Positions 1-64,000 of a stretch of DNA of 64,000 nt are shown here, piece by piece; position 1 is the first letter of the stretch; each line of letters begins with the position of its first letter. The notes beneath the pieces are model-generated. The model made no database searches. It was not told the DNA's origin and worked only from the letters and a program-made list of their open reading frames with translations. Origin of the DNA: Pyrococcus kukulkanii (lineage in GTDB: Archaea > Methanobacteriota_B > Thermococci > Thermococcales > Thermococcaceae); the NCBI RefSeq assembly GCF_041647995.1, contig NZ_JARRIB010000003.1:310001-374000 (forward strand), read 5' to 3'. The position numbers and the translations under genes are program-made.

Positions 1-1158
1 GATCTCCTGTAAGCCAAAGCCGACCATTAAATCCCTTATTGCATCTTCGAAGTCCTTAAAGGGATCTCCTCTTCCCTGAACCGCCAGCTTTGGTTCCTCC
101 GGCTCTATGTTATTGTAGCCGTAGGCTATGAGAACATCCTCCAGGACGTCCCTAGCATGCATTATGTCATCTCTGAACGCCGGATACTTAAGCTTGGCCT
201 TTCCGCCCTCGATTTCCACAGAGTACATCATCCTCCTGAGGAGCTCCTTTATCTCCTCATCCTTCAAATCAAGACCGGAGAGCTTCCTTATGTAACTAAG
301 GTCAACTTCGAACTCTCTCGGGGTTAAGTCCGGGGTTTCTATCTCGAAGTCCTTGTATACAACTTTAACGCTCTTGATCCTTCCTCCTCTCTCCGCCAAT
401 GCTGTTACCATAACGTTTAAGGCCAGCATTATCTTCTTTAGATCCCATCCAGTAACATCTATGAAAACATTCTTAGTTTCTTCAGTTACCCTTCCCGTAT
501 ACTCCGAGTTTATTATCGGGGGCATTGAGAGAACGTTCCCTTTGGAATCAACAAGTAATGGATAATAGGGTTTGCCCCTGATTAAGTGCCCATACTCCTT
601 ACCTTTCTCGTGCTTCTCCAAGACTTCTTCAAGGGTTAGCTCCTCAGTGAACCCCAGGGGGACAAACTTCTCACTCCTCTCTGCGGCCCTGTAATAAATT
701 GGGGGCTTAACTTTGTCAAAGTCAAAGACTCCTATCGCTACTTCCCTTCTCCTCCTCCCAAAGGTTAAGGCTACCTTCTCCTGGAGTTGGATTAGTTGAC
801 TCAGTGAATCTTCGTCAAACTCCAGTCCCTCCACTATGGCGTAAACACCGTACGGCCTTACATCCTTGAGCTTTTCATCAACGTAAACTACAACGTCGCT
901 CTTCTCAACTTTGTACTCAGGAAGCCCCTTCTGGATGCCTAGGGCAAATCTTATCTGCCTAGCAACACCCTCCGCACTCCACAGGTCGGGTCTGTTCGTG
1001 TCCTTTGAATCAAGCTTGAAGTAAACCTTTCCATTCTCTTCCCAAACATCGTCAAGCTCACACTTTGCATATAAAACTAAGTCTTCCCACTCCTCGATGC
1101 TGAACTCCCTTCCTATGAGCCTTTCCAAATCGGATTTTGAAACATCGAACTTTGGCAT
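1..1158 (-). CDS. pheT: Phenylalanyl-tRNA synthetase beta subunit (3' part outside window)
   Basis: Charges tRNA-Phe as part of the alpha2-beta2 synthetase in the cytoplasm. The open frame runs from an ATG at 1158, preceded by a ggggg-rich ribosome binding site, to the left edge without a stop. It therefore covers about 386 of the roughly 556 residues usual for archaeal PheT. The translation begins MPKFDVSKSDLERLIG and contains the B3/B4-like region and the start of the B5 domain, as in the archaeal beta subunit. It lies just downstream of pheS on the same strand, separated by a hairpin-containing 58-bp spacer, so the two are probably cotranscribed. The missing C-terminus is only a window effect. 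Confidence 0.93.
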   Translation of the reverse strand, partial: MPKFDVSKSDLERLIGREFSIEEWEDLVLYAKCELDDVWEENGKVYFKLDSKDTNRPDLWSAEGVARQIRFALGIQKGLPEYKVEKSDVVVYVDEKLKDVRPYGVYAIVEGLEFDEDSLSQLIQLQEKVALTFGRRRREVAIGVFDFDKVKPPIYYRAAERSEKFVPLGFTEELTLEEVLEKHEKGKEYGHLIRGKPYYPLLVDSKGNVLSMPPIINSEYTGRVTEETKNVFIDVTGWDLKKIMLALNVMVTALAERGGRIKSVKVVYKDFEIETPDLTPREFEVDLSYIRKLSGLDLKDEEIKELLRRMMYSVEIEGGKAKLKYPAFRDDIMHARDVLEDVLIAYGYNNIEPEEPKLAVQGRGDPFKDFEDAIRDLMVGFGLQEI

Positions 1159-1176
1159 ATTATCACCCCCTTTGTG

Positions 1177-1215
1177 GGCTGGAAGCCTCGCCCTTTAGGA
1201 CGGGGAAGAGGTCAG
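1177..1215. repeat. Hairpin motif in pheS-pheT spacer, resembling an IS200/IS605 end
   Basis: The spacer between pheS and pheT contains aagcctcgccctttagg (1183-1199) followed by acgggg, an imperfect stem around a ttt loop. A second copy, aagcctcgtcctttagg, lies at 50035-50051. Archaeal IS200/IS605-type elements have ends of this general look, so a stranded insertion-sequence end is my inference. A conserved structured spacer acting on pheT translation is the alternative. Confidence 0.45.
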
Positions 1216-1216
1216 C

Positions 1217-2719
1217 TCACCAGATTAGCCTAGCTTCCCTGAGCCACTTCAAGTCATAGCTGAATAGGTACCTTATATCGTCGATTCCAAGCTTGAACAT
1301 CGCCAACCTGTCAATTCCAATTCCCCAAGCTATTACAGGCTCCTTTATTCCCAAGGCTTCTGTCATCTCTTCTCTGAACACTCCCGCCCCTCCAAACTCA
1401 ACCCAGCCAAGCTCTGGATGATAGGCACTCAGCTGAACACTTGGCTCAGTGAACGGGTAATAGTCAGGAAAGAACTTGACCTTCTTGGCCCCAGCTATCT
1501 CTATTGCAAATCTCTTGAGTATCCCAAGGAGATGCCTGAAGGTCAAATCCTCACCAACCACAAAGCCGTCAATCTGGTTGAACTCTATTAAGTGCGTCCT
1601 ATCTAGAACATCTGGCCTAAAGACCCTCTGTATAGTGAAGTACTTCCCAGGAATTTGAACACCCTCAGCAAGTTGCCTTGCGCTTAAGGCTGTGGCGTGA
1701 GCCCTTGGCATTAGCAACATTGCCCTCTCCGGGCTCCAAACGTAGCCCCACCCTCTTGATCCTGCTAATCCTTTTTCATGAGCGGTTTTAACTCTCTCGA
1801 CTAGCTCCTTGTTAGGGAGGTATCCCTTTTCGGGATACTTGAGCTGATATGTATCGGTCCACTCCCTCGCTGGGTGATTCTGAGGCTGGAACAGGGCATC
1901 AAAGTTCCAGAACTGGGTCTCGATTAAACTATCAACGGTCATCTCGATGAAGCCCATCTCAATTAACCTTCTCCTTATCTTATCAAGGAAAACCCTATAG
2001 GGTTGCTTTTTCCCAGGGTAGATCCTCTTAACTGGTGCCTTTATGTTGAAGGGCTTGAACTCAACTTCCTTCCACTTGCCCGTGCTTATTAGTTCTGGTG
2101 TTAGAATTGTAACTTCCCTCTTTAGTTCTATTCCTTCCTTCACGAGCTCTAAGCCCTTCTCCGTTATCTCAACGATCCTTTCCACTATCTCATCTTCCTG
2201 AACTACCTTTCTCCTCTTGAGCTCCTTAACTGAGATTACCTTCTCGACTTCCTCACGTGCGAGATAACCTTTTACCGCAAGCTTTTCGAGAATTTCGTCG
2301 ATTGCCCTCTTTCCAGCTTTCTCCCCCTTCTCAGTGATCTCGAGTATTAACCCTTCAGGAGTCTTTTCAACTTTAACCCACCCCTCTTTTCTCAGTACAC
2401 CGACTATTGGCTTTATCTCGTCTTTAGCCAGAACTTCCCTTAATTCGTCAAGTTTAACTCTCTTTCTCTCTTTCAGCAACTTAAGGGCCCTCACTTCTGG
2501 CAGACCTATTTCAGCGTACTTCTTCCCTGTATCTGTAAGCTTAACAACCTTTTCCCTTTTCTCTTCAAGCCTTACAAGCCCCTGGGATTGAAGCGTTAGA
2601 ATTGCTCTCATAACGGCAACTTGCTCAAGTCCCGTTGCCTTCATCAACTTCTCGACTTCTGCCCTTTTCAGTTCTCCCAGCTTAAGTAAGACCAGCTTTT
2701 CGTTGTAGCTAAGAGTCAT
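1217..2719 (-). CDS. pheS: Phenylalanyl-tRNA synthetase alpha subunit
   Basis: Catalytic subunit of phenylalanyl-tRNA synthetase, about 500 residues, the usual archaeal length. The N-terminal ~200 residues are repeated winged-helix DNA/tRNA-binding units. The C-terminal half is the class II aminoacylation core with motif 2 ([12 protein letters not shown] region) and motif 3 ([14 protein letters not shown]). I prefer the ATG at 2719 (MTLSYNEKL) to a GTG two codons upstream because it has the better spacing from a ggggtg ribosome binding site. A TATA-like box at 2749-2757 lies upstream and faces the divergent RNA candidate. pheT follows on the same strand. Confidence 0.96.
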
Positions 2720-2749
2720 ACTCACACCCCGAGAAGTGAGGGTCGAAGG

Positions 2750-2758
2750 TTTAAAAAT
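2750..2758 (+). promoter_or_regulatory. TATA box for the GC-rich RNA candidate
   Basis: The sequence tttaaaaat is centred about 26 bp before the first GC-rich base at 2780, the normal archaeal TATA-to-start distance. No protein gene begins on the plus strand there. The same AT stretch could also serve pheS on the minus strand. Confidence 0.55.
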
Positions 2759-2779
2759 CCTTTTTGGTTAAATTAGAAT

Positions 2780-2910
2780 GTCCGACCCCGCCCGGAGGCC
2801 CGACCGAGGGAGCGTGCCGATAACGGCACGCCGTGAACGAGGCGACGTCGCCGGGCGGACAGGGCCCGGTCTCCGGGGCCGCCTGAGGGAGCCGATAATG
2901 GCGAACAATG
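2780..2910 (+). ncRNA. GC-rich structured RNA, probable H/ACA guide RNA
   Basis: This segment of about 130 bases is far more GC-rich than its AT-rich surroundings, a hallmark of stable RNAs in Pyrococcus genomes. The 5' end (gtccg, gcccgg) can pair with ccgggcggac at 2851-2860, closing one long hairpin that is followed at once by ACA (2859-2861). A second hairpin region ends at another ACA (2905-2907). The inner hairpin gtgccgataacggcac is a perfect 6-bp stem. Internal TGA/GA pairs could form K-turns, as H/ACA RNAs need for L7Ae. A TATA box sits 26 bp upstream. The exact ends, number of hairpins and target uridines are not determined. Long ORFs that cross it are GC artefacts. Confidence 0.68.
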
Positions 2911-2932
2911 AGGGCGGGTGGATAAACCGGGC

Positions 2933-3571
2933 CTATACTGCTTCAATTCTTATCCTGTCCCCATCTTTGAGATTCAGGGCTTTTCTCAAGTTTACGGAGG
3001 CTATTATCTCCGCTATCTTTGGAGGATGAATCGTCCGCGAAGGAATGACTATTGCCCCCTCAATACCATTTATCCTGATTCGATAAGCTCTGACGTCTCC
3101 AAAAGTTCTTCCATTCTTTACAAAACCTGGGATTATTATAGGCCGAGAGTTACAGAGCGCATCGAATATTGTCTTTGGAAAGATTACCTTAACGTTTAGG
3201 GTTCCTGGGTAGGGATTAAATCCCAAGTACTCTCTTATCAGGGGAGAGTACTGCTTAACATAATAGGCCCCTTCCCCAATCCCGGAAACTACCTCGCCGA
3301 TAATTATCCCCCTGTAAAGTGCTGATGATAACTCCTCGTACAGAGTTTCAAGTAACTCCATACCTTCATCCTTTATCTGAACCAATGTACCCCTTTTTGA
3401 GCACCTTCTTGAGATGTACCCCAATTCTTCGAGCTCATCAAGCCACCTGAGAACTGTCTGAGGAGAAACATTGAGCTCTTTAGCGAGCTCTCTTAGGGTC
3501 ACCGTAATCTCCCTTCCTATTGCTCCCCTCTTTGTAAGGTTTATTAAGAGGAACAGGGTTTTAAGTTTCAT
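2933..3571 (-). CDS. ribK: CTP-dependent riboflavin kinase with N-terminal HTH
   Basis: Archaeal riboflavin kinase makes FMN from riboflavin using CTP. Residues ~1-85 form a winged helix-turn-helix ([20 protein letters not shown]) and the C-terminal ~125 residues form the RibK barrel, with the GIGEGAYYV and PGTLNVKV signatures. At 212 residues it matches the HTH-fused form of the family. The ATG at 3571 overlaps the stop of the endonuclease V gene (ATGA), indicating translational coupling. The fused HTH suggests that it also acts as a transcription regulator; that is inference. Its 3' end lies close to the 3' end of the opposite-strand RNA candidate. Confidence 0.92.
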
Positions 3572-4119
3572 TTTATCCTCCCCTTTGACAATTTATCTGC
3601 TAATTTTAAGGGTTTTGGATAGCCTGTTTCATCGAGAACTTGGCTAATCACTTCAATGGCATCTTTAAGGGTTACTAAATTTCCAACGCTAACATATACT
3701 TTCCCTACCTTTTCGTAGCTTCCCGGAGGGATCCCCCTTAGGAGTTTCTTTGCGACACCTATCGTTGGCTTCTGAAGGACAACCCCGATGTGAGAGGCAA
3801 GACCATATCCACGGGGATGAGCCTTTCCATGTCCTTCTACAATTAACACATCAAAGCTCTCTCCTTTAGATGCCAGCAAAATGGGCTTGGTTTCTCGAAG
3901 GAAGAAAAATGTGGGAATGTAGGGGAACGAAATTTCAACTTTCAATGTTTTCATTTTTATAATGTCACACCCAGGATAAGTGCATATAACAAAGCCCACC
4001 TTAGCTAGGTCCCCTTTATATGAAACATCAACGGCAGCAATTCTTTCGACCTTCCTAAGGGGGACTTCCCTAACTTTCCTACTCAGCTTTTCCTGAGCTT
4101 TTGCTATTTTCTCCAGCAT
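3568..4119 (-). CDS. nfi: Endonuclease V
   Basis: Repair nuclease that cuts DNA (and often RNA) beside deaminated adenine (inosine). The translation has the family core: AAVDVSY with the first metal-binding Asp, [10 protein letters not shown] with the second acidic residue, and the [10 protein letters not shown] and GVAKKLL segments. I choose ATG 4119 (MLEKIAKAQ), which has a ggagg ribosome binding site. The longer reading that starts at 4146 would add ten non-conserved residues. The start lies inside the 3' end of the translin gene, and the stop overlaps the ribK start, so three genes form a tightly packed operon. Confidence 0.93.
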
Positions 4120-4729
4120 TGATGGCCTCCTCCAGCTTTCTCTCAAGCTTCATATTTAGCTTTGCCCTTGTTAGATCCTCAAGTGTTCTCTCCAATATGT
4201 ACCTTGCCTGATCCTGCTTCTGCCTGACGTTAACGAGACCTTTTGGATACTCAAGCGTTATTAGTTCTCCATATACTTCCTCCATAAACTTGTACGTTTC
4301 CTCAGCTCTCTCTATGTTCCCCTCCATTAGGCTTATCAGGAAATATCTCCTTAGCTCACCTATGAAGTCACCAACCCCTAGGATGTAATCTTGGGGTGGT
4401 ACACCCAGTTCCTCGTAGCTTGGAAAATCTTTGTTCGTTAAGTAGTGGTGTAGTAATGTTGCCTCAGTAAACTCTTGGTTTGCGGTTTGCACGTGGCCTG
4501 TATAGTAAAGATCAGGATGATTGCTCAACTTCTCCCTTAGCATGGCCACGAGCTCTCCTGCTTTCTTGAGTCTCTCCTCAGCTATACCCAGTTCCCCTCT
4601 ATGCATGGCCTTTATTGAATCCCCACTCAGTCTCACTATCTCCCTTGTGATTTGGAGAGCTTCTTCCCTGAGGGAATCTTTCTCATCAAGCACTTCCTTG
4701 ACCTTTCTTATTGCTTCTTCAATTCTCAT
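4079..4729 (-). CDS. Translin family protein
   Basis: All-alpha, highly charged protein of 216 residues with the translin-like [13 protein letters not shown] and [18 protein letters not shown] segments. Eukaryotic translin/TRAX binds single-stranded nucleic acid and the complex has RNase activity; archaeal homologues form octamers and have been linked to RNA processing. It is first in an operon with endonuclease V and riboflavin kinase and overlaps the former by 41 bp. The start at 4729 has a ggtggtag ribosome binding site. The AT-rich spacer 4730-4813 must hold divergent promoters for this operon and for tfs. Confidence 0.9.
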
Positions 4730-4813
4730 GATCTACCACCACTTATCTTGAGATAACAAAGTTTTTATCTTGAACGGCCTAACTTTGCCCTCGGCTAATG
4801 TGGGGGTGAGAAA

Positions 4814-5146
4814 ATGGTGAAGTTCTGTCCTAAGTGCGGGAGTATCATGATTCCTGATAAAAAGAGAGGAGTTTTCGTTTGCAGGAAGTGCGGTTATGAG
4901 GAGCCAATAAATCCTGAGGATGCCAAGGCTTACAAGAGAACTGAAGAGGTAAAGCACAAGCCCGATGAGGGAGTTATTGTAGTTGAGCAGGATTTTTCAA
5001 CCCTACCCACGGCAAAAGTTACGTGCCCCAAGTGTGGCTACCATGAGGCGTGGTGGTGGGAGTTACAGACTAGGGCGGGAGATGAGCCAAGCACGATCTT
5101 CTATAAGTGTAAAAGGTGTGGCTACGTATGGAGGAGTTACGAATAG
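4814..5146 (+). CDS. tfs: Transcription factor S (TFIIS/RpoM-like)
   Basis: Transcript-cleavage factor of archaeal RNA polymerase that rescues backtracked complexes. It has an N-terminal zinc ribbon (Cys 5, 8, 23 and 26) and a C-terminal ribbon (CPKCGYHEA ... CKRCGYVW). Between these lies the AGDEPSTIFYKC loop, which carries the paired Asp-Glu that donates to the polymerase active site. Length (110 aa) is typical. A gggggtgag ribosome binding site precedes the ATG. It opens a run of replication and transcription genes (small protein, PCNA, GINS) with overlapping or near-overlapping ends. Confidence 0.95.
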   Translation: MVKFCPKCGSIMIPDKKRGVFVCRKCGYEEPINPEDAKAYKRTEEVKHKPDEGVIVVEQDFSTLPTAKVTCPKCGYHEAWWWELQTRAGDEPSTIFYKCKRCGYVWRSYE

Positions 5147-5307
5147 AGGTTCTCAGGAGGTTGGCTGAAAGGGCTTTAAAAGATCTGGAGGAGGCATATA
5201 AAAGGACCCCTGATATAAACAACGGAAAGACTTATCTATGGAGAGGTAAAGAAAGAGTTAGGCTCATGCTTAACATTCTGAAGGAGGTGCAGGAGGATGC
5301 CATTTGA
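5128..5307 (+). CDS. Small conserved charged protein between tfs and pcn
   Basis: A 59-residue Arg/Lys/Glu-rich, probably helical protein starting MEELRIEVLRRLAERA. The start overlaps the last codons of tfs and the stop overlaps the first codons of pcn, so it is embedded in the operon and translationally coupled on both sides. That arrangement, more than its sequence, argues that it is real. I do not recognise a family. Its position suggests a role near replication or transcription elongation, but this is a guess. Confidence 0.75.
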   Translation: MEELRIEVLRRLAERALKDLEEAYKRTPDINNGKTYLWRGKERVRLMLNILKEVQEDAI

Positions 5308-6046
5308 AATAGTCTTTGAGGGGGCTAAGGAGTTCGCCCAGCTCATAGAGACGGCAAGTAGGCTTATAGACGAGGCAGCTTTCAAGGTTACAGAAGAAGG
5401 AATAAGTATGAGGGCGATGGATCCGAGTAGGGTTGTTCTAATTGATCTTAACCTCCCAACGAGCATTTTCAGTAAGTATGAGGTCGATGGAGAAGAGACT
5501 ATTGGAGTAAATATGGATCACTTCAAGAAGGTTCTCAAAAGAGGAAAAGCCAAGGACACCCTTATCCTGAGAAAGGGCGAGGAAAACTTCCTCGAGATAA
5601 GCTTACAAGGAACTGCAACAAGGACATTTAGGCTCCCGCTTATAGACGTTGAGGAGATAGAAGTTGACCTTCCAGATCTCCCCTTCACGGCTAAGGTGGT
5701 TGTCTTGGGAGAGGTTCTCAAGGAGGCCGTCAAGGATGCCTCCCTTGTCAGTGACAGCCTCAAGTTCATAGCTGGGGAGAACGAGTTCATAATGAGGGCC
5801 GAGGGAGAAACCCAGGAAGTTGAAATAAAACTCACGCTGGAAGATGAAGGATTGCTCGACCTAGAGGTTCAGGAGGAAACCAAGAGCGCCTACGGTGTCA
5901 GCTATCTAGCAGATATGGTTAAGGGCATTGGAAAGGCTGATGAGGTAACGATAAAGTTCGGCAACGAGATGCCAATGCAGATGGAGTACTACATTAGAGA
6001 TGAGGGTAGGCTAATATTCCTGCTTGCACCAAGAGTTGAGGAGTGA
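5297..6046 (+). CDS. pcn: DNA polymerase sliding clamp PCNA
   Basis: Homotrimeric ring that tethers DNA polymerase, ligase, FEN1 and other PIP-box proteins to DNA. The 249 residues match Pyrococcus PCNA closely (MPFEIVFEGAKEFAQLI at the start, LLAPRVEE at the end). They include the interdomain connector region and the basic helices that line the ring (KKVLKRGKAKDT). The ATG has two good upstream sites (aaggaggtg, aggagg). A GINS gene follows 31 bp downstream, so clamp and replicative-helicase accessory are probably coexpressed. The T-rich stretch just after the stop may give partial termination. Confidence 0.98.
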   Translation: MPFEIVFEGAKEFAQLIETASRLIDEAAFKVTEEGISMRAMDPSRVVLIDLNLPTSIFSKYEVDGEETIGVNMDHFKKVLKRGKAKDTLILRKGEENFLEISLQGTATRTFRLPLIDVEEIEVDLPDLPFTAKVVVLGEVLKEAVKDASLVSDSLKFIAGENEFIMRAEGETQEVEIKLTLEDEGLLDLEVQEETKSAYGVSYLADMVKGIGKADEVTIKFGNEMPMQMEYYIRDEGRLIFLLAPRVEE

Positions 6047-6077
6047 CTTTTCTTTCTTTCATTTCTAGGTGTTGCTT

Positions 6078-6641
6078 ATGGATATAGAAGTTTTAAGAAA
6101 GCTCCTCGAAAGGGAACTCTCTTCAGATGAGCTTACTGAGATAGATGAAGAGTTTTATAAGGATCTAGCTAGCTTTAGGAAGGCCCTCGAGATAAATGCC
6201 GAAAGACATGAGGAGAGGGGAGAGGATATAGAGAAGAGGCTCTATTTGGCTCAGATTTCTCTACTTCAGCAGATAGTTAGAGAAATACTCAAGATAAGGT
6301 TGCATAAAATAGTTGATATGGCCTTTGAAGGGGTTCCCAGGAACCTAGTTGGAGACGAAAAAAAGATATTCGCAATAATATCTGCCTTCATAAACGGAGA
6401 GCCTCTCCCTCTCGAGGGAGAAGTGGAGATAAAAGAAACCGAGGAGATTATCGAAGAGAAACAGACAAAGCCCGCTTTTATTGACCTTTACCTGCTAAGG
6501 GTGGATATACCTAGGATCATAGACGAAGAGCTCAGGGAGTATGGACCCTTCAAGGCCGGAGACTTAGTCAGCCTTCCAAGATCCCTGGGAAATGTTTTAG
6601 TGAAGAGAGAAGTCGCCGATAGGATAACACTAAGCCTTTAG
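6078..6641 (+). CDS. GINS complex subunit Gins15/51
   Basis: Subunit of the archaeal GINS complex, which links MCM helicase, primase and clamp at the fork. The 187-residue protein starts MDIEVLRKLLEREL, has a helical A domain (~1-105), an acidic linker (EIKETEEIIEEK), then a short beta-type B domain at the C-terminus (LRVDIPRIIDEELREYGPFKAGDLVSLP in segments). The A-then-B order is that of Gins51/Sld5-Psf1 type subunits rather than Gins23. I choose ATG 6078 over an upstream GTG. The last 12 bp overlap the convergent MFS gene. Confidence 0.88.
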   Translation: MDIEVLRKLLERELSSDELTEIDEEFYKDLASFRKALEINAERHEERGEDIEKRLYLAQISLLQQIVREILKIRLHKIVDMAFEGVPRNLVGDEKKIFAIISAFINGEPLPLEGEVEIKETEEIIEEKQTKPAFIDLYLLRVDIPRIIDEELREYGPFKAGDLVSLPRSLGNVLVKREVADRITLSL

Positions 6642-7862
6642 AACCAGAATCAAGGCCAAGATTAATGGAACAGCTGTTGAGTACAGCATTAGCTCAAAGC
6701 TTATGTCCGCTAAGTATCCGCCCAGTAGGGGACCAACTACCCACCCGAGACTCATCATGGTGTTAAGTAGACCCATTCCCTGGCCCCTCTCTACTGGAAG
6801 AACTCTTTTGGCAACATATGTTGAGGAGGAGCTTATCATCATTGCCCACTTTATTCCAGAGAGTATGCATACGAGGGTCATAAGCTCAACGGAATTTGCC
6901 CAAGCGTAGCCTAAGAAGGTGAATATGTAGCCAATCAGGGAGATTTTATAAAATAATCCTTCACCATACTTATCTATTAGTCTCCCAATTGCGAGGGAGC
7001 TTAAAGCTGCAGCTAAGGAGTCAATGCCAAAGAACATGCCAACGAATTCTTCTCCAAACTTCTCTTGGAAGTACACGGAGAGTGTTGAGTAAACCTCACC
7101 AGACGCTATCATCGCCAAGAACACTGAGATGTAAAACAATCCAAGTTTTCCCTTCATTAATCTTTTGAACGCTAACTTCGTTAGCTCAACCCTCTCAGAT
7201 TCTCTGCCCTCTTGCCCTATTATTAATTTGTCACCTCCCCTTTTCGGTCTCTCCCTCTCCTTTATCGGGATCAGAAACAGTATTGAGAGTAGGGAAAATG
7301 CAGAGGCTACGAAGAAGGCACTCCTAACGTCCATACTCTTCACTATGTAACTCCCTAGGAAGTTACCGGCCATGTAACCTATGTTCTCAACAAAGTTAAA
7401 GAAACCAAAAGCCGACCCTATCTTTGTAGAGAGCTCTGGGATTAGTGCTGAGTAGGCCGGTGTCATTGAAGCGCCTAAGGCTCCCTGTATCGCCCTAAAT
7501 CCAAGTAGGAGGATCGGAGTTGTTATAAAAGCTATTACGGCGTAAGTTGTTGCTGAGGAGAGTATTCCTAGGGCTATGAAGGGTTTCCTTTTTCCTATCC
7601 TATCTGAGAGATAGCCGAAGGGATATTGGAAAATGGTTGACGTTATATTGAAAACAACGCTGAGCATCCCAACAAGGAACATAGTTCCCCCAATAATCTT
7701 CATGTATACCGTGAGGTAGGGGAACGCTATTCCCCAAGATAAGTTAGCGAAGAACATTGCTATAGCAAAGAAAAGCATGTTCCTCCTTGTTATACTTTTC
7801 TTTCGAACTTTTCTTGCTTTCTCGTTTATTCCCTGGAGCGTCACTGCTTTCCTAGGGTTCAT
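6630..7862 (-). CDS. MFS transporter
   Basis: Major facilitator superfamily permease of about 410 residues with twelve hydrophobic segments and a central charged loop (KERERPKRGG region). The motif A-like loop between helices 2 and 3 reads GYLSDRIGKRKP and its half-repeat reads GRLIDKYGEGL. The substrate cannot be told from sequence; drug or sugar-phosphate export are both possible. The ATG at 7862 has an aggtgg ribosome binding site; an upstream start at 7871 is less likely. It converges with the GINS gene, so the 3' ends overlap by 12 bp. Confidence 0.88.
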   Translation of the reverse strand: MNPRKAVTLQGINEKARKVRKKSITRRNMLFFAIAMFFANLSWGIAFPYLTVYMKIIGGTMFLVGMLSVVFNITSTIFQYPFGYLSDRIGKRKPFIALGILSSATTYAVIAFITTPILLLGFRAIQGALGASMTPAYSALIPELSTKIGSAFGFFNFVENIGYMAGNFLGSYIVKSMDVRSAFFVASAFSLLSILFLIPIKERERPKRGGDKLIIGQEGRESERVELTKLAFKRLMKGKLGLFYISVFLAMIASGEVYSTLSVYFQEKFGEEFVGMFFGIDSLAAALSSLAIGRLIDKYGEGLFYKISLIGYIFTFLGYAWANSVELMTLVCILSGIKWAMMISSSSTYVAKRVLPVERGQGMGLLNTMMSLGWVVGPLLGGYLADISFELMLYSTAVPLILALILVLKA

Positions 7863-7945
7863 TATAACCACCTTCTAAACGTTTAACCGAGAACCATATA
7901 GGAGTAAAGCTTATAAGCTCATCGGGTGCTAAAGCTTAATCGAGT

Positions 7946-8094
7946 GGGGGCGTGGTGTAGCCTGGTCCATCATCGCGGGCTCCAGAGGCCATGAGGACAG
8001 GCGGGTTTGCTGACCTCGGGGCGTGATGAACCTTTGGAGCCCCGAGGGCCGGAGAAACCCGCGGACCGGGGTTCAAATCCCCGCGCCCCCACCA
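7946..8094 (+). tRNA. tRNA-Trp(CCA) with a box C/D guide-RNA intron
   Basis: Acceptor stem gggggcg (7946-7952) pairs with cgccccc (8084-8090), with encoded CCA at 8092-8094. The anticodon CCA (7982-7984) lies in ctccag, and exon 2 resumes at acccgc near 8057. The intervening ~71 nt (about 7986-8056) is an intron at the canonical position after base 37. It contains C box atgagga (7991), D' box ctga (8010), C' box gtgatga (8023) and a degenerate D box ccga (8042). By the N+5 rule the guide before the D box pairs with ggctcca and points to C34, and the guide before D' pairs with aaacccgc and points to position 39. A TATA-like box lies around 7908-7916. Confidence 0.95.
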
Positions 8095-8891
8095 CCTAAT
8101 AATTCTCTCCTAAAGACCGCTAAAGGCGGATCTGGATACTTCTCTCTCATGTAAAAGCCTAAAGCAAAAAGATCTTCAAGAAATCCCTTAATGCTTCCAG
8201 GAAGAATAATCCTTGCTTCTTCAGAATTCTTGGATAACCAAGCCATTGCTGGTAAAACCTTCCTAATGGCATCTGGTGTATACGAGAGAGGTGTGAACTT
8301 GGGAGAATCCTTAGATTTTATGAATTTAATACCCTGATATTCGTAAACCTCTCCTTTAGTTAGTATCCACCTAAGAGCCTCCTTGCTTGGGTGAACAAAT
8401 CTGTATCCAACTGGAATCAGCTCAAGATTGATATCCTCTAAAGTCAGAGAAGATCGTGACGGTTTCTCCATGGAGTAAGAGCTAGGTCTAAATCTAAGGT
8501 TGTAGAATTCCCCAATTATTCTAAACCCAGTTTTTAGAGCCATCTTTGCACTCAAGCTTCTAAACCTGTTCGTGACAAATTCCATTGCGACAGCTATTCC
8601 CTTTTTTGCTAACTCTTCCCCCTTTGCTAAGAGAAAGTTATGTAGCATTTTTCCAAACCCTTTTCCCCTAAATTCTGGATGAACTCTGAGTCCTTCCATC
8701 CAAAGAACCCTATTTGGAAACAACGTTAGCTTTGCAGTTCCTATTATTTTGCCATTAAGCTCAAGAACAAAAAAGTTGTCTCCCACCCACTCATCAAAGA
8801 CTTCGGGAATATAATCTCCACCCATGCTCCTTGCGAGCTCTTCAATGCCCTTCTTGTCCTTAGGTTCCGCTTCTCTTATAATTGGCTCCAT
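8073..8891 (-). CDS. GNAT-family N-acetyltransferase
   Basis: Acetyl-CoA-dependent acyltransferase of 272 residues. The N-terminal ~140 residues carry the GNAT core, with the acetyl-CoA loop in motif A (VHPEFRGKGFGKMLHNF). The C-terminal ~130 residues are a second, less conserved domain. The substrate is unknown. The gene runs into the 3' end of tRNA-Trp on the other strand: the final residues (GGGGAGI) and the stop codon are encoded by the complement of the tRNA T-arm and acceptor stem, a 22-bp overlap. It is the last gene of a leftward run that includes the aspartate racemase and cobalamin adenosyltransferase genes. Confidence 0.85.
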   Translation of the reverse strand: MEPIIREAEPKDKKGIEELARSMGGDYIPEVFDEWVGDNFFVLELNGKIIGTAKLTLFPNRVLWMEGLRVHPEFRGKGFGKMLHNFLLAKGEELAKKGIAVAMEFVTNRFRSLSAKMALKTGFRIIGEFYNLRFRPSSYSMEKPSRSSLTLEDINLELIPVGYRFVHPSKEALRWILTKGEVYEYQGIKFIKSKDSPKFTPLSYTPDAIRKVLPAMAWLSKNSEEARIILPGSIKGFLEDLFALGFYMREKYPDPPLAVFRRELLGGGGAGI

Positions 8892-8900
8892 TTTTCTTCA

Positions 8901-9578
8901 CTAACCTAAAGCCAACTTAACGGCTACTTCTGCAATAACATCCATTGGATCTACCAATCTAGCTTTTAGGTCTTCCTGCCTCAAAACAACGCTAACTTCT
9001 GTGCATCCCGCTATTATGCAGTCTGCGCTTTTTCTCTCCAGCTCTTTAGCTACGTTAAGCAGGATCTCCCTCCCAAGCTTTAAATTTCCGGCCTTGACGC
9101 CTTCATATATTCCCCTCATAACCTCCTCCTGGTTTTCGGGTAGAATTACTTCAATTCCATACCTCTCTAGGGCTTTGTGGTAAACCCTACTCACTATCGT
9201 TCCCGTTGTTGCAATAAGCCCAGCTTTTCTGCATCCAATCTCGCTAAGCATCCTTGCAGTCTCCTCTACCATACTAATAATTGGTATTCCTATCTCCTTT
9301 TGTATGTCCTCTATGAATGCATGCGCGGTGTTGCATGGCATTATTATAAAATCTGCCCCACACTCCTCGAGCTTTTTTGCAGTCCAAATAAGCTGGGGCC
9401 TTGGATCTTCTCCCTTCCCCAGGATAAAAGCCGTCCTGTCAGGTATTTGGGGGTTATTATAGATTATTATCTTGGGATGGTCCTGATCCCTCTTTGCTGG
9501 GGTTTTTTCAACGATTCTCCTGAAGAGCTCAACTGTAGCAAGGGGACCCATCCCACCTAGTATTCCTATAACTTTCAT
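8901..9578 (-). CDS. Aspartate/glutamate racemase family protein
   Basis: Cofactor-independent amino-acid racemase, most like the Pyrococcus aspartate racemase. The 225 residues contain both catalytic-cysteine motifs, MPCNTAH near residue 82 and AGCTEVS near residue 193, and the [13 protein letters not shown]-terminal signature. Two-cysteine chemistry interconverts L- and D-Asp. The start ATG overlaps the stop of the adenosyltransferase gene (ATGA), so the two are translationally coupled, although no functional link between them is obvious. Confidence 0.9.
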
Positions 9579-10090
9579 TTTGCCTCCCTCAGCTTCCCTT
9601 CTTTCATCTCGATATCCCTAGCCAGAAGGAACAGGAGGTCGCTTAGCCTATTCAAGTAAATCAAGGCCCATCTCCCAATTCCATATTCCCTGAGAACGGT
9701 CGCAACCCTCCTCTCTGCCCTTCTCGCTATGGTTCTACATACATCAAGCTTGGCACTCGCCACCGTTCCTCCCGGAAGAACGAAGCTTCTCAGCTCTATT
9801 CTCTCTTCATAATCCCTTATCAGGCTTTCAAGCCAATCGATCTCCTCCCTTCCAACGCCTTTAAACTGACCTTTGCTGCCCAGCTCCCCCATTATTCTGT
9901 ATAGGTGGGCCTGAACTTTATCCAGTATCTCCCTAACCTGCTCGTCGACATAGTGCCTTGCTTCCCCCAAGAAGCTCGTTAGCTCATCTATAGTTCCGTT
10001 GGCTTCTGTTATTGGAGAGTCCTTCCAAACTTCATCTCCTCCAAAAAGCCTCGTGGTCCCCTTATCTCCGACCTTCGTCGTAACTTTCAT
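9575..10090 (-). CDS. Cob(I)yrinic acid a,c-diamide adenosyltransferase, PduO type
   Basis: Transfers adenosyl from ATP to cob(I)alamin. The family signature is clear: [14 protein letters not shown] near the N-terminus, FVLPGG, and the ARRAERRV helix that contributes to ATP binding. The ATG at 10090 ([11 protein letters not shown]) follows ggtgat at the right distance; the eight upstream residues of the longer frame lack conservation. It is 171 residues long, normal for the PduO-type domain. Coenzyme B12 would serve methylmalonyl-CoA mutase or ribonucleotide reductase in this lineage, but neither gene is in the window. Confidence 0.92.
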
Positions 10091-10110
10091 ATCATCACCG
10101 AATAAATGAT

Positions 10111-11049
10111 TCACTTAGCCAAGAAAAGCTTAACTACGAGGTCATCCCCCTCCCAGTACGCGTACGTCCAGAACGCCTTGTAGGTTTGTAAATCTTTACT
10201 CACTTCACTATCTTCTACAATGGTCTCGGCGAGCATTGTGGCGTACTGCTGGAGAAATATGGGATTGTAAGATATCCTGAGCATTTTAAACCTGAACACC
10301 CACACCTTCTTTTCTGAGAATCCTGGGGGGATTGTAACCCTTAGCTCTTCCCTGGGGAAAAGGCCTGTTTTTCTCCTAAATATTTTTGCTATTTCCCTGC
10401 TCAGCTTGAAGGCATCATAGTAGGTGGGGGTATAATCGTTCTCCCTAAACCTGTCAACTCCCCAGATGCCCACATACGATACATTTCCTGGGATGTTAAG
10501 CATGTAAACTTCAGCAAACGTTATAACTTTACCATTGTAGGCAAAGCTTTCCCAGTAGCTCCCCAAATCGCGTGGGGGGAGCTTTTGATCGAGTATGAAA
10601 GTGTAGTTCCCGATCTCTACCGCGACAGCGGAGTGTAGCGTTGGTGTCTCCGAGAAATGGATTACCAAAACGTAAACCGGAGTTACATTTAAGGCCAGAA
10701 GAATCCCCGATGTAAGGACGGTGTAGTCAGTGCAGACCCCTTTTCTAATCTTTAAAAATTCCGAGGGCCTTAGTATGATGCTCGAATTCTTGAAATCATC
10801 GTATCTAAGATTTTCCTCCTCCCACTTGAGAATGTCCCAGATTGTCCATTCAAGGGTTTCGTTCTTGAATTTTGCTGAAAGGTTTGTTAAAAGATCCCAA
10901 TCTTGAGGGATGTAACAGGATAAAGCGAGGGTCAAGTTTGACGTTAAGCATTCCTGGGGTCCATTAACGGTCTCTGTAAATTTGTTTCTCTGAAGACATC
11001 CCGATGAGATAAGGAGAATCAACAATATGATTACTGCTAGTTTCCTCAT
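10111..11049 (-). CDS. Predicted lipoprotein with transglutaminase-like domain
   Basis: Starts MRKLAVIILLILLISSGC: a signal peptide with a lipobox-like ISSGC, so the mature protein is probably lipid-anchored outside the cell. The middle holds a transglutaminase-like core with Cys in RKGVCTDYTVL, His in TLHSAVAVEI and Asp in FILDQKL, in the order and spacing of the Cys-His-Asp triad. In archaea such proteins are usually predicted peptidases or protein-modifying enzymes; the activity here is unknown. Several N-x-S/T sequons fit an exposed location. The start at 11049 lies two bases after the stop of the LysO C-terminal gene. Confidence 0.82.
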   Translation of the reverse strand: MRKLAVIILLILLISSGCLQRNKFTETVNGPQECLTSNLTLALSCYIPQDWDLLTNLSAKFKNETLEWTIWDILKWEEENLRYDDFKNSSIILRPSEFLKIRKGVCTDYTVLTSGILLALNVTPVYVLVIHFSETPTLHSAVAVEIGNYTFILDQKLPPRDLGSYWESFAYNGKVITFAEVYMLNIPGNVSYVGIWGVDRFRENDYTPTYYDAFKLSREIAKIFRRKTGLFPREELRVTIPPGFSEKKVWVFRFKMLRISYNPIFLQQYATMLAETIVEDSEVSKDLQTYKAFWTYAYWEGDDLVVKLFLAK

Positions 11050-11050
11050 T

Positions 11051-11644
11051 CTATCCACCAGCCGCAATCGAGGCGAGGAACGGGACAATAACCGGGACTA
11101 TGAGGGACAGTATGAAGCCATGGATGAAGGCGATCATCGTTATTTCCTTCCCACCGAACTTTGTGATTATGGGAAGAGTTGAATCCATCGTCGTTGCCCC
11201 GCCAATAGAGATTGAAGGCTCCTTGCCAAACATATTAGCGAAGAAGGGATACAAGATCACGGTAAATACCTCCCTGAGGAAATTAGCGAGAAATCCTATG
11301 ATGCCATAGAAAGCTGAGTACTGGGCCAAGATAGGGCCGGTAAGGGAATACCACCCAACTCCAGCAACAACTGGAATAGCCCATTTTAGAGGGATATTTA
11401 AAATGATTCCTCCAATAACACCTCCAATTAGAGAGCCAATTAACGTGGCTATGGGAAGAAGCAGACTCTTCACGCTTAGGCTTTTCTTAATATCGGCCCA
11501 TCTACCGTGGAGTCCTATGTCGAAGCCTATAATGAAAATTAGGAGATAGAGGGTGAGCTCGTACAGCTCCCCCGCCTTCACTCCCATTTTTCCCAGTATG
11601 TACCCTGCTATTAGGGAAGCTATAACGACCACAGTAACCTTCAC
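11051..11644 (-). CDS. LysO-type transporter, C-terminal half (separate gene)
   Basis: Hydrophobic 197-residue protein with about six membrane segments, matching the C-terminal part of LysO (DUF340), the lysine exporter, which in E. coli is a single chain of about 300 residues. The GWYSLTGP and GGATTMDSTLP stretches are the conserved family core. I choose GTG 11644, which overlaps the stop of the N-terminal gene (GTGA) and has a ggaggggg ribosome binding site. The two halves are thus coupled and presumably assemble into one transporter. Lysine is the likely substrate by family, not shown. Confidence 0.83.
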   Translation of the reverse strand: MKVTVVVIASLIAGYILGKMGVKAGELYELTLYLLIFIIGFDIGLHGRWADIKKSLSVKSLLLPIATLIGSLIGGVIGGIILNIPLKWAIPVVAGVGWYSLTGPILAQYSAFYGIIGFLANFLREVFTVILYPFFANMFGKEPSISIGGATTMDSTLPIITKFGGKEITMIAFIHGFILSLIVPVIVPFLASIAAGG

Positions 11645-11886
11645 TTTATCCCCCTCCACAAAACCTTTGCCGCGCCAATGCTCCCTGCAACTGCAAATAG
11701 CATTAGAGTAAAAGAGTAAAGAACGGCCTTTGTCGCGCTAACCTCAACCTCTCCAGCCTTTATCCCCATAAGGAATACAAGAGCAATTACTGATGCAGAC
11801 ATTAAAACTTCGGTATTAACCTTTACTTTATTTCTTAGCAGGTATCCCAGGATGATCCCCAAGATTAGTGGAATCAGGAAGTTCAT
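11641..11886 (-). CDS. LysO-type transporter, N-terminal half (separate gene)
   Basis: An 81-residue protein with three predicted membrane helices (MNFLIPLILGIILGYLL; ASVIALVFLMGIKAG; AVLYSFTLMLFAVAG), equivalent to the N-terminal portion of LysO. Its stop overlaps the GTG start of the C-terminal gene and its start overlaps the upstream hydrogenase-protease stop (ATGA). The split looks like the normal arrangement rather than a frameshift, because both parts have their own ribosome binding sites. Confidence 0.8.
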   Translation of the reverse strand: MNFLIPLILGIILGYLLRNKVKVNTEVLMSASVIALVFLMGIKAGEVEVSATKAVLYSFTLMLFAVAGSIGAAKVLWRGIK

Positions 11887-12323
11887 CTTGCTATCTCCTC
11901 CACGAGTTTTACCGCCCTTGGAATAGCCCTCTCAACGCTTTCACTGAGTTCAAGGCCAAGCTTTATCTCCTTAATAGTTATCCCAACGAAGTGTATCTCA
12001 GCACTTCTCAGCCTTTCGTCGAGGACCATTAAGAGCTTAAGCCCTTCTATGGCACCCATAAAGTGGGCGCTCCTGATTTCCGCCTTCAATCTTGAGAACA
12101 CTTCCCCTCCTTTGAGGTGAATAACCTCTCCAGGATTTTCTGAAAGAACCGCATCGATAATTATAATTCTCTCTTCTCCCTGGTAAACCCTCTGAAGTGA
12201 GAAAATGTCAGTCCCCAGCTCCTCTACCCTGTAGCCCTTCTCCTTTAGTACCCTGCCTATCTTTATCCCTACTCCATCGTCACCCATGACCTCATTTCCA
12301 AGTGCAACTATTAGCGTTCTCAT
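11883..12323 (-). CDS. Hydrogenase maturation protease family protein
   Basis: A 146-residue protein of the HycI/HyaD endopeptidase family, which trims the C-terminus of [NiFe]-hydrogenase large subunits after nickel insertion. The start RTLIVALGNEVMGDDGVGI carries the GN-x-x-x-GDDG signature with the first metal-binding acid; the second is in IIIIDAVLS, and a conserved His lies in SAHFMGA. No hydrogenase subunit lies in this window, so the target is elsewhere. The stop overlaps the next gene's start. Confidence 0.88.
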   Translation of the reverse strand: MRTLIVALGNEVMGDDGVGIKIGRVLKEKGYRVEELGTDIFSLQRVYQGEERIIIIDAVLSENPGEVIHLKGGEVFSRLKAEIRSAHFMGAIEGLKLLMVLDERLRSAEIHFVGITIKEIKLGLELSESVERAIPRAVKLVEEIAR

Positions 12324-12374
12324 CAAAATTTGAAAAAGAAATAGAGTATTTAAAGCTGAAGTCGAGAAGAAAAG

Positions 12375-12779
12375 TCACTTCAACACGGGCCTAAACTTGT
12401 AGCCGTACAGTATTATTCCGTCTTCATCAAATTCCCTGATCTTCCTAGTTACCATCTCTACTTCCATGCCCTCCTTAATTTCATCTGGATCGACGTCAGT
12501 TAGCTGAGCCAGTATTATTGGTCCTTCCTCAAGCTGTATCAGTGCTATTGGATATGGTTTATAGTACTCGAAACCGCTTGGCGGATTCCTAACTAATGTC
12601 CATGAGATGACTTTGCCTTTGCCGCTGAACTGGAAGTCTTCAACGTTCCTGCTACCACAAACCGGACAGACGGGTCTCTTCGGGAAGAACACGTGACCGT
12701 TCTCACACTTCCCTCCAATGAGCCTGTACTTCTCCTTGAAATGCCTCCAGTAACGGGAAACCTGCATTGGCTTCCCCAT
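12375..12779 (-). CDS. DUF35 zinc-ribbon/OB-fold protein of the thiolase-HMGCS complex
   Basis: A 134-residue protein with a rubredoxin-like zinc ribbon (GKCENGH ... CPVCGS) followed by an OB fold. In archaea it is the scaffold that joins acetoacetyl-CoA thiolase to HMG-CoA synthase and forms a shared CoA site, allowing the intermediate to be channelled. The gene order HMGCS-thiolase-DUF35 here is the arrangement known for that complex. It begins one base after the thiolase stop, so the three genes are surely cotranscribed. Confidence 0.92.
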   Translation of the reverse strand: MGKPMQVSRYWRHFKEKYRLIGGKCENGHVFFPKRPVCPVCGSRNVEDFQFSGKGKVISWTLVRNPPSGFEYYKPYPIALIQLEEGPIILAQLTDVDPDEIKEGMEVEMVTRKIREFDEDGIILYGYKFRPVLK

Positions 12780-12780
12780 T

Positions 12781-13947
12781 TCAGACCCTCCTCAAAACTG
12801 TAACGGTTATATTTGAGCCTGTCCCACCAATATTCTGTGTAACTCCAACCTCAGCATCTGGAACTTGAATTCCCTCTGGTGCTTCTCCTCTCAATTGAAG
12901 CACAGCTTCAACTGTCTGATAAACTCCAGTGGCTCCAACTGGGTGGCCTCTCGCCTTAAGTCCACCCATCGTCTGGATTGGATAATCACCATCAATCGCT
13001 ATCTGCCCCTCCTTTGCAAGCTTTGCTCCCTCTCCCTTCTTTGCCGCACCCAGTGCTTCCAAGCTTAGAGCGGCCATGACCGTGAAGGCATCGTGAACCT
13101 CGAAGAAGTCTATATCATCAACCGTGACTCCGGCCATCTTATAGGCCCTCTCAGCGGCAATCTTGGCGGCTTTAAGTGTGAGTAGGTCTTCCCTGTTAGC
13201 GAGATTTATTGTGTCAATGGCTCTTCCCATTCCTGCAATTTCAACCCACTTCTCCTTTGGAATTCCAAGCTCCCTAGCTTTTTCGGGAGTGGTTATTATC
13301 ACCGCGGCAGCTCCATCGCAAACTGGAGAAGCGTCGAACAGCTTTAGCGGGTCAGCTATGTAAGGACTCTTCATAACGGTATCAACGGTGATTGGTCTCT
13401 TGAACATTGCATAGGGATTCTTTGCACCGTTAGCATGGGCATTGACTGCGAATAAGGCTAGATCCTCTTCCGTGTATCCATAAGTCTTCATATAATGCCT
13501 CATTATCAACGCGTTAAGGGCCACAAAGCTTGCTCCATGGAATAGCTCCCATTCCGCATCGCTTGCATAGGCTAAGTATCTAGTTGCATCACTTGGCCAT
13601 GCATCGGTCATCTTTTCAACACCAACAACGAGAACAACATCCTCAAGACCACTTAATACGGCCTTTGCTCCCTCTTGGACAGCTGCACCTCCAGAGGCAC
13701 AAGCCGCTTCGATTTTAACGGCGGGTATATTCCCAAGGCCAGCCCAATCAGCTATTAACGCTCCAAGGTTTTCCTGCTCGACGAATGCCCCAGAAGCCAT
13801 ATTACCCACGTAGAGCGAATCGACTTTATCTACGCTAGCGTCATCCATGGCGTTGAGAATTGCTTCAACCGCGAGATCCCTAAGTGAGAGCTTCCAGTGC
13901 TCTCCAACTGGGGTCATTCCAACTCCAACAATAATTGCTTTCCTCAT
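12781..13947 (-). CDS. Acetoacetyl-CoA thiolase (archaeal, SCP2-like)
   Basis: Condenses two acetyl-CoA to acetoacetyl-CoA, the first step of the mevalonate pathway to archaeal lipids. The 388 residues include the nucleophilic Cys in EAACASGGAA near residue 82, FEVHDAFT, and the C-terminal HPVGATG with the catalytic His. The final Cys-containing CxG motif of classical thiolases reads NIGGTGSN here, as in the archaeal SCP2-like group, which lacks that Cys. It sits between HMG-CoA synthase and DUF35 in one operon. Confidence 0.95.
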   Translation of the reverse strand: MRKAIIVGVGMTPVGEHWKLSLRDLAVEAILNAMDDASVDKVDSLYVGNMASGAFVEQENLGALIADWAGLGNIPAVKIEAACASGGAAVQEGAKAVLSGLEDVVLVVGVEKMTDAWPSDATRYLAYASDAEWELFHGASFVALNALIMRHYMKTYGYTEEDLALFAVNAHANGAKNPYAMFKRPITVDTVMKSPYIADPLKLFDASPVCDGAAAVIITTPEKARELGIPKEKWVEIAGMGRAIDTINLANREDLLTLKAAKIAAERAYKMAGVTVDDIDFFEVHDAFTVMAALSLEALGAAKKGEGAKLAKEGQIAIDGDYPIQTMGGLKARGHPVGATGVYQTVEAVLQLRGEAPEGIQVPDAEVGVTQNIGGTGSNITVTVLRRV

Positions 13948-13957
13948 TTAAATCACC

Positions 13958-15007
13958 TCAAAGTATGTATTTTCTTCTCGCCTTGGCGTACAGTGCGTAG
14001 TCGATGACCTTCCTCCTCTTTATGTAATCCTCAACTTTTGGAGCAAGATCTCTCTTCTCCTCAATTGCATCCTGAACAACTATGCTGAACGCATCGCTTC
14101 CCGCTCCCGAACCAAATGAAACCCAAAGTATCCTGTCCCCAGGCTTTGCAATGTCGAGAACTGCAGAAATTCCAACCATCGTTGCTCCGCTGTAGGTGTT
14201 CCCAATCTTTCCGGTTAAGAGTCCAGGAAGGACTTTTTCCTTAGGTATTCCCAAGATTTTAGCTACAGTAAGCGGGAATTTGACGTTTGGCTGATGGAAC
14301 ACGGCATAGTCAAAGTCACTTGGTTTTAAACCGAGTTCATCCATTAACGTCTTCGCTGCAGTTATTATGTGATGGAAGTACGCTGGCTCTCCGGTGAATC
14401 TGTTTCCGTGCCTAGGATAATGCTCATGTTGCCTCCTCCAGAAGTCAGGAGTGTCGGTAACATAGGAGTAGCTCCCCTCAAAGTACGCTAGGGTTTCATT
14501 ATTCTTCTCCCCAATTATAAAAGCTGCTCCTCCAGCTCCAGCAGTAAATTCAAGGTGATCAGCGGGTCTCCCTTGGGCTGTATCAGCCCCTATTGCCATT
14601 GCGTATTCTGCCATTCCAGAGGCGACGAAGCCCATTGCAGCTTGTAATGCTTCAGTTCCAGCCTTACACGCGAATTCAAAATCCGCAGCCTCTAAATCTG
14701 GAGTAGCCCCAATGGCTTCAGCTATTATTGTTGAAGAAGGCTTAACTGCATAAGGCTTACTCTCAGTTCCAAACCATATTGCCCTTATTTTCCTAGGATC
14801 TATTTTAGCTCTCTTCAGGGCGTTTCTTGCAGCTTCAATTCCGATAGTTACGGCATCCTCATCAAGACCAGGAACGGCTTTTTCTTCGATTGGGAAGCTT
14901 GAAACCCCCCAAACTCTACCTATCTCTTCATTTCTGATCCTGTACATTGGCACGTAGGCCCCATAACCAACAATACCCACGTCTTTTGCTGGCTTTAGCA
15001 GTTTCAT
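13958..15007 (-). CDS. Hydroxymethylglutaryl-CoA synthase
   Basis: Adds acetyl-CoA to acetoacetyl-CoA to give HMG-CoA. At 349 residues it is the archaeal length. The catalytic Cys is in [11 protein letters not shown], His in [12 protein letters not shown], and [11 protein letters not shown] is the conserved glycine-rich segment. The ATG at 15007 follows aaggtgatgtga. A clear TATA box reads out on this strand at about 15066-15077, with a palindrome immediately upstream, so the HMGCS-thiolase-DUF35 operon probably starts near 15040. It is divergent from the POR/VOR operon. Confidence 0.96.
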
Positions 15008-15065
15008 TCACATCACCTTTTAGTGAATTTTCATTAGGACGAACTTTCGTATTTGGAGGATTAAG

Positions 15066-15094
15066 GATTATATAAAAGGCTTTCGGTGAAAGCC
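15066..15094 (-). promoter_or_regulatory. HMGCS promoter with palindromic operator
   Basis: On the minus strand ttttatataatcc is a strong TATA box about 60 bp before the HMGCS start. Directly upstream of it lies ggctttcggtgaaagcc (15078-15094), two 7-bp arms around 3 bases, where an archaeal regulator could act next to the BRE. No regulator is identified. Confidence 0.5.
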
Positions 15095-15259
15095 AAAATA
15101 TCATTCGTTGATTATCGAACACATGAAATAAACATTTTCAACTAAAAGTTTAACAATTGACGTGACAAGCTTCACTCTCCACCGAAAACTAAATAAATGG
15201 AACATAATCAAACAAAAAATGATCCAGATTAATCTGAAAAAATTCAAGGAGGCTTGAAG

Positions 15260-15817
15260 ATGATAGAGATCCGTTTTCACGGTAGAGGTGGACAAGGTGC
15301 CGTTACAGCTGCAAACATTCTCGCTGAAGCAGCATTTCTAGAGGGCAAGTACGTTCAAGCTTTCCCATTCTTCGGTGTTGAAAGAAGAGGTGCTCCAGTC
15401 ACAGCATTTACCAGGATAGATGACAAGCCCATTAGGATCAAGACCCAGATTTATGAACCCGATATTGTCGTTGTTCTCGACCCAAGTCTCCTTGAGACTG
15501 TGGATGTTACCGCCGGTCTTAAGGATGATGGGATCGTTATTATAAATACCGAGAAGAGCAAGGAAGAAGTACTTAAGAATCTTAAGAAGAAGCCAAAGAA
15601 GTTAGCCCTGGTTGATGCTACTACAATAGCTCTCGAGGTTCTCGGCCTTCCAATTACGAACACTGCAATTCTTGGCGCGATTGCAAAGGCAACTGGACTT
15701 GTAAAGATCGAGAGTATCAAGGAAGCTATTAAGGATACATTCTCTGGAGAACTTGGGGAGAAAAACGCTAGAGCTGCCCAAGAAGCTTTTGAAAAGACCC
15801 AAGTCTTTGAGCTTTAA
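15260..15817 (+). CDS. porG: Pyruvate/2-ketoisovalerate:ferredoxin oxidoreductase gamma subunit
   Basis: Gamma subunit shared by POR and VOR, the CoA-dependent 2-oxoacid:ferredoxin oxidoreductases that oxidise pyruvate and branched-chain 2-oxoacids. The 185 residues begin [20 protein letters not shown], the family signature. The ATG at 15260 has aaggagg 8 bp upstream; the longer frame from TTG 15254 adds only two residues. It is first in a seven-gene run with the VOR subunits and then the POR subunits, the order known from Pyrococcus. One gamma gene for two enzymes explains why the clusters stay linked. Confidence 0.96.
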
Positions 15818-15866
15818 CTATCTTACTTTTTAGCTTAACCCTCTTCCTGAGAATGGGGTGGTCAAC

Positions 15867-16184
15867 GTGAATACGCTATTTGGGAAAACCAAAGATGAAG
15901 CAAAGCCAATTTCTCCTAAGTCTGTAGATGAATATCCAGAAGCTCCAGTTAGTTTAGGAACCACACTAGTTAACTTCACCGGAGATTGGAGGACTTTCAT
16001 GCCCGTTGTTGACGAATCTAAGTGTGTAAAGTGCTACATTTGTTGGAAGTTCTGTCCTGAGCCGGCAATTTACATCAAACCAGATGGAATGGTTGCAATA
16101 GACTATGACTATTGTAAGGGTTGTGGAATTTGTGCAAATGAGTGCCCAACCAAGGCAATTACGATGATGAGAGAGGAGAAGTGA
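15867..16184 (+). CDS. vorD: 2-ketoisovalerate:ferredoxin oxidoreductase delta subunit
   Basis: A 105-residue 2[4Fe-4S] ferredoxin-like subunit with CVKCYICWKFCPEP and CKGCGICANECP cluster motifs, which carries electrons from the TPP site to external ferredoxin. I choose the GTG at 15867 (protein starting NTLFGK after the initiator) with ggggtgg upstream, matching the length known for VorD. Bases 16101-16160 are almost identical to the porD counterpart. Confidence 0.93.
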   Translation: MNTLFGKTKDEAKPISPKSVDEYPEAPVSLGTTLVNFTGDWRTFMPVVDESKCVKCYICWKFCPEPAIYIKPDGMVAIDYDYCKGCGICANECPTKAITMMREEK

Positions 16185-16194
16185 GGTGTTAACT

Positions 16195-17379
16195 ATGGAG
16201 TACAAGCCAATTAAGAAAGTTGTAAGCGGTAATTATGCGGCTGCTTATGCAGCTCTCCATGCAAAGGTTCAGGTTGTTGCCGCTTATCCTATAACCCCTC
16301 AAACGAGTATCATTGAAAAGATCGCTGAGTTCATCGCTAATGGCCTCGCAGACATTCAGTACATTCCAGTTGAGAGTGAGCACTCTGCGATGGCCGCGTG
16401 TATAGGAGCTTCCGCAACTGGAGCTAGAGTTTTCACAGCAACTTCAGCTCAAGGTCTTGCTCTGATGCACGAAATGCTTCACTGGGCCTCTGGAGCAAGA
16501 TTGCCAATAGTAATGGTCAATGTGAACAGAGCAATGGCCCCTCCATGGAGCGTTTGGGATGATCAAACTGACTCGCTTGCTCAAAGAGACACTGGATGGA
16601 TGCAGTTCTATGCAGAGAACAACCAAGAAGTTTACGACGGGGTACTGATGGCTTACAAAATTGCCGAGAATGTAAACTTACCAGCAATGATCATAGAGAG
16701 CGCATTTATCTTGAGCCACACCTATGATGTAGTCGAGATGATCCCCCAGGAACTAGTGAATGAATTCCTCCCGCCTAGAAAGCCCCTCTATAGCTTAGCA
16801 AACTTTGACGAGCCTTTCGCCGTCGGCGGGCTCGCAACTCCAAATGACTACTACGAGTTCAGGTACAAGATAGCGAAGGCTATGGAAGATGCAAAGAAGG
16901 TTATTAAAGAAGTTGGTAAAGAGTTTGGTGAAAGGTTCGGAAGAGACTACAGTGAGATGATAGAGAAGGCCTACATCGATGACGCAGACTTCGTGTTTAT
17001 GGGAATGGGTTCACTCATGGGAACGGTTAAAGAAGCGGTTGACCTTTTACGGAAAGAAGGCTACAAGGTGGGTTATGCAAAGGTCCGCTGGTTCCGCCCG
17101 TTCCCAAAGGAAGAGCTTCTCGAGATAGCGGAGAGCGTGAAAGGAATAGCCGTCCTAGACAGAAACTTCTCATTTGGTCAGGAGGGTATCCTCTTTAACG
17201 AGGCTAAAGGATCTCTCTATAATACCAGTGCGAGGCCAATAATGAAGAACTACATTGTAGGACTTGGAGGAAGGGACTTTACGGTCAAAGACGTTAAGGT
17301 TATTGCTGAAGATATGAAAAAGATTATTGAGAGCGGTAAGTTGGATAGGGAAATTGAATGGTATCACCTTAAGAGGTGA
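16195..17379 (+). CDS. vorA: 2-ketoisovalerate:ferredoxin oxidoreductase alpha subunit
   Basis: Alpha subunit of about 394 residues, with the transketolase-like pyrimidine-binding domain (AAYPITPQTSIIEKIAEF) and the domain that completes the TPP site at the alpha-beta interface. The SEHSAMAACIGASATGARVFTA segment (in two blocks) contains the family's conserved Glu. The start at 16195 has gaggtg upstream, 11 bp after vorD. The stop overlaps the leader of vorB by 4 bp. The paralogue porA lies downstream. Confidence 0.95.
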   Translation: MEYKPIKKVVSGNYAAAYAALHAKVQVVAAYPITPQTSIIEKIAEFIANGLADIQYIPVESEHSAMAACIGASATGARVFTATSAQGLALMHEMLHWASGARLPIVMVNVNRAMAPPWSVWDDQTDSLAQRDTGWMQFYAENNQEVYDGVLMAYKIAENVNLPAMIIESAFILSHTYDVVEMIPQELVNEFLPPRKPLYSLANFDEPFAVGGLATPNDYYEFRYKIAKAMEDAKKVIKEVGKEFGERFGRDYSEMIEKAYIDDADFVFMGMGSLMGTVKEAVDLLRKEGYKVGYAKVRWFRPFPKEELLEIAESVKGIAVLDRNFSFGQEGILFNEAKGSLYNTSARPIMKNYIVGLGGRDFTVKDVKVIAEDMKKIIESGKLDREIEWYHLKR

Positions 17380-17384
17380 GAGTG

Positions 17385-18320
17385 ATGGAGGTTCCTGAGA
17401 ATATTAAGAAGAGGCTCACCATTCCATTTGACGAACATTTTTATGCCGGCCACACGGCCTGCCAGGGCTGTGGTGCATCTCTCGGCCTTAGGTACGTCCT
17501 TAAAGCCTACGGAAGAAAGACTATAATTGTAATCCCAGCATGTTGTTCAACGATAATAGCTGGACCTTGGCCATACTCAGCTTTAGACGCTAACCTCTTC
17601 CATACTGCTTTTGAAACTACTGGAGCCGTGATTAGTGGTATTGAGGCCGGCCTGAAAGCTCTTGGTTACAAAGTTAAGGGAGAAGATGGAATAATGGTGG
17701 TCGGCTGGGCCGGCGATGGAGGAACTGCAGACATAGGTCTTCAGGCCTTGAGCGGATTCCTCGAGAGAGGCCACGATGCAGTTTACATTATGTACGATAA
17801 TGAGGCTTATATGAACACCGGAATCCAGAGGTCAAGCTCAACCCCCTACGGAGCATGGACCACAAATACCCCGGGAGGAAAGAAGCACTTCCTTGAGAAG
17901 AGACACAAGAAGAAAGTTATTGATATTGTAATTGCTCATAGGATTCCTTATGCTGCAACTGCCAGTGTGGCTTATCCTGAGGACTTTATAAGAAAGCTCA
18001 AGAAGGCTCAGAAGACCCCTGGGCCTAGCTTTATTCAGCTCTTTTCTCCCTGTCCAACAGGATGGAGAAGTCCAACTGACAAGACAATAGAGATTGCGAG
18101 GCTGGCGGTACAAACCGCATACTTCCCGCTCTTTGAGTACGAGAACGGCAAGTACAAGATCAACATGCCAAACCCAAAGAAGGATCCAAAACCAATCGAG
18201 GAATTCCTCAAGCTACAGGGGAGATTTAAGTACATGACAAAGGAAGACATTGAAATACTTCAGAAGTGGGTGCTTGAGGAGTGGGAGAGGCTCAAGAAGC
18301 TTGCTGAAGTGTTTGGTTGA
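17385..18320 (+). CDS. vorB: 2-ketoisovalerate:ferredoxin oxidoreductase beta subunit
   Basis: TPP- and [4Fe-4S]-binding beta subunit of 311 residues. It has the cluster cysteines (HTACQGCGASLG, IPACCS) and the TPP motif [13 protein letters not shown] ending in the conserved Asn-containing [13 protein letters not shown] 17385 follows a short agaggtgagag site. Bases 17790-17865 are nearly identical to 20306-20381 of porB, well beyond what protein similarity requires. Confidence 0.95.
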   Translation: MEVPENIKKRLTIPFDEHFYAGHTACQGCGASLGLRYVLKAYGRKTIIVIPACCSTIIAGPWPYSALDANLFHTAFETTGAVISGIEAGLKALGYKVKGEDGIMVVGWAGDGGTADIGLQALSGFLERGHDAVYIMYDNEAYMNTGIQRSSSTPYGAWTTNTPGGKKHFLEKRHKKKVIDIVIAHRIPYAATASVAYPEDFIRKLKKAQKTPGPSFIQLFSPCPTGWRSPTDKTIEIARLAVQTAYFPLFEYENGKYKINMPNPKKDPKPIEEFLKLQGRFKYMTKEDIEILQKWVLEEWERLKKLAEVFG

Positions 18321-18373
18321 ATTCCCCTTAATTTATTTAAATTTAAGTGGATAACTCATTTGAGGTGGTATGT

Positions 18374-18691
18374 ATGGCTGAGAGCCCGTTTAAGGCGGAT
18401 ATTGAGAGAGCAGAAAAGGAATTAACAGAAAAAATGACTCCAGGAGCTATAGTGTACCTCCCAGGAAGTAGCGTAATTAACAAAACGGGTTCTTGGAGAG
18501 TCTTCAGGCCCGAGTTCAAGAAGGATAAGTGTGTTAGGTGCTTCTTGTGTTACATCTACTGTCCAGAGCCAGCAATCTACTTAGACGAAGAAGGCTACCC
18601 AGTTTTCGACTATGACTATTGTAAGGGTTGTGGGATTTGTGCAAATGAGTGCCCAACCAAGGCAATTGAGATGGTTAGGGAAGTTAAGTGA
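18374..18691 (+). CDS. porD: Pyruvate:ferredoxin oxidoreductase delta subunit
   Basis: A 105-residue 2[4Fe-4S] subunit with CVRCFLCYIYCPEP and CKGCGICANECP, paralogous to vorD. ATG 18374 (MAESPFKADIERAEKEL) has gaggtggtatgt directly before it; the nine residues of the longer frame are not conserved. It begins the POR half of the operon after a 53-bp spacer, which could contain a secondary promoter (ttaatttatttaaattta). Confidence 0.94.
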   Translation: MAESPFKADIERAEKELTEKMTPGAIVYLPGSSVINKTGSWRVFRPEFKKDKCVRCFLCYIYCPEPAIYLDEEGYPVFDYDYCKGCGICANECPTKAIEMVREVK

Positions 18692-18705
18692 ATGGGGTGG
18701 TGAAG

Positions 18706-19893
18706 ATGCCAATTAGAACCGTTATGAAGGCAAATGAGGCTGCTGCTTGGGCTGCAAAGCTCGCTAAACCCAAGGTCATTGCGGCGTTCCCAATTACACC
18801 GTCAACCCTTGTTCCCGAGAAGATCAGCGAATTCGTAGCAAATGGTGAACTCGATGCGGAGTTTATAAAGGTTGAGAGCGAGCACTCAGCTATTTCAGCA
18901 CTAGTAGGAGCTGCAGCTGCGGGAGTTAGGACATTCACGGCGACTGCATCTCAAGGTCTTGCCTTAATGCATGAGGTACTCTTCATAGCAGCTGGAATGA
19001 GGTTGCCGATTGTGATGGCAATTGGTAACAGGTCATTATCTGCCCCAATCAACATCTGGAACGATTGGCAAGATAGCGTTAGCCAGAGGGATACAGGATG
19101 GATGCAGTTCTACGCTGAGAACAACCAAGAGGCCCTAGACCTAATATTACTTGCGTACAAGGTTGCTGAAGATGAAAGAGTTCTATTACCAGCAATGGTT
19201 GGGTTTGATGCGTTCATCCTAACGCACACAGTTGAGCCGGTGGAGATACCAGATCAAGAAGTTGTCGATGAGTTCTTGGGAGAGTATGAGCCAAAGCACG
19301 CGTACGTTGATCCACACAGGCCCATAACCCAGGGAACGTTAGCTTTCCCAGCTCACTACATGGAAACCAGATACTTAGTGTGGGAGGCCATGGAGAGAGC
19401 AAAGAAGGTAATTGATGAAGCATTTGCAGAGTTCGAGAAGAAGTTCGGTAGGAAGTACCAGAAGATTGAGGAATATAAAACTGAGGATGCCGATATAATC
19501 TTTGTCACTATGGGGTCACTGGCTGGAACCCTCAAGGAATGGGTTGACAAGAAGAGGGAAGAGGGATACAAGGTTGGGGCAGCAAAGATAACAGTCTATA
19601 GGCCGTTCCCAGTTGAAGAGATAAGAGAGCTTGCAAAGAAGACTAAGATTCTCGCCTTCATCGAGAAGAATATAAGCATGGGTCTATATGGGGCAGTCTT
19701 TACAGATGCCTCAGCCGCCCTAATTAATGAGAGCGAGAAGCCGATACTCCTAGACTTCATAGCCGGACTCGGTGGAAGAGACGTGACATTTGACCAGCTT
19801 GATGAAGCATTGGGAATTGCTAAGAAGGCCCTTGAGGAGGGTAAGGTTGAGAAGCCAATAAGCTGGATTGGACTGAGGAAGGAGCTCTTGTGA
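18706..19893 (+). CDS. porA: Pyruvate:ferredoxin oxidoreductase alpha subunit
   Basis: Alpha subunit of 395 residues, paralogous to vor[20 protein letters not shown] at the pyrimidine-binding domain, [17 protein letters not shown], and the [16 protein letters not shown] helix shared with vorA. ATG 18706 follows ggggtggtgaag. It oxidises pyruvate to acetyl-CoA and CO2 with ferredoxin as acceptor, at the end of the modified Embden-Meyerhof pathway. Confidence 0.95.
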
Positions 19894-19903
19894 GGTGATT
19901 AGA

Positions 19904-20899
19904 ATGGCGGTTAGAAAGCCTCCCGTTACCACTCGTGAATATTGGGCTCCCGGTCACGCTGCCTGTGCTGGCTGTGGCTGTGCTATAGCTTTAAAGCTTG
20001 CAACTAAGGCATTTAGTGAAGCCATGGAAGAAAAATATGGAGATCCAAATGCATTCGCAATCGCCCAAGCAACTGGATGTATGGAGGTAGTTTCAGCAGT
20101 ATTTCCATACACCGCTTGGAAAGTTCCCTGGGTTCACGTTGCATTTGAGAACGCTGCAGCTGCGGCAAGTGGAATTGAAGCAGCATGGAAAAAGAAGGGA
20201 ATTAAGGGGAAGATTCTTGCCATAGGTGGTGATGGTGGTACAGCAGATATAGGCCTGCAAGCTCTCTCGGGAATGCTCGAAAGGTGGCACAATGTAGTAT
20301 ACTTGATGTACGATAATGAGGCTTACATGAACACGGGAATCCAGAGGTCAAGCTCAACCCCCTACGGAGCATGGACCACAACATCACCGCCAGGAAAATA
20401 CTCAATTGGTGAGGACAAGCCAAAGAAGTGGGTTGCTCTCATTGCAGCTGCCCACCAAGTCCCATATGTTGCAACTGCTAGCATTGGTAACCCATTCGAT
20501 TTCATAAAGAAAGTAAAGAAAGCTGCTAAGGTCGATGGCCCGGCATTCGTACAGGTTCACTGTACCTGCCCAACCGGTTGGAGAACACCACTCGAAAAGA
20601 GTGTTGAGATAGCAAGGCTGGCCATTGAGACTGGGATATGGCCACTCTTTGAGATCGAGTACGGGGACATATGGAACATTAAGATTCAGCCACCAGGAGG
20701 GGGAGCAAAGGTACACAAGGAGGGTGGAAGGGTAGTGAGGATAGAATTCAAGAAGCCAATCGAGGAATACCTTAAGCTCCAGGGAAGATTCAAGCACTTG
20801 TTCAAGAGACCTGAAGCCATTGAAGAGCTAAGGAATCAGATAAAGGCCATGTGGAAGGTACTTGGTGTTGAGGCAATTCTCCCCAAGCCTGAGGAGTGA
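19904..20899 (+). CDS. porB: Pyruvate:ferredoxin oxidoreductase beta subunit
   Basis: Beta subunit of 331 residues, with the cluster cysteines ([13 protein letters not shown]; a further Cys in ATGCME) and the TPP motif [14 protein letters not shown]. It carries an extra basic/Gly-rich segment near residue 265 ([13 protein letters not shown]) that vorB lacks. ATG 19904 follows tgaggtga. It is the last gene of the operon and a T-rich run follows the stop. Confidence 0.95.
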
Positions 20900-20927
20900 G
20901 CTTTTTATTCTTTCTCTTTTACTTATC
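20900..20927 (+). terminator. T-rich terminator of the POR/VOR operon
   Basis: Several consecutive T tracts (ctttttattctttctctttta) follow within 25 bp of the porB stop, the usual archaeal intrinsic termination signal. Confidence 0.5.
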
Positions 20928-20932
20928 TAACG

Positions 20933-21706
20933 ATGCGGGTAGCAATAATAACAACGGATGCGAGGGTATATTATATAGCTACTAAGGTATTAAGGGAGCA
21001 TAAGATTCCATTTTACAGCTTAAGGATTGATGAAGAGATCCCCTTTGATGTGGAGATTGTATTGACTTCAGAAAAAGATTACAAAAAGATAAACTTTCCC
21101 ACTAAAATAGTTGTTAGGGATGAGAATTTTATAGACGAGCTACTTTTGAAGCTAGAGGGGAAGAGAAGGTTTGAGTCCGTATACATTGCAATTGATCCCG
21201 GAGAAAGACCCGGAGTAAGCGTTGTAGCTGATAATAGGGTTCTTGAGGTTTATCACTTAAAAAGCCCCAAGGATGTTGATGTTATAGTTCAGCTACTTGA
21301 AAAATATCCTGGGGCAAAGATAAAAATCGGCCATGGTGCTAAGAGGCATAGAACGCTTATGCTAAAGACGCTTTCAAAAATCTTAGGTGATGATTATCGA
21401 GTAATCTTAGTCAACGAGAAAGGGACAACACCGAGGGTTGGAGGGATAGAAGCCTGGGCAATTCAGGACATTATTGCGTCAATAAATATAGGGTTAAGAG
21501 AGGGAAGGGAAGTTACAATAAGGGAACTCATCAAAGGGAATAATGTTACAAAGGGAGAAATAGAAAATATAAAAGCTCAAAGTAGAAGGCTAAGTGGAGG
21601 CAAAATCACTATCTCCTCGGAACTTGCGAGGGAAGTTGCGTTGGGTAATATTACGATAGAAGAAGCAATTGAGATTCAAAAGAAGAAAAGAGAGGTGGGA
21701 AAATGA
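20933..21706 (+). CDS. Uncharacterised protein with RNase H-like fold
   Basis: A 257-residue protein. An N-terminal ~85-residue receiver-like alpha/beta part ([20 protein letters not shown]) precedes a domain starting [20 protein letters not shown]. This looks like the first strand and catalytic Asp of an RNase H/RuvC-type fold. Further acidic residues occur (e.g. [15 protein letters not shown]) where later RuvC motifs would lie. Nuclease activity is not shown. The stop overlaps the CDC48 start (ATGA), a link that may point to a shared role in quality control or repair. I know this gene only as a conserved hypothetical of Thermococcales. Confidence 0.8.
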
Positions 21707-24216
21707 TACTTGGGAGAGGAGAGGAAAAGAAAGAGGAAATAAAGCTCAGAGTTGCTGAAGCTTTAAAGTGGGATGTGGGAAGGGGAATAGTTAGATTTGA
21801 TAGAAAATATCAAAGAATGCTTGGTGTCCAAGCGGGAGATATCATAGAGATAGAAGGAGAAAGAGTTACAGCCGCAATAGTTGCAAACGCTCACCCAGAT
21901 GATAGAGGCCTTGACATAATTAGGATGGATGGATATATAAGGAAGAATGCTGGGGTTAGCATAGGGGATTTTGTAACAGTCAGAAGAGCTCAAGTTAGAG
22001 AAGCTAAAAAAGTCATCTTAGCACCAGCACAAAGAGGTGTTATCCTCCAAATTCCTGGGGACATTATAAAGAACAACCTTTTGGGCAGACCAGTTGTAAA
22101 GGGAGATATAATAGTTGCGAGTGGCAGGGGTGAATTTTATTCAGGTACACCTTTTGATGAACTATTTAGAGGGTTCTTTGAAGCGATGTCCGTTGGCTTT
22201 GGTGAGCTTAAGTTCGTAGTCGTCAACACGATACCAAAGGGTATAGTCCAGATAACGTACAACACTGAGGTTGAAGTTCTCCCCCAAGCAGTTGAGGTTC
22301 GTGAAGAGAAAGTTCCAGAAGTTACCTATGAGGATATTGGCGGGCTCAAGGATGCAATAGAGAAGATTAGAGAAATGGTTGAGTTACCTCTTAAGCATCC
22401 TGAATTGTTTGAAAGGTTGGGAATTGAGCCTCCAAAGGGTGTTCTTCTCTATGGTCCCCCAGGGACGGGTAAGACTTTACTTGCTAAGGCTGTGGCTAAT
22501 GAGGCGAACGCTTACTTCATTGCAATCAATGGGCCAGAGATAATGAGCAAGTACTATGGAGAGAGCGAGGAGAGATTAAGGGAAATATTCAAGGAGGCTG
22601 AGGAGAATGCTCCAGCAATAATATTCATAGACGAAATTGACGCAATAGCACCGAAGAGGGAGGAAGTTGTTGGGGAAGTGGAAAAGAGGGTTGTGTCTCA
22701 ATTACTGACTTTGATGGATGGCCTTAAGTCAAGGGGCAAGGTCATAGTTATTGCAGCCACTAACAGGCCTGATGCTTTGGATCCTGCTCTTAGGAGGCCT
22801 GGAAGATTTGATAGGGAGATTGAGGTTGGCGTCCCAGACAAACAGGGCAGAAAAGAAATCCTACAAATCCACACAAGAGGAATGCCAATAGAACCAGACT
22901 TCGAGAAGGATGCAGTGTTGAAGGTTCTCAAAGAATTAGAAAAGGAGGAGAGATTTGATAAGGCCGTCATCTCCAAGCTTATGGAGGAAGTGAAAGAAGC
23001 GAGTAGCGATGAGGAGATAAAGGATATCCTAAAGAAAGAGGGGAAGATATACGTTGAAGTCAAGGGGAAACTTATTGACAAGTTACTTGACGAGCTTGCA
23101 GAGATAACCCACGGATTCGTTGGTGCTGACTTGGCGGCATTGGCTAGAGAAGCTGCAATGGTCGTTCTGAGGAGGCTGATCAAGGAGGGTAAGATAAATC
23201 CAGAGGCCGAAACAATTCCGAGAGAAGTTCTTGAAGAACTCAAGGTAACGAAGAGAGATTTCCTTGAAGCTCTAAAGATGGTTGAGCCTTCAGCGCTGAG
23301 GGAAGTGTTAATTGAAGTTCCAAACGTTCACTGGGACGACATAGGAGGCCTTGAAGAGGTAAAACAACAGCTTAGAGAAGCTGTGGAATGGCCACTCAAG
23401 TACCCAAAGGCCTTCAAAAAGTTGGGCATAACTCCTCCCAAGGGTATCCTCTTATATGGACCCCCAGGAACTGGTAAGACATTACTAGCTAAGGCAATAG
23501 CCACCGAGAGTCAGGCGAACTTCATAGCCATTAGGGGACCAGAAGTTCTCAGCAAGTGGGTTGGTGAGAGTGAGAAGAGAATAAGGGAAATATTTAGAAA
23601 GGCTAGACAGACCGCTCCTTCGATAATATTCATCGATGAAATTGACGCCATAGCTCCAGCAAGAGGAACCTCCGAGGGAGAGAAAGTCACAGATAGATTA
23701 ATTAATCAGTTACTCACCGAAATGGATGGGATACAAGAAAACAGTGGGGTTGTTGTTATTGCTGCAACAAACAGACCGGATATACTTGACCCAGCTCTTT
23801 TGAGGCCAGGAAGGTTTGACAGGCTAATCCTGGTTCCAGCGCCCGACGAGAAGGCCAGGCTTGAGATATTCAAGGTGCACACGAGGAACATGCCACTAGC
23901 AAAAGATGTGGATCTTAGAGAGCTGGCTAAGAGAACAGAGGGTTACACAGGAGCTGACATAGCAGCTTTAGTGAGGGAAGCAGCGTTGAATGCATTAAAG
24001 AGAGCAGTTTCATCTCTACCAAGGGAATTAGTCGAAGAGGAAAGCGAAGAGTTCCTAAGTCAGCTTGTAGTTACGAGGAAAGATTTTGAGGAGGCGTTTA
24101 AGAAAGTCAAACCAAGCGTTACCAAGTACATGATTGAATATTATAAGCAGTTCGAGGAAAGCAGAAAGAGAATGAGCGGCGAAACCGTTAAGGAACCTGA
24201 TTACTTCACTGGTTAA
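21703..24216 (+). CDS. CDC48/VCP-type AAA+ ATPase
   Basis: Hexameric double-ring unfoldase that pulls apart protein complexes and feeds the proteasome. It has the N domain (~1-190, double-psi barrel), D1 with Walker A GPPGTGKT at 251-258 and Walker [10 protein letters not shown], and D2 with a second GPPGTGKT near 586-593. Arginine-finger segments ([20 protein letters not shown]) follow each. The 837 residues include an acidic insertion between D1 subdomains (residues ~400-460) that plain VAT proteins lack. It is translationally coupled to the preceding gene. Confidence 0.96.
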
Positions 24217-24274
24217 TTTTAATATTCCATTTTTATGATGAAGGATTAATAACCTTGGGAACAATTTAACGACG

Positions 24275-25882
24275 ATGGGATGGGCAAAGATAATATTTGC
24301 CTCTATAATTGCCGGAATTGGAGGTGGATTAGGAGCATTGCTTTTCAGGTTCTTAGTTACCGTTACAAGGAAGTTTTTCTTTGATATTCTATCCGCAAGG
24401 TTCGAGGTCTTTTTGATGCCAATAATAGGGGCTCTTCTGATATACCCAATAGTCAAGAACAATCCAAGGGTTAGGGGAACGGGAGTGCCCGAGGTTATAG
24501 AGAGCGTAATCTTCAGAAAAGGGGAAATAGGGGGAAAGTTCGCAATACTAAAAGTCATTGCAACTTCCATAACAATAGGTTCTGGAGGAAGCGCAGGCAG
24601 GGAAGGCCCAATAGGGTTCATAGGAGCATCAATAGCATCTTGGATTAGTAGGAGGCTTTCTCTCTCACCTCAGATAAAAAGACTCATAACAACATGTGGA
24701 CTTGCCGCCGGAATATCTGGGACTTTTAATACCCCCCTTGCTGGAGCCATGTTCGCCCTTGAAGTTATCTACATGGGAGCGTTTTCCCTAAATTTAGTTC
24801 CAATATTTATCTCATCGATAATAGGGAATGCCATAACCTTGGCCTTTCTTGGGAGAGCCTTTGAAGTTGAAATACCTTCTGGGCTGTCTCACTCAATTTC
24901 CGAAGGCCTTTATTATGTCCTTATGGGGCTAATTACAGGGGTTTTGGCCCCGGCTTTTGCCAAAACCCTCTACAAGATTGGGGATGTCCTTGAAAGGATT
25001 CCCCTTCTACCAAGATTGATTATTGGTGCATTGGTTGTTGGAGTTCTTGGATCGCAACTAGAAGGCTATGGAATTTTTGGTGTTGGTTATGAAGGCCTTC
25101 AGCTTGCTTTACTTGGTAAATTAGGATTAAGAACCATGATAATTCTAGCAGTTGCAAAGGCCGTCGCAACGATTTTTACTATTGCCTCGGGCTTTAGCGG
25201 TGGTATCTTCGCTCCCAGCCTCTATATAGGGGCAATGCTCGGTGGAGCGTTTGCCATGTTGTTCAACTTAAATCCCCAGAGCTACTCCCTCATTGGAATG
25301 GCGGCATTTTTTAGTGCCCTAACCCAGGCGCCAATAACCCAAATTCTTATGGTGGCCGAGCTCACAGGGGAATACTCCCTTCTACCGGCGGTAATGATAG
25401 CTTCAACTGTCAGCTTTTTGACTGCGAGGCTCATATTCAAAGGATCTTCTATTTACACTCTCAAACTTGAGAAGAGAGGGCTAAGAATAAGAACTGGAAG
25501 GCCAATGATACTTGAAATGGTGAAGGTTGAGGAGATAATGTCTAGGGATGTTGTCTATTTAAGAGCTGGGTTTAAGAATGAGGAAGTAATTTCAAAAGCT
25601 ATACAGACTTGTCATGACTGTTTTCCAGTTCTGGATGAGAGTGGCACAGTTATCGGCGTTATATGTGTCCAGGATGTTTTGAGGGGGACGAAAGAACCTT
25701 TGAGAGCATGTACAATTGAAAAAGATAAGAGTGCTAGGGATGCCCTTGAGATCTTAATGAAACAGAGAATTTTGCCAGTTGTTGATGAAACAGGGAAATT
25801 AGTTGGAGTTGTCACTAAGAGCGATATATATAAGGCCTATTATATGGCTGTTGAGGAGACATTCATAGAGGGTGAGCCGTGA
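24275..25882 (+). CDS. CLC-family chloride channel/antiporter with two CBS domains
   Basis: The membrane part (residues ~1-405) holds the three CLC ion-path motifs: GTGVPEV, GREGPIGF with the gating Glu, and GFSGGIFAPSLYIGA. The C-terminal ~120 residues are a CBS pair (VEEIMSRDVVYLRAG; VVTKSDIYKAYYMA), which in this family senses adenine nucleotides. At 535 residues it matches archaeal CLC-CBS proteins. The gating Glu suggests an H+/Cl- exchanger rather than a pure channel. It is the last chromosomal gene before the integrated element. Confidence 0.93.
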   Translation: MGWAKIIFASIIAGIGGGLGALLFRFLVTVTRKFFFDILSARFEVFLMPIIGALLIYPIVKNNPRVRGTGVPEVIESVIFRKGEIGGKFAILKVIATSITIGSGGSAGREGPIGFIGASIASWISRRLSLSPQIKRLITTCGLAAGISGTFNTPLAGAMFALEVIYMGAFSLNLVPIFISSIIGNAITLAFLGRAFEVEIPSGLSHSISEGLYYVLMGLITGVLAPAFAKTLYKIGDVLERIPLLPRLIIGALVVGVLGSQLEGYGIFGVGYEGLQLALLGKLGLRTMIILAVAKAVATIFTIASGFSGGIFAPSLYIGAMLGGAFAMLFNLNPQSYSLIGMAAFFSALTQAPITQILMVAELTGEYSLLPAVMIASTVSFLTARLIFKGSSIYTLKLEKRGLRIRTGRPMILEMVKVEEIMSRDVVYLRAGFKNEEVISKAIQTCHDCFPVLDESGTVIGVICVQDVLRGTKEPLRACTIEKDKSARDALEILMKQRILPVVDETGKLVGVVTKSDIYKAYYMAVEETFIEGEP

Positions 25883-26017
25883 TGACCTGCTCTCGGTACA
25901 CTTCCAAGCACGCGTTTTCAGGGATGCATATCTATCTAAAAAGTTCTTCTGAATAAAAATCTCCTTCAATTTTCTATCTTACCAAAAGACCATCGTTCTA
26001 ATAATAGAGGAAAAATT

Positions 26018-26072
26018 GTTCTTGGTGGGCCCGCGGGGATTTGAACCCCGGACCTCCACCTTGTCAGGGTGG
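26018..26072. repeat. attL, 55-bp direct repeat
   Basis: Starts gttcttggtgggcccgcggg and ends at ggtgg (26072). It is identical over all 55 bp to 45452-45506, and the sequences diverge immediately beyond. It contains only the 3' half of tRNA-Val, so it is the displaced tRNA remnant. Confidence 0.95.
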
Positions 26073-26961
26073 TTTAGAGGCAGAAGGGCCCGCCTTTTCC
26101 CAAACGGAGGTTGGAGAGGGATTTGAAACCAAAAAGCGGCTTGAATTCGGCGCTCTTATCTCACGACTCTTGAAGTTGCACGAGCCAGACAAACTTATCG
26201 AAGCATATGGTGATTGGCTCGTGCAAAACCAATACAGCAAGAAGCTTGTGAGACAATATGTGAGTGTTGTTCGCAAACTGCTCTCTCACGAGCTCGAGAT
26301 TGATTCTCTCGACACTGACATAAAGATACGGGCCTTCAGGGCGTTCGTCAAGTTCGCCTTTGAGAGAAGATATATTCCCGAGCACGTCGCAAAGTATTGG
26401 TTGCTTACTATCAAAAAGGAGCAGAACCAAAGCGAGGGGCGGAGGCGGCTTGAGTTCTATTCGATTGATGAGCTGGTGAGGTTGCTTAGAAAGTCCAAGA
26501 AAGATGAGCGTCTATACTACCTTGTTAGATTATCTATAGAGAGTGGGCTGAGGCGCTCTGAACTTGTCCTTGCAGTCAAGATGATGATGAGAAGGCGGGT
26601 GAAAAAGTTCGATGAGTTTGTGCTCGTTGAGCTCAATAAAGACAACAGAACGAAGAAGGCATTTGTGTGTCTGTGCTCATCAGAGACTGCTAAGTTTTTC
26701 ATGAATTCAAGTGCAAAGGTTACAGTTTACGTCCTTGAAAATTACGCGAAGAGGGCAAGAATAAGTTGGCAAAAACTCAGACGCTCTCATGCAATCTTTT
26801 TAGCACAACTGCATGTGCCTGAGAGTGTTATTGACTTCCTGCAGGGCAGAACTGCTCGAAGCGTGCTCGCAAAGCACTACTTGAACTTGCTCGCTCTCGC
26901 ACTCAAGGAGTATCCTCGTTTTTTACAGTTTCTCGAACGTGAGATATATTCGAAGCTCTAA
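26041..26961 (+). CDS. SSV-type tyrosine recombinase, C-terminal fragment int(C)
   Basis: About 306 codons open from inside attL. The catalytic part is complete: Arg in SGLRRSELV (near residue 173), a Lys in the RTKKAF hairpin, the LRRSHAIF box, and GRTARSVLAKHYLN with the nucleophilic Tyr near residue 279. The first residues (NPGPPPCQGG) are tRNA sequence translated in the frame used by the N-terminal fragment at 45241. Joining the two at the repeat gives a protein of about 384 residues. In the integrated state this part has no start codon or promoter of its own and is probably silent. Confidence 0.9.
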   Translation: MNPGPPPCQGGLEAEGPAFSQTEVGEGFETKKRLEFGALISRLLKLHEPDKLIEAYGDWLVQNQYSKKLVRQYVSVVRKLLSHELEIDSLDTDIKIRAFRAFVKFAFERRYIPEHVAKYWLLTIKKEQNQSEGRRRLEFYSIDELVRLLRKSKKDERLYYLVRLSIESGLRRSELVLAVKMMMRRRVKKFDEFVLVELNKDNRTKKAFVCLCSSETAKFFMNSSAKVTVYVLENYAKRARISWQKLRRSHAIFLAQLHVPESVIDFLQGRTARSVLAKHYLNLLALALKEYPRFLQFLEREIYSKL

Positions 26962-27379
26962 CCCTCTCACCTCGCTTTTCTTCCTTGATTTGATGCTACT
27001 CAAGATGATTTGACATAGTTCCAAAATAAATAAGGAAGAAAAAAGAAGTATCAGCAACAGGAGAAGGTATATGGTATGGCATAAGCTGAGGGAACCCAAG
27101 CGATGCTCTAGCCCAACTACAAACCAATAAAAAGACATAAATCTCATGCAGATCGAGCTACTCACTCTGTCTTTGATGAGATCCCCATAACTCTTTGTTA
27201 TAGACCTCAAGCGTTATAAGGAAGAAGGCTATTGGGAGTATACGGAGAGCAAAAGCGCAAGGAGAGAATAGGAAGACTAAGAGCACTCTTCCGATTCTTA
27301 TAGTACCCTATATAAATTCTTCAAGCTATCTCAAAATCTTTTTATCTCACGAGATAGAAAATCTCTCCGGTTGGTAGGA
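26962..27379. other. Non-coding stretch upstream of the defence-like cassette
   Basis: There is no convincing gene in these 418 bp. A short open run at about 27191-27270 (DLKRYKEEGYWEY) ends quickly and could be a gene relic. The right end holds the cassette promoter. Confidence 0.5.
27309..27346 (+). promoter_or_regulatory. Candidate promoter of the cassette
   Basis: Two AT boxes, tatataaat (27309-27317) and tttttatct (about 27338-27346), lie 35-70 bp before the helicase start. Either could place transcription start shortly before the ggttggtagga ribosome binding region. Confidence 0.45.
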
Positions 27380-30300
27380 ATGAAAGAGATGATAAAACCC
27401 GGCTACATTCTCAAGAGCACAAAATGGAAAGAACCTATTCTTGTTGAAATGGTTCAGTATAATGAAAGAGCTCAAACATTCAAAATAGCTTGGAAAGGTC
27501 TTTTCAGTAGTCAACCTGGCATGTCACTCCTCACAAAAGAAGAACTCAAGAACATAGAGATTGTAGAAAATCCCCTCACATTCAAAGGAGATCCCGAAGC
27601 TGTAGCCCTTGCAATCGAAGCCAAGAGATATCAGTTTGCTTCACTCTACGATCCTATTTTAGCCGTTAGCGTTTCAAAGATAGTTCCACTCCCCTTCCAG
27701 ATTGATGCAGTTTACAACTACATCCTCAAAAATCCCCAAATAAGATTCCTCCTTGCCGATGACCCTGGTGCAGGAAAGACAATTATGGCTGGACTCGTGA
27801 TAAAAGAGCTCAAGCTCAGAGGACTCGCAGAAAGAATCCTCATCGTAGTCCCGGGGCATCTTATAGACCAATGGCGCAGGGAAATGAAGGAAAAGTTCGA
27901 AGAGGAATTTACGGTCGTTGGGAGAGAAATGTATAGGAACACGCCAGATATATGGAGGCGAGAAAAGCAAGTAATAGCATCAATCGACTTTCTCAAACAG
28001 GAAGACATAAGGAAGAGCCTTGAAACAGTGAGCTGGGATCTGGTAGTGGTTGATGAAGCTCACAAAATGGCTGCTTACCGATTCGGCAGGAAAATATATC
28101 GCACCAAGAGATACCGCGTCGGAGAAGTGCTCTCCCAAAATTCCACCCACATGCTCTTCCTCACAGCAACTCCTCACAAAGGAGATCCTGAGAACTTTCG
28201 CCTTCTCCTCGACCTCCTCCTACCGGGGCTCTTCAGCGATAAAGAAATACTCCTTGAAGCTATAAGAAAAAACGAGAACCCTATATTCCTTAGGCGTATG
28301 AAAGAAGATCTTGTAGACTTCGAAGGTCGGAGGATATTCAAGCCCAGGTACTCCCACACAGTCTCATTCAAACTCACGGACGAGGAGATGAAGGTCTATA
28401 ACTATCTCTCCCTCTACATTCGCGACCAGTACACAATGCTGGAAGAAGGGAAGAAAAGAAGCATAGTCTTCCCCCTCGTCATACTTCAAAGGAGGTTTGC
28501 TTCAAGTACTTACGCCCTCCTTCAATCACTAAAGAGAAGAAAAGCTCGCTTGGAAGAATACCTGAGAACCGGGAAGATAGAAGAGGAACCGGCACAACTA
28601 ACCTTTGAGGACCTGCTCGAACTTGAAGATGAAGAAGAAAGGAAACGTTGGAAAAAAGAGCGTGAAATGGAAGTTATGCTTATAACGAGGAAAAAAGAGA
28701 AGATAAGACGTGAAATCCAAACTTTGGAAGAACTCATTCGCATGACTGAAGACCTTATAGCGAGGGAACAGGAAACAAAACTCCGCAAGCTCAAGGAGAC
28801 ACTTGAAATCATACGGAAAGAGCACGGGGAGAACGAGAAAGTCCTGATATTCACCGAGTTCAAGGATACTCTCGATTACCTCGTAAACAAGCTCCAAGAA
28901 TGGGGCTACACCGTGACCTCAATCCACGGTGAGATGTCGATGGAAGAGAGAATTCAGCGCGAAAAGGACTTCAGGACATGGGCCCAAGTCATGGTCGCTA
29001 CAGAAGCCGCAGGAGAGGGGATAAATCTCCAGTTTTGCCACCTGCTCATAAACTACGACATACCCTGGAACCCAAACAGGCTTGAGCAGAGGATAGGAAG
29101 GGTGCACCGCTACGGGCAAAAGTATCCAGTACACATCTTCAACTTCGTCGCTGAGAACACGAGGGAAGGCATAGTCCTCAGGAGATTATTGCAGAAGATA
29201 GAGGAGATAAGAAGAGCCCTCGGAGACAAGGTCTACGACGTCATTGGCGAGCTCCTAGACGGGGAGAACCTCTACAAGGTGCTCGCAGAAGTAGCAGCCA
29301 TGATGAGGGACCCAGAGAGCGTCCTGCAGGAGCAAGAAAAAGCCCTCCAAACAGATGAAGTTGTCAAGAGGGCAAAAGAGGTCCTCGGGGAAAGCCTCGC
29401 GACCAAACACATTGACCTCACTAAGGTAAAACACCTTCTCGAAAAGGCTGAAGAGAACAGGCTCTCACCAGAGTACCTTGAACTCTTCTTCGTGAAAGCC
29501 ATGGCAAGACTCAACGCGAGGGTGAGGGAGAGAGAACCCCACGTGTACTCAGTAGATAGAGTGCCCCGCGTTCTCCGTGAGATAGCCGAAAGAGAAGGCT
29601 ACGGAAAGGTAGAACGCTCGTACAAGGCAATAACCTTCGATAAGGAGCTATCGGAGAAGAGGGACGACGTTGAGTTCGTCTCCTTCGGGCATCCACTCTT
29701 TGAGGCCTTACTTTACTGGGTTCGCGAGAACTATCGCGAAGAACTCCTGAAGGGCTCGGTATTCTATGATCCAAGGAACAGACTACACGGCGTCATCTGG
29801 TTCTTTGAGGGAGAAGTGAAAGACGGATTCGGCTCGACGGCAGGAAAAACCCTCATAGCAGTGTACGACGACGGAGAGAAGTTCGAGACCATTGACCCAA
29901 AGATCATCTGGGACCTTGAGCCAGCGAGAGACTCCCCAGAGGTTGAGGTGGACTTCCAGCGCAGGGACGAAGCCATGCACTATGCCCATCAGGAATTGAG
30001 GAAGTACATGAAAAAACTCCTCGAAGAGAGAAAGAGACAAGCGGAGATAAAGGAAAAGTACGGCATCAAATCACTCAAGAAACTCATAGACGACCTCGAT
30101 TACAAGCTGGCTGAATATGAGCTCCTCCCACCCGAGGAAAGGAAAAGATATACTCTTACAATACGCAACCTTGAAGAAAGGCTAAACAGATATAAGAAGG
30201 CACTCGAAGAACTCCCGGAAAGGATTCGGAGAGAAACAAGCCTTACAACCGAAGTGCCAACCTTTGTGGGTGCAGTCTACGTTCTGCCACGGGGAGATAT

Positions 30301-30682
30301 GGGCGAAGACCCAAGCATAGAGGAGATAGGGATGCAGATAGCGATGGAATACGAGAGAAAACATGGAAGAGAGCCAAGGGACGTCTCGAAAGAGAACCTC
30401 GGTTACGATATCTACTCCGAGGGTAACGGTGAGAAGAGGTACATAGAAGTAAAGGCAAGGGCAAGACTTGGGGATGTGGAGCTTACATGGAACGAGTACG
30501 TAACCGCGAAGAGGCTGAAGGACAAGTACTGGCTTTACGTCGTCGCCTACGCCGCCGAAAGGCCGACGCTCTACATCATCCGTGATCCCGCTCACACCCT
30601 CAAAGTCGTGGAGAAGTACGAGATAAGGTTCAAAGTCCCGGTTGAGGAGTGGAGGAAGAAAGGGGAAAAGGTTGAGGTCTGA
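27380..30682 (+). CDS. SNF2-family helicase with C-terminal DUF3883 domain
   Basis: About 1,100 residues. SF2/SNF2 motifs are intact: Walker A DDPGAGKT near 127, DEAH near 223, TATPHKGDPENF near 260, and motif VI QRIGRVHRYGQ near 571. A charged coiled-coil region lies in the middle (residues ~375-480). The last ~115 residues, with GYDIYS and YIEVKAR, are a DUF3883-type domain, which has a restriction-endonuclease-like look (D...ExK). The protein could therefore translocate on DNA and cut it; cutting is inference. It is the first gene of a cassette with a DUF1156 methyltransferase and a DUF499 ATPase. ATG 27380 has a better upstream site than TTG 27371. Confidence 0.9.
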   Translation: MKEMIKPGYILKSTKWKEPILVEMVQYNERAQTFKIAWKGLFSSQPGMSLLTKEELKNIEIVENPLTFKGDPEAVALAIEAKRYQFASLYDPILAVSVSKIVPLPFQIDAVYNYILKNPQIRFLLADDPGAGKTIMAGLVIKELKLRGLAERILIVVPGHLIDQWRREMKEKFEEEFTVVGREMYRNTPDIWRREKQVIASIDFLKQEDIRKSLETVSWDLVVVDEAHKMAAYRFGRKIYRTKRYRVGEVLSQNSTHMLFLTATPHKGDPENFRLLLDLLLPGLFSDKEILLEAIRKNENPIFLRRMKEDLVDFEGRRIFKPRYSHTVSFKLTDEEMKVYNYLSLYIRDQYTMLEEGKKRSIVFPLVILQRRFASSTYALLQSLKRRKARLEEYLRTGKIEEEPAQLTFEDLLELEDEEERKRWKKEREMEVMLITRKKEKIRREIQTLEELIRMTEDLIAREQETKLRKLKETLEIIRKEHGENEKVLIFTEFKDTLDYLVNKLQEWGYTVTSIHGEMSMEERIQREKDFRTWAQVMVATEAAGEGINLQFCHLLINYDIPWNPNRLEQRIGRVHRYGQKYPVHIFNFVAENTREGIVLRRLLQKIEEIRRALGDKVYDVIGELLDGENLYKVLAEVAAMMRDPESVLQEQEKALQTDEVVKRAKEVLGESLATKHIDLTKVKHLLEKAEENRLSPEYLELFFVKAMARLNARVREREPHVYSVDRVPRVLREIAEREGYGKVERSYKAITFDKELSEKRDDVEFVSFGHPLFEALLYWVRENYREELLKGSVFYDPRNRLHGVIWFFEGEVKDGFGSTAGKTLIAVYDDGEKFETIDPKIIWDLEPARDSPEVEVDFQRRDEAMHYAHQELRKYMKKLLEERKRQAEIKEKYGIKSLKKLIDDLDYKLAEYELLPPEERKRYTLTIRNLEERLNRYKKALEELPERIRRETSLTTEVPTFVGAVYVLPRGDMGEDPSIEEIGMQIAMEYERKHGREPRDVSKENLGYDIYSEGNGEKRYIEVKARARLGDVELTWNEYVTAKRLKDKYWLYVVAYAAERPTLYIIRDPAHTLKVVEKYEIRFKVPVEEWRKKGEKVEV

Positions 30683-30694
30683 GGAGGCGGTAGA

Positions 30695-31150
30695 ATGGAG
30701 ACCAATGGAGCTGATAACTCGAAAACAGATCCTCAAATGATAGTTGAAGAGCTCAAGCTGATAGAGAGCAAAATACAGCAGTTTGACTCTCAGCTCCATA
30801 GTATTACTCAGTTTGGACTTCCATTATTGTTTACTATTGTGTCAGTTGCAATGCTCCTCTATGACAGAAATCAGATACTGGCAGGTCTTGTTCTCATACT
30901 GGGAGGCTGGATAATGGGTACCGTCGGATTTATCGCCAGGAAAAATGCCCGCTATCTACGTGCGATGGCAAGTCTTGCACTCAAGAGAGAGCGGGAATTG
31001 GGATTCGAGATTACATCAACCATCGTAGAGACAAGAAAAACCCAGTTCAATCACCTCGAAGATAAGGTATTCGACCCAAAATGGTATAGCATATTCAAGT
31101 TTATCCTGTTTATTGTCGGATTGTTGGTAATCGCAAGGGCTTGGAGGTGA
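30695..31150 (+). CDS. Small three-helix membrane protein of the cassette
   Basis: A 151-residue protein with a charged N-terminus (predicted coiled coil, [17 protein letters not shown]), two adjacent membrane segments at ~47-85 and a third near the C-terminus ([14 protein letters not shown]). I recognise no family; the two-helix hairpin with a soluble linker recalls SLATT-like effectors, which are thought to make pores in some defence systems. The start lies 12 bp after the helicase stop and the stop 4 bp before the methyltransferase start, so it is an integral part of the operon, not a passenger. Confidence 0.75.
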
Positions 31151-31154
31151 AATT

Positions 31155-33917
31155 ATGGAGGACAAGCGCTTTATCGAGGTGGCCTTTCCGGTCAAAGCGG
31201 TAAGTGAAGAATCCGTAAGGGAGAAGAACATAAGACATGGTCATATTTCGACTCTTCACATCTGGTGGGCGAGACGTCCCCTAGCAGCATCAAGAGCAAC
31301 TAACTTTGCTGCTCTTATTCCAGCACCAAAGGACGAGCATGAAATTGAAAGAAAAAAGAAATTCATAGCAAAGCTCTCAAAATGGGAGAATTCACTAAAC
31401 GAGGAAATAATAAAGAAGGCTAGAGAAGAAATTCTTGAATACTTCAAGCAAATACGTGACGACCCAAACCAGGAAAGGCCCCGCGTTCTCGATCCCTTTG
31501 CAGGCGGTGGTTCAATACCTCTTGAGGCACTCCGCCTAGGGTGTGAAACCTATGCCCTTGATTACAATCCAGTTGCCGTTCTCATCCTCAAGGCCGTCCT
31601 TGAGTACCCTCAGAAGTACGGGAAGAGAAAGAAGGGGGTACTTGAAGAGTGGCTCTCACCGGAGGAGAAGGGTAAGGGGTACGACCTCGTGAGGGACGTA
31701 AAGAGGTGGGGAGAGTGGGTTCTTGAAGAAGCTAAGAAAGAGCTTGAGCGCTTTTACCCCCAAGATGAGGACGGTTACATTCCTGTAGGATACATTTGGG
31801 CGAGAACGATAAAGTGCCAGAACCCCACGTGCGGTGCCGAGATTCCTCTAATGAGACAGTTCTGGCTGGTAAGGAAGGATAACAAGAAGGTAGCCCTGTA
31901 TCCTTACGTTGAGGGCAACGAGGTCAAGTTCAAGATAGTTGGCGACGGCTACGAGCCTATGCCAGAGAATTTTGATCCCTCAAAGGGCACAGTCAAGGGC
32001 GCGAAGGTGACCTGTCCGGTCTGTGGCATGACCCACGACGCGAACACCGTGAGAAAGCTCTTCCGCGAGGGAAAGGCCGGGCAAAGAATGGTTGCCGTTA
32101 TCCTCCACCATCCAGACAAGAGGGGTAAGATGTATCGCCTGCCAACGGAGAAGGACATCCAAGCCTACGAGGAGGCGAAGCACTATCTTGAGGAGAAAAG
32201 AGTAAAGCTTATGGAGAAGTGGGACATTGATCCAGTACCGGACGAACCCCTGCCTCCAAAGGGTACTCTGGGCTTCAGGGTTCAAAACTATGGTATGAAA
32301 ATTTGGGGTGATCTTTTCAACGACCGACAGAAACTTGTTATGATAACTTTAGCAGAAAAAATAAAAAATGCTTATCAGAGAATGCTTGAAGAGGGTTATA
32401 ATAAAGAGTACGCAAAAGCTATTGTTACATTTCTAGCACTTAGTGTAGATATGGTTGCAGCCTTCTCAAATACTCTCACGCGCTGGGAAAATACCTCTGA
32501 AGCTGTAAAACATTTGTTCTCAAGAAATGCTCTTCCTATGGTGTGGGACTATCCTGAGGTAAACCCATTTAGTAATTCGACTGGTAGTTTTAGAACTATC
32601 CTGCATCTATGTCTAAAAAGTGTTGAGCACTTTTCAGAGGTACAATCACCTAGAGTTCCTCAGGTTGGTCAGAATTCAGCAACTTCTCTCCCCTACCCTA
32701 ATAACTACTTTGATGCTGTATTCACAGATCCCCCCTACTATGACAACGTGCCCTACTCTTATCTCAGCGACTTCTTCTATGTTTGGCTCAAGAGAACCAT
32801 CGGAGACCTCTATCCAGAGCTGTTTCTGACACCACTAACTCCAAAGAGCAAGGAACTCGTTGCTTATACTCACGATAAGGATTGGAAAGCGGCAAAGAAA
32901 CAGTTCGAAGAAGGCATGAGACAAGCCCTAAAGGAAATCCACCGCGTCCTCAAGCCGAACGGAATCCTCGTGCTCGTTTACGCCCATAAAACTACAGAGG
33001 GCTGGGAAACGCTCATAAACTCGCTCCTTGACTCTGGTCTCGTTCCCACAGCTTCCTGGCCAATCCATACAGAGATGGCGAACAGGCTCAGAGCGAAAGA
33101 ATCTGCCGCTCTAGCTTCATCAATTTACATCGTCGCTCGCAAGATAGAAAAGCAGGGCGTTGGCTGGTTTGAGGAAATCAAGAGAGATCTAAGGAAGACT
33201 CTTGAGCAGAAGCTTGACGCCTTATGGAAGGAGGGCATAAGTGGTGCGGACTTCTTCATAGCTGCAATAGGCTCGGCCATCGAAGTCTTCGGCAAGTACG
33301 AGAAGATTCTTGACTATGAGGGCAACGAGATAAGGGGTGATCGCTTGCTCCAGCTCGTGAGAGACATAGTAACTGATTATGCTATAAGACAGGTTCTCCA
33401 CGAGGACATCTCTTCAGAGCTATCACCACTCACGAAATTCTACGTGCTCTGGCGCTGGATGTACGGCGAGGCGAAGGTTCACTTTGACGAAGCAAGAAAG
33501 CTCGCAACTTCCGTTGGGCTCGACCTTGAAAAAGAGTGGAACAAGGGCTTTATCGTGAAGGAGAAGGAGTTCATTCGTGTTCTTGGCCCGCAGGACAGGA
33601 AGCTGAATGAGATAAAGGGTAATGATCTCATAGACGTTCTTCACAAGGTCTTACTCCTATGGCAGGCCAATAGGAAGAGGGAGATGGTAAGCTTGCTCGC
33701 TGAGACAGGCTGGGGCGAGAAGGACGTCTTCTACAAGGTGGCTCAAGTCATCAGCGAGGTTCTGCCGAAGGACAGCAAGGAGAAGAAGCTCCTCGATGGC
33801 TTCCTCGCTGGCAGGGAGCACATAAAGAGGGCCATTGAGAAAGGTGACTACTCGCTCTTCAACAGCGAGGAGAAGTCTGGAAAGCAGGAGACACTTGAGA
33901 AGTTCATAAGGAGGTGA
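31155..33917 (+). CDS. DUF1156-containing DNA methyltransferase
   Basis: A 920-residue protein. Residues 1-60 are the DUF1156 start, with the family signature [22 protein letters not shown]-binding motif I is DPFAGGGS (near 113), and the amino-methylation motif IV is DPPYYDN (near 525). The order motif I then IV, separated by ~400 residues, is as expected for this group. Two zinc-ribbon-like clusters lie between (CQNPTCG near 220, CPVCG near 290). The DPPY motif indicates N6-adenine or N4-cytosine methylation of DNA; the site is unknown. The C-terminal ~250 residues are helical and specific to the family. It would mark self DNA in the cassette. Confidence 0.9.
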
Positions 33918-33920
33918 TTT

Positions 33921-34135
33921 TTGGCTCGTTACGGTCCTTCTCTCCAAATTTCATCTGGGAGGTAAACTACTCGAAGTTTTTTCTCCGGGTTCTCAGCTTT
34001 CACTTCCTCAAGGGTTTCTTAGCAGTTCTCGCGAAGTTTTTATCAATGGTGTACAGGGTGCATAGCTCGTCAGACTTGCTTGACAACATAACTACCTCGC
34101 TGAAGATGAGGGCATCGTAGTCGTCCTTGAATCTA
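33921..34135 (-). pseudogene. PIN-domain (VapC-type) toxin remnant
   Basis: On the minus strand, downstream of the antitoxin remnant, a frame reads FKDDYDALIFSEVVMLSSKS then LYTIDKNFARTAKKP. The sense continues in another frame as ETLEEVKAENPEKKLRVVYL and a stop. TIDKNFARTA matches the conserved acidic strand of PIN nucleases (T-x-D-x-x-F). The N-terminal half, with the first catalytic Asp, is missing and there is at least one frameshift, so the toxin must be inactive. Confidence 0.6.
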
Positions 34136-34275
34136 TTCCTTACCTCCTATTGCAGATTCAAGCTCCTCTCGTAACTTTATAGCCTTATGGACACTACCGA
34201 ACTTGTATATCTTCGCCACCTGCTCGATTATAAAGTCATTATTATCTTCTAGAGGGATTGTCTCATGAGTATTCA
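34133..34275 (-). pseudogene. VapB-type antitoxin remnant
   Basis: From a TTG at 34275, a 46-codon frame reads NTHETIPLEDNNDFIIEQ and continues to KAIKLREELESAIGGKE before a stop at 34133. It looks like the C-terminal part of a VapB/RHH-type antitoxin, and the toxin remnant follows directly. It has no convincing start codon or N-terminal DNA-binding part. The pair lies between the methyltransferase and the next cassette gene, on the opposite strand. Confidence 0.5.
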
Positions 34276-34459
34276 ATGAGTTCTCTAGCTTTGAAGAAAT
34301 TCAGTAGTTGTTACCCCTACTCTGATATTGGGGTGGTTACTTATATCAGTCTTAGGACATATGCCTAACTCTAGGGGGTACACTTTTGAAGCAGACTACT
34401 TCTTGAAGCTATTTACAACAAGAGAAAAGCTTTTGTATTCCCGGATTTCTGTAACACAA

Positions 34460-35524
34460 ATGGGTGACCGCCCTCTGAGGGGAACACTAGGTTTTGCAAT
34501 TGTTGGGCTTATAGTGCCCATGATCCTCGCAGCGACTTGGCAGTGGGGACTCATTCAGCGCGAGGCAACATCCGAGGAGAAAGTTGCAATCCCGCTGAGC
34601 TTCTCAAATGATTCCAGCGTCTCAGTTCCAGCCCCAAGCATCTTTTCTGGCGAATCCGGAGAGCGGGTTCCTGCAACGTCAGAAGAAGCCGAACCACTCA
34701 ACCTGAGCCAAGAAGAAGCACTCCAGCTAAAGGTAAGCCTCCAGAACTTTACCCAGAGCCTCTGGAGGAGCATCTCCAAGTACGGCTATGACAATGTCAC
34801 CCTTGCTTTGGCGACATCCATCGCATCACTGCCCCTACTCCCCGAATGTGAGAACGTCTCCGGATACCGGAACCTCGCTACATACAACGAGGAAGTTTCA
34901 AACCTCACGGTGGCTCTCCATAAGTACAAGAACCTTGCAGAGGGGCTATCGAAGGATTATGGAATTGAACTGCCTTATTTAGATGACAGAGAAATCAAGA
35001 AGCTGAAAAACACTCTCAAACCTTCCCAAGTTGAGGATATGCTCATGGTCTGCTCGTTTGCCCGTGACTACAACAGACTCGTCAAGGCCGCACGGCGGGT
35101 AACTCCGGGAGATAAGGACACCTACTCAGCTTTCTACGAGAGGCTCTTCATAGTGGGGCTGGAGCTCATATTCATGAAGGAGAACGTTGCTTACAAGGTT
35201 TCGTACAAGCTCGTCGGCAATATCCTCTGGAAAACGCACCTTTTCCACGTGATTTACCGCTACGGGGGAAGCACGGCGCTCAAGGTCGTCATGAGCACTA
35301 TGCACTGGGAGTTCCGGGGAGTCATAAACAAGTACTTTGAGGCCTTTGGAGACGATCCCGACAAGATAGAGGCCTTGATTTCAAATATCGACAATCCTGG
35401 CTGGATTTACGAACAGGTAAGCTCGCTGGGGGAGCTTCTCAAGAATAAGACCACAGAACTCATCGGAAATAAAACAGACATTGTTGATAAGCTCAAAGGA
35501 CTCATTGGATCAAGTAATGGGTAG
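34460..35524 (+). CDS. Unrecognised membrane-anchored protein of the cassette
   Basis: A 354-residue protein from ATG 34460 (MGDRPLRGTLGFAIVGLIV). It has one N-terminal membrane segment (~8-26), a low-complexity Ser/Glu linker (~35-80), then a mostly helical domain to the end. N-x-S/T sequons (NFT, NVT, NLT, NKT) suggest the domain is outside. I know no family for it. The ribosome binding site is weak and a TATA-like aaagcttttgta lies about 27-35 bp upstream, so it may be a leaderless separate transcript. It lies between the methyltransferase and the ATPase on the same strand; membership of the system is inferred from position. Confidence 0.7.
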   Translation: MGDRPLRGTLGFAIVGLIVPMILAATWQWGLIQREATSEEKVAIPLSFSNDSSVSVPAPSIFSGESGERVPATSEEAEPLNLSQEEALQLKVSLQNFTQSLWRSISKYGYDNVTLALATSIASLPLLPECENVSGYRNLATYNEEVSNLTVALHKYKNLAEGLSKDYGIELPYLDDREIKKLKNTLKPSQVEDMLMVCSFARDYNRLVKAARRVTPGDKDTYSAFYERLFIVGLELIFMKENVAYKVSYKLVGNILWKTHLFHVIYRYGGSTALKVVMSTMHWEFRGVINKYFEAFGDDPDKIEALISNIDNPGWIYEQVSSLGELLKNKTTELIGNKTDIVDKLKGLIGSSNG

Positions 35525-35576
35525 GTAACCGGAAAACTCAAAATACCCAAAGTTATACATAGCTCTTGGTGAGTCT

Positions 35577-38249
35577 ATGGCGTTGAAGCCATTTTACCAG
35601 ATTGCCATACCTCATGATGATATAAGAGAGGGGAGATTTACGCTTGATACCTTTGCGGCTGATCTGTGGAGCGTTTATCAGAATAAGGGACCAGAGGAGT
35701 ACAGGAATCCCAAACTTTTCTGGGAGAGGACATATATAACAAAAGGCCTTAGCCAGCTCCTTGAAATCGCCAAAAGGAGATTACTTGAGGGAGTTGGTGA
35801 TGCCATTATTCAACTCCAGACCCCCTTTGGCGGAGGCAAGACGCACTCGCTCATAGCCCTTTACCACAAGGCACGCGAGTGGAACGTCAAGGTTGTTGTT
35901 CTTGATGGGACTGCTTTTGATGCCAAGGAGGACATTCTTTGGGAGGAGCTCGAGCGCCAGCTCACTGGAAAGGTCGAGCTACTAAAGGGTATGACATCTC
36001 CAGGCAAGAAGAAGCTCTCAAAGATTCTTGAGGAGAACGCCCCTGTGCTTATTCTCATAGATGAGCTCCTTGAGTACATGGTGAAGGCCGCTGGAGTAGG
36101 AACGGGAGCTGTAGACATAAAAGTCGGAGAAACTACCCTTGCCGACCAGACTTTGGCTTTCATCCACGAGCTCACGGAGGTCGTAAAAACCACAGATAGA
36201 GTCCTGCTTGTGATGACTCTTCCATCGAGCATTCTTGAGCACTATTCCGAGAAAGCTGAAGAGTACTTCCAAAAGCTCCAGAAGATAGCAGGTCGCTCCC
36301 ACAAAGTCTTCACGCCTGTTCAGGAAGAGGAGGTTTATGATGTCATACGAACGAGACTTTTCAAGAGGATCGACGAGGCCGAGATGGAGGCCGTCGCGAA
36401 AGAGATTGTGGACTACCTTGAAAAGGAAAACCTTATCCCCGAAGGTCTCAATGCTTACCAGTACAGACAGAAGTTCTTGAGGAGCTATCCTTTCCAGCCG
36501 GAAGTCATTGACGTCCTGTATCAGAGATGGGGCAGTCTACCAAAGTTCCAGCGTACGAGGGGTGTTCTAAGGCTCCTCTCGATAGTCGTGCGCTCGCTTC
36601 TTGGCAAGGACGTACCTTTCATAAGGCTTTCCGACTTCGATTTGAGCTTCAAAATGCTGAGGGATGAGCTCATTGACATTGTTGGGGAAAGCCGATATTA
36701 CTCTGTACTTGACGCGGACATTCTGTCCCCGAACTCGGGAGCAAAGAAAGTCGATAGAATGCTGGGGGAATCTTACGAGCACTACCGTATAGGAACGAGA
36801 GCTGCAACAGCCATTTTTATGTACTCTTTCTCAGGAGGAGAAGTGAATGGAGCAACCACGAAGGAAATCAAGCTTTCCTGTGCCGATTTGAGATATTCGA
36901 GCAGTATCGTGGGGGATGCTATTCTATACCTCAAAGACAACCTCCTGTACCTTCACTATCGCAATGGGCGTTACTTCTTCAGCCTTGAGCCGAACCTCAA
37001 CAAGCTTGTAGTTGATGAGATGAACAACATCGGAGATGAAGAAATAAGGGAAGTTGAGTACGAACTGTTGAAAGGCCAGCTCAAAGGAAGATACTTCAAG
37101 AAGGTATATCTTTGGCCCTCAAAGCCTTCAGACGTTCCAGACAACGATCCGAGCTTGAAGCTCGTGGTTCTGAGGGAATACGATAAGGATAAGGTTCTTC
37201 AGATCCTCCAGTCATATGGAGAGGGTGAGAGGGTTCACAAGAATACACTCATTTTCCTCGTTCCGCGGGAAACAGAAAGAGCTACGTTCAATCGGTTCAT
37301 AAGAAGATACCTAGCTTGGAAGGTCATTGAGGATAAGGCAAAGAAAGGTATTCTCAACCTGACGCCAGAGCAGAGAGAGGATGTAAAGGAGAACCTGAAG
37401 AGAGCGAGGGACGACATTCTCCAGAAGATCTCTGAACTGTACAGGCTTGTCCTCCTTCCAAAGTCCGGAGGTTACGAAGAGCTTGACCTCGGAATGAAGC
37501 CGGTAGGAGTAAAAAAGACTATCGAAGAACTCATCTATGAGAAGCTCAAAGAGGAGGGTAAACTCGTCGAGAAGATGGCCCCAGTGGTCATTGAGATGAA
37601 GTACCTAGATGGGAAGAAGTACATCCCAACGAAGGCACTCTACGAGAGCTTCCTCAAGACTCCGGGAATGCCACTCTTGAAGAGTGAGAGTGTGCTTATA
37701 GATGCGATAAGGCAAGGAGTTAGTGAGGGGCGCTTTGGATTGGGATATCTCATCGGAGAAGAGGTAACCTGCGAATACCTTGGTGAAAAACCCACGGTTA
37801 CTCTTGACGAGAAAGAGGTCATCGTGAACAGGAAGTACTGCGAAGAGCTGAGGGCAAGAGCAAAGGCTGAAGCTGAAGCAGAAGCTGAAGCTCAGGCTAT
37901 AACTCAAGAGGAAGCTACGGCTGAGAGCATAGCTGGAGCTCCCAGGGAAGAATGGAAGCCCTCTGCAGTCAGGGATAAGCAGGCTGTACTGGTACCACCA
38001 GAAACAAAGGGCAGAGAAGAAGTCGTAGGAAGCCAGGTGAAGTCTATTCACCTACATCTGACACTTGGTCCGGGAATTGGAGGCCTAAGGGATATCCTGA
38101 GGGCACTAAACTTGCTGAAGAACAAGTTTGAGAGGGTAACTATTGAGATAAGAGCAGAAAAAGGTAGCCTGAGTCAAACTGAGTATGAGAATCTACTTGA
38201 AACATTCAGACAGCTTGGAATTGAAGTAAAAGACCTCAATGAGGCGTGA
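35577..38249 (+). CDS. DUF499-family ATPase
   Basis: An 890-residue protein with an AAA+/STAND-like N-terminal ATPase. Walker A is TPFGGGKTHS (near 82-91), LILIDELLEYM near 160 is Walker B, and the signature PFYQIAIPHDDIREG begins the protein. A winged-helix-like middle follows. Near residues 760-780 is an Ala/Glu/Lys-rich coil, then a small C-terminal alpha/beta domain (LHLTLGPGIGGLRDIL). DUF499 ATPases usually occur beside DUF1156 methyltransferases and helicases in defence islands, as here. The start has a ttggtgag site. A T-rich run follows the stop. Confidence 0.9.
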   Translation: MALKPFYQIAIPHDDIREGRFTLDTFAADLWSVYQNKGPEEYRNPKLFWERTYITKGLSQLLEIAKRRLLEGVGDAIIQLQTPFGGGKTHSLIALYHKAREWNVKVVVLDGTAFDAKEDILWEELERQLTGKVELLKGMTSPGKKKLSKILEENAPVLILIDELLEYMVKAAGVGTGAVDIKVGETTLADQTLAFIHELTEVVKTTDRVLLVMTLPSSILEHYSEKAEEYFQKLQKIAGRSHKVFTPVQEEEVYDVIRTRLFKRIDEAEMEAVAKEIVDYLEKENLIPEGLNAYQYRQKFLRSYPFQPEVIDVLYQRWGSLPKFQRTRGVLRLLSIVVRSLLGKDVPFIRLSDFDLSFKMLRDELIDIVGESRYYSVLDADILSPNSGAKKVDRMLGESYEHYRIGTRAATAIFMYSFSGGEVNGATTKEIKLSCADLRYSSSIVGDAILYLKDNLLYLHYRNGRYFFSLEPNLNKLVVDEMNNIGDEEIREVEYELLKGQLKGRYFKKVYLWPSKPSDVPDNDPSLKLVVLREYDKDKVLQILQSYGEGERVHKNTLIFLVPRETERATFNRFIRRYLAWKVIEDKAKKGILNLTPEQREDVKENLKRARDDILQKISELYRLVLLPKSGGYEELDLGMKPVGVKKTIEELIYEKLKEEGKLVEKMAPVVIEMKYLDGKKYIPTKALYESFLKTPGMPLLKSESVLIDAIRQGVSEGRFGLGYLIGEEVTCEYLGEKPTVTLDEKEVIVNRKYCEELRARAKAEAEAEAEAQAITQEEATAESIAGAPREEWKPSAVRDKQAVLVPPETKGREEVVGSQVKSIHLHLTLGPGIGGLRDILRALNLLKNKFERVTIEIRAEKGSLSQTEYENLLETFRQLGIEVKDLNEA

Positions 38250-39173
38250 TCCGCTTTCTTTTTATTCGCCTATAAGTAGTTTGTGAGAGTTTGATTCATA
38301 TCTTCTTGTTTGTGATTCACATGGCATGGCAATAGTATGGGACTACAGGTTCTTCGTTGACACATAACCCCTCCACTCTCCTAAACCCTTACTTGCCCGA
38401 TCTAGACTTCTACTGCTTGGACAGACCCGCTTTAGTAAATTTTCGCAATTTATGATTCGGAAAAAATTCTAAGAGCTTATTTCTTCTTGAAAGACGAAAT
38501 AAAATCGAGGCACGGGGGTAAATTTCTCTGCAAAAATTTCTCGGCTAAGTTTGGGGTGATGTAGTGTTATCATTTGAACCTTCTCTGGGCTCTTTTTCTG
38601 ATGAAGGAAAATCCAATGAATATTCCAGTATATTCTTACTCAAATCTGGGTAAAGTTTTTTCCTCAGAAAAGAAGTCTAGGTCAAATTCAACGCTCACAC
38701 TTGTGCGCTTCTATCCAAATCTGAGTAATCTAAAACGAGGATGGGGGCAAGGGAAGGACGAGATGAGGGGAGGGTGAAAAAACACCATCCCAGGGGGCTA
38801 ATCATATAAAAGCGTTGACGTGTATGAAAAACAGTATTGCGTTATCAATCGTGGATTTTGTCAGCATGCTTGTGAACGCAATGTGTTCATTTGCCTTCCA
38901 CCCTTCCTGTATCCGGGACCACACGGGAAATCGATTGAAATTCCAGAACGAGGGTAGGGGGGAACACAAAGTTGTTCCCAGCCAGGTCCATTATAGGATA
39001 TTCATCTAGGAATATATTACAGAGTAGAGATACACCCACAAAAACCCTCCTGTATCATAAACCTCTTTATAAAGCAAACTCGGCCCATTTTACAAAACAA
39101 GCCAAAAGAAGAAATCTCGTGGCTGTTTTTACAGGGAGTAAAAACCTTGCAAATATCAAAAATAAAAGAAAGG
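38250..39173. other. Long non-coding region between cassette and replication module
   Basis: These 924 bp hold only short, non-conserved open frames (for example 38574-38777 and 38815-39009), which I reject. The right end carries the first copy of a 95-bp diverged repeat (39058-39152). A copy of attccagaacgagg (38940-38953) reads like the inverse of cctcgttttggaat at 45402-45415. The region could contain an origin or regulatory RNAs. Confidence 0.5.
39058..39152 (+). repeat. Diverged 95-bp direct repeat, copy A
   Basis: Aligns over its length, without large gaps, to 44924-45018 at roughly two-thirds identity by eye. The most conserved parts are ttttacaaaa, gtggct followed by tttttacagg, and cttgcaaa or cctgcaaa. 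It lies just outside the 3' end of the SF1 helicase gene. Confidence 0.6.
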
Positions 39174-40694
39174 TCAAAGAGCACGGACAGACGCAACTTC
39201 ATTAGCAATCTCTTCAGCCAGTTCAACGAGCTTGTTCTTCTTGAAGATTTTCGCAAACACAACCCCCCGCTTCGCTCTGGTTAGCGCTACGTATAGCAGG
39301 CGTGCTTCTTCAGTCCAGCTCGGCGTTTTTGAGTGAAAATCATCAACAAGCACGACGTAGTCAGCTTCTCGTCCCTTTGCCGAGTGCATTGTATCAACTA
39401 CAACACCCTCACCGCTCGTATTGTATGCTTCAACAAGTTCTCTAATGTGTGTTTTCAGCATTCTAAGCTTTATCTCGAGACTGTTCAGCCTGTGCCAAAA
39501 GATTTGACCTTGCTTGAACGTTTCTGTCACGTATCTTACAACCCTTTGATCTTCAACAAGCTTTTGCGTTAGCTTCACTAGCTGCTCATAGTCTCTTTTC
39601 GACTTATGCTGTTTTTGCACGAGCTCAAGCAGCTGTCTAACTTCATGGACCTTGCTGGCATAGTTCTGCTGGAAAGTATCTGCGAAGATGTGATTTCTTA
39701 TAAAAACATTTCTGAGCAGTTCCGCTGTCGATATTCTTCTCGTCAGTACCGCGACAGTAAAACATCGCTTTAGCGCAGCCCTCACAAGTGCTAGCAACTT
39801 CTTCACACTATCAACTTCGAAAAACTTCGCTTCCTTATCTTCCGCCGCAGCAAACTCGTAGTGGTATTTCAGCGTCGCGTCAGCGAAGCTTTTTGCAACA
39901 TCTATCACATCCTTGGGTAGTCTATAGCTCTTATCAAGCAACACGACCTTCTTAGCACTCATATTTTTGAAAATCTCACTCTTTGCCCCCCTAAACTCAA
40001 AAATACTTTGCATATCATCGCCAGCCACAACGAGTTGGGCGGATGGAAAGAGAGAGGAGAGCACTTTCCAGTCTAGAGCACTGAAGTCCTGGCCTTCGTC
40101 TACGACAACGAGGCGGGGTAGATCGTGCTTTTCATCGTTCTCGATAGCTTCTCTTATTTCGTCAGCGTATTCAAGAGCTCTCAATCTTGCAAGATCGTAA
40201 TCAAGCATTTTTCTCTTCGCAAGTTCAGCATAATAAGCCCTCACAACTTTGTTATGCTTTAGCACCTGTTCAATGTCTTGGAACGTGTGTATAGCTCTCG
40301 TCAGTTCTGCAAGGTGTGTGTTCAACGTATCAGCATCAAGCCTAAATCTTTTCATCAACCTCTGCTTGATTACATCGATTTTTTGAGGTGAGGGGATTTC
40401 TTTGCTCTCTATTTTGCCTGACACAACGAGAGCACGCACTATTACACCATCGAGGGTTCGTATCCAGCCCGCCTTCTCGTTTTGCCCTCTTCTATCAAGT
40501 ATTTCTCGAATTGCTGAGTTTTCAAGACTTATAAATGCAAGTTCTTCACCCAGGGGTGCCCTTTCAAGCCCAAGCGTTTCGAGCACTCCTCTATCACCAC
40601 CCTGCACTCTCTCAACTAGATCGACAAGGCTCCTAGTTTTACCAGTGCCGGGGGGCCCAATCACTTTTACGCGGGCTGATTTGAGCTCACTCAT
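39174..40694 (-). CDS. SF1 (UvrD/Rep-like) helicase of the replication module
   Basis: A 506-residue superfamily 1 helicase with Walker A GPPGTGKT (13-20), motif II DEGQD near 198, motif III AGDDMQSIFEFRGA, and C-terminal motifs V/VI (TMHSAKGREAD; YVALTRAKRG). Short SF1 helicases of this kind pair with AEP primases in pTN2-like plasmids, where they are taken as the replicative helicase. The ATG at 40694 has a ggaggtgaggg site and overlaps the end of the preceding gene. It is the last gene of the leftward replication operon. Confidence 0.88.
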   Translation of the reverse strand: MSELKSARVKVIGPPGTGKTRSLVDLVERVQGGDRGVLETLGLERAPLGEELAFISLENSAIREILDRRGQNEKAGWIRTLDGVIVRALVVSGKIESKEIPSPQKIDVIKQRLMKRFRLDADTLNTHLAELTRAIHTFQDIEQVLKHNKVVRAYYAELAKRKMLDYDLARLRALEYADEIREAIENDEKHDLPRLVVVDEGQDFSALDWKVLSSLFPSAQLVVAGDDMQSIFEFRGAKSEIFKNMSAKKVVLLDKSYRLPKDVIDVAKSFADATLKYHYEFAAAEDKEAKFFEVDSVKKLLALVRAALKRCFTVAVLTRRISTAELLRNVFIRNHIFADTFQQNYASKVHEVRQLLELVQKQHKSKRDYEQLVKLTQKLVEDQRVVRYVTETFKQGQIFWHRLNSLEIKLRMLKTHIRELVEAYNTSGEGVVVDTMHSAKGREADYVVLVDDFHSKTPSWTEEARLLYVALTRAKRGVVFAKIFKKNKLVELAEEIANEVASVRAL

Positions 40695-41196
40695 CACCCT
40701 CACCTCCGCTTGCAAGGTTTATGAGCTTTTTCAAGCTTGAAATAAACGCTTCTACTTCAACTTCAAGCTCTTCATCCTCACTTACCACTCTCACAACTTC
40801 CCCCTCACCCTCGGTGTGATCTTGACCCTCAAAAACGCTTATTTCACCTCTAAGGCGCTTTAGGTATAGGTCTCTCAACTCAATAGCTTCCAGCCCCTCC
40901 CCTACATATATAACATCAATATTGTAATAATCAAGCACGTGCAACAGCGCCCACACGGCGTCTCTCCACTCTCTCTCATTACCCCAATCAATTATTTCGT
41001 CTTGAAACTTCACTCTCATTATGTTTTCTTCTTCGACGTATTCAAAGTTCTCAGTATCTGCTTTCATTTCCTTGATTAGCTCCGGGTCGTCTGGCAAATC
41101 AACATACACTTCCATCCTCCCTGCGTGCTTCTTGATCTCCTCTGCAAGGGCTCTGAGTAGTTTCTCGTCTTTCAGAAATTCTTTCGCAAGGGTCAT
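40687..41196 (-). CDS. Acidic protein between primase and helicase
   Basis: A 169-residue, strongly acidic protein (EGQDHTEGEGEVVRVVSEDE, then SGGEGDE at the end). I recognise no domain. The start overlaps the primase stop by 4 bp and its stop overlaps the helicase start by 8 bp, so all three are made from one coupled message. By position it may be a replication accessory or helicase loader. The start is supported by ggaggtga. Confidence 0.78.
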   Translation of the reverse strand: MTLAKEFLKDEKLLRALAEEIKKHAGRMEVYVDLPDDPELIKEMKADTENFEYVEEENIMRVKFQDEIIDWGNEREWRDAVWALLHVLDYYNIDVIYVGEGLEAIELRDLYLKRLRGEISVFEGQDHTEGEGEVVRVVSEDEELEVEVEAFISSLKKLINLASGGEGDE

Positions 41197-43259
41197 AGCT
41201 CATCACCTCCTGCGAGTTGTTCTTCTTGTTCGCGTGAGGGGTTCGACAAGAGCATGTAGAGTTCAGACTCGCTCGCGACGTGGTTTAGAACACTCTCAAG
41301 AGCCTCCCTGTCAATGTAGTCATTATCGCAACGTATGTAGTAGTAACGAATCCCTCCCTTCTTCTTTTTCTTTTGGATAATTTCAGTGCCTGCAAGGAGA
41401 TTTATGAGCTTTGCAAGCTTGTTGAACTCTTTTGCGAAGTTCTTGAGCCTCTTGTCCAAAGCGAACTTCACAACGAGGGCGGATGGGACTGCGAGAACTT
41501 TTAGCTTGCCATCCGCGTCTGCAACTCTCACAACAGCGTTGCTCTTGACGAGCGAATTGACCTCATCTTCTTTGAACGTTGTTTCAACTACCTCAGCACC
41601 TTTCACGATCTCAATCAAGAATGCGTTGAACTGCTCGATGTAGTCGTCTTCATCGCTCTTCTCGCTCGATTTCGCGTCGAGATATAACGCGAGAAGCTCT
41701 TTTTCGAGGTTTGTGACCTCAATCTCATCGCTAAGACCAAATCTTGAGATTGCGACCTCGGCGAGGGCCTTCGAACTAATTGAAAGCTTTATCTTGTCAT
41801 TCACACGCTTCTTCCTTACGAATTCATCTTCGCCAAAGACAAGAACTTTCTTACCAACACGAATTATTACAACTCCATCGTCTACTGCGAGTTCAATTTT
41901 ATCGAAATCCTGCTTACTGTCGATAATCTCGGCCCTCTCGACAAGATAGTGTTCTATGGCGTCGAGCAAGTCTCTAATGATTGCTTTTGCCTCTTCCTCC
42001 GTAAATTTAGCTTCTTTTCTCAAGATTTTATAAGTCGCAACCTTTTCAGGATTTTTCGAATACGTTGATTCAACACACTCAAGGCGATCCTCTTCTTCCT
42101 CGTCGTTGAAATATGCTACGATATATTCGACGACACTCTTAGCAAGCTCCTTAGGCAATCCTCTCTTGTATAAAACACCCACGTAAGCTAATGTAGTGTT
42201 ATGTCTCCTTCCCCGTATGTAACGTCCTTCCAAAACATTTGCTATCCTTCTTTTGAATTTGATAATGTTTACATCGCTAAGGTTATAAACAAACTTTTTC
42301 AACCCTCTCTTCGTTTTTACGACTGCAATCACTCTCGTCTCTGACAGTTTTGCAGTCTTTACATTCTCAGTGTGCTCAACTTCATCTGTAATTTCATCTT
42401 TCTCAATCTCTTCATCATAATTTATCTTCGCGAGCTCATTATCAACAATCTTCTGCAGTTCTTCGAAATCGATTGCCCTGTCATCAAACCTTACCACCTC
42501 AGCCCTGATCTTGAGTCTTTCACCATCTACAGTCATGTATTTGTTGTTTAGTGTCCCTATGGCTCTTAGAACTCTTGAAGCGTCATAGACACTCGTATCG
42601 ACCTCTAAGTCTTTAGAGATATTGCTTGCAATCTCTTCGAAAAACCTTGCAAGCTTGTTCACTGCGAATTCTCTAACCTTCTCAAAACTCTCTAGCTTTG
42701 AAAGCTTGATCCAGACGTGCACACCACCCCCAGAGAATACAACAACAGCTGGTAAGTTCAAGCTTGATATAGCTAGGGAGAGGGCTTTGGCGTGCTTTTT
42801 GACTTCATCAAACAGCTTCAGGTCATCAACAATCCTTCTAAGCGTTCTCTTGTCCTGTTCTTTTTGATGAAGTTTTTTGCAGTCAATGTCAATTACTATG
42901 AACTGAGTGAGCTTCAACATGTGTTCTGATTTTCTACTCGTAGTTGTTGATAAAATAGGAGCAATGTACACGTCAAACTCTGCTTTACTCATCTCATAAA
43001 GCCACTTTGCTATCTCTCCAGCATTTTTCACAAGGGCCTCAGCAGATATAAACTTGTGGAAAGTCCTGCCATCTTTTGATTTGTATTTCTGCTTTATTTG
43101 CTCAATAACTTTTTCATCATCTCCAAAATACCTAAACACGAAGACAGCATATTTGTCGCCAAGCCCCTGCTCTACATAACTACCAAAAAGATAATTTAGG
43201 AAACGGGCGATAGTTTTATATTGCCCTTCGTCTATTTGAACCTGAGAGCTAGCCTGCAT
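41193..43259 (-). CDS. AEP-superfamily primase/polymerase
   Basis: A 688-residue replication protein. The archaeo-eukaryotic primase motifs are in order: FIVIDIDCKK near 121-130 (metal-binding DxD), FSGGGVHVWIK near 175 (sGxGxH), and ASRVLRAIGTLNNK near 231. A long C-terminal part follows, mostly alpha/beta and Lys/Glu-rich, where pTN2-type enzymes carry a PriL-like domain; I cannot confirm that. Fused primase-polymerases of this family prime and extend DNA on Thermococcales plasmids. The ATG at 43259 has an aaggaggtgagg site. Its first residues (MQASSQVQI) resemble those of the small ORF starting at 43961. Confidence 0.85.
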   Translation of the reverse strand: MQASSQVQIDEGQYKTIARFLNYLFGSYVEQGLGDKYAVFVFRYFGDDEKVIEQIKQKYKSKDGRTFHKFISAEALVKNAGEIAKWLYEMSKAEFDVYIAPILSTTTSRKSEHMLKLTQFIVIDIDCKKLHQKEQDKRTLRRIVDDLKLFDEVKKHAKALSLAISSLNLPAVVVFSGGGVHVWIKLSKLESFEKVREFAVNKLARFFEEIASNISKDLEVDTSVYDASRVLRAIGTLNNKYMTVDGERLKIRAEVVRFDDRAIDFEELQKIVDNELAKINYDEEIEKDEITDEVEHTENVKTAKLSETRVIAVVKTKRGLKKFVYNLSDVNIIKFKRRIANVLEGRYIRGRRHNTTLAYVGVLYKRGLPKELAKSVVEYIVAYFNDEEEEDRLECVESTYSKNPEKVATYKILRKEAKFTEEEAKAIIRDLLDAIEHYLVERAEIIDSKQDFDKIELAVDDGVVIIRVGKKVLVFGEDEFVRKKRVNDKIKLSISSKALAEVAISRFGLSDEIEVTNLEKELLALYLDAKSSEKSDEDDYIEQFNAFLIEIVKGAEVVETTFKEDEVNSLVKSNAVVRVADADGKLKVLAVPSALVVKFALDKRLKNFAKEFNKLAKLINLLAGTEIIQKKKKKGGIRYYYIRCDNDYIDREALESVLNHVASESELYMLLSNPSREQEEQLAGGDEL

Positions 43260-43273
43260 CCCGCCTCACCTCC

Positions 43274-43594
43274 TTATTGTTTTCGCAACTTCTCGTTCAA
43301 GTAGAGGAGTATGTCTTCTGTTGTCAATCCTCTCACGTAGATGTAATAATCGTCTCTACCTCTACGAAGACGTAGCACCACACCGAGGCCACGGAGAAGG
43401 CGCAGGAGTTCGTGCATCGTCATGTTCTTGCTTTCAGCGATACTTGCGAGATCTTCACGCGTGTAAACTCCACTCCTAACGTCGCTGACCTTCTCAAGAT
43501 CTCTCTTCGTGAGTGCTTCTACTACCTCGTTGAGTTCTATTACTACTTGTTGTGGTAATATATGGGGTTTGGAGAGGGTTTGCACTCTGGCCAT
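43274..43594 (-). CDS. Small winged-helix-like regulator
   Basis: A 106-residue protein from ATG 43594 (MARVQTLSKPHILPQQ). The C-terminal half (TREDLASIAESKNMTMHELL then LRRGRDDYYIYV) reads like a winged helix with a beta wing. The longer frame from 43660 is wrong because it would translate the promoter palindrome. The order is TATA (ttatac, ~43631), palindrome 43607-43626, gaggtgg, ATG, so a DNA-binding product is well placed to repress itself. It precedes the primase with a 14-bp gap. Confidence 0.75.
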   Translation of the reverse strand: MARVQTLSKPHILPQQVVIELNEVVEALTKRDLEKVSDVRSGVYTREDLASIAESKNMTMHELLRLLRGLGVVLRLRRGRDDYYIYVRGLTTEDILLYLNEKLRKQ

Positions 43595-43606
43595 GGTTAC
43601 CACCTC

Positions 43607-43626
43607 GGTGCGTAACTTTACGCACC
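43607..43626. promoter_or_regulatory. Palindromic operator 1
   Basis: The sequence ggtgcgtaactttacgcacc has perfect 9-bp arms around ct. It lies between the TATA box and the ribosome binding site of the 43594 gene, overlapping the likely transcription start. Confidence 0.75.
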
Positions 43627-43637
43627 GGGGTATAAAT

Positions 43638-43961
43638 CTAACTGTTTGTAGGGACCTCACTCTCAGAAGCCCTCTCCATTAGAATATTCCAATCTAAGAC
43701 AACGTATCTCCCCATAACTACTACAGGTAATTCTTTTACATCGAAAAACTCTAACAAGTGCTCAAGCAAATCAAACCTAACATACAATGCCTTCTCAGTC
43801 GCAAAGACTACGAGATCCCGTTCCATCGCCTCATCAATATTTTCAGTTATATCTGCACCCAGCCAAATATACCATAATATTTTATAGAACCCGCTCGCAT
43901 CCTTGTTCTGTTTGAATCCTCCTATTTGAACCTGGGAGTTTGATTTGACCACAGCCTGCAT
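43638..43961 (-). CDS. Small protein resembling the primase N-terminus
   Basis: A 107-residue protein starting MQAVVKSNSQVQI, followed by a region (FYKILWYIWLG ... RDLVVFATEKALYV) that seems related to the first ~45 residues of the primase (MQASSQVQI ... YKTIARFLNYLFG ... YAVFVFRY). It may be a duplicate of that N-terminal domain. Function unknown. The start has gaggtgatgcgcc upstream, and a TATA box and palindrome lie in the same layout as for the 43594 gene. Confidence 0.68.
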   Translation of the reverse strand: MQAVVKSNSQVQIGGFKQNKDASGFYKILWYIWLGADITENIDEAMERDLVVFATEKALYVRFDLLEHLLEFFDVKELPVVVMGRYVVLDWNILMERASESEVPTNS

Positions 43962-43987
43962 GGCGCATCACCTCTGAGTGGTCTTCA

Positions 43988-44005
43988 GTGCGTAACTTCG
44001 CGCAC
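43988..44005. promoter_or_regulatory. Palindromic operator 2
   Basis: The sequence gtgcgtaacttcgcgcac is an imperfect copy of operator 1, placed 3-5 bp after a TATA box (tatata on the minus strand, ~44009-44014) and upstream of the 43961 gene. A half-copy, tcgcgcac, occurs in the promoter of the 44297 gene at about 44305-44312. Confidence 0.68.
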
Positions 44006-44060
44006 GGGTATATAGTTTTGGTGCCGAGCGTGTTTATATACTCCAGTTCAAAAATCGAGA

Positions 44061-44297
44061 TTACACACAACACGTTGTAGAAACTCCAAAACGATGCGAG
44101 GTAGACAATAGCTCTTTGAGAGGGATGCTCACAAACCCTTTGTCCGGAGTAGTAGTTTCAACAAGAATATCATCAATACTCACACCTTGTCTAACATATT
44201 TCATAACCTCGCTCTCAATTTTATCGGGTGAAGCCTGTTCATCAGGGTTATCTTTTCGGTAATCCTCATCGAGGTCGAGAGTAAACACGGTTGCCAT
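44061..44297 (-). CDS. Small acidic protein, probably leaderless
   Basis: A 78-residue protein from ATG 44297 (MATVFTLDLDEDYRKDNPDE). I recognise no family. A TATA box (ggtatatag, ~44321-44329) lies only about 27 bp upstream and there is no ribosome binding site, so the transcript is probably leaderless. The longer frame from 44312 would run into the promoter. The gcgcac half-site of the operator overlaps this promoter, suggesting common control with the two downstream genes. Confidence 0.6.
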   Translation of the reverse strand: MATVFTLDLDEDYRKDNPDEQASPDKIESEVMKYVRQGVSIDDILVETTTPDKGFVSIPLKELLSTSHRFGVSTTCCV

Positions 44298-44558
44298 TAC
44301 GCTATCGCGCACTCGGATAGCTATATACCCCTACTCATCACACATGTTGTATATTATTTTTGAGTAAGGCGCATTATTTTAGCCTTCTCCACAGCGACCA
44401 CCTCAAAAAGAGAGGGAGGCGGGAGAGATAGTATTGACCCACAACGAGTGGGGGGCAGCCCCCTATTTAGATACTTATCGAAATGTTCGGTCCCCACGTC
44501 CCCACCACTAATACATTGATTTCATAAGATCGAGTGCTGGGTACCTGGGAACTTATTT

Positions 44559-44776
44559 TCCAAAATCTTGGATAAAATACAACACCTCCTCTCCTCTCCC
44601 TCCTCGTTTTGAGAAAGCTCCTCGCCCCGTTATGCATGAAATTTTCTTCTATTGCAATTTTTCCAAAATTTTGGAAATTCTCAAACGATGGCTTTCGGAC
44701 GATTCGATGCTCATCGAAACGTGTATGCGCCGTAAGTGCTGGGTGTCGTGGGTGAAACAAAATCCAAAAAGTTGGA
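44559..44776. repeat. Three 14-bp palindromes at ~102-bp spacing
   Basis: tccaaaatcttgga (44559-44572), tccaaaattttgga (44662-44675, inside an 18-bp perfect palindrome 44660-44677) and tccaaaaagttgga (44763-44776). Starts are 103 and 101 bp apart, close to ten helical turns. All share tccaaaa and ttgga. Confidence 0.75.
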
Positions 44777-44923
44777 CAACCTCTACCCCCCCACCTCGAT
44801 ATGTATATAGGGGGCGTGACGGCTATGACACTTGTGACACTATGTCCATTTTTGTGCATCCCCTCACAATTCGGTTTGCTTACAGGGTTGAAATAGATAC
44901 GTGAAAACAGGCATAGTTCACGA

Positions 44924-45018
44924 ACCCATTTATAAATAAAACTCCCACCGTTTTACAAAAAATTCAAAATAAAGTAAGCAGGTGGCTTTTTTTACAGGTC
45001 TTATCAACCCTGCAAAGT
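44924..45018 (+). repeat. Diverged 95-bp direct repeat, copy B
   Basis: Counterpart of 39058-39152, in the same orientation, on the other side of the replication module. It is flanked by the two copies of agttcacgaaccc. Confidence 0.6.
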
Positions 45019-45240
45019 TCACGAACCCTACAAACTCATTTTCTTACCGTTGCACTCTCGCGATATGTCTTTCACTATAGTGTGTGTCTTTCATTTTTGA
45101 GTATCCTCACCTTTGTGTGTTTGTCATTTTTTCTACTGTAGAACTTCGGAAGTAACATATACTCATATGTATACTTTTGGTATGACCGTCACCCTTTGCG
45201 TGGGCATAAGTGACTCACAATGTGTGACAAGGTGGTAGAT

Positions 45241-45506
45241 ATGAAAGTTAGGAAGCATGTGTTTGTTGAAGAAGAGATTGTAAGATTTTGTGAGGCGAAT
45301 GGGGTGAGTTTGAGCGATTTTTTGAATCTCGCAGGAAAGCTCTTGATTTCGAAGCTACAGCAGGAATACAATCCTCCTCAGCAAAATACACCCCTCCCTC
45401 CCCTCGTTTTGGAATCTGAGCCTCGTTTTGGTGGGAATCTCAAAGAGAAAAGTTCTTGGTGGGCCCGCGGGGATTTGAACCCCGGACCTCCACCTTGTCA
45501 GGGTGG
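45241..45506 (+). CDS. SSV-type tyrosine recombinase, N-terminal fragment int(N)
   Basis: Starts at ATG 45241 (MKVRKHVFVEEEIVRFCEAN) after aaggtgg, encodes a small RHH-like N-terminus and a proline-rich linker, and enters attR in the frame WARGDLNPGPPPCQGG. After the repeat the frame runs into tRNA and chromosome (to 45654), which is not integrase. Together with int(C) it reconstitutes one integrase across the attP site of the circular element. Confidence 0.88.
45452..45506. repeat. attR, 55-bp direct repeat
   Basis: Identical to attL (26018-26072). Here it continues into the 5' half of tRNA-Val, so the tRNA gene is intact at this end; its 3' half is element-derived. Confidence 0.95.
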
Positions 45507-45534
45507 CGTCATAACCAGTCTAGACCACGGGCCC
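45457..45534 (-). tRNA. tRNA-Val(GAC)
   Basis: Acceptor stem gggcccg/cgggccc, anticodon stem ccacc/ggtgg around ctgacaa (anticodon GAC), T-arm ccggggttcaaatccccg and encoded CCA. It is the integration target of the element and is restored at attR. Confidence 0.95.
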
Positions 45535-45546
45535 GCCCAAAATTTA

Positions 45547-45624
<78 letters not shown>

Positions 45625-45664
45625 ACCGTCCGTCATTCACTTCCTCGATTTTGATTTATAAACT

Positions 45665-46507
45665 TTACGATATCCACTTCCCTAAGATGACATTTCTCCT
45701 AAGAATTTCGGCTTCTAACTCCTCGATTAAATCACGGGAGATTGCTGTTATAACTTCACTGAAATACTTTTTAGCTCTCCCAAGGATTCTTGGAATGTCC
45801 TTTTCATGTCCCCAAACATAAATCCCTCCCAACCCGTTGGGTAACTCTCTTATGACGTAGTATGATTTTCCTAATCTCCCTGCCTCTAAAATTTTATCTA
45901 TATCTGCAATTAAGTCTATAAAGCTTGAAAACCAGTGATGATACGAACTTTGAAATCTTCCAGCAACAAGCTCAAGTCCCTTTACCTTCTCCCACGAAAA
46001 ACTGCAAAGCTTTGCATCTTCTGGTTCAAAATTCCTAGTGCTTATCTTAACGACATAGTTCTCTAGCAACTTTTTGTATCCCAGTCTCTTGTAGAAACCA
46101 TAGGACCTGTCCTCAGGAGTCACTAATATGACATCACATCCTTTAGCCCTAGCAAATTCCTCCGCTTTTTGCATTAATGCCTTGCCAATCCCCTTCCCCC
46201 TAAAGTCTCTGTGAACTATAAGAACATCTGCGTTACACACTTTCCTAAGTTTCTTTAGAAACATTTCCTCCTCAATTAGGAGTTCAAGCTCTCCAACAAC
46301 TTCATTTCCAATTTCTGCAACTAAGACTGGCTGGTTATGAAGGAACATGTAGTTTAGATGGATTGAGCAAGTCTCAACGCTCATCCAAGGTCCTCCATAC
46401 TTATACCTATCAAAAACGCTTAACCTGGGATATTCTGGAATATCAACGTCAGAAAGATGGCACTTCACTATTCCCATGACATCATCTAGAGTTGCTTCCC
46501 TTATCAT
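45665..46507 (-). CDS. GNAT-family N-acetyltransferase
   Basis: A 280-residue protein. Acetyl-CoA loop in VHRDFRGKGIGKALMQKAEEF with motif B (VTPEDRSYGFYKRLGYKKL in part) gives a complete GNAT core in the first ~155 residues. The C-terminal ~125 residues form an extra domain of unknown role. It does not resemble the 8-kb GNAT outside the core. Substrate unknown. It stands alone, convergent with nothing, next to the tRNA pair. Confidence 0.86.
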   Translation of the reverse strand: MIREATLDDVMGIVKCHLSDVDIPEYPRLSVFDRYKYGGPWMSVETCSIHLNYMFLHNQPVLVAEIGNEVVGELELLIEEEMFLKKLRKVCNADVLIVHRDFRGKGIGKALMQKAEEFARAKGCDVILVTPEDRSYGFYKRLGYKKLLENYVVKISTRNFEPEDAKLCSFSWEKVKGLELVAGRFQSSYHHWFSSFIDLIADIDKILEAGRLGKSYYVIRELPNGLGGIYVWGHEKDIPRILGRAKKYFSEVITAISRDLIEELEAEILRRNVILGKWIS

Positions 46508-46932
46508 TTTGTAACCCTAAAGAGGTATAGGCTTGGACATATTTAATTATTTTTAAATTTTTGTCATTATTTATCTTTTTTCGAAGTTTTAGAGCCTCCC
46601 TTAAAGAGAAGGAAGCCTACAGCGACGGAGAAGAGATTTTATCTCAGTAGGAATTATCTAGCTGGCAACCATGGAGAAAAAGCTCATTAGGTTGCTTTCA
46701 CTATGGGAACCTATATGTCTCCTATGTGGAAAACTGCCCTCCGGAGGCTGACTAGGGGCAATCCTGTCGTTTATGTCTATTATTGTTGAATGAGCAGAAA
46801 CAGTGATCATTGAAAACCCACTCTCTCATGACTGGCACTCCAGCAAGTTTTTGTAGAGCTTGTTAAAACGTCAACTTATGTGACGACGATACTAGGACTC
46901 ACTAACGGGTAATGAGTACTCGGTTGGTGGAG
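46508..46932. other. Intergenic stretch, possible gene relic
   Basis: 425 bp without an intact gene. A plus-strand run from ATG 46672 (MEKKLIRLLSLWEP) stops after 26 codons, and a hydrophobic run in another frame (ILSFMSIIVE, then TVIIENPLSHDW) follows, separated by stops. This looks like a decayed gene, but I cannot name it. Confidence 0.4.
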
Positions 46933-48057
46933 TTACCTTGAGTACAGCCATTTAAGGGCCGGAGGTGTTATCACGGTCGTGACGAACACCATGAGAATTG
47001 CCACTGTCAGGGCGTTGGGGCCTATTACCCCGCTCTCGATCGCAACCGCCAACATCGCCAGCTCAACACCCATTCTCGGAATCATTCCAACGCCTATCCG
47101 AAGGGAGGAGCTCCAGTCAAACCCAGCTAACTTGGCGCCGAGACCGCAACCGATTATTTTGCTAAGAACTGCCGTAAGGGTGTAGAGAACCGCGAAGAGG
47201 CCCGCGTGGAAGATGTAGCTCAGCTCTATCTTCATCCCCACTTCGACGAAGAAGAGTGGGATGAAGAGAGAGTAGCCGAGAACATTCATATGATCCATTA
47301 TCGACTTCTTTTTGGAGCTCTGACCAAGGGCAAGGCCCGTGAGGTAGGCGCCGAGTATCGAAGCGAGGTTCAAGTGTTCCGCGAGAAATGCGAAGACTAT
47401 GAGAAAAACGAGTGCAAAGGCCGTCTCGCTCTCTGGCAGATCAATCCTAGAAAGAACGCGAAAGACTCTGTCCGCGAGGCCTGGTCCAAAGTAAAGAAAG
47501 AAGAAAAGTAGGAGCGAAACCGAGAGGATAACCTCAGCAAGGCTTGCATAATTTATTTCTCCACCTTTTATCATCGAAATGGCCACCGTAAGGATAAGAA
47601 TTCCAAGAACGTCATCAACAACGGCGGCAGCTAAGATAGTGGTTCCTTCTGGTGTGCTGAGCTTTCTGAGCTCCATAAGCACCTTCACTGTTATGCTCAC
47701 GCTCGTTGGCGTCATCATTGCACCGTAAAGAATCGCCTCGTGAAGGGGAACGAAGAAGTAAGCCACCGCAAAGCCGAAGAGAAAAGCGACTAGAACGCCA
47801 AGACCAGCCACCACGACGCTCTGCTTTCCAACGCGCTTGAACTCCTCTAGCTCGCTCTCAAGTCCTGCCATAAAGAGGAGGAGAAGAACGCCGAGATTGG
47901 CAAACTGACCTATCACGGGGTTTGTTTCAAAGAAGATGCCAATCAACAGACCCCCGAATATCTGACCGAGGACGACAGGCTGACCAAGCCTTTCGAAGAG
48001 GTATCCCATCAGCTTCGCCGTTGCGAGCATTATCGCTATCAGGAGGAGTATCTCCAT
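46933..48057 (-). CDS. CPA2-type cation/proton antiporter
   Basis: A 374-residue membrane protein with about twelve helices and the Na+/H+ exchanger fold. Conserved stretches are FERLGQPVVLGQIFGGLLIG, AAAVVDDVLGI with the paired Asp residues of the ion site, and IGVGMIPRMGVELAM. It lacks the RCK/KTN domain of KefB-like systems. Its neighbour at 48068 is a paralogue; the two are separated by 10 bp and cotranscribed. Na+ or K+ selectivity is not evident. Confidence 0.92.
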   Translation of the reverse strand: MEILLLIAIMLATAKLMGYLFERLGQPVVLGQIFGGLLIGIFFETNPVIGQFANLGVLLLLFMAGLESELEEFKRVGKQSVVVAGLGVLVAFLFGFAVAYFFVPLHEAILYGAMMTPTSVSITVKVLMELRKLSTPEGTTILAAAVVDDVLGILILTVAISMIKGGEINYASLAEVILSVSLLLFFFLYFGPGLADRVFRVLSRIDLPESETAFALVFLIVFAFLAEHLNLASILGAYLTGLALGQSSKKKSIMDHMNVLGYSLFIPLFFVEVGMKIELSYIFHAGLFAVLYTLTAVLSKIIGCGLGAKLAGFDWSSSLRIGVGMIPRMGVELAMLAVAIESGVIGPNALTVAILMVFVTTVITPPALKWLYSR

Positions 48058-48067
48058 AGTATCGCCC

Positions 48068-49210
48068 CTATTCCCTTGAGAAGACCCATTTCAGGAGGAA
48101 GGGTGTCACTATAGTGGTTATCAGAACCATCGTGACTGGTATCGAGAAGACCCCACTGTCAAAGACACCTTCGTTGAGAGCCACGTTGGCCATGATGAGA
48201 GCCACCTCCATGCGTGGTATCATGCCAACCCCTATCTGAAGGGCTTCAATCGGCCTAAACTTCGAGATGAAGGCCCCAAAGCCGCAACCAACTACCTTCC
48301 CTACTATCGCAAGGATGGCATAGATTAGGGCAAAGGTTCCAGCATGAGCTAAAACCCTCACATCACTCTCTATGCCGATGCTCACGAGGAACACGGGGAT
48401 GAAGAGGGAATAACCTATCGTCTTAAACTTTCTGTCAATTTCTCTTGCCTCATCAGTACTCGTCACAAGAAGACCCGCCAAGTATGCGCCTGTTATACCC
48501 GCTATCTGAAACTGCTCGGCGAGGTATGCGAAGATTAGCATTATCGCTATGGCAAAAGCTGTAACCGTCTCGGGTAAGGTTATTTTCTCCGAGAGCTTCA
48601 GAGTTTCCTTAACGAAGGGATGGCCGATGAGCAGTCCAATGGTAAAATAAAGGACGACCTCGCCAAGGATTATGAGGAGATCCTCGAAATAGACGCTTCC
48701 CCTGGTGTTTATTCCGACGAGTATCGTGAGCACGATGATGCCGAGGACATCATCAACTACAGCTGCAGCTAAAATCGTCGTTCCAACCCTCGTGCGGAGC
48801 TTCTTCATCTCCATGAGTATGCTCGTGGTCAAGCCAACGCTTGTAGCAGTTAAAATTCCACCGAAGAACATTGCTTGAACGCTTGAGTACCCCCAAGCTA
48901 AAGCACCAACATATCCGAGGATAAAGGGTATGAGAACGCCAAGGGCTGCTATTATGAAGGCAGGAATTCCGACGTGCTTGAACTCCTCAACGTCCGTTTC
49001 GAGGCCCGCTAAGAAGAGGAGCATGACAACGCCGAGGTCAGCCAAAAGCTTCACGGCCCCATCAAAGCTCACTAGGTTCAAAATAGATGGGCCTATCAGA
49101 ATCCCGCCAATCAGCTGGCCGAGAGCCGCCGGGAAGCCAAGACGAACGGCAAGGTAGCCGAAAAGCTTTGCAACGATTAATATCAGAGCCAGCTCCAGGA
49201 ACACATCCAT
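48068..49210 (-). CDS. CPA2-type cation/proton antiporter (tandem paralogue)
   Basis: 380 residues, paralogous to the next gene: VRLGFPAALGQLIGGILIG, AAAVVDDVLGIIVL with the two conserved Asp, and IGVGMIPRMEVALIM. ATG 49210 (MDVFLELALIL) is preferred to the start three codons earlier. The pair may form a heteromeric exchanger or two exchangers of different affinity. Both genes appear more GC-rich than the surrounding chromosome, which could mean transfer from a Thermococcus-like source; I have not measured it. Confidence 0.92.
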   Translation of the reverse strand: MDVFLELALILIVAKLFGYLAVRLGFPAALGQLIGGILIGPSILNLVSFDGAVKLLADLGVVMLLFLAGLETDVEEFKHVGIPAFIIAALGVLIPFILGYVGALAWGYSSVQAMFFGGILTATSVGLTTSILMEMKKLRTRVGTTILAAAVVDDVLGIIVLTILVGINTRGSVYFEDLLIILGEVVLYFTIGLLIGHPFVKETLKLSEKITLPETVTAFAIAIMLIFAYLAEQFQIAGITGAYLAGLLVTSTDEAREIDRKFKTIGYSLFIPVFLVSIGIESDVRVLAHAGTFALIYAILAIVGKVVGCGFGAFISKFRPIEALQIGVGMIPRMEVALIMANVALNEGVFDSGVFSIPVTMVLITTIVTPFLLKWVFSRE

Positions 49211-49245
49211 GATTATCATCTCTCAGACGTTTTAGATTCGAACAG

Positions 49246-49803
49246 TTACCCAGATACTATACGTATCAGTCGGATTATGTCCTTAACCTCTAGGACGCCA
49301 TGGACGCGGTTCTCATCATCAACGACGGGGAGGTGGTGCTTCCCAGTTTCAAGCATTATTTGTATCGCCCTACCAAGGTTCTCATTGATGTGGATAGTTA
49401 TAGGCTTGCGAACCATTATATCCTCCACACGGGAAGCATTGCTTATGAAATACTTCTTGAGGAGATTCACACCCACTATGGAGTACCTCCTGGGGGGCTC
49501 GAAGAATCGGAGGATGTCCTTCATCGTGACAAAGCCAAGAAGACGGCCTCCCTCATCCACTACCACCGCTGAGCTCTCCTCACCCCGGAGGCTCTGCACA
49601 AGTAGTGATATTGGATCCTCGGGATGAAGGGTCAGAAACTCCCTATCCATAACGAGCTTTATTGGAACCTTAGAGATATAGCGGATATTGTAGCTCAGTT
49701 CCTCCTTTCTCTTAAGCTGGAGCATTTTGCGCTTGCTACGGATTATCTGGACTTTCTTTGCCTTTGACTCCTTGAGACTTTTCTTGAGGCTTAGGGTGTC
49801 CAT
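49246..49803 (-). CDS. CBS-domain pair protein
   Basis: 185 residues with a basic N-terminus and two CBS domains (LTLHPEDPISLLVQSLRGEE; MVRKPITIHINENLGRAIQI). CBS pairs bind adenosyl nucleotides and gate enzymes or transporters. It is first in a leftward group with the two antiporters (35-bp gap), so it may regulate them; that is inferred from position only. ATG 49803 has gtgagg upstream. Confidence 0.88.
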   Translation of the reverse strand: MDTLSLKKSLKESKAKKVQIIRSKRKMLQLKRKEELSYNIRYISKVPIKLVMDREFLTLHPEDPISLLVQSLRGEESSAVVVDEGGRLLGFVTMKDILRFFEPPRRYSIVGVNLLKKYFISNASRVEDIMVRKPITIHINENLGRAIQIMLETGKHHLPVVDDENRVHGVLEVKDIIRLIRIVSG

Positions 49804-50160
49804 TTTCCTCACTAATAGACACTAACGTGCGAAAGCGTTTAAAGATTTTGGAATGTATGTTAAACAGCAAATACCAAAACCATGAACAAATTAACCGAGG
49901 ATCCCACTAGGCTTTTCACCATCTATGAGCTCACTGAGGAAAGCTGTTTTAAGCCCTCGTGGGATAAAAAGAATAGTACACGTCCCGTCTTTTTATGGTA
50001 CTATAAAAACATGCCGTTGATATTTTTCTTTTTCAAGCCTCGTCCTTTAGGCCCTAAATAGGAAGGCAAAGACTTACGAAGCAATTGAAGTTTATGAGAA
50101 GAAGAAAGTGGAGTTCATCCCGCTGTGTAAGTGATTGTTGGGTTTAAATGTAAAAGGGGA
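49804..50160. other. Intergenic stretch with a hairpin repeat
   Basis: 357 bp without a complete gene. It contains aagcctcgtcctttagg (50035-50051), the second copy of the pheS-pheT spacer motif. After it comes a short plus-strand run ending KTYEAIEVYEKKKVEFIPLC, a possible gene remnant. An AT-rich box near 49990-50005 could be a promoter. Confidence 0.4.
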
Positions 50161-50964
50161 TTAGAGGTAGCCCCTATCCTCCTCCTCATGAGTTGGTCTC
50201 GGTAGCTGTTGTTCCATCATTGCCCTCTGCATCTCTTCTACCTTTCTCAATATTTCTTCAGTCTCCTTGGCCCTCTCGTCCAATGCCGTCATGTCTATCT
50301 CGAGGTTGAGTATCTTAGCCACAGCGGACAGAACTGCCTTTGCGGCCTTGGCGTCAACTATGTAGCCCAAGCTCTCCCCCAGGAGGCTTATCCCGAACAT
50401 TCCCCTCAGCTTCCCTATTCCCAAAAGAAGACCCGCTGCACCGACTATTGCTCCTCCCTCATCTACCCTCCATATCACCTCAACGTTGCAGTCCTTGAGC
50501 TTCTCCTGATAATAGCCCACGAGATCCGGATGTGTTACAGCCGCTAAAACCCTGGGCTCTCCCTGTAGCTCTGGAACCTGGTAACCTCCCATGGTTATTA
50601 TCTCTCTCGTCCCAAACTCCTGAACGAAGTCGAGCATCTTCCCGACTACTTCAAAGTGGCCGTAGCTGTCGGTTGGGGGAACTTGTGTATCCCCAGTTAT
50701 TATTATCAAATCCCTGTGCTCATCGTCGGGGCTCTTCCAGTAGTAGAACTCGTTCTTCATCAGCTCAACTATTGAACCTTTCCTAATCAGCACTTGGTGC
50801 ATGAAGTGGGGAGAGTAAAGCTCGGCAAACTTCTTCGCCTTTAGCTCCTGAATCAAGTGTTCGGCTGCAAGCTTTCCAACTAAACCAATCCCAGGAAGGC
50901 CCTCTATAAAGATTGGATCGTAAATGTCGGGCCTTTCGTGCACAACAATTATCGTTTCCTTCAT
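50161..50964 (-). CDS. PAC2-family proteasome assembly chaperone homologue
   Basis: 267 residues with the PAC2 family pattern (FIEGLPGIGLVGKLAAEHLI; TMGGYQVPE; GAAGLLLGIGKLRGM), a predicted coiled-coil tail (AKETEEILRKVEEMQRAMME) and an acidic C-terminal end. Archaeal members such as PbaA/PbaB form ring oligomers that bind the proteasome or act as chaperones. The start overlaps the Nop10 stop (ATGA). It is the third gene of an aIF2-alpha / nop10 / PAC2 operon. Confidence 0.88.
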   Translation of the reverse strand: MKETIIVVHERPDIYDPIFIEGLPGIGLVGKLAAEHLIQELKAKKFAELYSPHFMHQVLIRKGSIVELMKNEFYYWKSPDDEHRDLIIITGDTQVPPTDSYGHFEVVGKMLDFVQEFGTREIITMGGYQVPELQGEPRVLAAVTHPDLVGYYQEKLKDCNVEVIWRVDEGGAIVGAAGLLLGIGKLRGMFGISLLGESLGYIVDAKAAKAVLSAVAKILNLEIDMTALDERAKETEEILRKVEEMQRAMMEQQLPRPTHEEEDRGYL

Positions 50965-51149
50965 TTTTCCTTCCTCCCTATCCCGAGGAGCTCCCTCTTG
51001 AGCCTCCTCCTGTACTCACCATACGGATCTTCAGGTGAGAACCTTGGTGGATGTGCTACTTTAGTCTTTTCCCCGCAGACTGGGCATATCTCCTTAAGGG
51101 TGTACCTCCCGCACTTGGGGCACTTCCTGATCCTGAACCTCATTCCCAT
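50961..51149 (-). CDS. nop10: H/ACA ribonucleoprotein subunit Nop10
   Basis: A 62-residue protein with a zinc ribbon (RKCPKCGRYT ... CPVCGEKT) and the HPPRFSPEDPYGEYRRRLKR tail, which binds Cbf5. It is a core component of the pseudouridine-guiding H/ACA RNP. The usual start may be the Met two codons later (MRFRIRKC). It overlaps aIF2-alpha upstream and the PAC2 gene downstream. Confidence 0.96.
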   Translation of the reverse strand: MGMRFRIRKCPKCGRYTLKEICPVCGEKTKVAHPPRFSPEDPYGEYRRRLKRELLGIGRKEK

Positions 51150-51976
51150 CACTTCTTCCTCTTCTTGACCTTCCTGATCCTCTTCTCCTTCCTTAACAGC
51201 GTGGCCTCTCCTCCGGCCTGCTTTATAACCCTAAGTATCTCCTCGGCTATGTCCTCAAGGACTTCTTCAGCCTTGTAGTAGTCCGGAGCAGTGATGTCTA
51301 TTCTGTACCTCGGAGCTCCCTGGTAGGTGAACTTAACCTCTATGTCCTTCTCCTTGTTCGCCCTGTCCCTGGCCCTAATTAGTGCCTCCTTTATTATCTC
51401 AATTCCGTTGGGCTTTGGAACGGTGATCTCGAACTCGGCATCTATCGTTACCGTTGGAACCTCAACGTAGTTGTCTATTATCTCCTTGAGAACTGGCAGC
51501 CACTCGTCGGGAACGTAGCCCTTCAAAACATCTATTCCTTCCTTGGCTGCATCCTCAAATGCGGCGTAAACCTCGCCCCACTCCTCCTCTAGGGGAACCC
51601 ATACTTCCTTCCAAGCAGTCTCAAAGTCCTTTCCGAGCTTTTCCGCCGCCATCTTTAACAGGTTCTCGGCCTTCTGGGCCCTCTTGTACTCTTGGAGCTT
51701 GGCCTTCCTCTGCTGCTGGGTGACCCTCCTCAGGCTTAAGTCTATGTGCCCCTTCCTTGGATCTACCCTGATTACTTTAGCAACTACCTTCTGGCCCTCT
51801 CTTAAGTAGTCCCTAATGTTCTTCACCCATGTTGAGGCCACTTCACTTATGTGCATGAAACCCTCCTTGCCGGGATACTCGTCAAGCTCGAGGAATGCGC
51901 CATAATTGTGAACCCTCTTAACCGTTGCAACGACGAACTCTCCCTCTTCGGGGTATTCCCTTGCTCTCCTCGGCAT
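51149..51976 (-). CDS. Translation initiation factor aIF2 alpha subunit
   Basis: 275 residues: S1/OB domain (EGEFVVATVKRVHNYGAFLE, ending in RKGHIDLSLRRV), helical middle domain, then the alpha/beta C-terminal domain that binds aIF2-gamma. It lacks the regulatory phosphorylation context of eukaryotes beyond the Ser in the KGHIDLSLRR region. Part of the heterotrimer that carries Met-tRNAi to the ribosome. A purine-rich site (tggagggtgaaact) precedes ATG 51976. It is divergent from pus10, with only 65 bp between. Confidence 0.97.
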   Translation of the reverse strand: MPRRAREYPEEGEFVVATVKRVHNYGAFLELDEYPGKEGFMHISEVASTWVKNIRDYLREGQKVVAKVIRVDPRKGHIDLSLRRVTQQQRKAKLQEYKRAQKAENLLKMAAEKLGKDFETAWKEVWVPLEEEWGEVYAAFEDAAKEGIDVLKGYVPDEWLPVLKEIIDNYVEVPTVTIDAEFEITVPKPNGIEIIKEALIRARDRANKEKDIEVKFTYQGAPRYRIDITAPDYYKAEEVLEDIAEEILRVIKQAGGEATLLRKEKRIRKVKKRKK

Positions 51977-52041
51977 AGTTTCACCCTCCAGAATTGGCTT
52001 TCGTGGACACCCTTTTAAATTTGCCTACCGAGATTTGAGCG

Positions 52042-53214
52042 ATGATACTCGAGAAGGCCAAGGAAGTCCTCGAGAAGTACAGGCTGTGTAACCACTGCCT
52101 GGGAAGGCTATTTGCCAAACTGGGCAAGGGAAGCAACGAGGAGAGGGGTAGAGCCATAAGATTAGTGCTGGAGATGGAAAGTGGATTAAGCTTCGAAGAG
52201 CCCGAGGAGTGCGACCTCTGCGAGGGAGTTTTTAAGAAGATTCCCAAGCTCGTCGATCTCTGCATTGAGGCAGTTAAAGATTATGAGTTCGAAACCTTCA
52301 GGGTAGGCTCAAGGTTCCCCCAGGAAATTATAGAGAGGGAGAAGGGGATATGGGAGATGCTTGGAATAGAAACGGGAGAGCCGATAAACAGGGAGTTTAA
52401 CAGGGAGTTAGGCAAGGCATTTGCGGTAAAGACTGGAAAGAAGCCCTCAGTTAATCCCGATGTGGTTATAATAGTCGAGCCGTTCTCCGAAAAGGTTGAG
52501 CTGCAGGTGAATCCAGTTTACGTTGCTGGCAGGTACAGAAAGCTCGTTAGGGGAATTCCCCAAACACCGGCCCCAGGGTTCGGGGAGAGCGTTGCGACGA
52601 TAATATGCAGGGCATTTAGGAAGTACTTCAACGGAAAGTGCGTGTTTAAAGGGGCCGGGAGGGAAGATGTAGATGTCAGAATGCTTGGCAGGGGAAGGCC
52701 TTTTGTCGTTGAGATCAAGAGGCCCAGGAAGAGGAAGGTAAACTTGGAGGATGTTGAGAGAGAGATAAACTCTTCCGGGAAAGTCGAGGTGCTCGATTTA
52801 AGGTTCATAACCCCTGGAGAGGCCGAAGAAATACTTACGAGGAGGCACAGAAAGCTCTACGAAGCTTTGGTTTATGTAAAGGATGGGATAAGTAGGGAGG
52901 AGGTTGAAAAAGTAGTAAGAGAGCTGAGGGGCACGGAAATAAGACAGAGAACTCCAAGAAGAGTGTTAAATAGCAGGGCAGACCTTGTGAGGATTAGAAA
53001 GGTCTACAGGGCTGAGGGCGAGCTGATCGATGATAAGCATTTCAAATTAAGGCTACTCACGGATGGAGGCCTCTACATAAAGGAACTGATTTCTGGTGAT
53101 AAAGGAAGGACTAGACCTTCGGTATCTGAGATCCTGGGGAAGGAAGCTTGGTGTGAGCTTTTAGATGTTTTAGAAGTTCTGGAGGATGATGCAGATGCTG
53201 AGGGAGATTGTTAA
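52042..53214 (+). CDS. tRNA pseudouridine synthase Pus10
   Basis: 390 residues. N-terminal zinc-binding cysteines ([18 protein letters not shown]), a THUMP-containing region, and the catalytic domain with Asp in [20 protein letters not shown]. Archaeal Pus10 makes pseudouridine at tRNA positions 54 and 55. It shares its 3' end with the UbiD-family gene, whose start overlaps by 20 bp. Confidence 0.94.
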
Positions 53215-54454
53215 GAAGTTTGATGATCTTGTCGTCGTTAATAGACCCGTGAGGAAGGAGCTTGAGATAACAAAGTACCTCCTCGAGTACAAGGATAGTC
53301 CAGTTCTCTTCAAGGATGTTGAGGGCTGGGAGGTCGTTGGAAACGTCTGGTCCAAGAGGGAGAGGATAGCCAAGTTCCTGAACACTGACAATAAGGGATT
53401 GCTTAAGCTACTAGCTAAGGCTATGGAGGAGCCTAAGGATTACGTAGTTGTCGATAAAGCTGATTTTTTGAAGAACAAAAGTGAGGTTAATCTGCTTGAA
53501 CTTCCAGTCCCAAAGTTCTACCCCAGGGACGGAGGGAGGTACTTCACCTCAGCAATGGTCATAGCTAGGAGCGGAGACTTCGTTAACGTTTCCTTCCACA
53601 GGATGATGGTTCTTGACGAGACAAGGGCGGCAATAAGGCTAGTCCCAAGGCACCTCTACGCTATGTGGAAGGATGCGGTGGAGATGGGAGAGGAGCTTGA
53701 TGTAAGAATAATCGTTGGAAATCCCATTCATCTGTTGCTGGCAGGAGCAACGAGCGTTGCCTATGGTATTAGCGAGCTCAAGATTGCCTCCGCGATAAGC
53801 CTTCAGGCCTTTGGAAGGCCCGTGGAAGTTGTCGAGCTTGATGGAATTCCCGTTCCCGTCGAGAGCGAGTTCGTCTTTAAGGCCAAGATCACAGATGAGC
53901 TGGTTGATGAAGGTCCCTTTGTTGATATAACCGGAACCTACGACATAGTCAGGAAGCAGCCCGTGGTCGTCTTCGAGAGGATGTACCACGTTGATGATCC
54001 CGTGTTTCACGCTCTTTTACCGGGCGGCTACGAGCACTACATGCTCATGGGCCTTCCAAAGGAGCCCCAAATATACTCGGCTGTTAAAAGGGTTGTTCCA
54101 AAGGTTCATGGGGTTAGGCTCACAGAGGGAGGATGCATGTGGCTCCACGCCGTAGTCTCGATCACGAAGCAACATGAAGGGGACGGAAAGAACGCGATAC
54201 TCGCGGCCTTTACGGGCCACCCGAGCCTGAAGAGGGTGGTGGTAGTTGATGAGGACGTTAATATTTACGACGACAGGGAGATTGAGTGGGCCATAGCAAC
54301 AAGATTCCAGCCCGACAGGGATCTCGTTGTAATTCCAAACGCGAGAGGATCTTCACTCGATCCCTCCGGCAAAGATGGATTAACTGCCAAGTGGGGAATA
54401 GATGCTACAAAGCCCCTTGATAGAAAGGAGGAGTTTGAGAGAGCTAAACTATAA
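53195..54454 (+). CDS. UbiD-family decarboxylase
   Basis: About 419 residues with the UbiD core: the prenylated-FMN-binding region ([21 protein letters not shown]), and the conserved E-x-x-x-R-x-x-E-type acids in the middle ([21 protein letters not shown] in blocks). Archaeal UbiD homologues include anhydromevalonate-phosphate decarboxylase of the modified mevalonate pathway, which would fit the HMG-CoA synthase operon in this window. The assignment is by family and context. ATG 53195 follows ctggagg inside the end of pus10. Confidence 0.88.
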
Positions 54455-54527
54455 TCAGCCTGGGCGTCCCTCATCACACCTCAGCTTTCCAACTACTCAT
54501 CATCAATACTCCCTTAATATGCGGGAT

Positions 54528-55856
54528 TTAAAAATCCTCAAGATCCCAAGCAAGCTCGAGCTTTTCTTTTCCTTTTATTTTCCTCGCGATGATTCCGAAG
54601 TGCTTTTCATATTTAATTCCCGTAAGCTCGCTCTTTCTTTTGAGATCCATAATTATATCCTCCACCTCTCTCAGGTTCAGATCCCTCCACTTGACCTCAA
54701 CGAAGAGGGCCTTCCCCTCCTTATCGTTTAAAGCTATTAGATCTATCTCTTCCCCCTTATGCCACCACTTTCCAATCCTCGTGAATTTAAAGGGCAACTT
54801 CCCCTGTTTATTTATCCTTAGGAGGAACTGTCTCGCTACTTTCTCGAAAACTTGGCCCAAGTAGCTATCATAGCTTTCCTTGATTTCCTCAGCACTAAAA
54901 GTCCCCTCCTCTATTCTAGACAGGTTCGGCTCTATGAACCTGAACCAGAACGCGAGGAAGTTGTCGGCCAGATAATACCTGCCCTTCTTTGAGGTCGACC
55001 TTTCCGTTACCGGAACTTCCCTCTTAACGAGATCCGTCTCGATGAGATTCCTTAAATACGGTGTTATATCTGAATGCTTCAGGCCAGAAAAGTCCTTTAT
55101 CTCTTTGAGAGTTGTTTTCCCAAAGGCTATTGCCTCGAGGATTCTCCTGTACTTTGTTGGTTCCGAGAACTCGTATTTAAGGAGGAAATCAACTTCATCT
55201 CTAAAAAAGGTTAGGGGACTTTTTATCTCTTCATCGAGCCACTCCCAGAAGGGCAGTTTGACCTGGGCTATATAGTACGGAATTCCATCAGTCAGTCCGT
55301 ACACTTCGACGAGCTCTCTAGTGTCCGCTTCCGGGAAGAAGTCTCGAAGGGAGAAAAAGCTTAGGGGCCTTAGCCTCAGCGATGCAGTTCTTCTCCCATA
55401 GAGGGGGCTTTTATAGCTCAGCACTTTCTCTTTGATCATGCTCACTGAGGAGCCTAGAAGAACAAGCTTCGTCTTGGAATTTTGAAGCTCTAGATCAATC
55501 ACCCTCTGAAATATCGAGATTATTCCAGGATTTTCTTTTATTAGGTTTGGAAATTCATCTATCACTACAACCTTGTCTTTAAGGGCATGAAGAAGCGCCT
55601 CCCAGTCTTCTTTGACGTACTTAATGTGGGGAAACACTTTCTCTGCCGTTGCCTTGAAGTGCCTTAGATTGCCACCTTCGGTTGCTAGGTAATAGACGTG
55701 AGGCGTACCTTTTATAGCCTCGAGTATCAGTCTTGTCTTGCCAACTCTTCTCCGCCCGTAAATTATTATGAGCTCAAATCTCTCGCTATTTAGCCTCTCC
55801 CTCAAGGCCTTCAGCTCTTCCTCCCTATCAACAAATTTGATAATCATGATTATCAT
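54528..55856 (-). CDS. Archaeal AAA ATPase with DUF234 domain
   Basis: 442 residues, intact. Walker A YGRRRVGKTRLI, Walker B VVIDEFPNL, sensor LLGSSVSMI, then a winged helix (KTTLKEIKDFSGLKHSDITP) and a C-terminal DUF234 region with LFVEVKWRDL, a D/E-x-K nuclease-like strand. Such ATPases are very frequent in Thermococcales; their role is unknown, possibly mobile-element or DNA related. It is the undamaged relative of the two broken ATPases at 58.7-61.5 kb. The exact start among clustered ATGs (MIIMIIKFVDREEE) is uncertain. Confidence 0.88.
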   Translation of the reverse strand: MIIMIIKFVDREEELKALRERLNSERFELIIIYGRRRVGKTRLILEAIKGTPHVYYLATEGGNLRHFKATAEKVFPHIKYVKEDWEALLHALKDKVVVIDEFPNLIKENPGIISIFQRVIDLELQNSKTKLVLLGSSVSMIKEKVLSYKSPLYGRRTASLRLRPLSFFSLRDFFPEADTRELVEVYGLTDGIPYYIAQVKLPFWEWLDEEIKSPLTFFRDEVDFLLKYEFSEPTKYRRILEAIAFGKTTLKEIKDFSGLKHSDITPYLRNLIETDLVKREVPVTERSTSKKGRYYLADNFLAFWFRFIEPNLSRIEEGTFSAEEIKESYDSYLGQVFEKVARQFLLRINKQGKLPFKFTRIGKWWHKGEEIDLIALNDKEGKALFVEVKWRDLNLREVEDIIMDLKRKSELTGIKYEKHFGIIARKIKGKEKLELAWDLEDF

Positions 55857-55871
55857 AATTCAAATTATCAT

Positions 55872-56297
55872 TTATATACCTTCCTCCTCGACGATGATCT
55901 CAATTACTGCCTCGGTGTTTGGGTTCTTTAGCCTCTCAATGAGCTTTCTGTCTATGTCCTTTGCAGCCTTATTCGCTTTTATCGCGAGCGTCCTCCCGTC
56001 TACGTAGTTGCTCTTTCTGATCACCATTGAAACTTCGCTTTCAAGAGTTAGCCTTGGATCTCCCTGGGCTATAACCTCATCCACCAGCTCACCAACCCTT
56101 ATCCTTATCTTGATTTTCTTCCCCTGCCTTATCGCCTCCTTTATCTTGGGATTAAGATCTGCCAACGCCTTATCGGCTGAGATGCATATTATGCAGTCTC
56201 CCCTCGGCGTTAGATAGTTCTCCTTCGTTACCTCAAGGGTAGAGCGGTGAGTTGCCTTTACGTTTGGGTGCCCCCTGCACCTTATTACCTCTCTCAT
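55872..56297 (-). CDS. DUF371 family protein
   Basis: 141 residues beginning MREVIRCRGHPNVKATHRST, a compact alpha/beta protein found across archaea. GDCIICISADKAL is the best-conserved stretch. Function unknown. The longer frame from 56360 has no conserved residues before Met 56297, so I use the shorter start; the window between it and the next gene is 32 bp. Confidence 0.86.
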   Translation of the reverse strand: MREVIRCRGHPNVKATHRSTLEVTKENYLTPRGDCIICISADKALADLNPKIKEAIRQGKKIKIRIRVGELVDEVIAQGDPRLTLESEVSMVIRKSNYVDGRTLAIKANKAAKDIDRKLIERLKNPNTEAVIEIIVEEEGI

Positions 56298-56329
56298 CAC
56301 GGGAAAGTTTGGGAGAAGAATAAAAAGGT

Positions 56330-57226
56330 TCACCAAAGTTCCTTGGCAACGTCGAACCACTTATCATCATCACCGTAGAGTATGGCTATCCTATACCCGC
56401 TCGGGAAGCCAGCCAGCTCTATGTAGACCATTTTGTTGCCCCAGGATAGAAGGGTGAAGTTCACCAAGTGGCCCGCGGGATTCCTCCCGAAATCCGAGGG
56501 TAGTGTAATATCTTCAACCTTCCACCCGCTTTCCTTAAATGCCTTTACAAGCTTGCTGTAAACTTCCTGGGCTTCACGGGGCCTGTACACAAAGAGTGCA
56601 ACGCTCACGTTCTTGTAAGCTCCCTCCAGGCTGTCCATGTAGCCCAAAAGTTTAAGGCCTTTTTCGGCGAGCCAGGACTTCTCCTCAAGCTTTCTCTCAC
56701 TCCATTCCGAACCAAGTGGGGTAAAGAAGTGTAGTATCTTCCAAGGGGAAGGCCCAACTATTGCAGTGTAGAATTCTATAGCCTCCAGCTCCCACCTCGG
56801 CCCCTTGGCAACGAAGAGGGAATATCCCATGTCAATGAACTGAACAAAAACCAAGTACTCTCCATCCGGCCCCTCGTAAATCATTCCCTTCTCCCTTGTC
56901 AGCTTTAGCTTTTTAATGGCGTTATTCATTGCACTTGTTGCGCTCGAGGCGTTTGGATATGCAAACACTGCTACAACCGTGTTGTTCGCTTTAATGCTCA
57001 GGACAGGCTTCCCGAGATCTGGGAAGGGATTGTCAATCTCTTCTACCGCGAAAGCTTCGCTGAGCTGCCTGTAGTAGTGTTTTCCTATTGAGTCTGGAGA
57101 AAAGTTGAGCTTTGAGGGAGCTATTGTTGCATGGGGAAACTCCGGGTGAGAAGGCTTGGTGTAGTAAGCCAGTTTAACTACAACTATAGTGCAAACCAAC
57201 ATAACAACGATAAAACTTTTTCTCAT
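56330..57226 (-). CDS. Unrecognised exported or membrane-anchored protein
   Basis: 298 residues with an N-terminal hydrophobic helix (SFIVVMLVCTIVVVKLAYY), so it is anchored with its domain outside. The rest is a soluble alpha/beta domain, perhaps two related halves (VVAVFAYPNASSA; VALFVYRPREAQ). N-x-S/T sequons are present. I do not recognise a family. It stands between DUF371 and PDCD5 on the same strand. Confidence 0.75.
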   Translation of the reverse strand: MRKSFIVVMLVCTIVVVKLAYYTKPSHPEFPHATIAPSKLNFSPDSIGKHYYRQLSEAFAVEEIDNPFPDLGKPVLSIKANNTVVAVFAYPNASSATSAMNNAIKKLKLTREKGMIYEGPDGEYLVFVQFIDMGYSLFVAKGPRWELEAIEFYTAIVGPSPWKILHFFTPLGSEWSERKLEEKSWLAEKGLKLLGYMDSLEGAYKNVSVALFVYRPREAQEVYSKLVKAFKESGWKVEDITLPSDFGRNPAGHLVNFTLLSWGNKMVYIELAGFPSGYRIAILYGDDDKWFDVAKELW

Positions 57227-57267
57227 TAATCAGCACCAAAAGTAAGTAGGAAGAGGGTATATATAGA

Positions 57268-57606
57268 TTACCACTTAATCCTGAACTCCCTTCTCGTCCT
57301 CGCTTCTATCTGGGCTAAGATTTTTTTGAGCTTTGCATCATCTATCCTCTCTGTAATCTGGCCCGCCTGGTAGAGCTGAACAAGAATCAACTCTACCTGC
57401 CTAGCGAGCTCCGGCCTTACAAGCTTAACCCTTGCAAGCCTTTCCCTAGCTTCTGGAGTCAGGATTTTCCTAAGGATGGCCTGTATCTGGGCCTCGATTA
57501 AAGCTTGCTGTTTTATTTCCTCTTCTTGGGCCTTTTGCTGCTCCAAATATTTTTTCTGTAACTCCATGAGCTTTCTTCTCCTAATTTCCTCAATGTCTTC
57601 TGCCAT
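57268..57606 (-). CDS. PDCD5-family DNA-binding protein
   Basis: 112 residues, mostly helical, starting MAEDIEEIRRRKLMELQKK, with the conserved ARERLARVKLVRPE and C-terminal RREFRIKW. This is the archaeal relative of eukaryotic PDCD5/TFAR19, which binds DNA. Usually encoded near ribosomal or translation genes. The start has a gtgagag site and the operon context is loose. Confidence 0.93.
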   Translation of the reverse strand: MAEDIEEIRRRKLMELQKKYLEQQKAQEEEIKQQALIEAQIQAILRKILTPEARERLARVKLVRPELARQVELILVQLYQAGQITERIDDAKLKKILAQIEARTRREFRIKW

Positions 57607-57699
57607 TCTCTCTCACCTATGGGTGGTAGGAGGGACACTTAAAAAACGTTTTTGGTTTGCCGAAAAGTCATGAGCCAATAACCAACGATGAACTATTAG

Positions 57700-57993
57700 C
57701 TATTCAGACACCAGTGCTCTCAAGATTCTGAGGAACTCCCTAGTTTTTGTAATACCATCGTCAGTTGCCTCCACAATTGTCCTGGGCCTGTCAGCAAAGA
57801 CTTTGTATATCTTCACGTAGCCTTCCTTTTCGAGTATCTTAAGGTGAAAATCCAGATTTCCTGGGGTTACCTCCAGAACCTTGAGGAGGTCTTTGAAGAG
57901 GGCCTTCCTTCGTGGGAGGAGGAAGACCATAACCCCTAACCTCACAGGGTTTCCAAGGGCATGATTTTTCACGAGCTTCTTAAGTTCCTCCAT
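57700..57993 (-). CDS. ArsR-like winged-helix regulator
   Basis: 97 residues with a winged helix (NPVRLGVMVFLLPRRKALFK, then LEVTPGNLDFHLKILEKEGY), typical of the DUF-type transcription regulators of Thermococcales that pair with a small membrane protein. Its start overlaps the stop of the gene upstream, so the two are coupled. The membrane partner may sense a signal. Ligand unknown. Confidence 0.85.
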   Translation of the reverse strand: MEELKKLVKNHALGNPVRLGVMVFLLPRRKALFKDLLKVLEVTPGNLDFHLKILEKEGYVKIYKVFADRPRTIVEATDDGITKTREFLRILRALVSE

Positions 57994-58505
57994 CAGATCA
58001 CCCTGAAGACCCTGTAAAGGTTGACGAGCGCTGTCAGTGAGTACGTTATGATTACCAGAGAGTCAACAAAGGGCCACTCTGGCCTCAGGAATGTCATGAG
58101 AGTTAGCACTGGGATTAAGAATGAGTAGTCCCTAAAAGATATGAACATTCCCATATGCCCCAGGGATATCATAAATGCCAGTCCCTGGGGTCCCGGGAAA
58201 AGAAGTCCCCAGGAAGCTCCTCCCAGGATCCATGCAATTATCCAAACATAGTCAAGTTTTGAGCTTGAAGATTGTTCTCCCTTCATGTACCTATTGTAGA
58301 CGTGTGTTGTCAAGAGTATTATTCCGAATATTGAAATAATCCAGTATACACCCAGCCACTGGAAGTGCAGGTAATCCAATAGCAGATAACCCCCCATCAC
58401 GAGGAGCCAAGCTGAATATATGAGTGCGGTGTACACGTGGTAGCTCGCTATGAGCTTCTTCTCCACCCTCTCAAGGACATTCTTAAGCTCCCTAACCTCC
58501 TCCAT
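57993..58505 (-). CDS. Small membrane protein paired with the ArsR-like regulator
   Basis: 170 residues: a short soluble N-terminal coil (ELKNVLERVEKKL), then five or six hydrophobic helices. No recognised family. It overlaps the regulator gene, so membrane protein and wHTH are likely to work as a unit. A TATA-like tatttata on the minus strand near 58532 would serve the pair. Confidence 0.78.
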   Translation of the reverse strand: MEEVRELKNVLERVEKKLIASYHVYTALIYSAWLLVMGGYLLLDYLHFQWLGVYWIISIFGIILLTTHVYNRYMKGEQSSSSKLDYVWIIAWILGGASWGLLFPGPQGLAFMISLGHMGMFISFRDYSFLIPVLTLMTFLRPEWPFVDSLVIITYSLTALVNLYRVFRVI

Positions 58506-58720
58506 GATCCCACCATAAGAATATGGGAGAGGAAGTATTTATACCGGGGAGTTATTCTAGTCTACAGAACTAACATTTTCATTGATATCCGGCATAGCGA
58601 GGTTCCACACAGATCCAAGCACGTTTAGATGGTGCTAGCTGAGTACGGAATACGTGCTGGATGTCTTAAGGATCCTTACAAATATTTCTGCCCACAGTGG
58701 TCGTTAGATTGCCTCGAGGT

Positions 58721-59752
58721 TCATCTAAGCTCCCCAGGGGAACTAAGAAGGAATTTCCACAAGGGCTTCACTTCTATCTCTTTGCCTTCCCTGCTTCCAT
58801 CAACAACGTAAATCTTAGGCAGGCTCTTCTCAACTTTCTTTAAGCTGTACGAGAACCTCTTCAGCGGAAATATTACGTATGCATCGCTGAAGTATTTAAG
58901 GTAGTTGTGGAGGGTGTTCTTACTGACCTCTATTCTGAGGGTCTTCATGTAGTTCGCACTCCTGTTTATGGAAAACTCCTTGGAAAAGGAGGTTATCAGG
59001 AGCTTAAGAAACAATCGAACAGCCTTAAGGTTCTTTATTAAGTGTCTTTCAACAACATCACGGTAAAGCATGACATCCACGTACTCCTCCAAGGTCTTTC
59101 TTTTGAGGTACTCATCATCCATGAGGGCTATTTCTGGAAAACCCCAAATTCAAGATACTCCCTTAGAAAAGCTTTTATCCTCGCTTCCTTTTTAGTTGAG
59201 ATGTACTTTTCAACCTTCAAGCCCTTAGCTTCCAGAAATTCTCGAAAACTGAAGGGAAAGAGTTCAAAAGTCAATGTTCTGCCCCTCAAGCTTGAGGCAA
59301 TCTCCTTGCTTAAAAGTTTTGAAGAGGGCCCGTCAAGAAGACAAAGAACCCTTCCCGCTCAACTGCTCTTTTAGCGAAAAGCTCCCAGTTCTTGACTTCT
59401 TGAATTTCATCGAGGAACAGATATTTTTCATCGGCATCAGGATAGAGTTCATAAAACACCTTTATAACTGCCCCCAGGTCTTCCAAGGATGGAGGATAAA
59501 GCCTGTCATCGTCCAGAGGCAGAAAAAGAGTCGCTTTTCCTTCATCCCTAAGTTTCGTAAAGAGGGAGAACAAGTAGAATGTTTTCCAGCCCTCCTAGGC
59601 CCAATTATTGTGATTGCCTTTCTAACGGGTAATCTAGTGGGGGCTTGGAGTTTCCTCTTAACGCCTTTAATTTGGATCTCAAGAAAGTCCTTAGCGATCT
59701 GCCCAATGGTATCCTCGCGACTCATGTTAAGTATGTAGGTAAAAATTCTCAA
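58721..59752 (-). pseudogene. Frameshifted AAA ATPase with DUF4143-type C-terminus
   Basis: Reading the minus strand across frames gives a complete ATPase: ITIIGPRRAGK (Walker A) breaks just after the Lys. The second frame continues TFYLFSLFTKLRDEGK to KYLFLDEIQEVKNW (Walker B) and FLTGP. A third frame continues SSKLLSKEIASSLRGR. After another shift at about 59135 the last part is LMDDEYLKRKTLEEYVDVML to the DUF4143 end. At least three single-base shifts are needed, each in or beside short homopolymers, so the gene is dead or the assembly has errors here. The likely start is Met 59725. Confidence 0.82.
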
Positions 59753-59854
59753 AAAAGTTTCCCTCTATGAAGGGAAAGTTTGGTGGATCTAGTTTGACAC
59801 TGTGAGAAACTCTTATAAACTATGTCCGACAAATGGGGATAATAGGTGGATAAA

Positions 59855-60124
59855 ATGGCGACAACAGTTAAGGTTTCAGCGAGGATACCAAAGGGTCTTG
59901 TGGAGAAAATGGACAAGCTGGTAGAAGAGGGTCTTTACTCGAGCCGAAGTGAAATAATAAAAGAAGCTCTTAGGGACTTTCTGCTTCGAAGGAGAGTTGT
60001 AGAAGATTTTGAGCTTATAGAATACCTCAAAAGCGTTGAAAAAATCCTCAAAGAAGATTGGGAGAGCGAAGCAGACGAGTACTGGGACGAGATTGGGGGA
60101 GTAGCATATGAACCAAAGGAATGA
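59855..60124 (+). CDS. RHH antitoxin of a MazF-type toxin-antitoxin pair
   Basis: 89 residues with a ribbon-helix-helix at the N-terminus (TTVKVSARIPKGLVEKMDKL then SSRSEIIKEALRDFL) and an acidic C-terminal tail (ESEADEYWDEIGG) of the kind that wraps its toxin. ATG 59855 follows aggtgg; the three-codon-longer GTG start is less likely. It overlaps the toxin gene by 17 bp. Antitoxins of this class repress their own operon. Confidence 0.88.
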   Translation: MATTVKVSARIPKGLVEKMDKLVEEGLYSSRSEIIKEALRDFLLRRRVVEDFELIEYLKSVEKILKEDWESEADEYWDEIGGVAYEPKE

Positions 60125-60476
60125 GCTCCTTCAGTGGGAGATAGTCCTCCTTGATTTCCCCTTCGTTGATCTTATTGGCAAAAAACTTCGTCCTGCCCTC
60201 ATTGCTTCAAATAATAATCTCAACAAAATTTCAAACGCCGTTATAGCTCTTCAAATCACGTCTAATATTAGAAGTGGTTTCACTGAGTACAACATTAAAA
60301 TCACCGATAACGATGTTATACGTTATCCTGGGACGAAACCCTTAAGACCAAGCCTGATAAAGCCGTACGTTATTTTTACGATTGAAAAGTCTTTGATAAG
60401 AAAACGAATTGGTATCCTCAAGAGAGAAAAGGTTATAGAAGTCAAAGAAAGCCTCAGGCGAATCTTTGATCTTTAG
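60108..60476 (+). CDS. MazF/PemK-family mRNA interferase toxin
   Basis: 122 residues with the PemK/MazF beta-barrel pattern: WEIVLLDFPF at the start, GKKLRPALIASN (the conserved RPALI strand), then LRPSLIKPYVIFTIEKSLI. It would cleave mRNA when freed from its antitoxin. The start lies within the antitoxin gene. It is intact and sits between two broken ATPase genes. Confidence 0.88.
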   Translation: MNQRNELLQWEIVLLDFPFVDLIGKKLRPALIASNNNLNKISNAVIALQITSNIRSGFTEYNIKITDNDVIRYPGTKPLRPSLIKPYVIFTIEKSLIRKRIGILKREKVIEVKESLRRIFDL

Positions 60477-60488
60477 CTTCTTTTGACT

Positions 60489-61532
60489 TCATGATCTCCT
60501 AAGGACAATGCCAACAACAGGATCAGTCAACTTGTACTCTCCGTTCTCTTCCCCAACCCACCCCATCTTTTTCAGGTTCTTGAGTAGCTCATAAAGTCTC
60601 GGCTCGGGAGTTTTCATGCCTTTTAAGGTTAGATAATCCCTTATAAGGCTCCACCTATTGTACCCGAGTGCTATTGCCCTCAAAATTTGAACGTACCTTC
60701 TGCTCCTCCTCTCCAGCTCTCTTAACTCCCCCACGAGGAGGCCCCTAGCAACATCGAATGTCGCCTTTATTGCCCTATCAAAGTCTTTAGTTTCCATGTA
60801 CTTGACTCCAAATAGAACGAGCCACCCAGGAATACCATCAAGAGTTGATACTGCCTTTTCTACCTCCTCCGAAATTTTAGCGCCTGCTTCTTCGAACCCA
60901 GCTTTTAGGAAGGCTTTCGAGGTTTCTTTATCGAATGGCCCAATGTGGATTTCCCCCCAACCCTTCCGTAGAGGGGGCTCTCATAGTCATCTATACCGAG
61001 AAAATCATGGAGTAGACCAACCTCTGAGCCCGTGAGGATTATCCTCAGGTTTGGCAGACTGTCGTAGGCATGAGCAAACAATGCTAAAAGCTCCCTCCTG
61101 CCTCGTGAGCCGTAGAAGCGCAGGTATTGGGCCTCATCGAATGCTATTATAAACCTACCTGTTTCCTCGCCAAGCCTGTCCAGCTCCCTGAAAACTTCTC
61201 TCAGTGATGCTTCCTTTGGTTCTACCTCAAGGAATCTCATGTTTAGTTTTATCCTGAACTTGGCAAAGAGTCTTTGGAGTAGTCCTTGGATATTCCTTTA
61301 TGAGGTCTTCCCTCGTTATGTGCCCGCTCTCCGCATAGAGCTCTCTGCAGTCTATCAGAATCCCAGGATTTTCATTGAGATATGCCCTGAGTATGGAGCT
61401 CTTGCCTACTCGCCTCATTCCGAGGATGAGGGTTAAAGGATACCTCTCGACACTCTTCTCAAGCTCTTCAAACTCTTTTTCCCTGTCAAATATTTCATCT
61501 CTTCTTTCCTTTGGCCTGAGATCGAACGGCAC
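60489..61532 (-). pseudogene. Second frameshifted AAA ATPase
   Basis: A minus-strand ATPase interrupted by two frameshifts. Part 1 has REKEFEELEKSVERYPLTLI and Walker A GMRRVGKSSI and leaves frame near 61265. Part 2 has FIIAFDEAQYLRF (Walker B), IILTGSEVGLLHD and SPLYGR and leaves frame near 60970. The sense then resumes as WGEIHIGPFDKETSKA and runs through to a C-terminal winged helix (YELLKNLKKMGWVGEENGEY) ending at 60489. It belongs to the archaeal ATPase family but is a different subgroup from the 58.7-kb pseudogene. Confidence 0.82.
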
Positions 61533-61613
61533 TTATGCCACCGTAAGTAACTTACGGAGGCATAAGTTATAAGGGTTCGAAAAGGCTATTTACCTTGTGA
61601 AAGATCGGCTGCC

Positions 61614-62135
61614 ATGCGGATCTTCATCAGAAACTACTTTCTCCCCTGGCTCTTAATCATTGTCTTTTGGCTTGCCCTCTGGCTTCTCAGTTCTCAACTC
61701 AGGGAAAGCCTTAATGTCGTGAACGTTTTCGTTGCTTTCCTTCTCCTCGTTCCATTCCTCCTCGTGGCGCTTCACTTCGTTGGAAAGGCCCTCGAGCGCT
61801 ACGGCTACTCGCGGGAGGATATAAAGCGCCTTCCGGAGATAATCAAGAAAACTCACGGGAGACTCTACATCTCAAAGGAAGTCTTTGATATTGTTGGCAA
61901 AGCGCTGATATTCTGGGGATTAATGGCTACAGCCGTTGTTATGACGAGGGATCCATTAAAGGGGCTTCTCAACGGGGCCGCAATATTTGCCAGGATCTTC
62001 GCCCTCTTCATTATCCTCGTCTCAATGGTCATCTGGGTTATGGCCTTTCCTCATGGCCTGTATAAGCTTCTTACCGGGAATAAACTCAATAGGGACTTTT
62101 TAGTTGAGCTAATGAGGCAGAACATCTTTTATACG
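61614..62135 (+). pseudogene. Membrane protein, 5' part, interrupted by an insertion
   Basis: 174 codons of a polytopic membrane protein (MRIFIRNYFLPWLLIIVFWL; four to five helices) up to NIFYT. The frame then enters the inserted element and translates structure-rich DNA to a stop at 62306. The missing C-terminal 84 residues are found in the same frame at 63575-63829. The intact protein would be about 258 residues. Family not recognised. Confidence 0.85.
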
Positions 62136-62144
62136 GGGTCTTCT

Positions 62145-62172
62145 CCACGTGAGTTTTTGTGGGCTCACGTGG
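62145..62172. repeat. Left-end hairpin of the insertion
   Basis: ccacgtgag (62145-62153) and ctcacgtgg (62164-62172) are perfect 9-bp arms. A subterminal hairpin near the left end is what single-strand transposases of the IS200/IS605 family recognise. Confidence 0.6.
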
Positions 62173-62179
62173 GGGTTCA

Positions 62180-62335
62180 TTCCCCGAGGTTCTGCGGGTG
62201 CCCGGACTTAGACCGCCCCACCCACTGTTCTCTTAAGCCAGTACACTATGGCGGAACGGGTCGCCCGAACACCCGCAGGGTTCAGCCAGCCCTCCACCTC
62301 GCCTAGCTCACCGACTTCACCGGACTGACCTCACA
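62180..62335. ncRNA. GC-rich structured segment, candidate RNA of the insertion
   Basis: About 155 bp, much more GC-rich than the flanks and without a plausible gene. ctgcgggtg (62192-62200) is perfectly complementary to cacccgcag (62270-62278), enclosing smaller possible stems (gaccgcc with ggcgg; cccgg with cgggt). Strand is undecided. It lies before the protein genes, not after them where TnpB guide RNAs normally arise. Confidence 0.4.
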
Positions 62336-62375
62336 ACCAAAAACTATTTAAGTAAACAAGTATTTAAGTATTTTG

Positions 62376-62537
62376 GTGAATACAGTGGGAGTTATTACAG
62401 TGAAGATTCCGGATGAGTTAGAAGTTAAGTTCCGGAAGAAAATCCTCGAAGTTTATGGGCCGAGGAAGGGGGCCCTCGGAATGGCCATAACGGAGGCTAT
62501 TGAGCTATGGCTCGAAAAACACGAAGAGCAGAAGTGA
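62376..62537 (+). CDS. Small RHH protein upstream of the TnpB-like gene
   Basis: 53 residues starting (GTG) with NTVGVITVKIPDELEVKF and ending AITEAIELWLEKHEEQK: a ribbon-helix-helix, the strand and two helices of a DNA-binding dimer. Its last ~30 bp overlap the start of the TnpB-like gene in another frame, so the two are coupled. tatttaagtatttt lies directly upstream and could be a promoter for a leaderless transcript. It is too short for ordinary ORF callers. The start is accurate to within a codon. Confidence 0.7.
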   Translation: MNTVGVITVKIPDELEVKFRKKILEVYGPRKGALGMAITEAIELWLEKHEEQK

Positions 62538-63574
62538 ACTACGTCACCATCAAGACAAAACTCGAACCAGAAAAGCGAGAGGATTATTTGAAACTCGCCC
62601 TCTTGGCGGAAAAGTTCAGAAGAGCAGTTGAGCTGGCGATAAGACTCCAGCTTAAAGGCGTTAAGAAGAGTGTGGGTGTAAAAGAAGTCTCTCGGTTAGT
62701 TCTTAATAACTGGTGGTATTCTGATAGTGCATGGGATTATGCGAAAATGTTGTTGAGAGGAGCAGAACAGAACGGTGGAAATCCAAGGCACATTCACCTG
62801 AAGTCAAAATTCCTCATCAGTAAACCTAAGGAGAATGAGAAGGGGAATAGGAACGTGAGGATTGAGTGGCCGAACGTTAGAATTCGCTCCAACGGAGAGT
62901 GGTTGGAGTTTAGAATGAAGACTGCCGAGAAGTTTCTCCCAGTTATTCTTGATGTCCAGAAGTTCAAATACGGTGCTCAGGTTGTCCTGAAGAACGGGAA
63001 GATTTACCTGCACGTCCAAGTGCTCTTTGGAATTTATCTGAAACATCTCGGAAAGATCACTAGGGGTAGGCTGTACGCCGATTTCGACTTGAACTCTGAT
63101 AGGGTGAATATGGTTATTCTTGACGAGACTGGTATTATCAGGGATGTTAGGGTTGAGCACTTCCCGGAGGTCAATTCCTCCGGGTTCTCAAGAAGGAAGG
63201 CGAGGGATTTAAGGCTGAAGGCTCTTGCCCAGTTACTGGACTATGCCTACCACCACGGGGTAGGGACTGTATTCTTCGAGGACTTGGGTAAGATAAAAAG
63301 AAGAAATGGTAAGGCGGCTGGTTCGAGGAAGGGGAATAGGAAGGCCTCAAATTTCGCCAAGAAGGAGCTCCTTGAACACGGGATTGTTATGGCGTCGAAG
63401 AGAGGTTTCAAGGTTTACCTAGTTAATCCTGCCGATTCTTCGAAGTCGGGACGAGAGCTGGCCCGGGGGCTGGGGCTGGACGTCCATACTGCATCAGCGT
63501 TCGTTATTGGTTGGTGGGGCGTTAATTCCCTGAAGACTCACGAAAACTCACAAAAAGAGGAACAGTTTGGATAG
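62507..63574 (+). CDS. TnpB-like protein lacking the zinc finger
   Basis: 355 residues related to the IS200/IS605 TnpB (OrfB) family. RuvC-I is ADFDLNSDRVNMVIL near 190 (Asp present), RuvC-II is VFFEDLGKIKRR near 255 (Glu present), and RuvC-III is DVHTASAFVIG near 324 (Asp present). Between II and III, TnpB has VNPRYTSQTC and a four-Cys zinc finger. Here the same place reads VNPADSSKSGRELARGLGL, with no cysteines. It is therefore a divergent, finger-less branch; nuclease activity is possible but unproven. It is paired with an RHH protein and has no TnpA. Confidence 0.82.
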   Translation: MARKTRRAEVNYVTIKTKLEPEKREDYLKLALLAEKFRRAVELAIRLQLKGVKKSVGVKEVSRLVLNNWWYSDSAWDYAKMLLRGAEQNGGNPRHIHLKSKFLISKPKENEKGNRNVRIEWPNVRIRSNGEWLEFRMKTAEKFLPVILDVQKFKYGAQVVLKNGKIYLHVQVLFGIYLKHLGKITRGRLYADFDLNSDRVNMVILDETGIIRDVRVEHFPEVNSSGFSRRKARDLRLKALAQLLDYAYHHGVGTVFFEDLGKIKRRNGKAAGSRKGNRKASNFAKKELLEHGIVMASKRGFKVYLVNPADSSKSGRELARGLGLDVHTASAFVIGWWGVNSLKTHENSQKEEQFG

Positions 63575-63829
63575 GCGATTCTTATCGCGGTCAGAATCAT
63601 CGGACTTCACTCTGGCTATCTTGCTGGCGATGATCCCATAGGGGAGCTCATGGCCCTTGGCAGAAGTAGCAATATTGTAAACTCACTTCTTGAACTTTCT
63701 GGCCTGAACTTCCTCTTTGGTCTCGTGGGCCTCTACGGGCCGAGGAAAAGCAGAAAGCTGACAGCGTTGGCTTTAACTCTAATCGTGATTAGTCAGGTGT
63801 GGATTGTGCGGGTAATAATTTTTGGATGA
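63575..63829 (+). pseudogene. Membrane protein, 3' part after the insertion
   Basis: Continues the 61614 gene in frame with AILIAVRIIGLHSGYLAGDD and ends in two hydrophobic helices (LNFLFGLVGLYG; LTLIVISQVWIV). There is no start codon or ribosome binding site of its own. Confidence 0.82.
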
Positions 63830-63865
63830 GCAAGGGTTAAGTAGGAAAAGAGTGATATTCAAAAC

Positions 63866-64000
63866 ATGATGAACAAGGAGCGTGCTTCGGGACAGGAGAA
63901 AAAAGGCAATTTTGATGTTCTAATGATTGCATTTGGGAGCATGAGCGATGAAGAAGCTGAGAGATTCAGGAAAACATTGAAAGAAGTTGAGGAATGGATG
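63866..64000 (+). CDS. Partial gene at the right edge
   Basis: An open frame from ATG 63866 (or 63869) runs off the window: [20 protein letters not shown] then [20 protein letters not shown]. 45 codons are visible, too few for a family assignment. The spacing from the previous stop and the AT-rich leader (gatattcaaaac) are consistent with a real start. Confidence 0.55.

What the first reader, a model, noticed from the sequence alone, without database searches (positions are those of the whole stretch)
62507..63574. Finger-less TnpB-like protein coupled to an RHH protein
The three RuvC acids are present but the zinc finger is replaced by a Cys-free stretch, the gene is coupled to a DNA-binding RHH protein, and there is no TnpA. 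TnpB proteins are RNA-guided nucleases and some descendants are guide-RNA-dependent repressors. This pair may be a distinct offshoot with its own recognition partner.
Basis: partly seen in the sequence, partly recalled or inferred. Interest (0 to 1): 0.66.

Follow-up and report, generated by a model that had tools for sequence, protein, structure and literature searches.

The report
Mirror-image TnpB element with DNA-binding partner
This is a small mobile DNA element of heat-loving archaea that encodes a finger-less relative of the RNA-guided cutter TnpB plus a tiny DNA-binding protein, and its likely guide RNA is written on the opposite strand at the opposite end from where TnpB guides are known to lie, which would be a new layout for RNA-guided systems if experiments confirm it.

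Summary
ORF 62507-63574 is a TnpB/Cas12f-fold protein with an intact RuvC D-E-D triad and a 19-residue Cys-free linker in place of the zinc finger. A conserved probable RHH gene overlaps its start, and the element has no TnpA. It is one copy of a ~1.44 kb mobile element (62135-~63573): an ungapped empty site exists in relatives, and copies share sharp ends with no target duplication. Finger-less relatives form one supported clade across Thermococcales and Thermoproteota: RHH partner, AbrB-like partner, or none.

It runs outward and closes on the element's last four bases. Homologous RNA, always antisense, precedes tnpB in all three clades. The only host-side insertion motif, (GG)CR, lies at the tnpB stop end, and the tnpB 3' end shows no extra constraint. 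Best reading: a TnpB-like nuclease lineage with mirrored architecture, guide RNA antisense at the left end, TAM at the tnpB-3' side, small protein probably a promoter regulator. Expression, RNA binding and cleavage are untested.

The parts
62135..63573 (+). mobile element (boundaries ambiguous by a shared GG: 62135 GGGGTC ... TTTGGATA|GGCG), about 1.44 kb
   Evidence: sharp end of homology in 12 relatives with unrelated flanks; ungapped empty site in G007, 783/783 columns at 89%, and in other relatives; no target-site duplication
62135..62339 (-). conserved structured ncRNA, 5' end predicted near 62339, running outward to the left end of the element
   Evidence: 87% column identity; minus-strand fold -86.2 vs plus -54.3 kcal/mol; 96.5% of cells paired, 10 pairs with double changes; strand asymmetry in helices; covariance model hits antisense upstream of relatives in all clades
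62192..62278 (-). long hairpin of the ncRNA (28 pairs)
   Evidence: 301/307 cells paired on minus, 243/307 on plus
62142..62175 (.). terminal hairpin at the left end
   Evidence: four pairs with double changes; pairs about equally well on both strands
62135..62138 (-). closing helix of the RNA (CCCC) paired with 62182-62185 (GGGG); last four bases of the element
   Evidence: 43/44 cells paired
62115..62134 (-). predicted guide, host flank: 5'-GUAUAAAAGAUGUUCUGCCU-3'
   Evidence: inference from the canonical TnpB rule that the RNA reads across the element end into the flank
62345..62370 (.). two TATTTAAGTA boxes 16 bp apart (62345, 62361): predicted divergent promoter for RNA (minus) and leaderless RHH-tnpB mRNA (plus); candidate RHH operator
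   Evidence: boxes (allowing TATTTAAGAA) found at constant spacing in 10 of 11 copies, one box varied in the other; role inferred
62376..62537 (+). RHH-like small DNA-binding protein gene
   Evidence: present in all clade-A copies, dN/dS 0.077; AF2 helices 13-27 and 33-50
62507..63574 (+). finger-less TnpB-like gene; the stop codon TAG spans the right boundary
   Evidence: AF2 pLDDT 80; Foldseek best Cas12f 2e-9, ISDra2 TnpB 3e-6; dN/dS 0.084
63574..63577 (+). target motif GGCG (family GGCR) at the tnpB-3' side; minus strand 5'-YGCC = predicted TAM
   Evidence: CR at the right flank in all 7 intact insertions and in 3 right-end fragments; present in empty sites
61614..63829 (+). host gene interrupted by the element (61614-62134 and 63574-63829)
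   Evidence: reading frame restored when flanks are joined; homologues in 30+ relatives

Best explanation
A TnpB-derived, TnpA-less mobile element of hyperthermophilic archaea with a mirrored layout. A divergent promoter makes (i) a leaderless mRNA for a small DNA-binding protein and a finger-less TnpB-like RuvC nuclease and (ii), on the other strand, a ~205-nt scaffold RNA that ends exactly at the element's left end, so that its 3' tail is host flank and serves as guide. The RNP would recognise the empty site (5'-YGCC TAM, then the left-flank complement) on a sister chromosome and cut it, so that recombination restores the element. The small protein most likely regulates the promoter. Shown: element, ends, empty site, RNA conservation, strand and structure, fold and triad, purifying selection. 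Inferred: transcription, RNA-protein pairing, guide and TAM use, cleavage, role of the small protein.
For: Element and empty site. Minus-strand RNA with covariation and strong strand asymmetry. Homologous antisense RNA upstream of relatives in the RHH, AbrB and partner-less clades, none at the canonical TnpB loci of the genome or at ten IS607-type elements. Target motif only on the tnpB-3' side, opposite the RNA end. No synonymous constraint at the tnpB 3' end, where canonical omega-RNA overlaps. Cas12f/TnpB fold and conserved triad. Constant promoter geometry.
Against: No transcript or protein-RNA data. The finger (TNB domain) that canonical TnpB and Cas12f carry is absent, and three of the 44 aligned proteins lack D325. 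The terminal hairpin fits both strands about equally. A clade B/C empty site was not found, so the CCC right-end motif there is not proven target-derived. Strand tests in clades B/C rest on 3-7 sequences each and were optimised on the strand tested.
Confidence: 0.55

Rival explanations
1. The protein is a TnpB-like nuclease with an ordinary guide RNA from its 3' end or right end; the antisense left-end RNA is a separate regulator (antisense or leader-type RNA) or a structure used by a transposase.
For: This is the layout described for TnpB (PMC8612924). Antisense RNAs are common at transposons (own knowledge). The terminal hairpin pairs on both strands, as a DNA hairpin would.
Against: Four-fold sites are as variable in the last 60 codons as elsewhere, 0.47-0.49 identity. 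The right end differs by indels and truncations among copies. The element stops at the tnpB stop codon, leaving little room for a 3' RNA. The only target motif lies on the right side.
Confidence: 0.2
2. Nuclease, RNA and DNA-binding protein are themselves the transposition machinery, an RNA-directed recombinase-like system without TnpA (functionally closer to IS110 bridge RNA).
For: Carriers G086 and G090 have neither a Y1 TnpA nor a match to the IS607 TnpA query. ncRNA in the non-coding end plus a RuvC-fold protein resembles IS110 anatomy (own knowledge). Ends share a dinucleotide: GG in clade A, possibly CC in B/C.
Against: Fold is TnpB/Cas12f; no Pfam match to IS110 transposase domains. Near-identical copies in one genome sit in unrelated targets, so a fixed RNA loop does not choose the site. 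TnpA could have been lost or could act from elsewhere.
Confidence: 0.1
3. RNA-guided repressor (TldR-like) that has lost cleavage, with RHH as co-regulator.
For: Linkage to a DNA-binding protein; loss of the finger; three relatives lack the third Asp.
Against: D-E-D intact in all RHH and AbrB members aligned; it lies in a mobile element with unrelated sites, not at a fixed host locus.
Confidence: 0.08
4. Degenerate or domesticated transposon remnant without present function.
For: Mostly one copy per genome; several copies are frameshifted or fragmentary; no TnpA.
Against: dN/dS about 0.08 at near-saturated dS for both genes; RNA more conserved than the genes.
Confidence: 0.07

Closest known systems
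TnpB of IS200/IS605 and IS607 elements (ISDra2 TnpB and relatives)
   Same: RuvC D-E-D, TnpB/Cas12f fold, mobile element, element-end RNA proposed to read into the flank
   Different: no zinc finger; no TnpA; RNA antisense to tnpB at the opposite end; target motif on the tnpB-3' side; linked RHH or AbrB-like gene
NCBIfam TIGR01765 (tspaseT_teng_N) proteins, e.g. the TnpB-related protein of Peptoclostridium WP_025436780.1
   Same: same N-terminal domain (window protein 79.5 bits, above the 47.25 cut-off; the bacterial protein is below it at 36.6 bits); the Peptoclostridium protein also lacks the finger
   Different: that protein sits behind an IS607 TnpA, is 516 aa, and has Ser where D325 is; no R1 RNA hit in its locus
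Cas12f (type V-F CRISPR effectors)
   Same: best structural match (E 2e-9)
   Different: here the gene is in a mobile element and its flanks differ between copies; Cas12f has the TNB finger
IscB elements
   Same: omega-RNA upstream of the nuclease gene (own knowledge)
   Different: IscB omega-RNA is on the same strand with a 5' guide; IscB has an HNH domain (own knowledge)
IS110 bridge-RNA elements (PMC11208160)
   Same: ncRNA in the non-coding end next to a RuvC-fold gene
   Different: different protein family; no IS110 domain match

Membership tests
TnpB (canonical) | RuvC D-E-D triad | tested here: met
   D194, E258, D325
TnpB (canonical) | TnpB/Cas12f overall fold | tested here: met
   Foldseek 8exa E 3.4e-6, TMq 0.51; Cas12f 2e-9
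TnpB (canonical) | four-Cys zinc finger (TNB) between RuvC II and III | tested here: not met
   19-21 Cys-free residues in all archaeal members aligned
TnpB (canonical) | score above the NCBIfam guided_TnpB cut-off | tested here: not met
   36.6 bits against cut-off 100
TnpB (canonical) | omega-RNA overlapping the tnpB 3' end / right end, same strand | tested here: not met
   no synonymous constraint at the 3' end; conserved RNA lies upstream on the other strand
TnpB (canonical) | target motif (TAM) on the 5' side of tnpB | tested here: not met
   (GG)CR on the 3' side; left flank variable
TnpB (canonical) | RNA-guided DNA cleavage | not testable with these tools
   needs biochemistry
TldR repressors | inactivated RuvC site | tested here: not met
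   triad intact in RHH and AbrB clades
IS200/IS605 element | Y1 TnpA in the element or genome | tested here: not met
   none in the element; absent from G000, G005, G021, G032, G086, G090
IS607 element | serine-recombinase TnpA in the element | tested here: not met
   none in the element; other IS607 copies occur in the genome
IS607 element | insertion without target duplication, dinucleotide core | tested here: inconclusive
   no duplication and a shared GG fit, but the core cannot be told from a YGCC target
IS110 bridge-RNA recombinases | IS110 transposase domains | tested here: not met
   no Pfam match
RHH proteins | ribbon-helix-helix domain | tested here: inconclusive
   Pfam RHH_6 and RHH_3 E 0.04-0.06, below cut-off; two helices in AF2; PDB profile best hit 2kel, E 0.17; Foldseek not significant

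The most novel reading that the evidence does not exclude
A self-sufficient RNA-directed mobile system in archaea: a finger-less TnpB-like nuclease, its antisense left-end RNA and, in the partner-bearing clades, a swappable small DNA-binding protein together carry out both target recognition and movement, with no TnpA.
Probability: 0.1. Interest if true: 0.9.

Novelty: new variant of a known kind. Interest (0 to 1): 0.66.

Why it matters
In the TnpB systems described in the papers read here, the guide RNA comes from the 3' end of the nuclease gene and the transposon right end (PMC8612924). A whole clade, across two archaeal phyla, that carries its conserved element-end RNA antisense at the other end, lacks the finger shared by TnpB and Cas12f, and swaps small DNA-binding partners would show that guide, nuclease and transposon end are separable modules. 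It would also give a compact nuclease of about 355 aa from hyperthermophiles. The predicted guide, TAM (5'-YGCC) and RNA ends make the claim directly testable.

Tried and rejected
(1) I first read the IS607 tnpA beside an ncRNA copy in G000:C7 (L118) as a shared element end. Rejected: it is a nested insertion of an unrelated IS607 element with a fingered TnpB (starts GGCTGTTC, ends GGAAACGG); ten other copies lack the RNA. (2) Right-end solos L051-L053 are remnants, not a second gene type. (3) Searching the joined flank for a clade-B empty site found none. (4) Rfam: no family matches the RNA. (5) PDB by sequence: nothing significant for the nuclease; the only hit below E 0.01 is an adiponectin chain with no stretch passing on its own. 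(6) Phage and viral collections: no relative; plasmids: one distant bacterial IS607 protein. (7) Literature: no paper found on RHH-linked or antisense-RNA TnpB; three key papers (10.1073/pnas.2308224120, 10.1038/s41586-024-07598-4, 10.1038/s41586-023-06597-1) are not held, so prior description is not excluded. (8) Alignment A5 used wrong strands and is ignored.

Full report
OBSERVATION. The ORF at 62507-63574(+) encodes 355 aa. Pfam gives nothing; NCBIfam gives TIGR01765 (79.5 bits, above cut-off) and sub-threshold guided_TnpB and TIGR01766. The AF2 model (13-row alignment, pLDDT 80, pTM 0.73) matches Cas12f (E 2e-9), ISDra2 TnpB (3e-6) and Cas12k in the PDB. D194, E258 and D325 are the RuvC triad. 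The zinc finger (34-39 residues with four Cys in four fingered TnpBs of the same family) is replaced by 19-21 Cys-free residues in all archaeal members aligned. The upstream 53-56 aa ORF overlaps tnpB and occurs in all 13 Thermococcaceae copies and one Desulfurococcales copy. Its RHH label is likely but rests on sub-threshold hits.

IT IS A MOBILE ELEMENT. Twelve relatives share 73-99% identity over window 62134-63577 and nothing outside, apart from the same-species copy. The empty site is seen in relatives: G007 aligns 783/783 ungapped at 89%, reading TATAC|GGYG. Other copies interrupt trpB and a methyltransferase, whose frames are restored on joining. There is no target duplication. The host-side motif is CR after a shared GG at the right end, in 7/7 intact insertions and 3 right-end fragments; the left flank has no motif. 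Both genes are under purifying selection, median dN/dS 0.08 with dS around 0.8-1.6.

AN ANTISENSE STRUCTURED RNA. The 205 nt between the left end and the promoter are 62% G+C (genes 47%) and more conserved than the genes. RNAalifold gives -86.2 kcal/mol on minus and -54.3 on plus. In the two main helix groups the minus strand pairs 117/121 and 301/307 cells, the plus strand 91/121 and 243/307, because many changes are G-C to G-U on minus. Ten pairs show changes on both sides; no shuffle of 500 reached the observed covariation score, and sliding the partners drops pairing from 96.5% to under 50%. The last helix closes on the terminal four bases of the element. The terminal hairpin pairs about equally on both strands and could act as DNA. 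A covariance model from these 11 copies hits, always antisense and upstream, Desulfurococcales L036 (E 1e-10), L091 and L094 (AbrB clade) and L095 and L097 (partner-less clade), plus L112 and L107, and no canonical TnpB locus. De novo folds of the upstream regions of clades B and C also favour minus, with 3-7 sequences each.

ARCHITECTURE. Two TATTTAAGTA/TATTTAAGAA boxes lie at a constant 16-bp spacing in 10 of 11 copies; the second box begins about 15-16 nt before the RHH start codon. By standard archaeal geometry (own knowledge), one box would start a leaderless RHH-tnpB mRNA near 62376 and the other the antisense RNA near 62339. In canonical TnpB the RNA overlaps the tnpB 3' end, reads across the right end, and the TAM is on the left (PMC8612924). 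Here the RNA, the end it reads across and the target motif are all mirrored relative to the gene. Four-fold degenerate sites show no extra conservation at the tnpB 3' end. The predicted TAM (5'-YGCC) differs from the RNA's own 3'-terminal CCCC, so the element would not be expected to cut itself.

FAMILY. In the 94 Thermococcaceae genomes held, 14 have a match, fragments included. In an order-level sample around the Desulfurococcales carrier, 26 of 98 genomes do. The tree puts all finger-less archaeal proteins together (100/99, with the bacterial Peptoclostridium protein), the RHH and AbrB members as one clade (100/100), RHH as one group (93/83), and partner-less members as another (100/99). 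Only four fingered TnpBs were included, so the root of the clade is not resolved. Clade B/C ends are CCGTT... and ...CWGCCC; two 99.3%-identical copies in one genome have unrelated flanks. No clade-B empty site was found.

MOVEMENT. Six carriers that are essentially complete lack Y1 TnpA, and two of these, G086 and G090, also lack a match to the IS607 TnpA query. Who moves the element is open. The absence of target duplication and the GG at both ends fit IS607 as well as a YGCC-type target.

CONCLUSION. I would not file it as canonical TnpB: finger, RNA position, TAM side and TnpA were tested and not met. It most likely works like TnpB, with a mirrored guide RNA. Transcription, RNP formation, cleavage and the partner's role are inferences. 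Literature was searched only in the held library; three key papers are not held.

Noticed in passing
window 59846-60476 (+): CopG-type RHH gene followed by a PemK/MazF-type toxin gene: an ordinary toxin-antitoxin pair.
   Followed up: partly
window 60489-61532 (-) and 59128-59752 (-): Broken genes: an archaeal ATPase (ATPase_2) in pieces with a C-terminal winged-helix piece, and a second set of short overlapping reverse-strand ORFs that looks like another broken ATPase (by eye only).
   Followed up: no
L118 1501-1664 and 1694 onwards (G000:C7): An IS607 element with a fingered TnpB inserted at GG inside a remnant of the antisense RNA.
   Followed up: yes
L139 3609-3769, L140 3684-3823: Solo remnants of the RNA in G007 and G008; L139 keeps a short tnpB fragment.
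   Followed up: partly
L073, L078, L079, L082, L089, L091, L094, L109, L110: A small AbrB/MazE-like ORF (label weak, Pfam E 0.045) takes the place of RHH upstream of finger-less tnpB in Thermoproteota.
   Followed up: partly
L183 1090-3304: Peptoclostridium IS607 element whose 516-aa TnpB-related protein also lacks the finger and the third Asp: a bacterial cousin.
   Followed up: partly
window 2755-2933 (+): Weak hits of the RNA model (E 0.03 and 4.5), probably chance.
   Followed up: no
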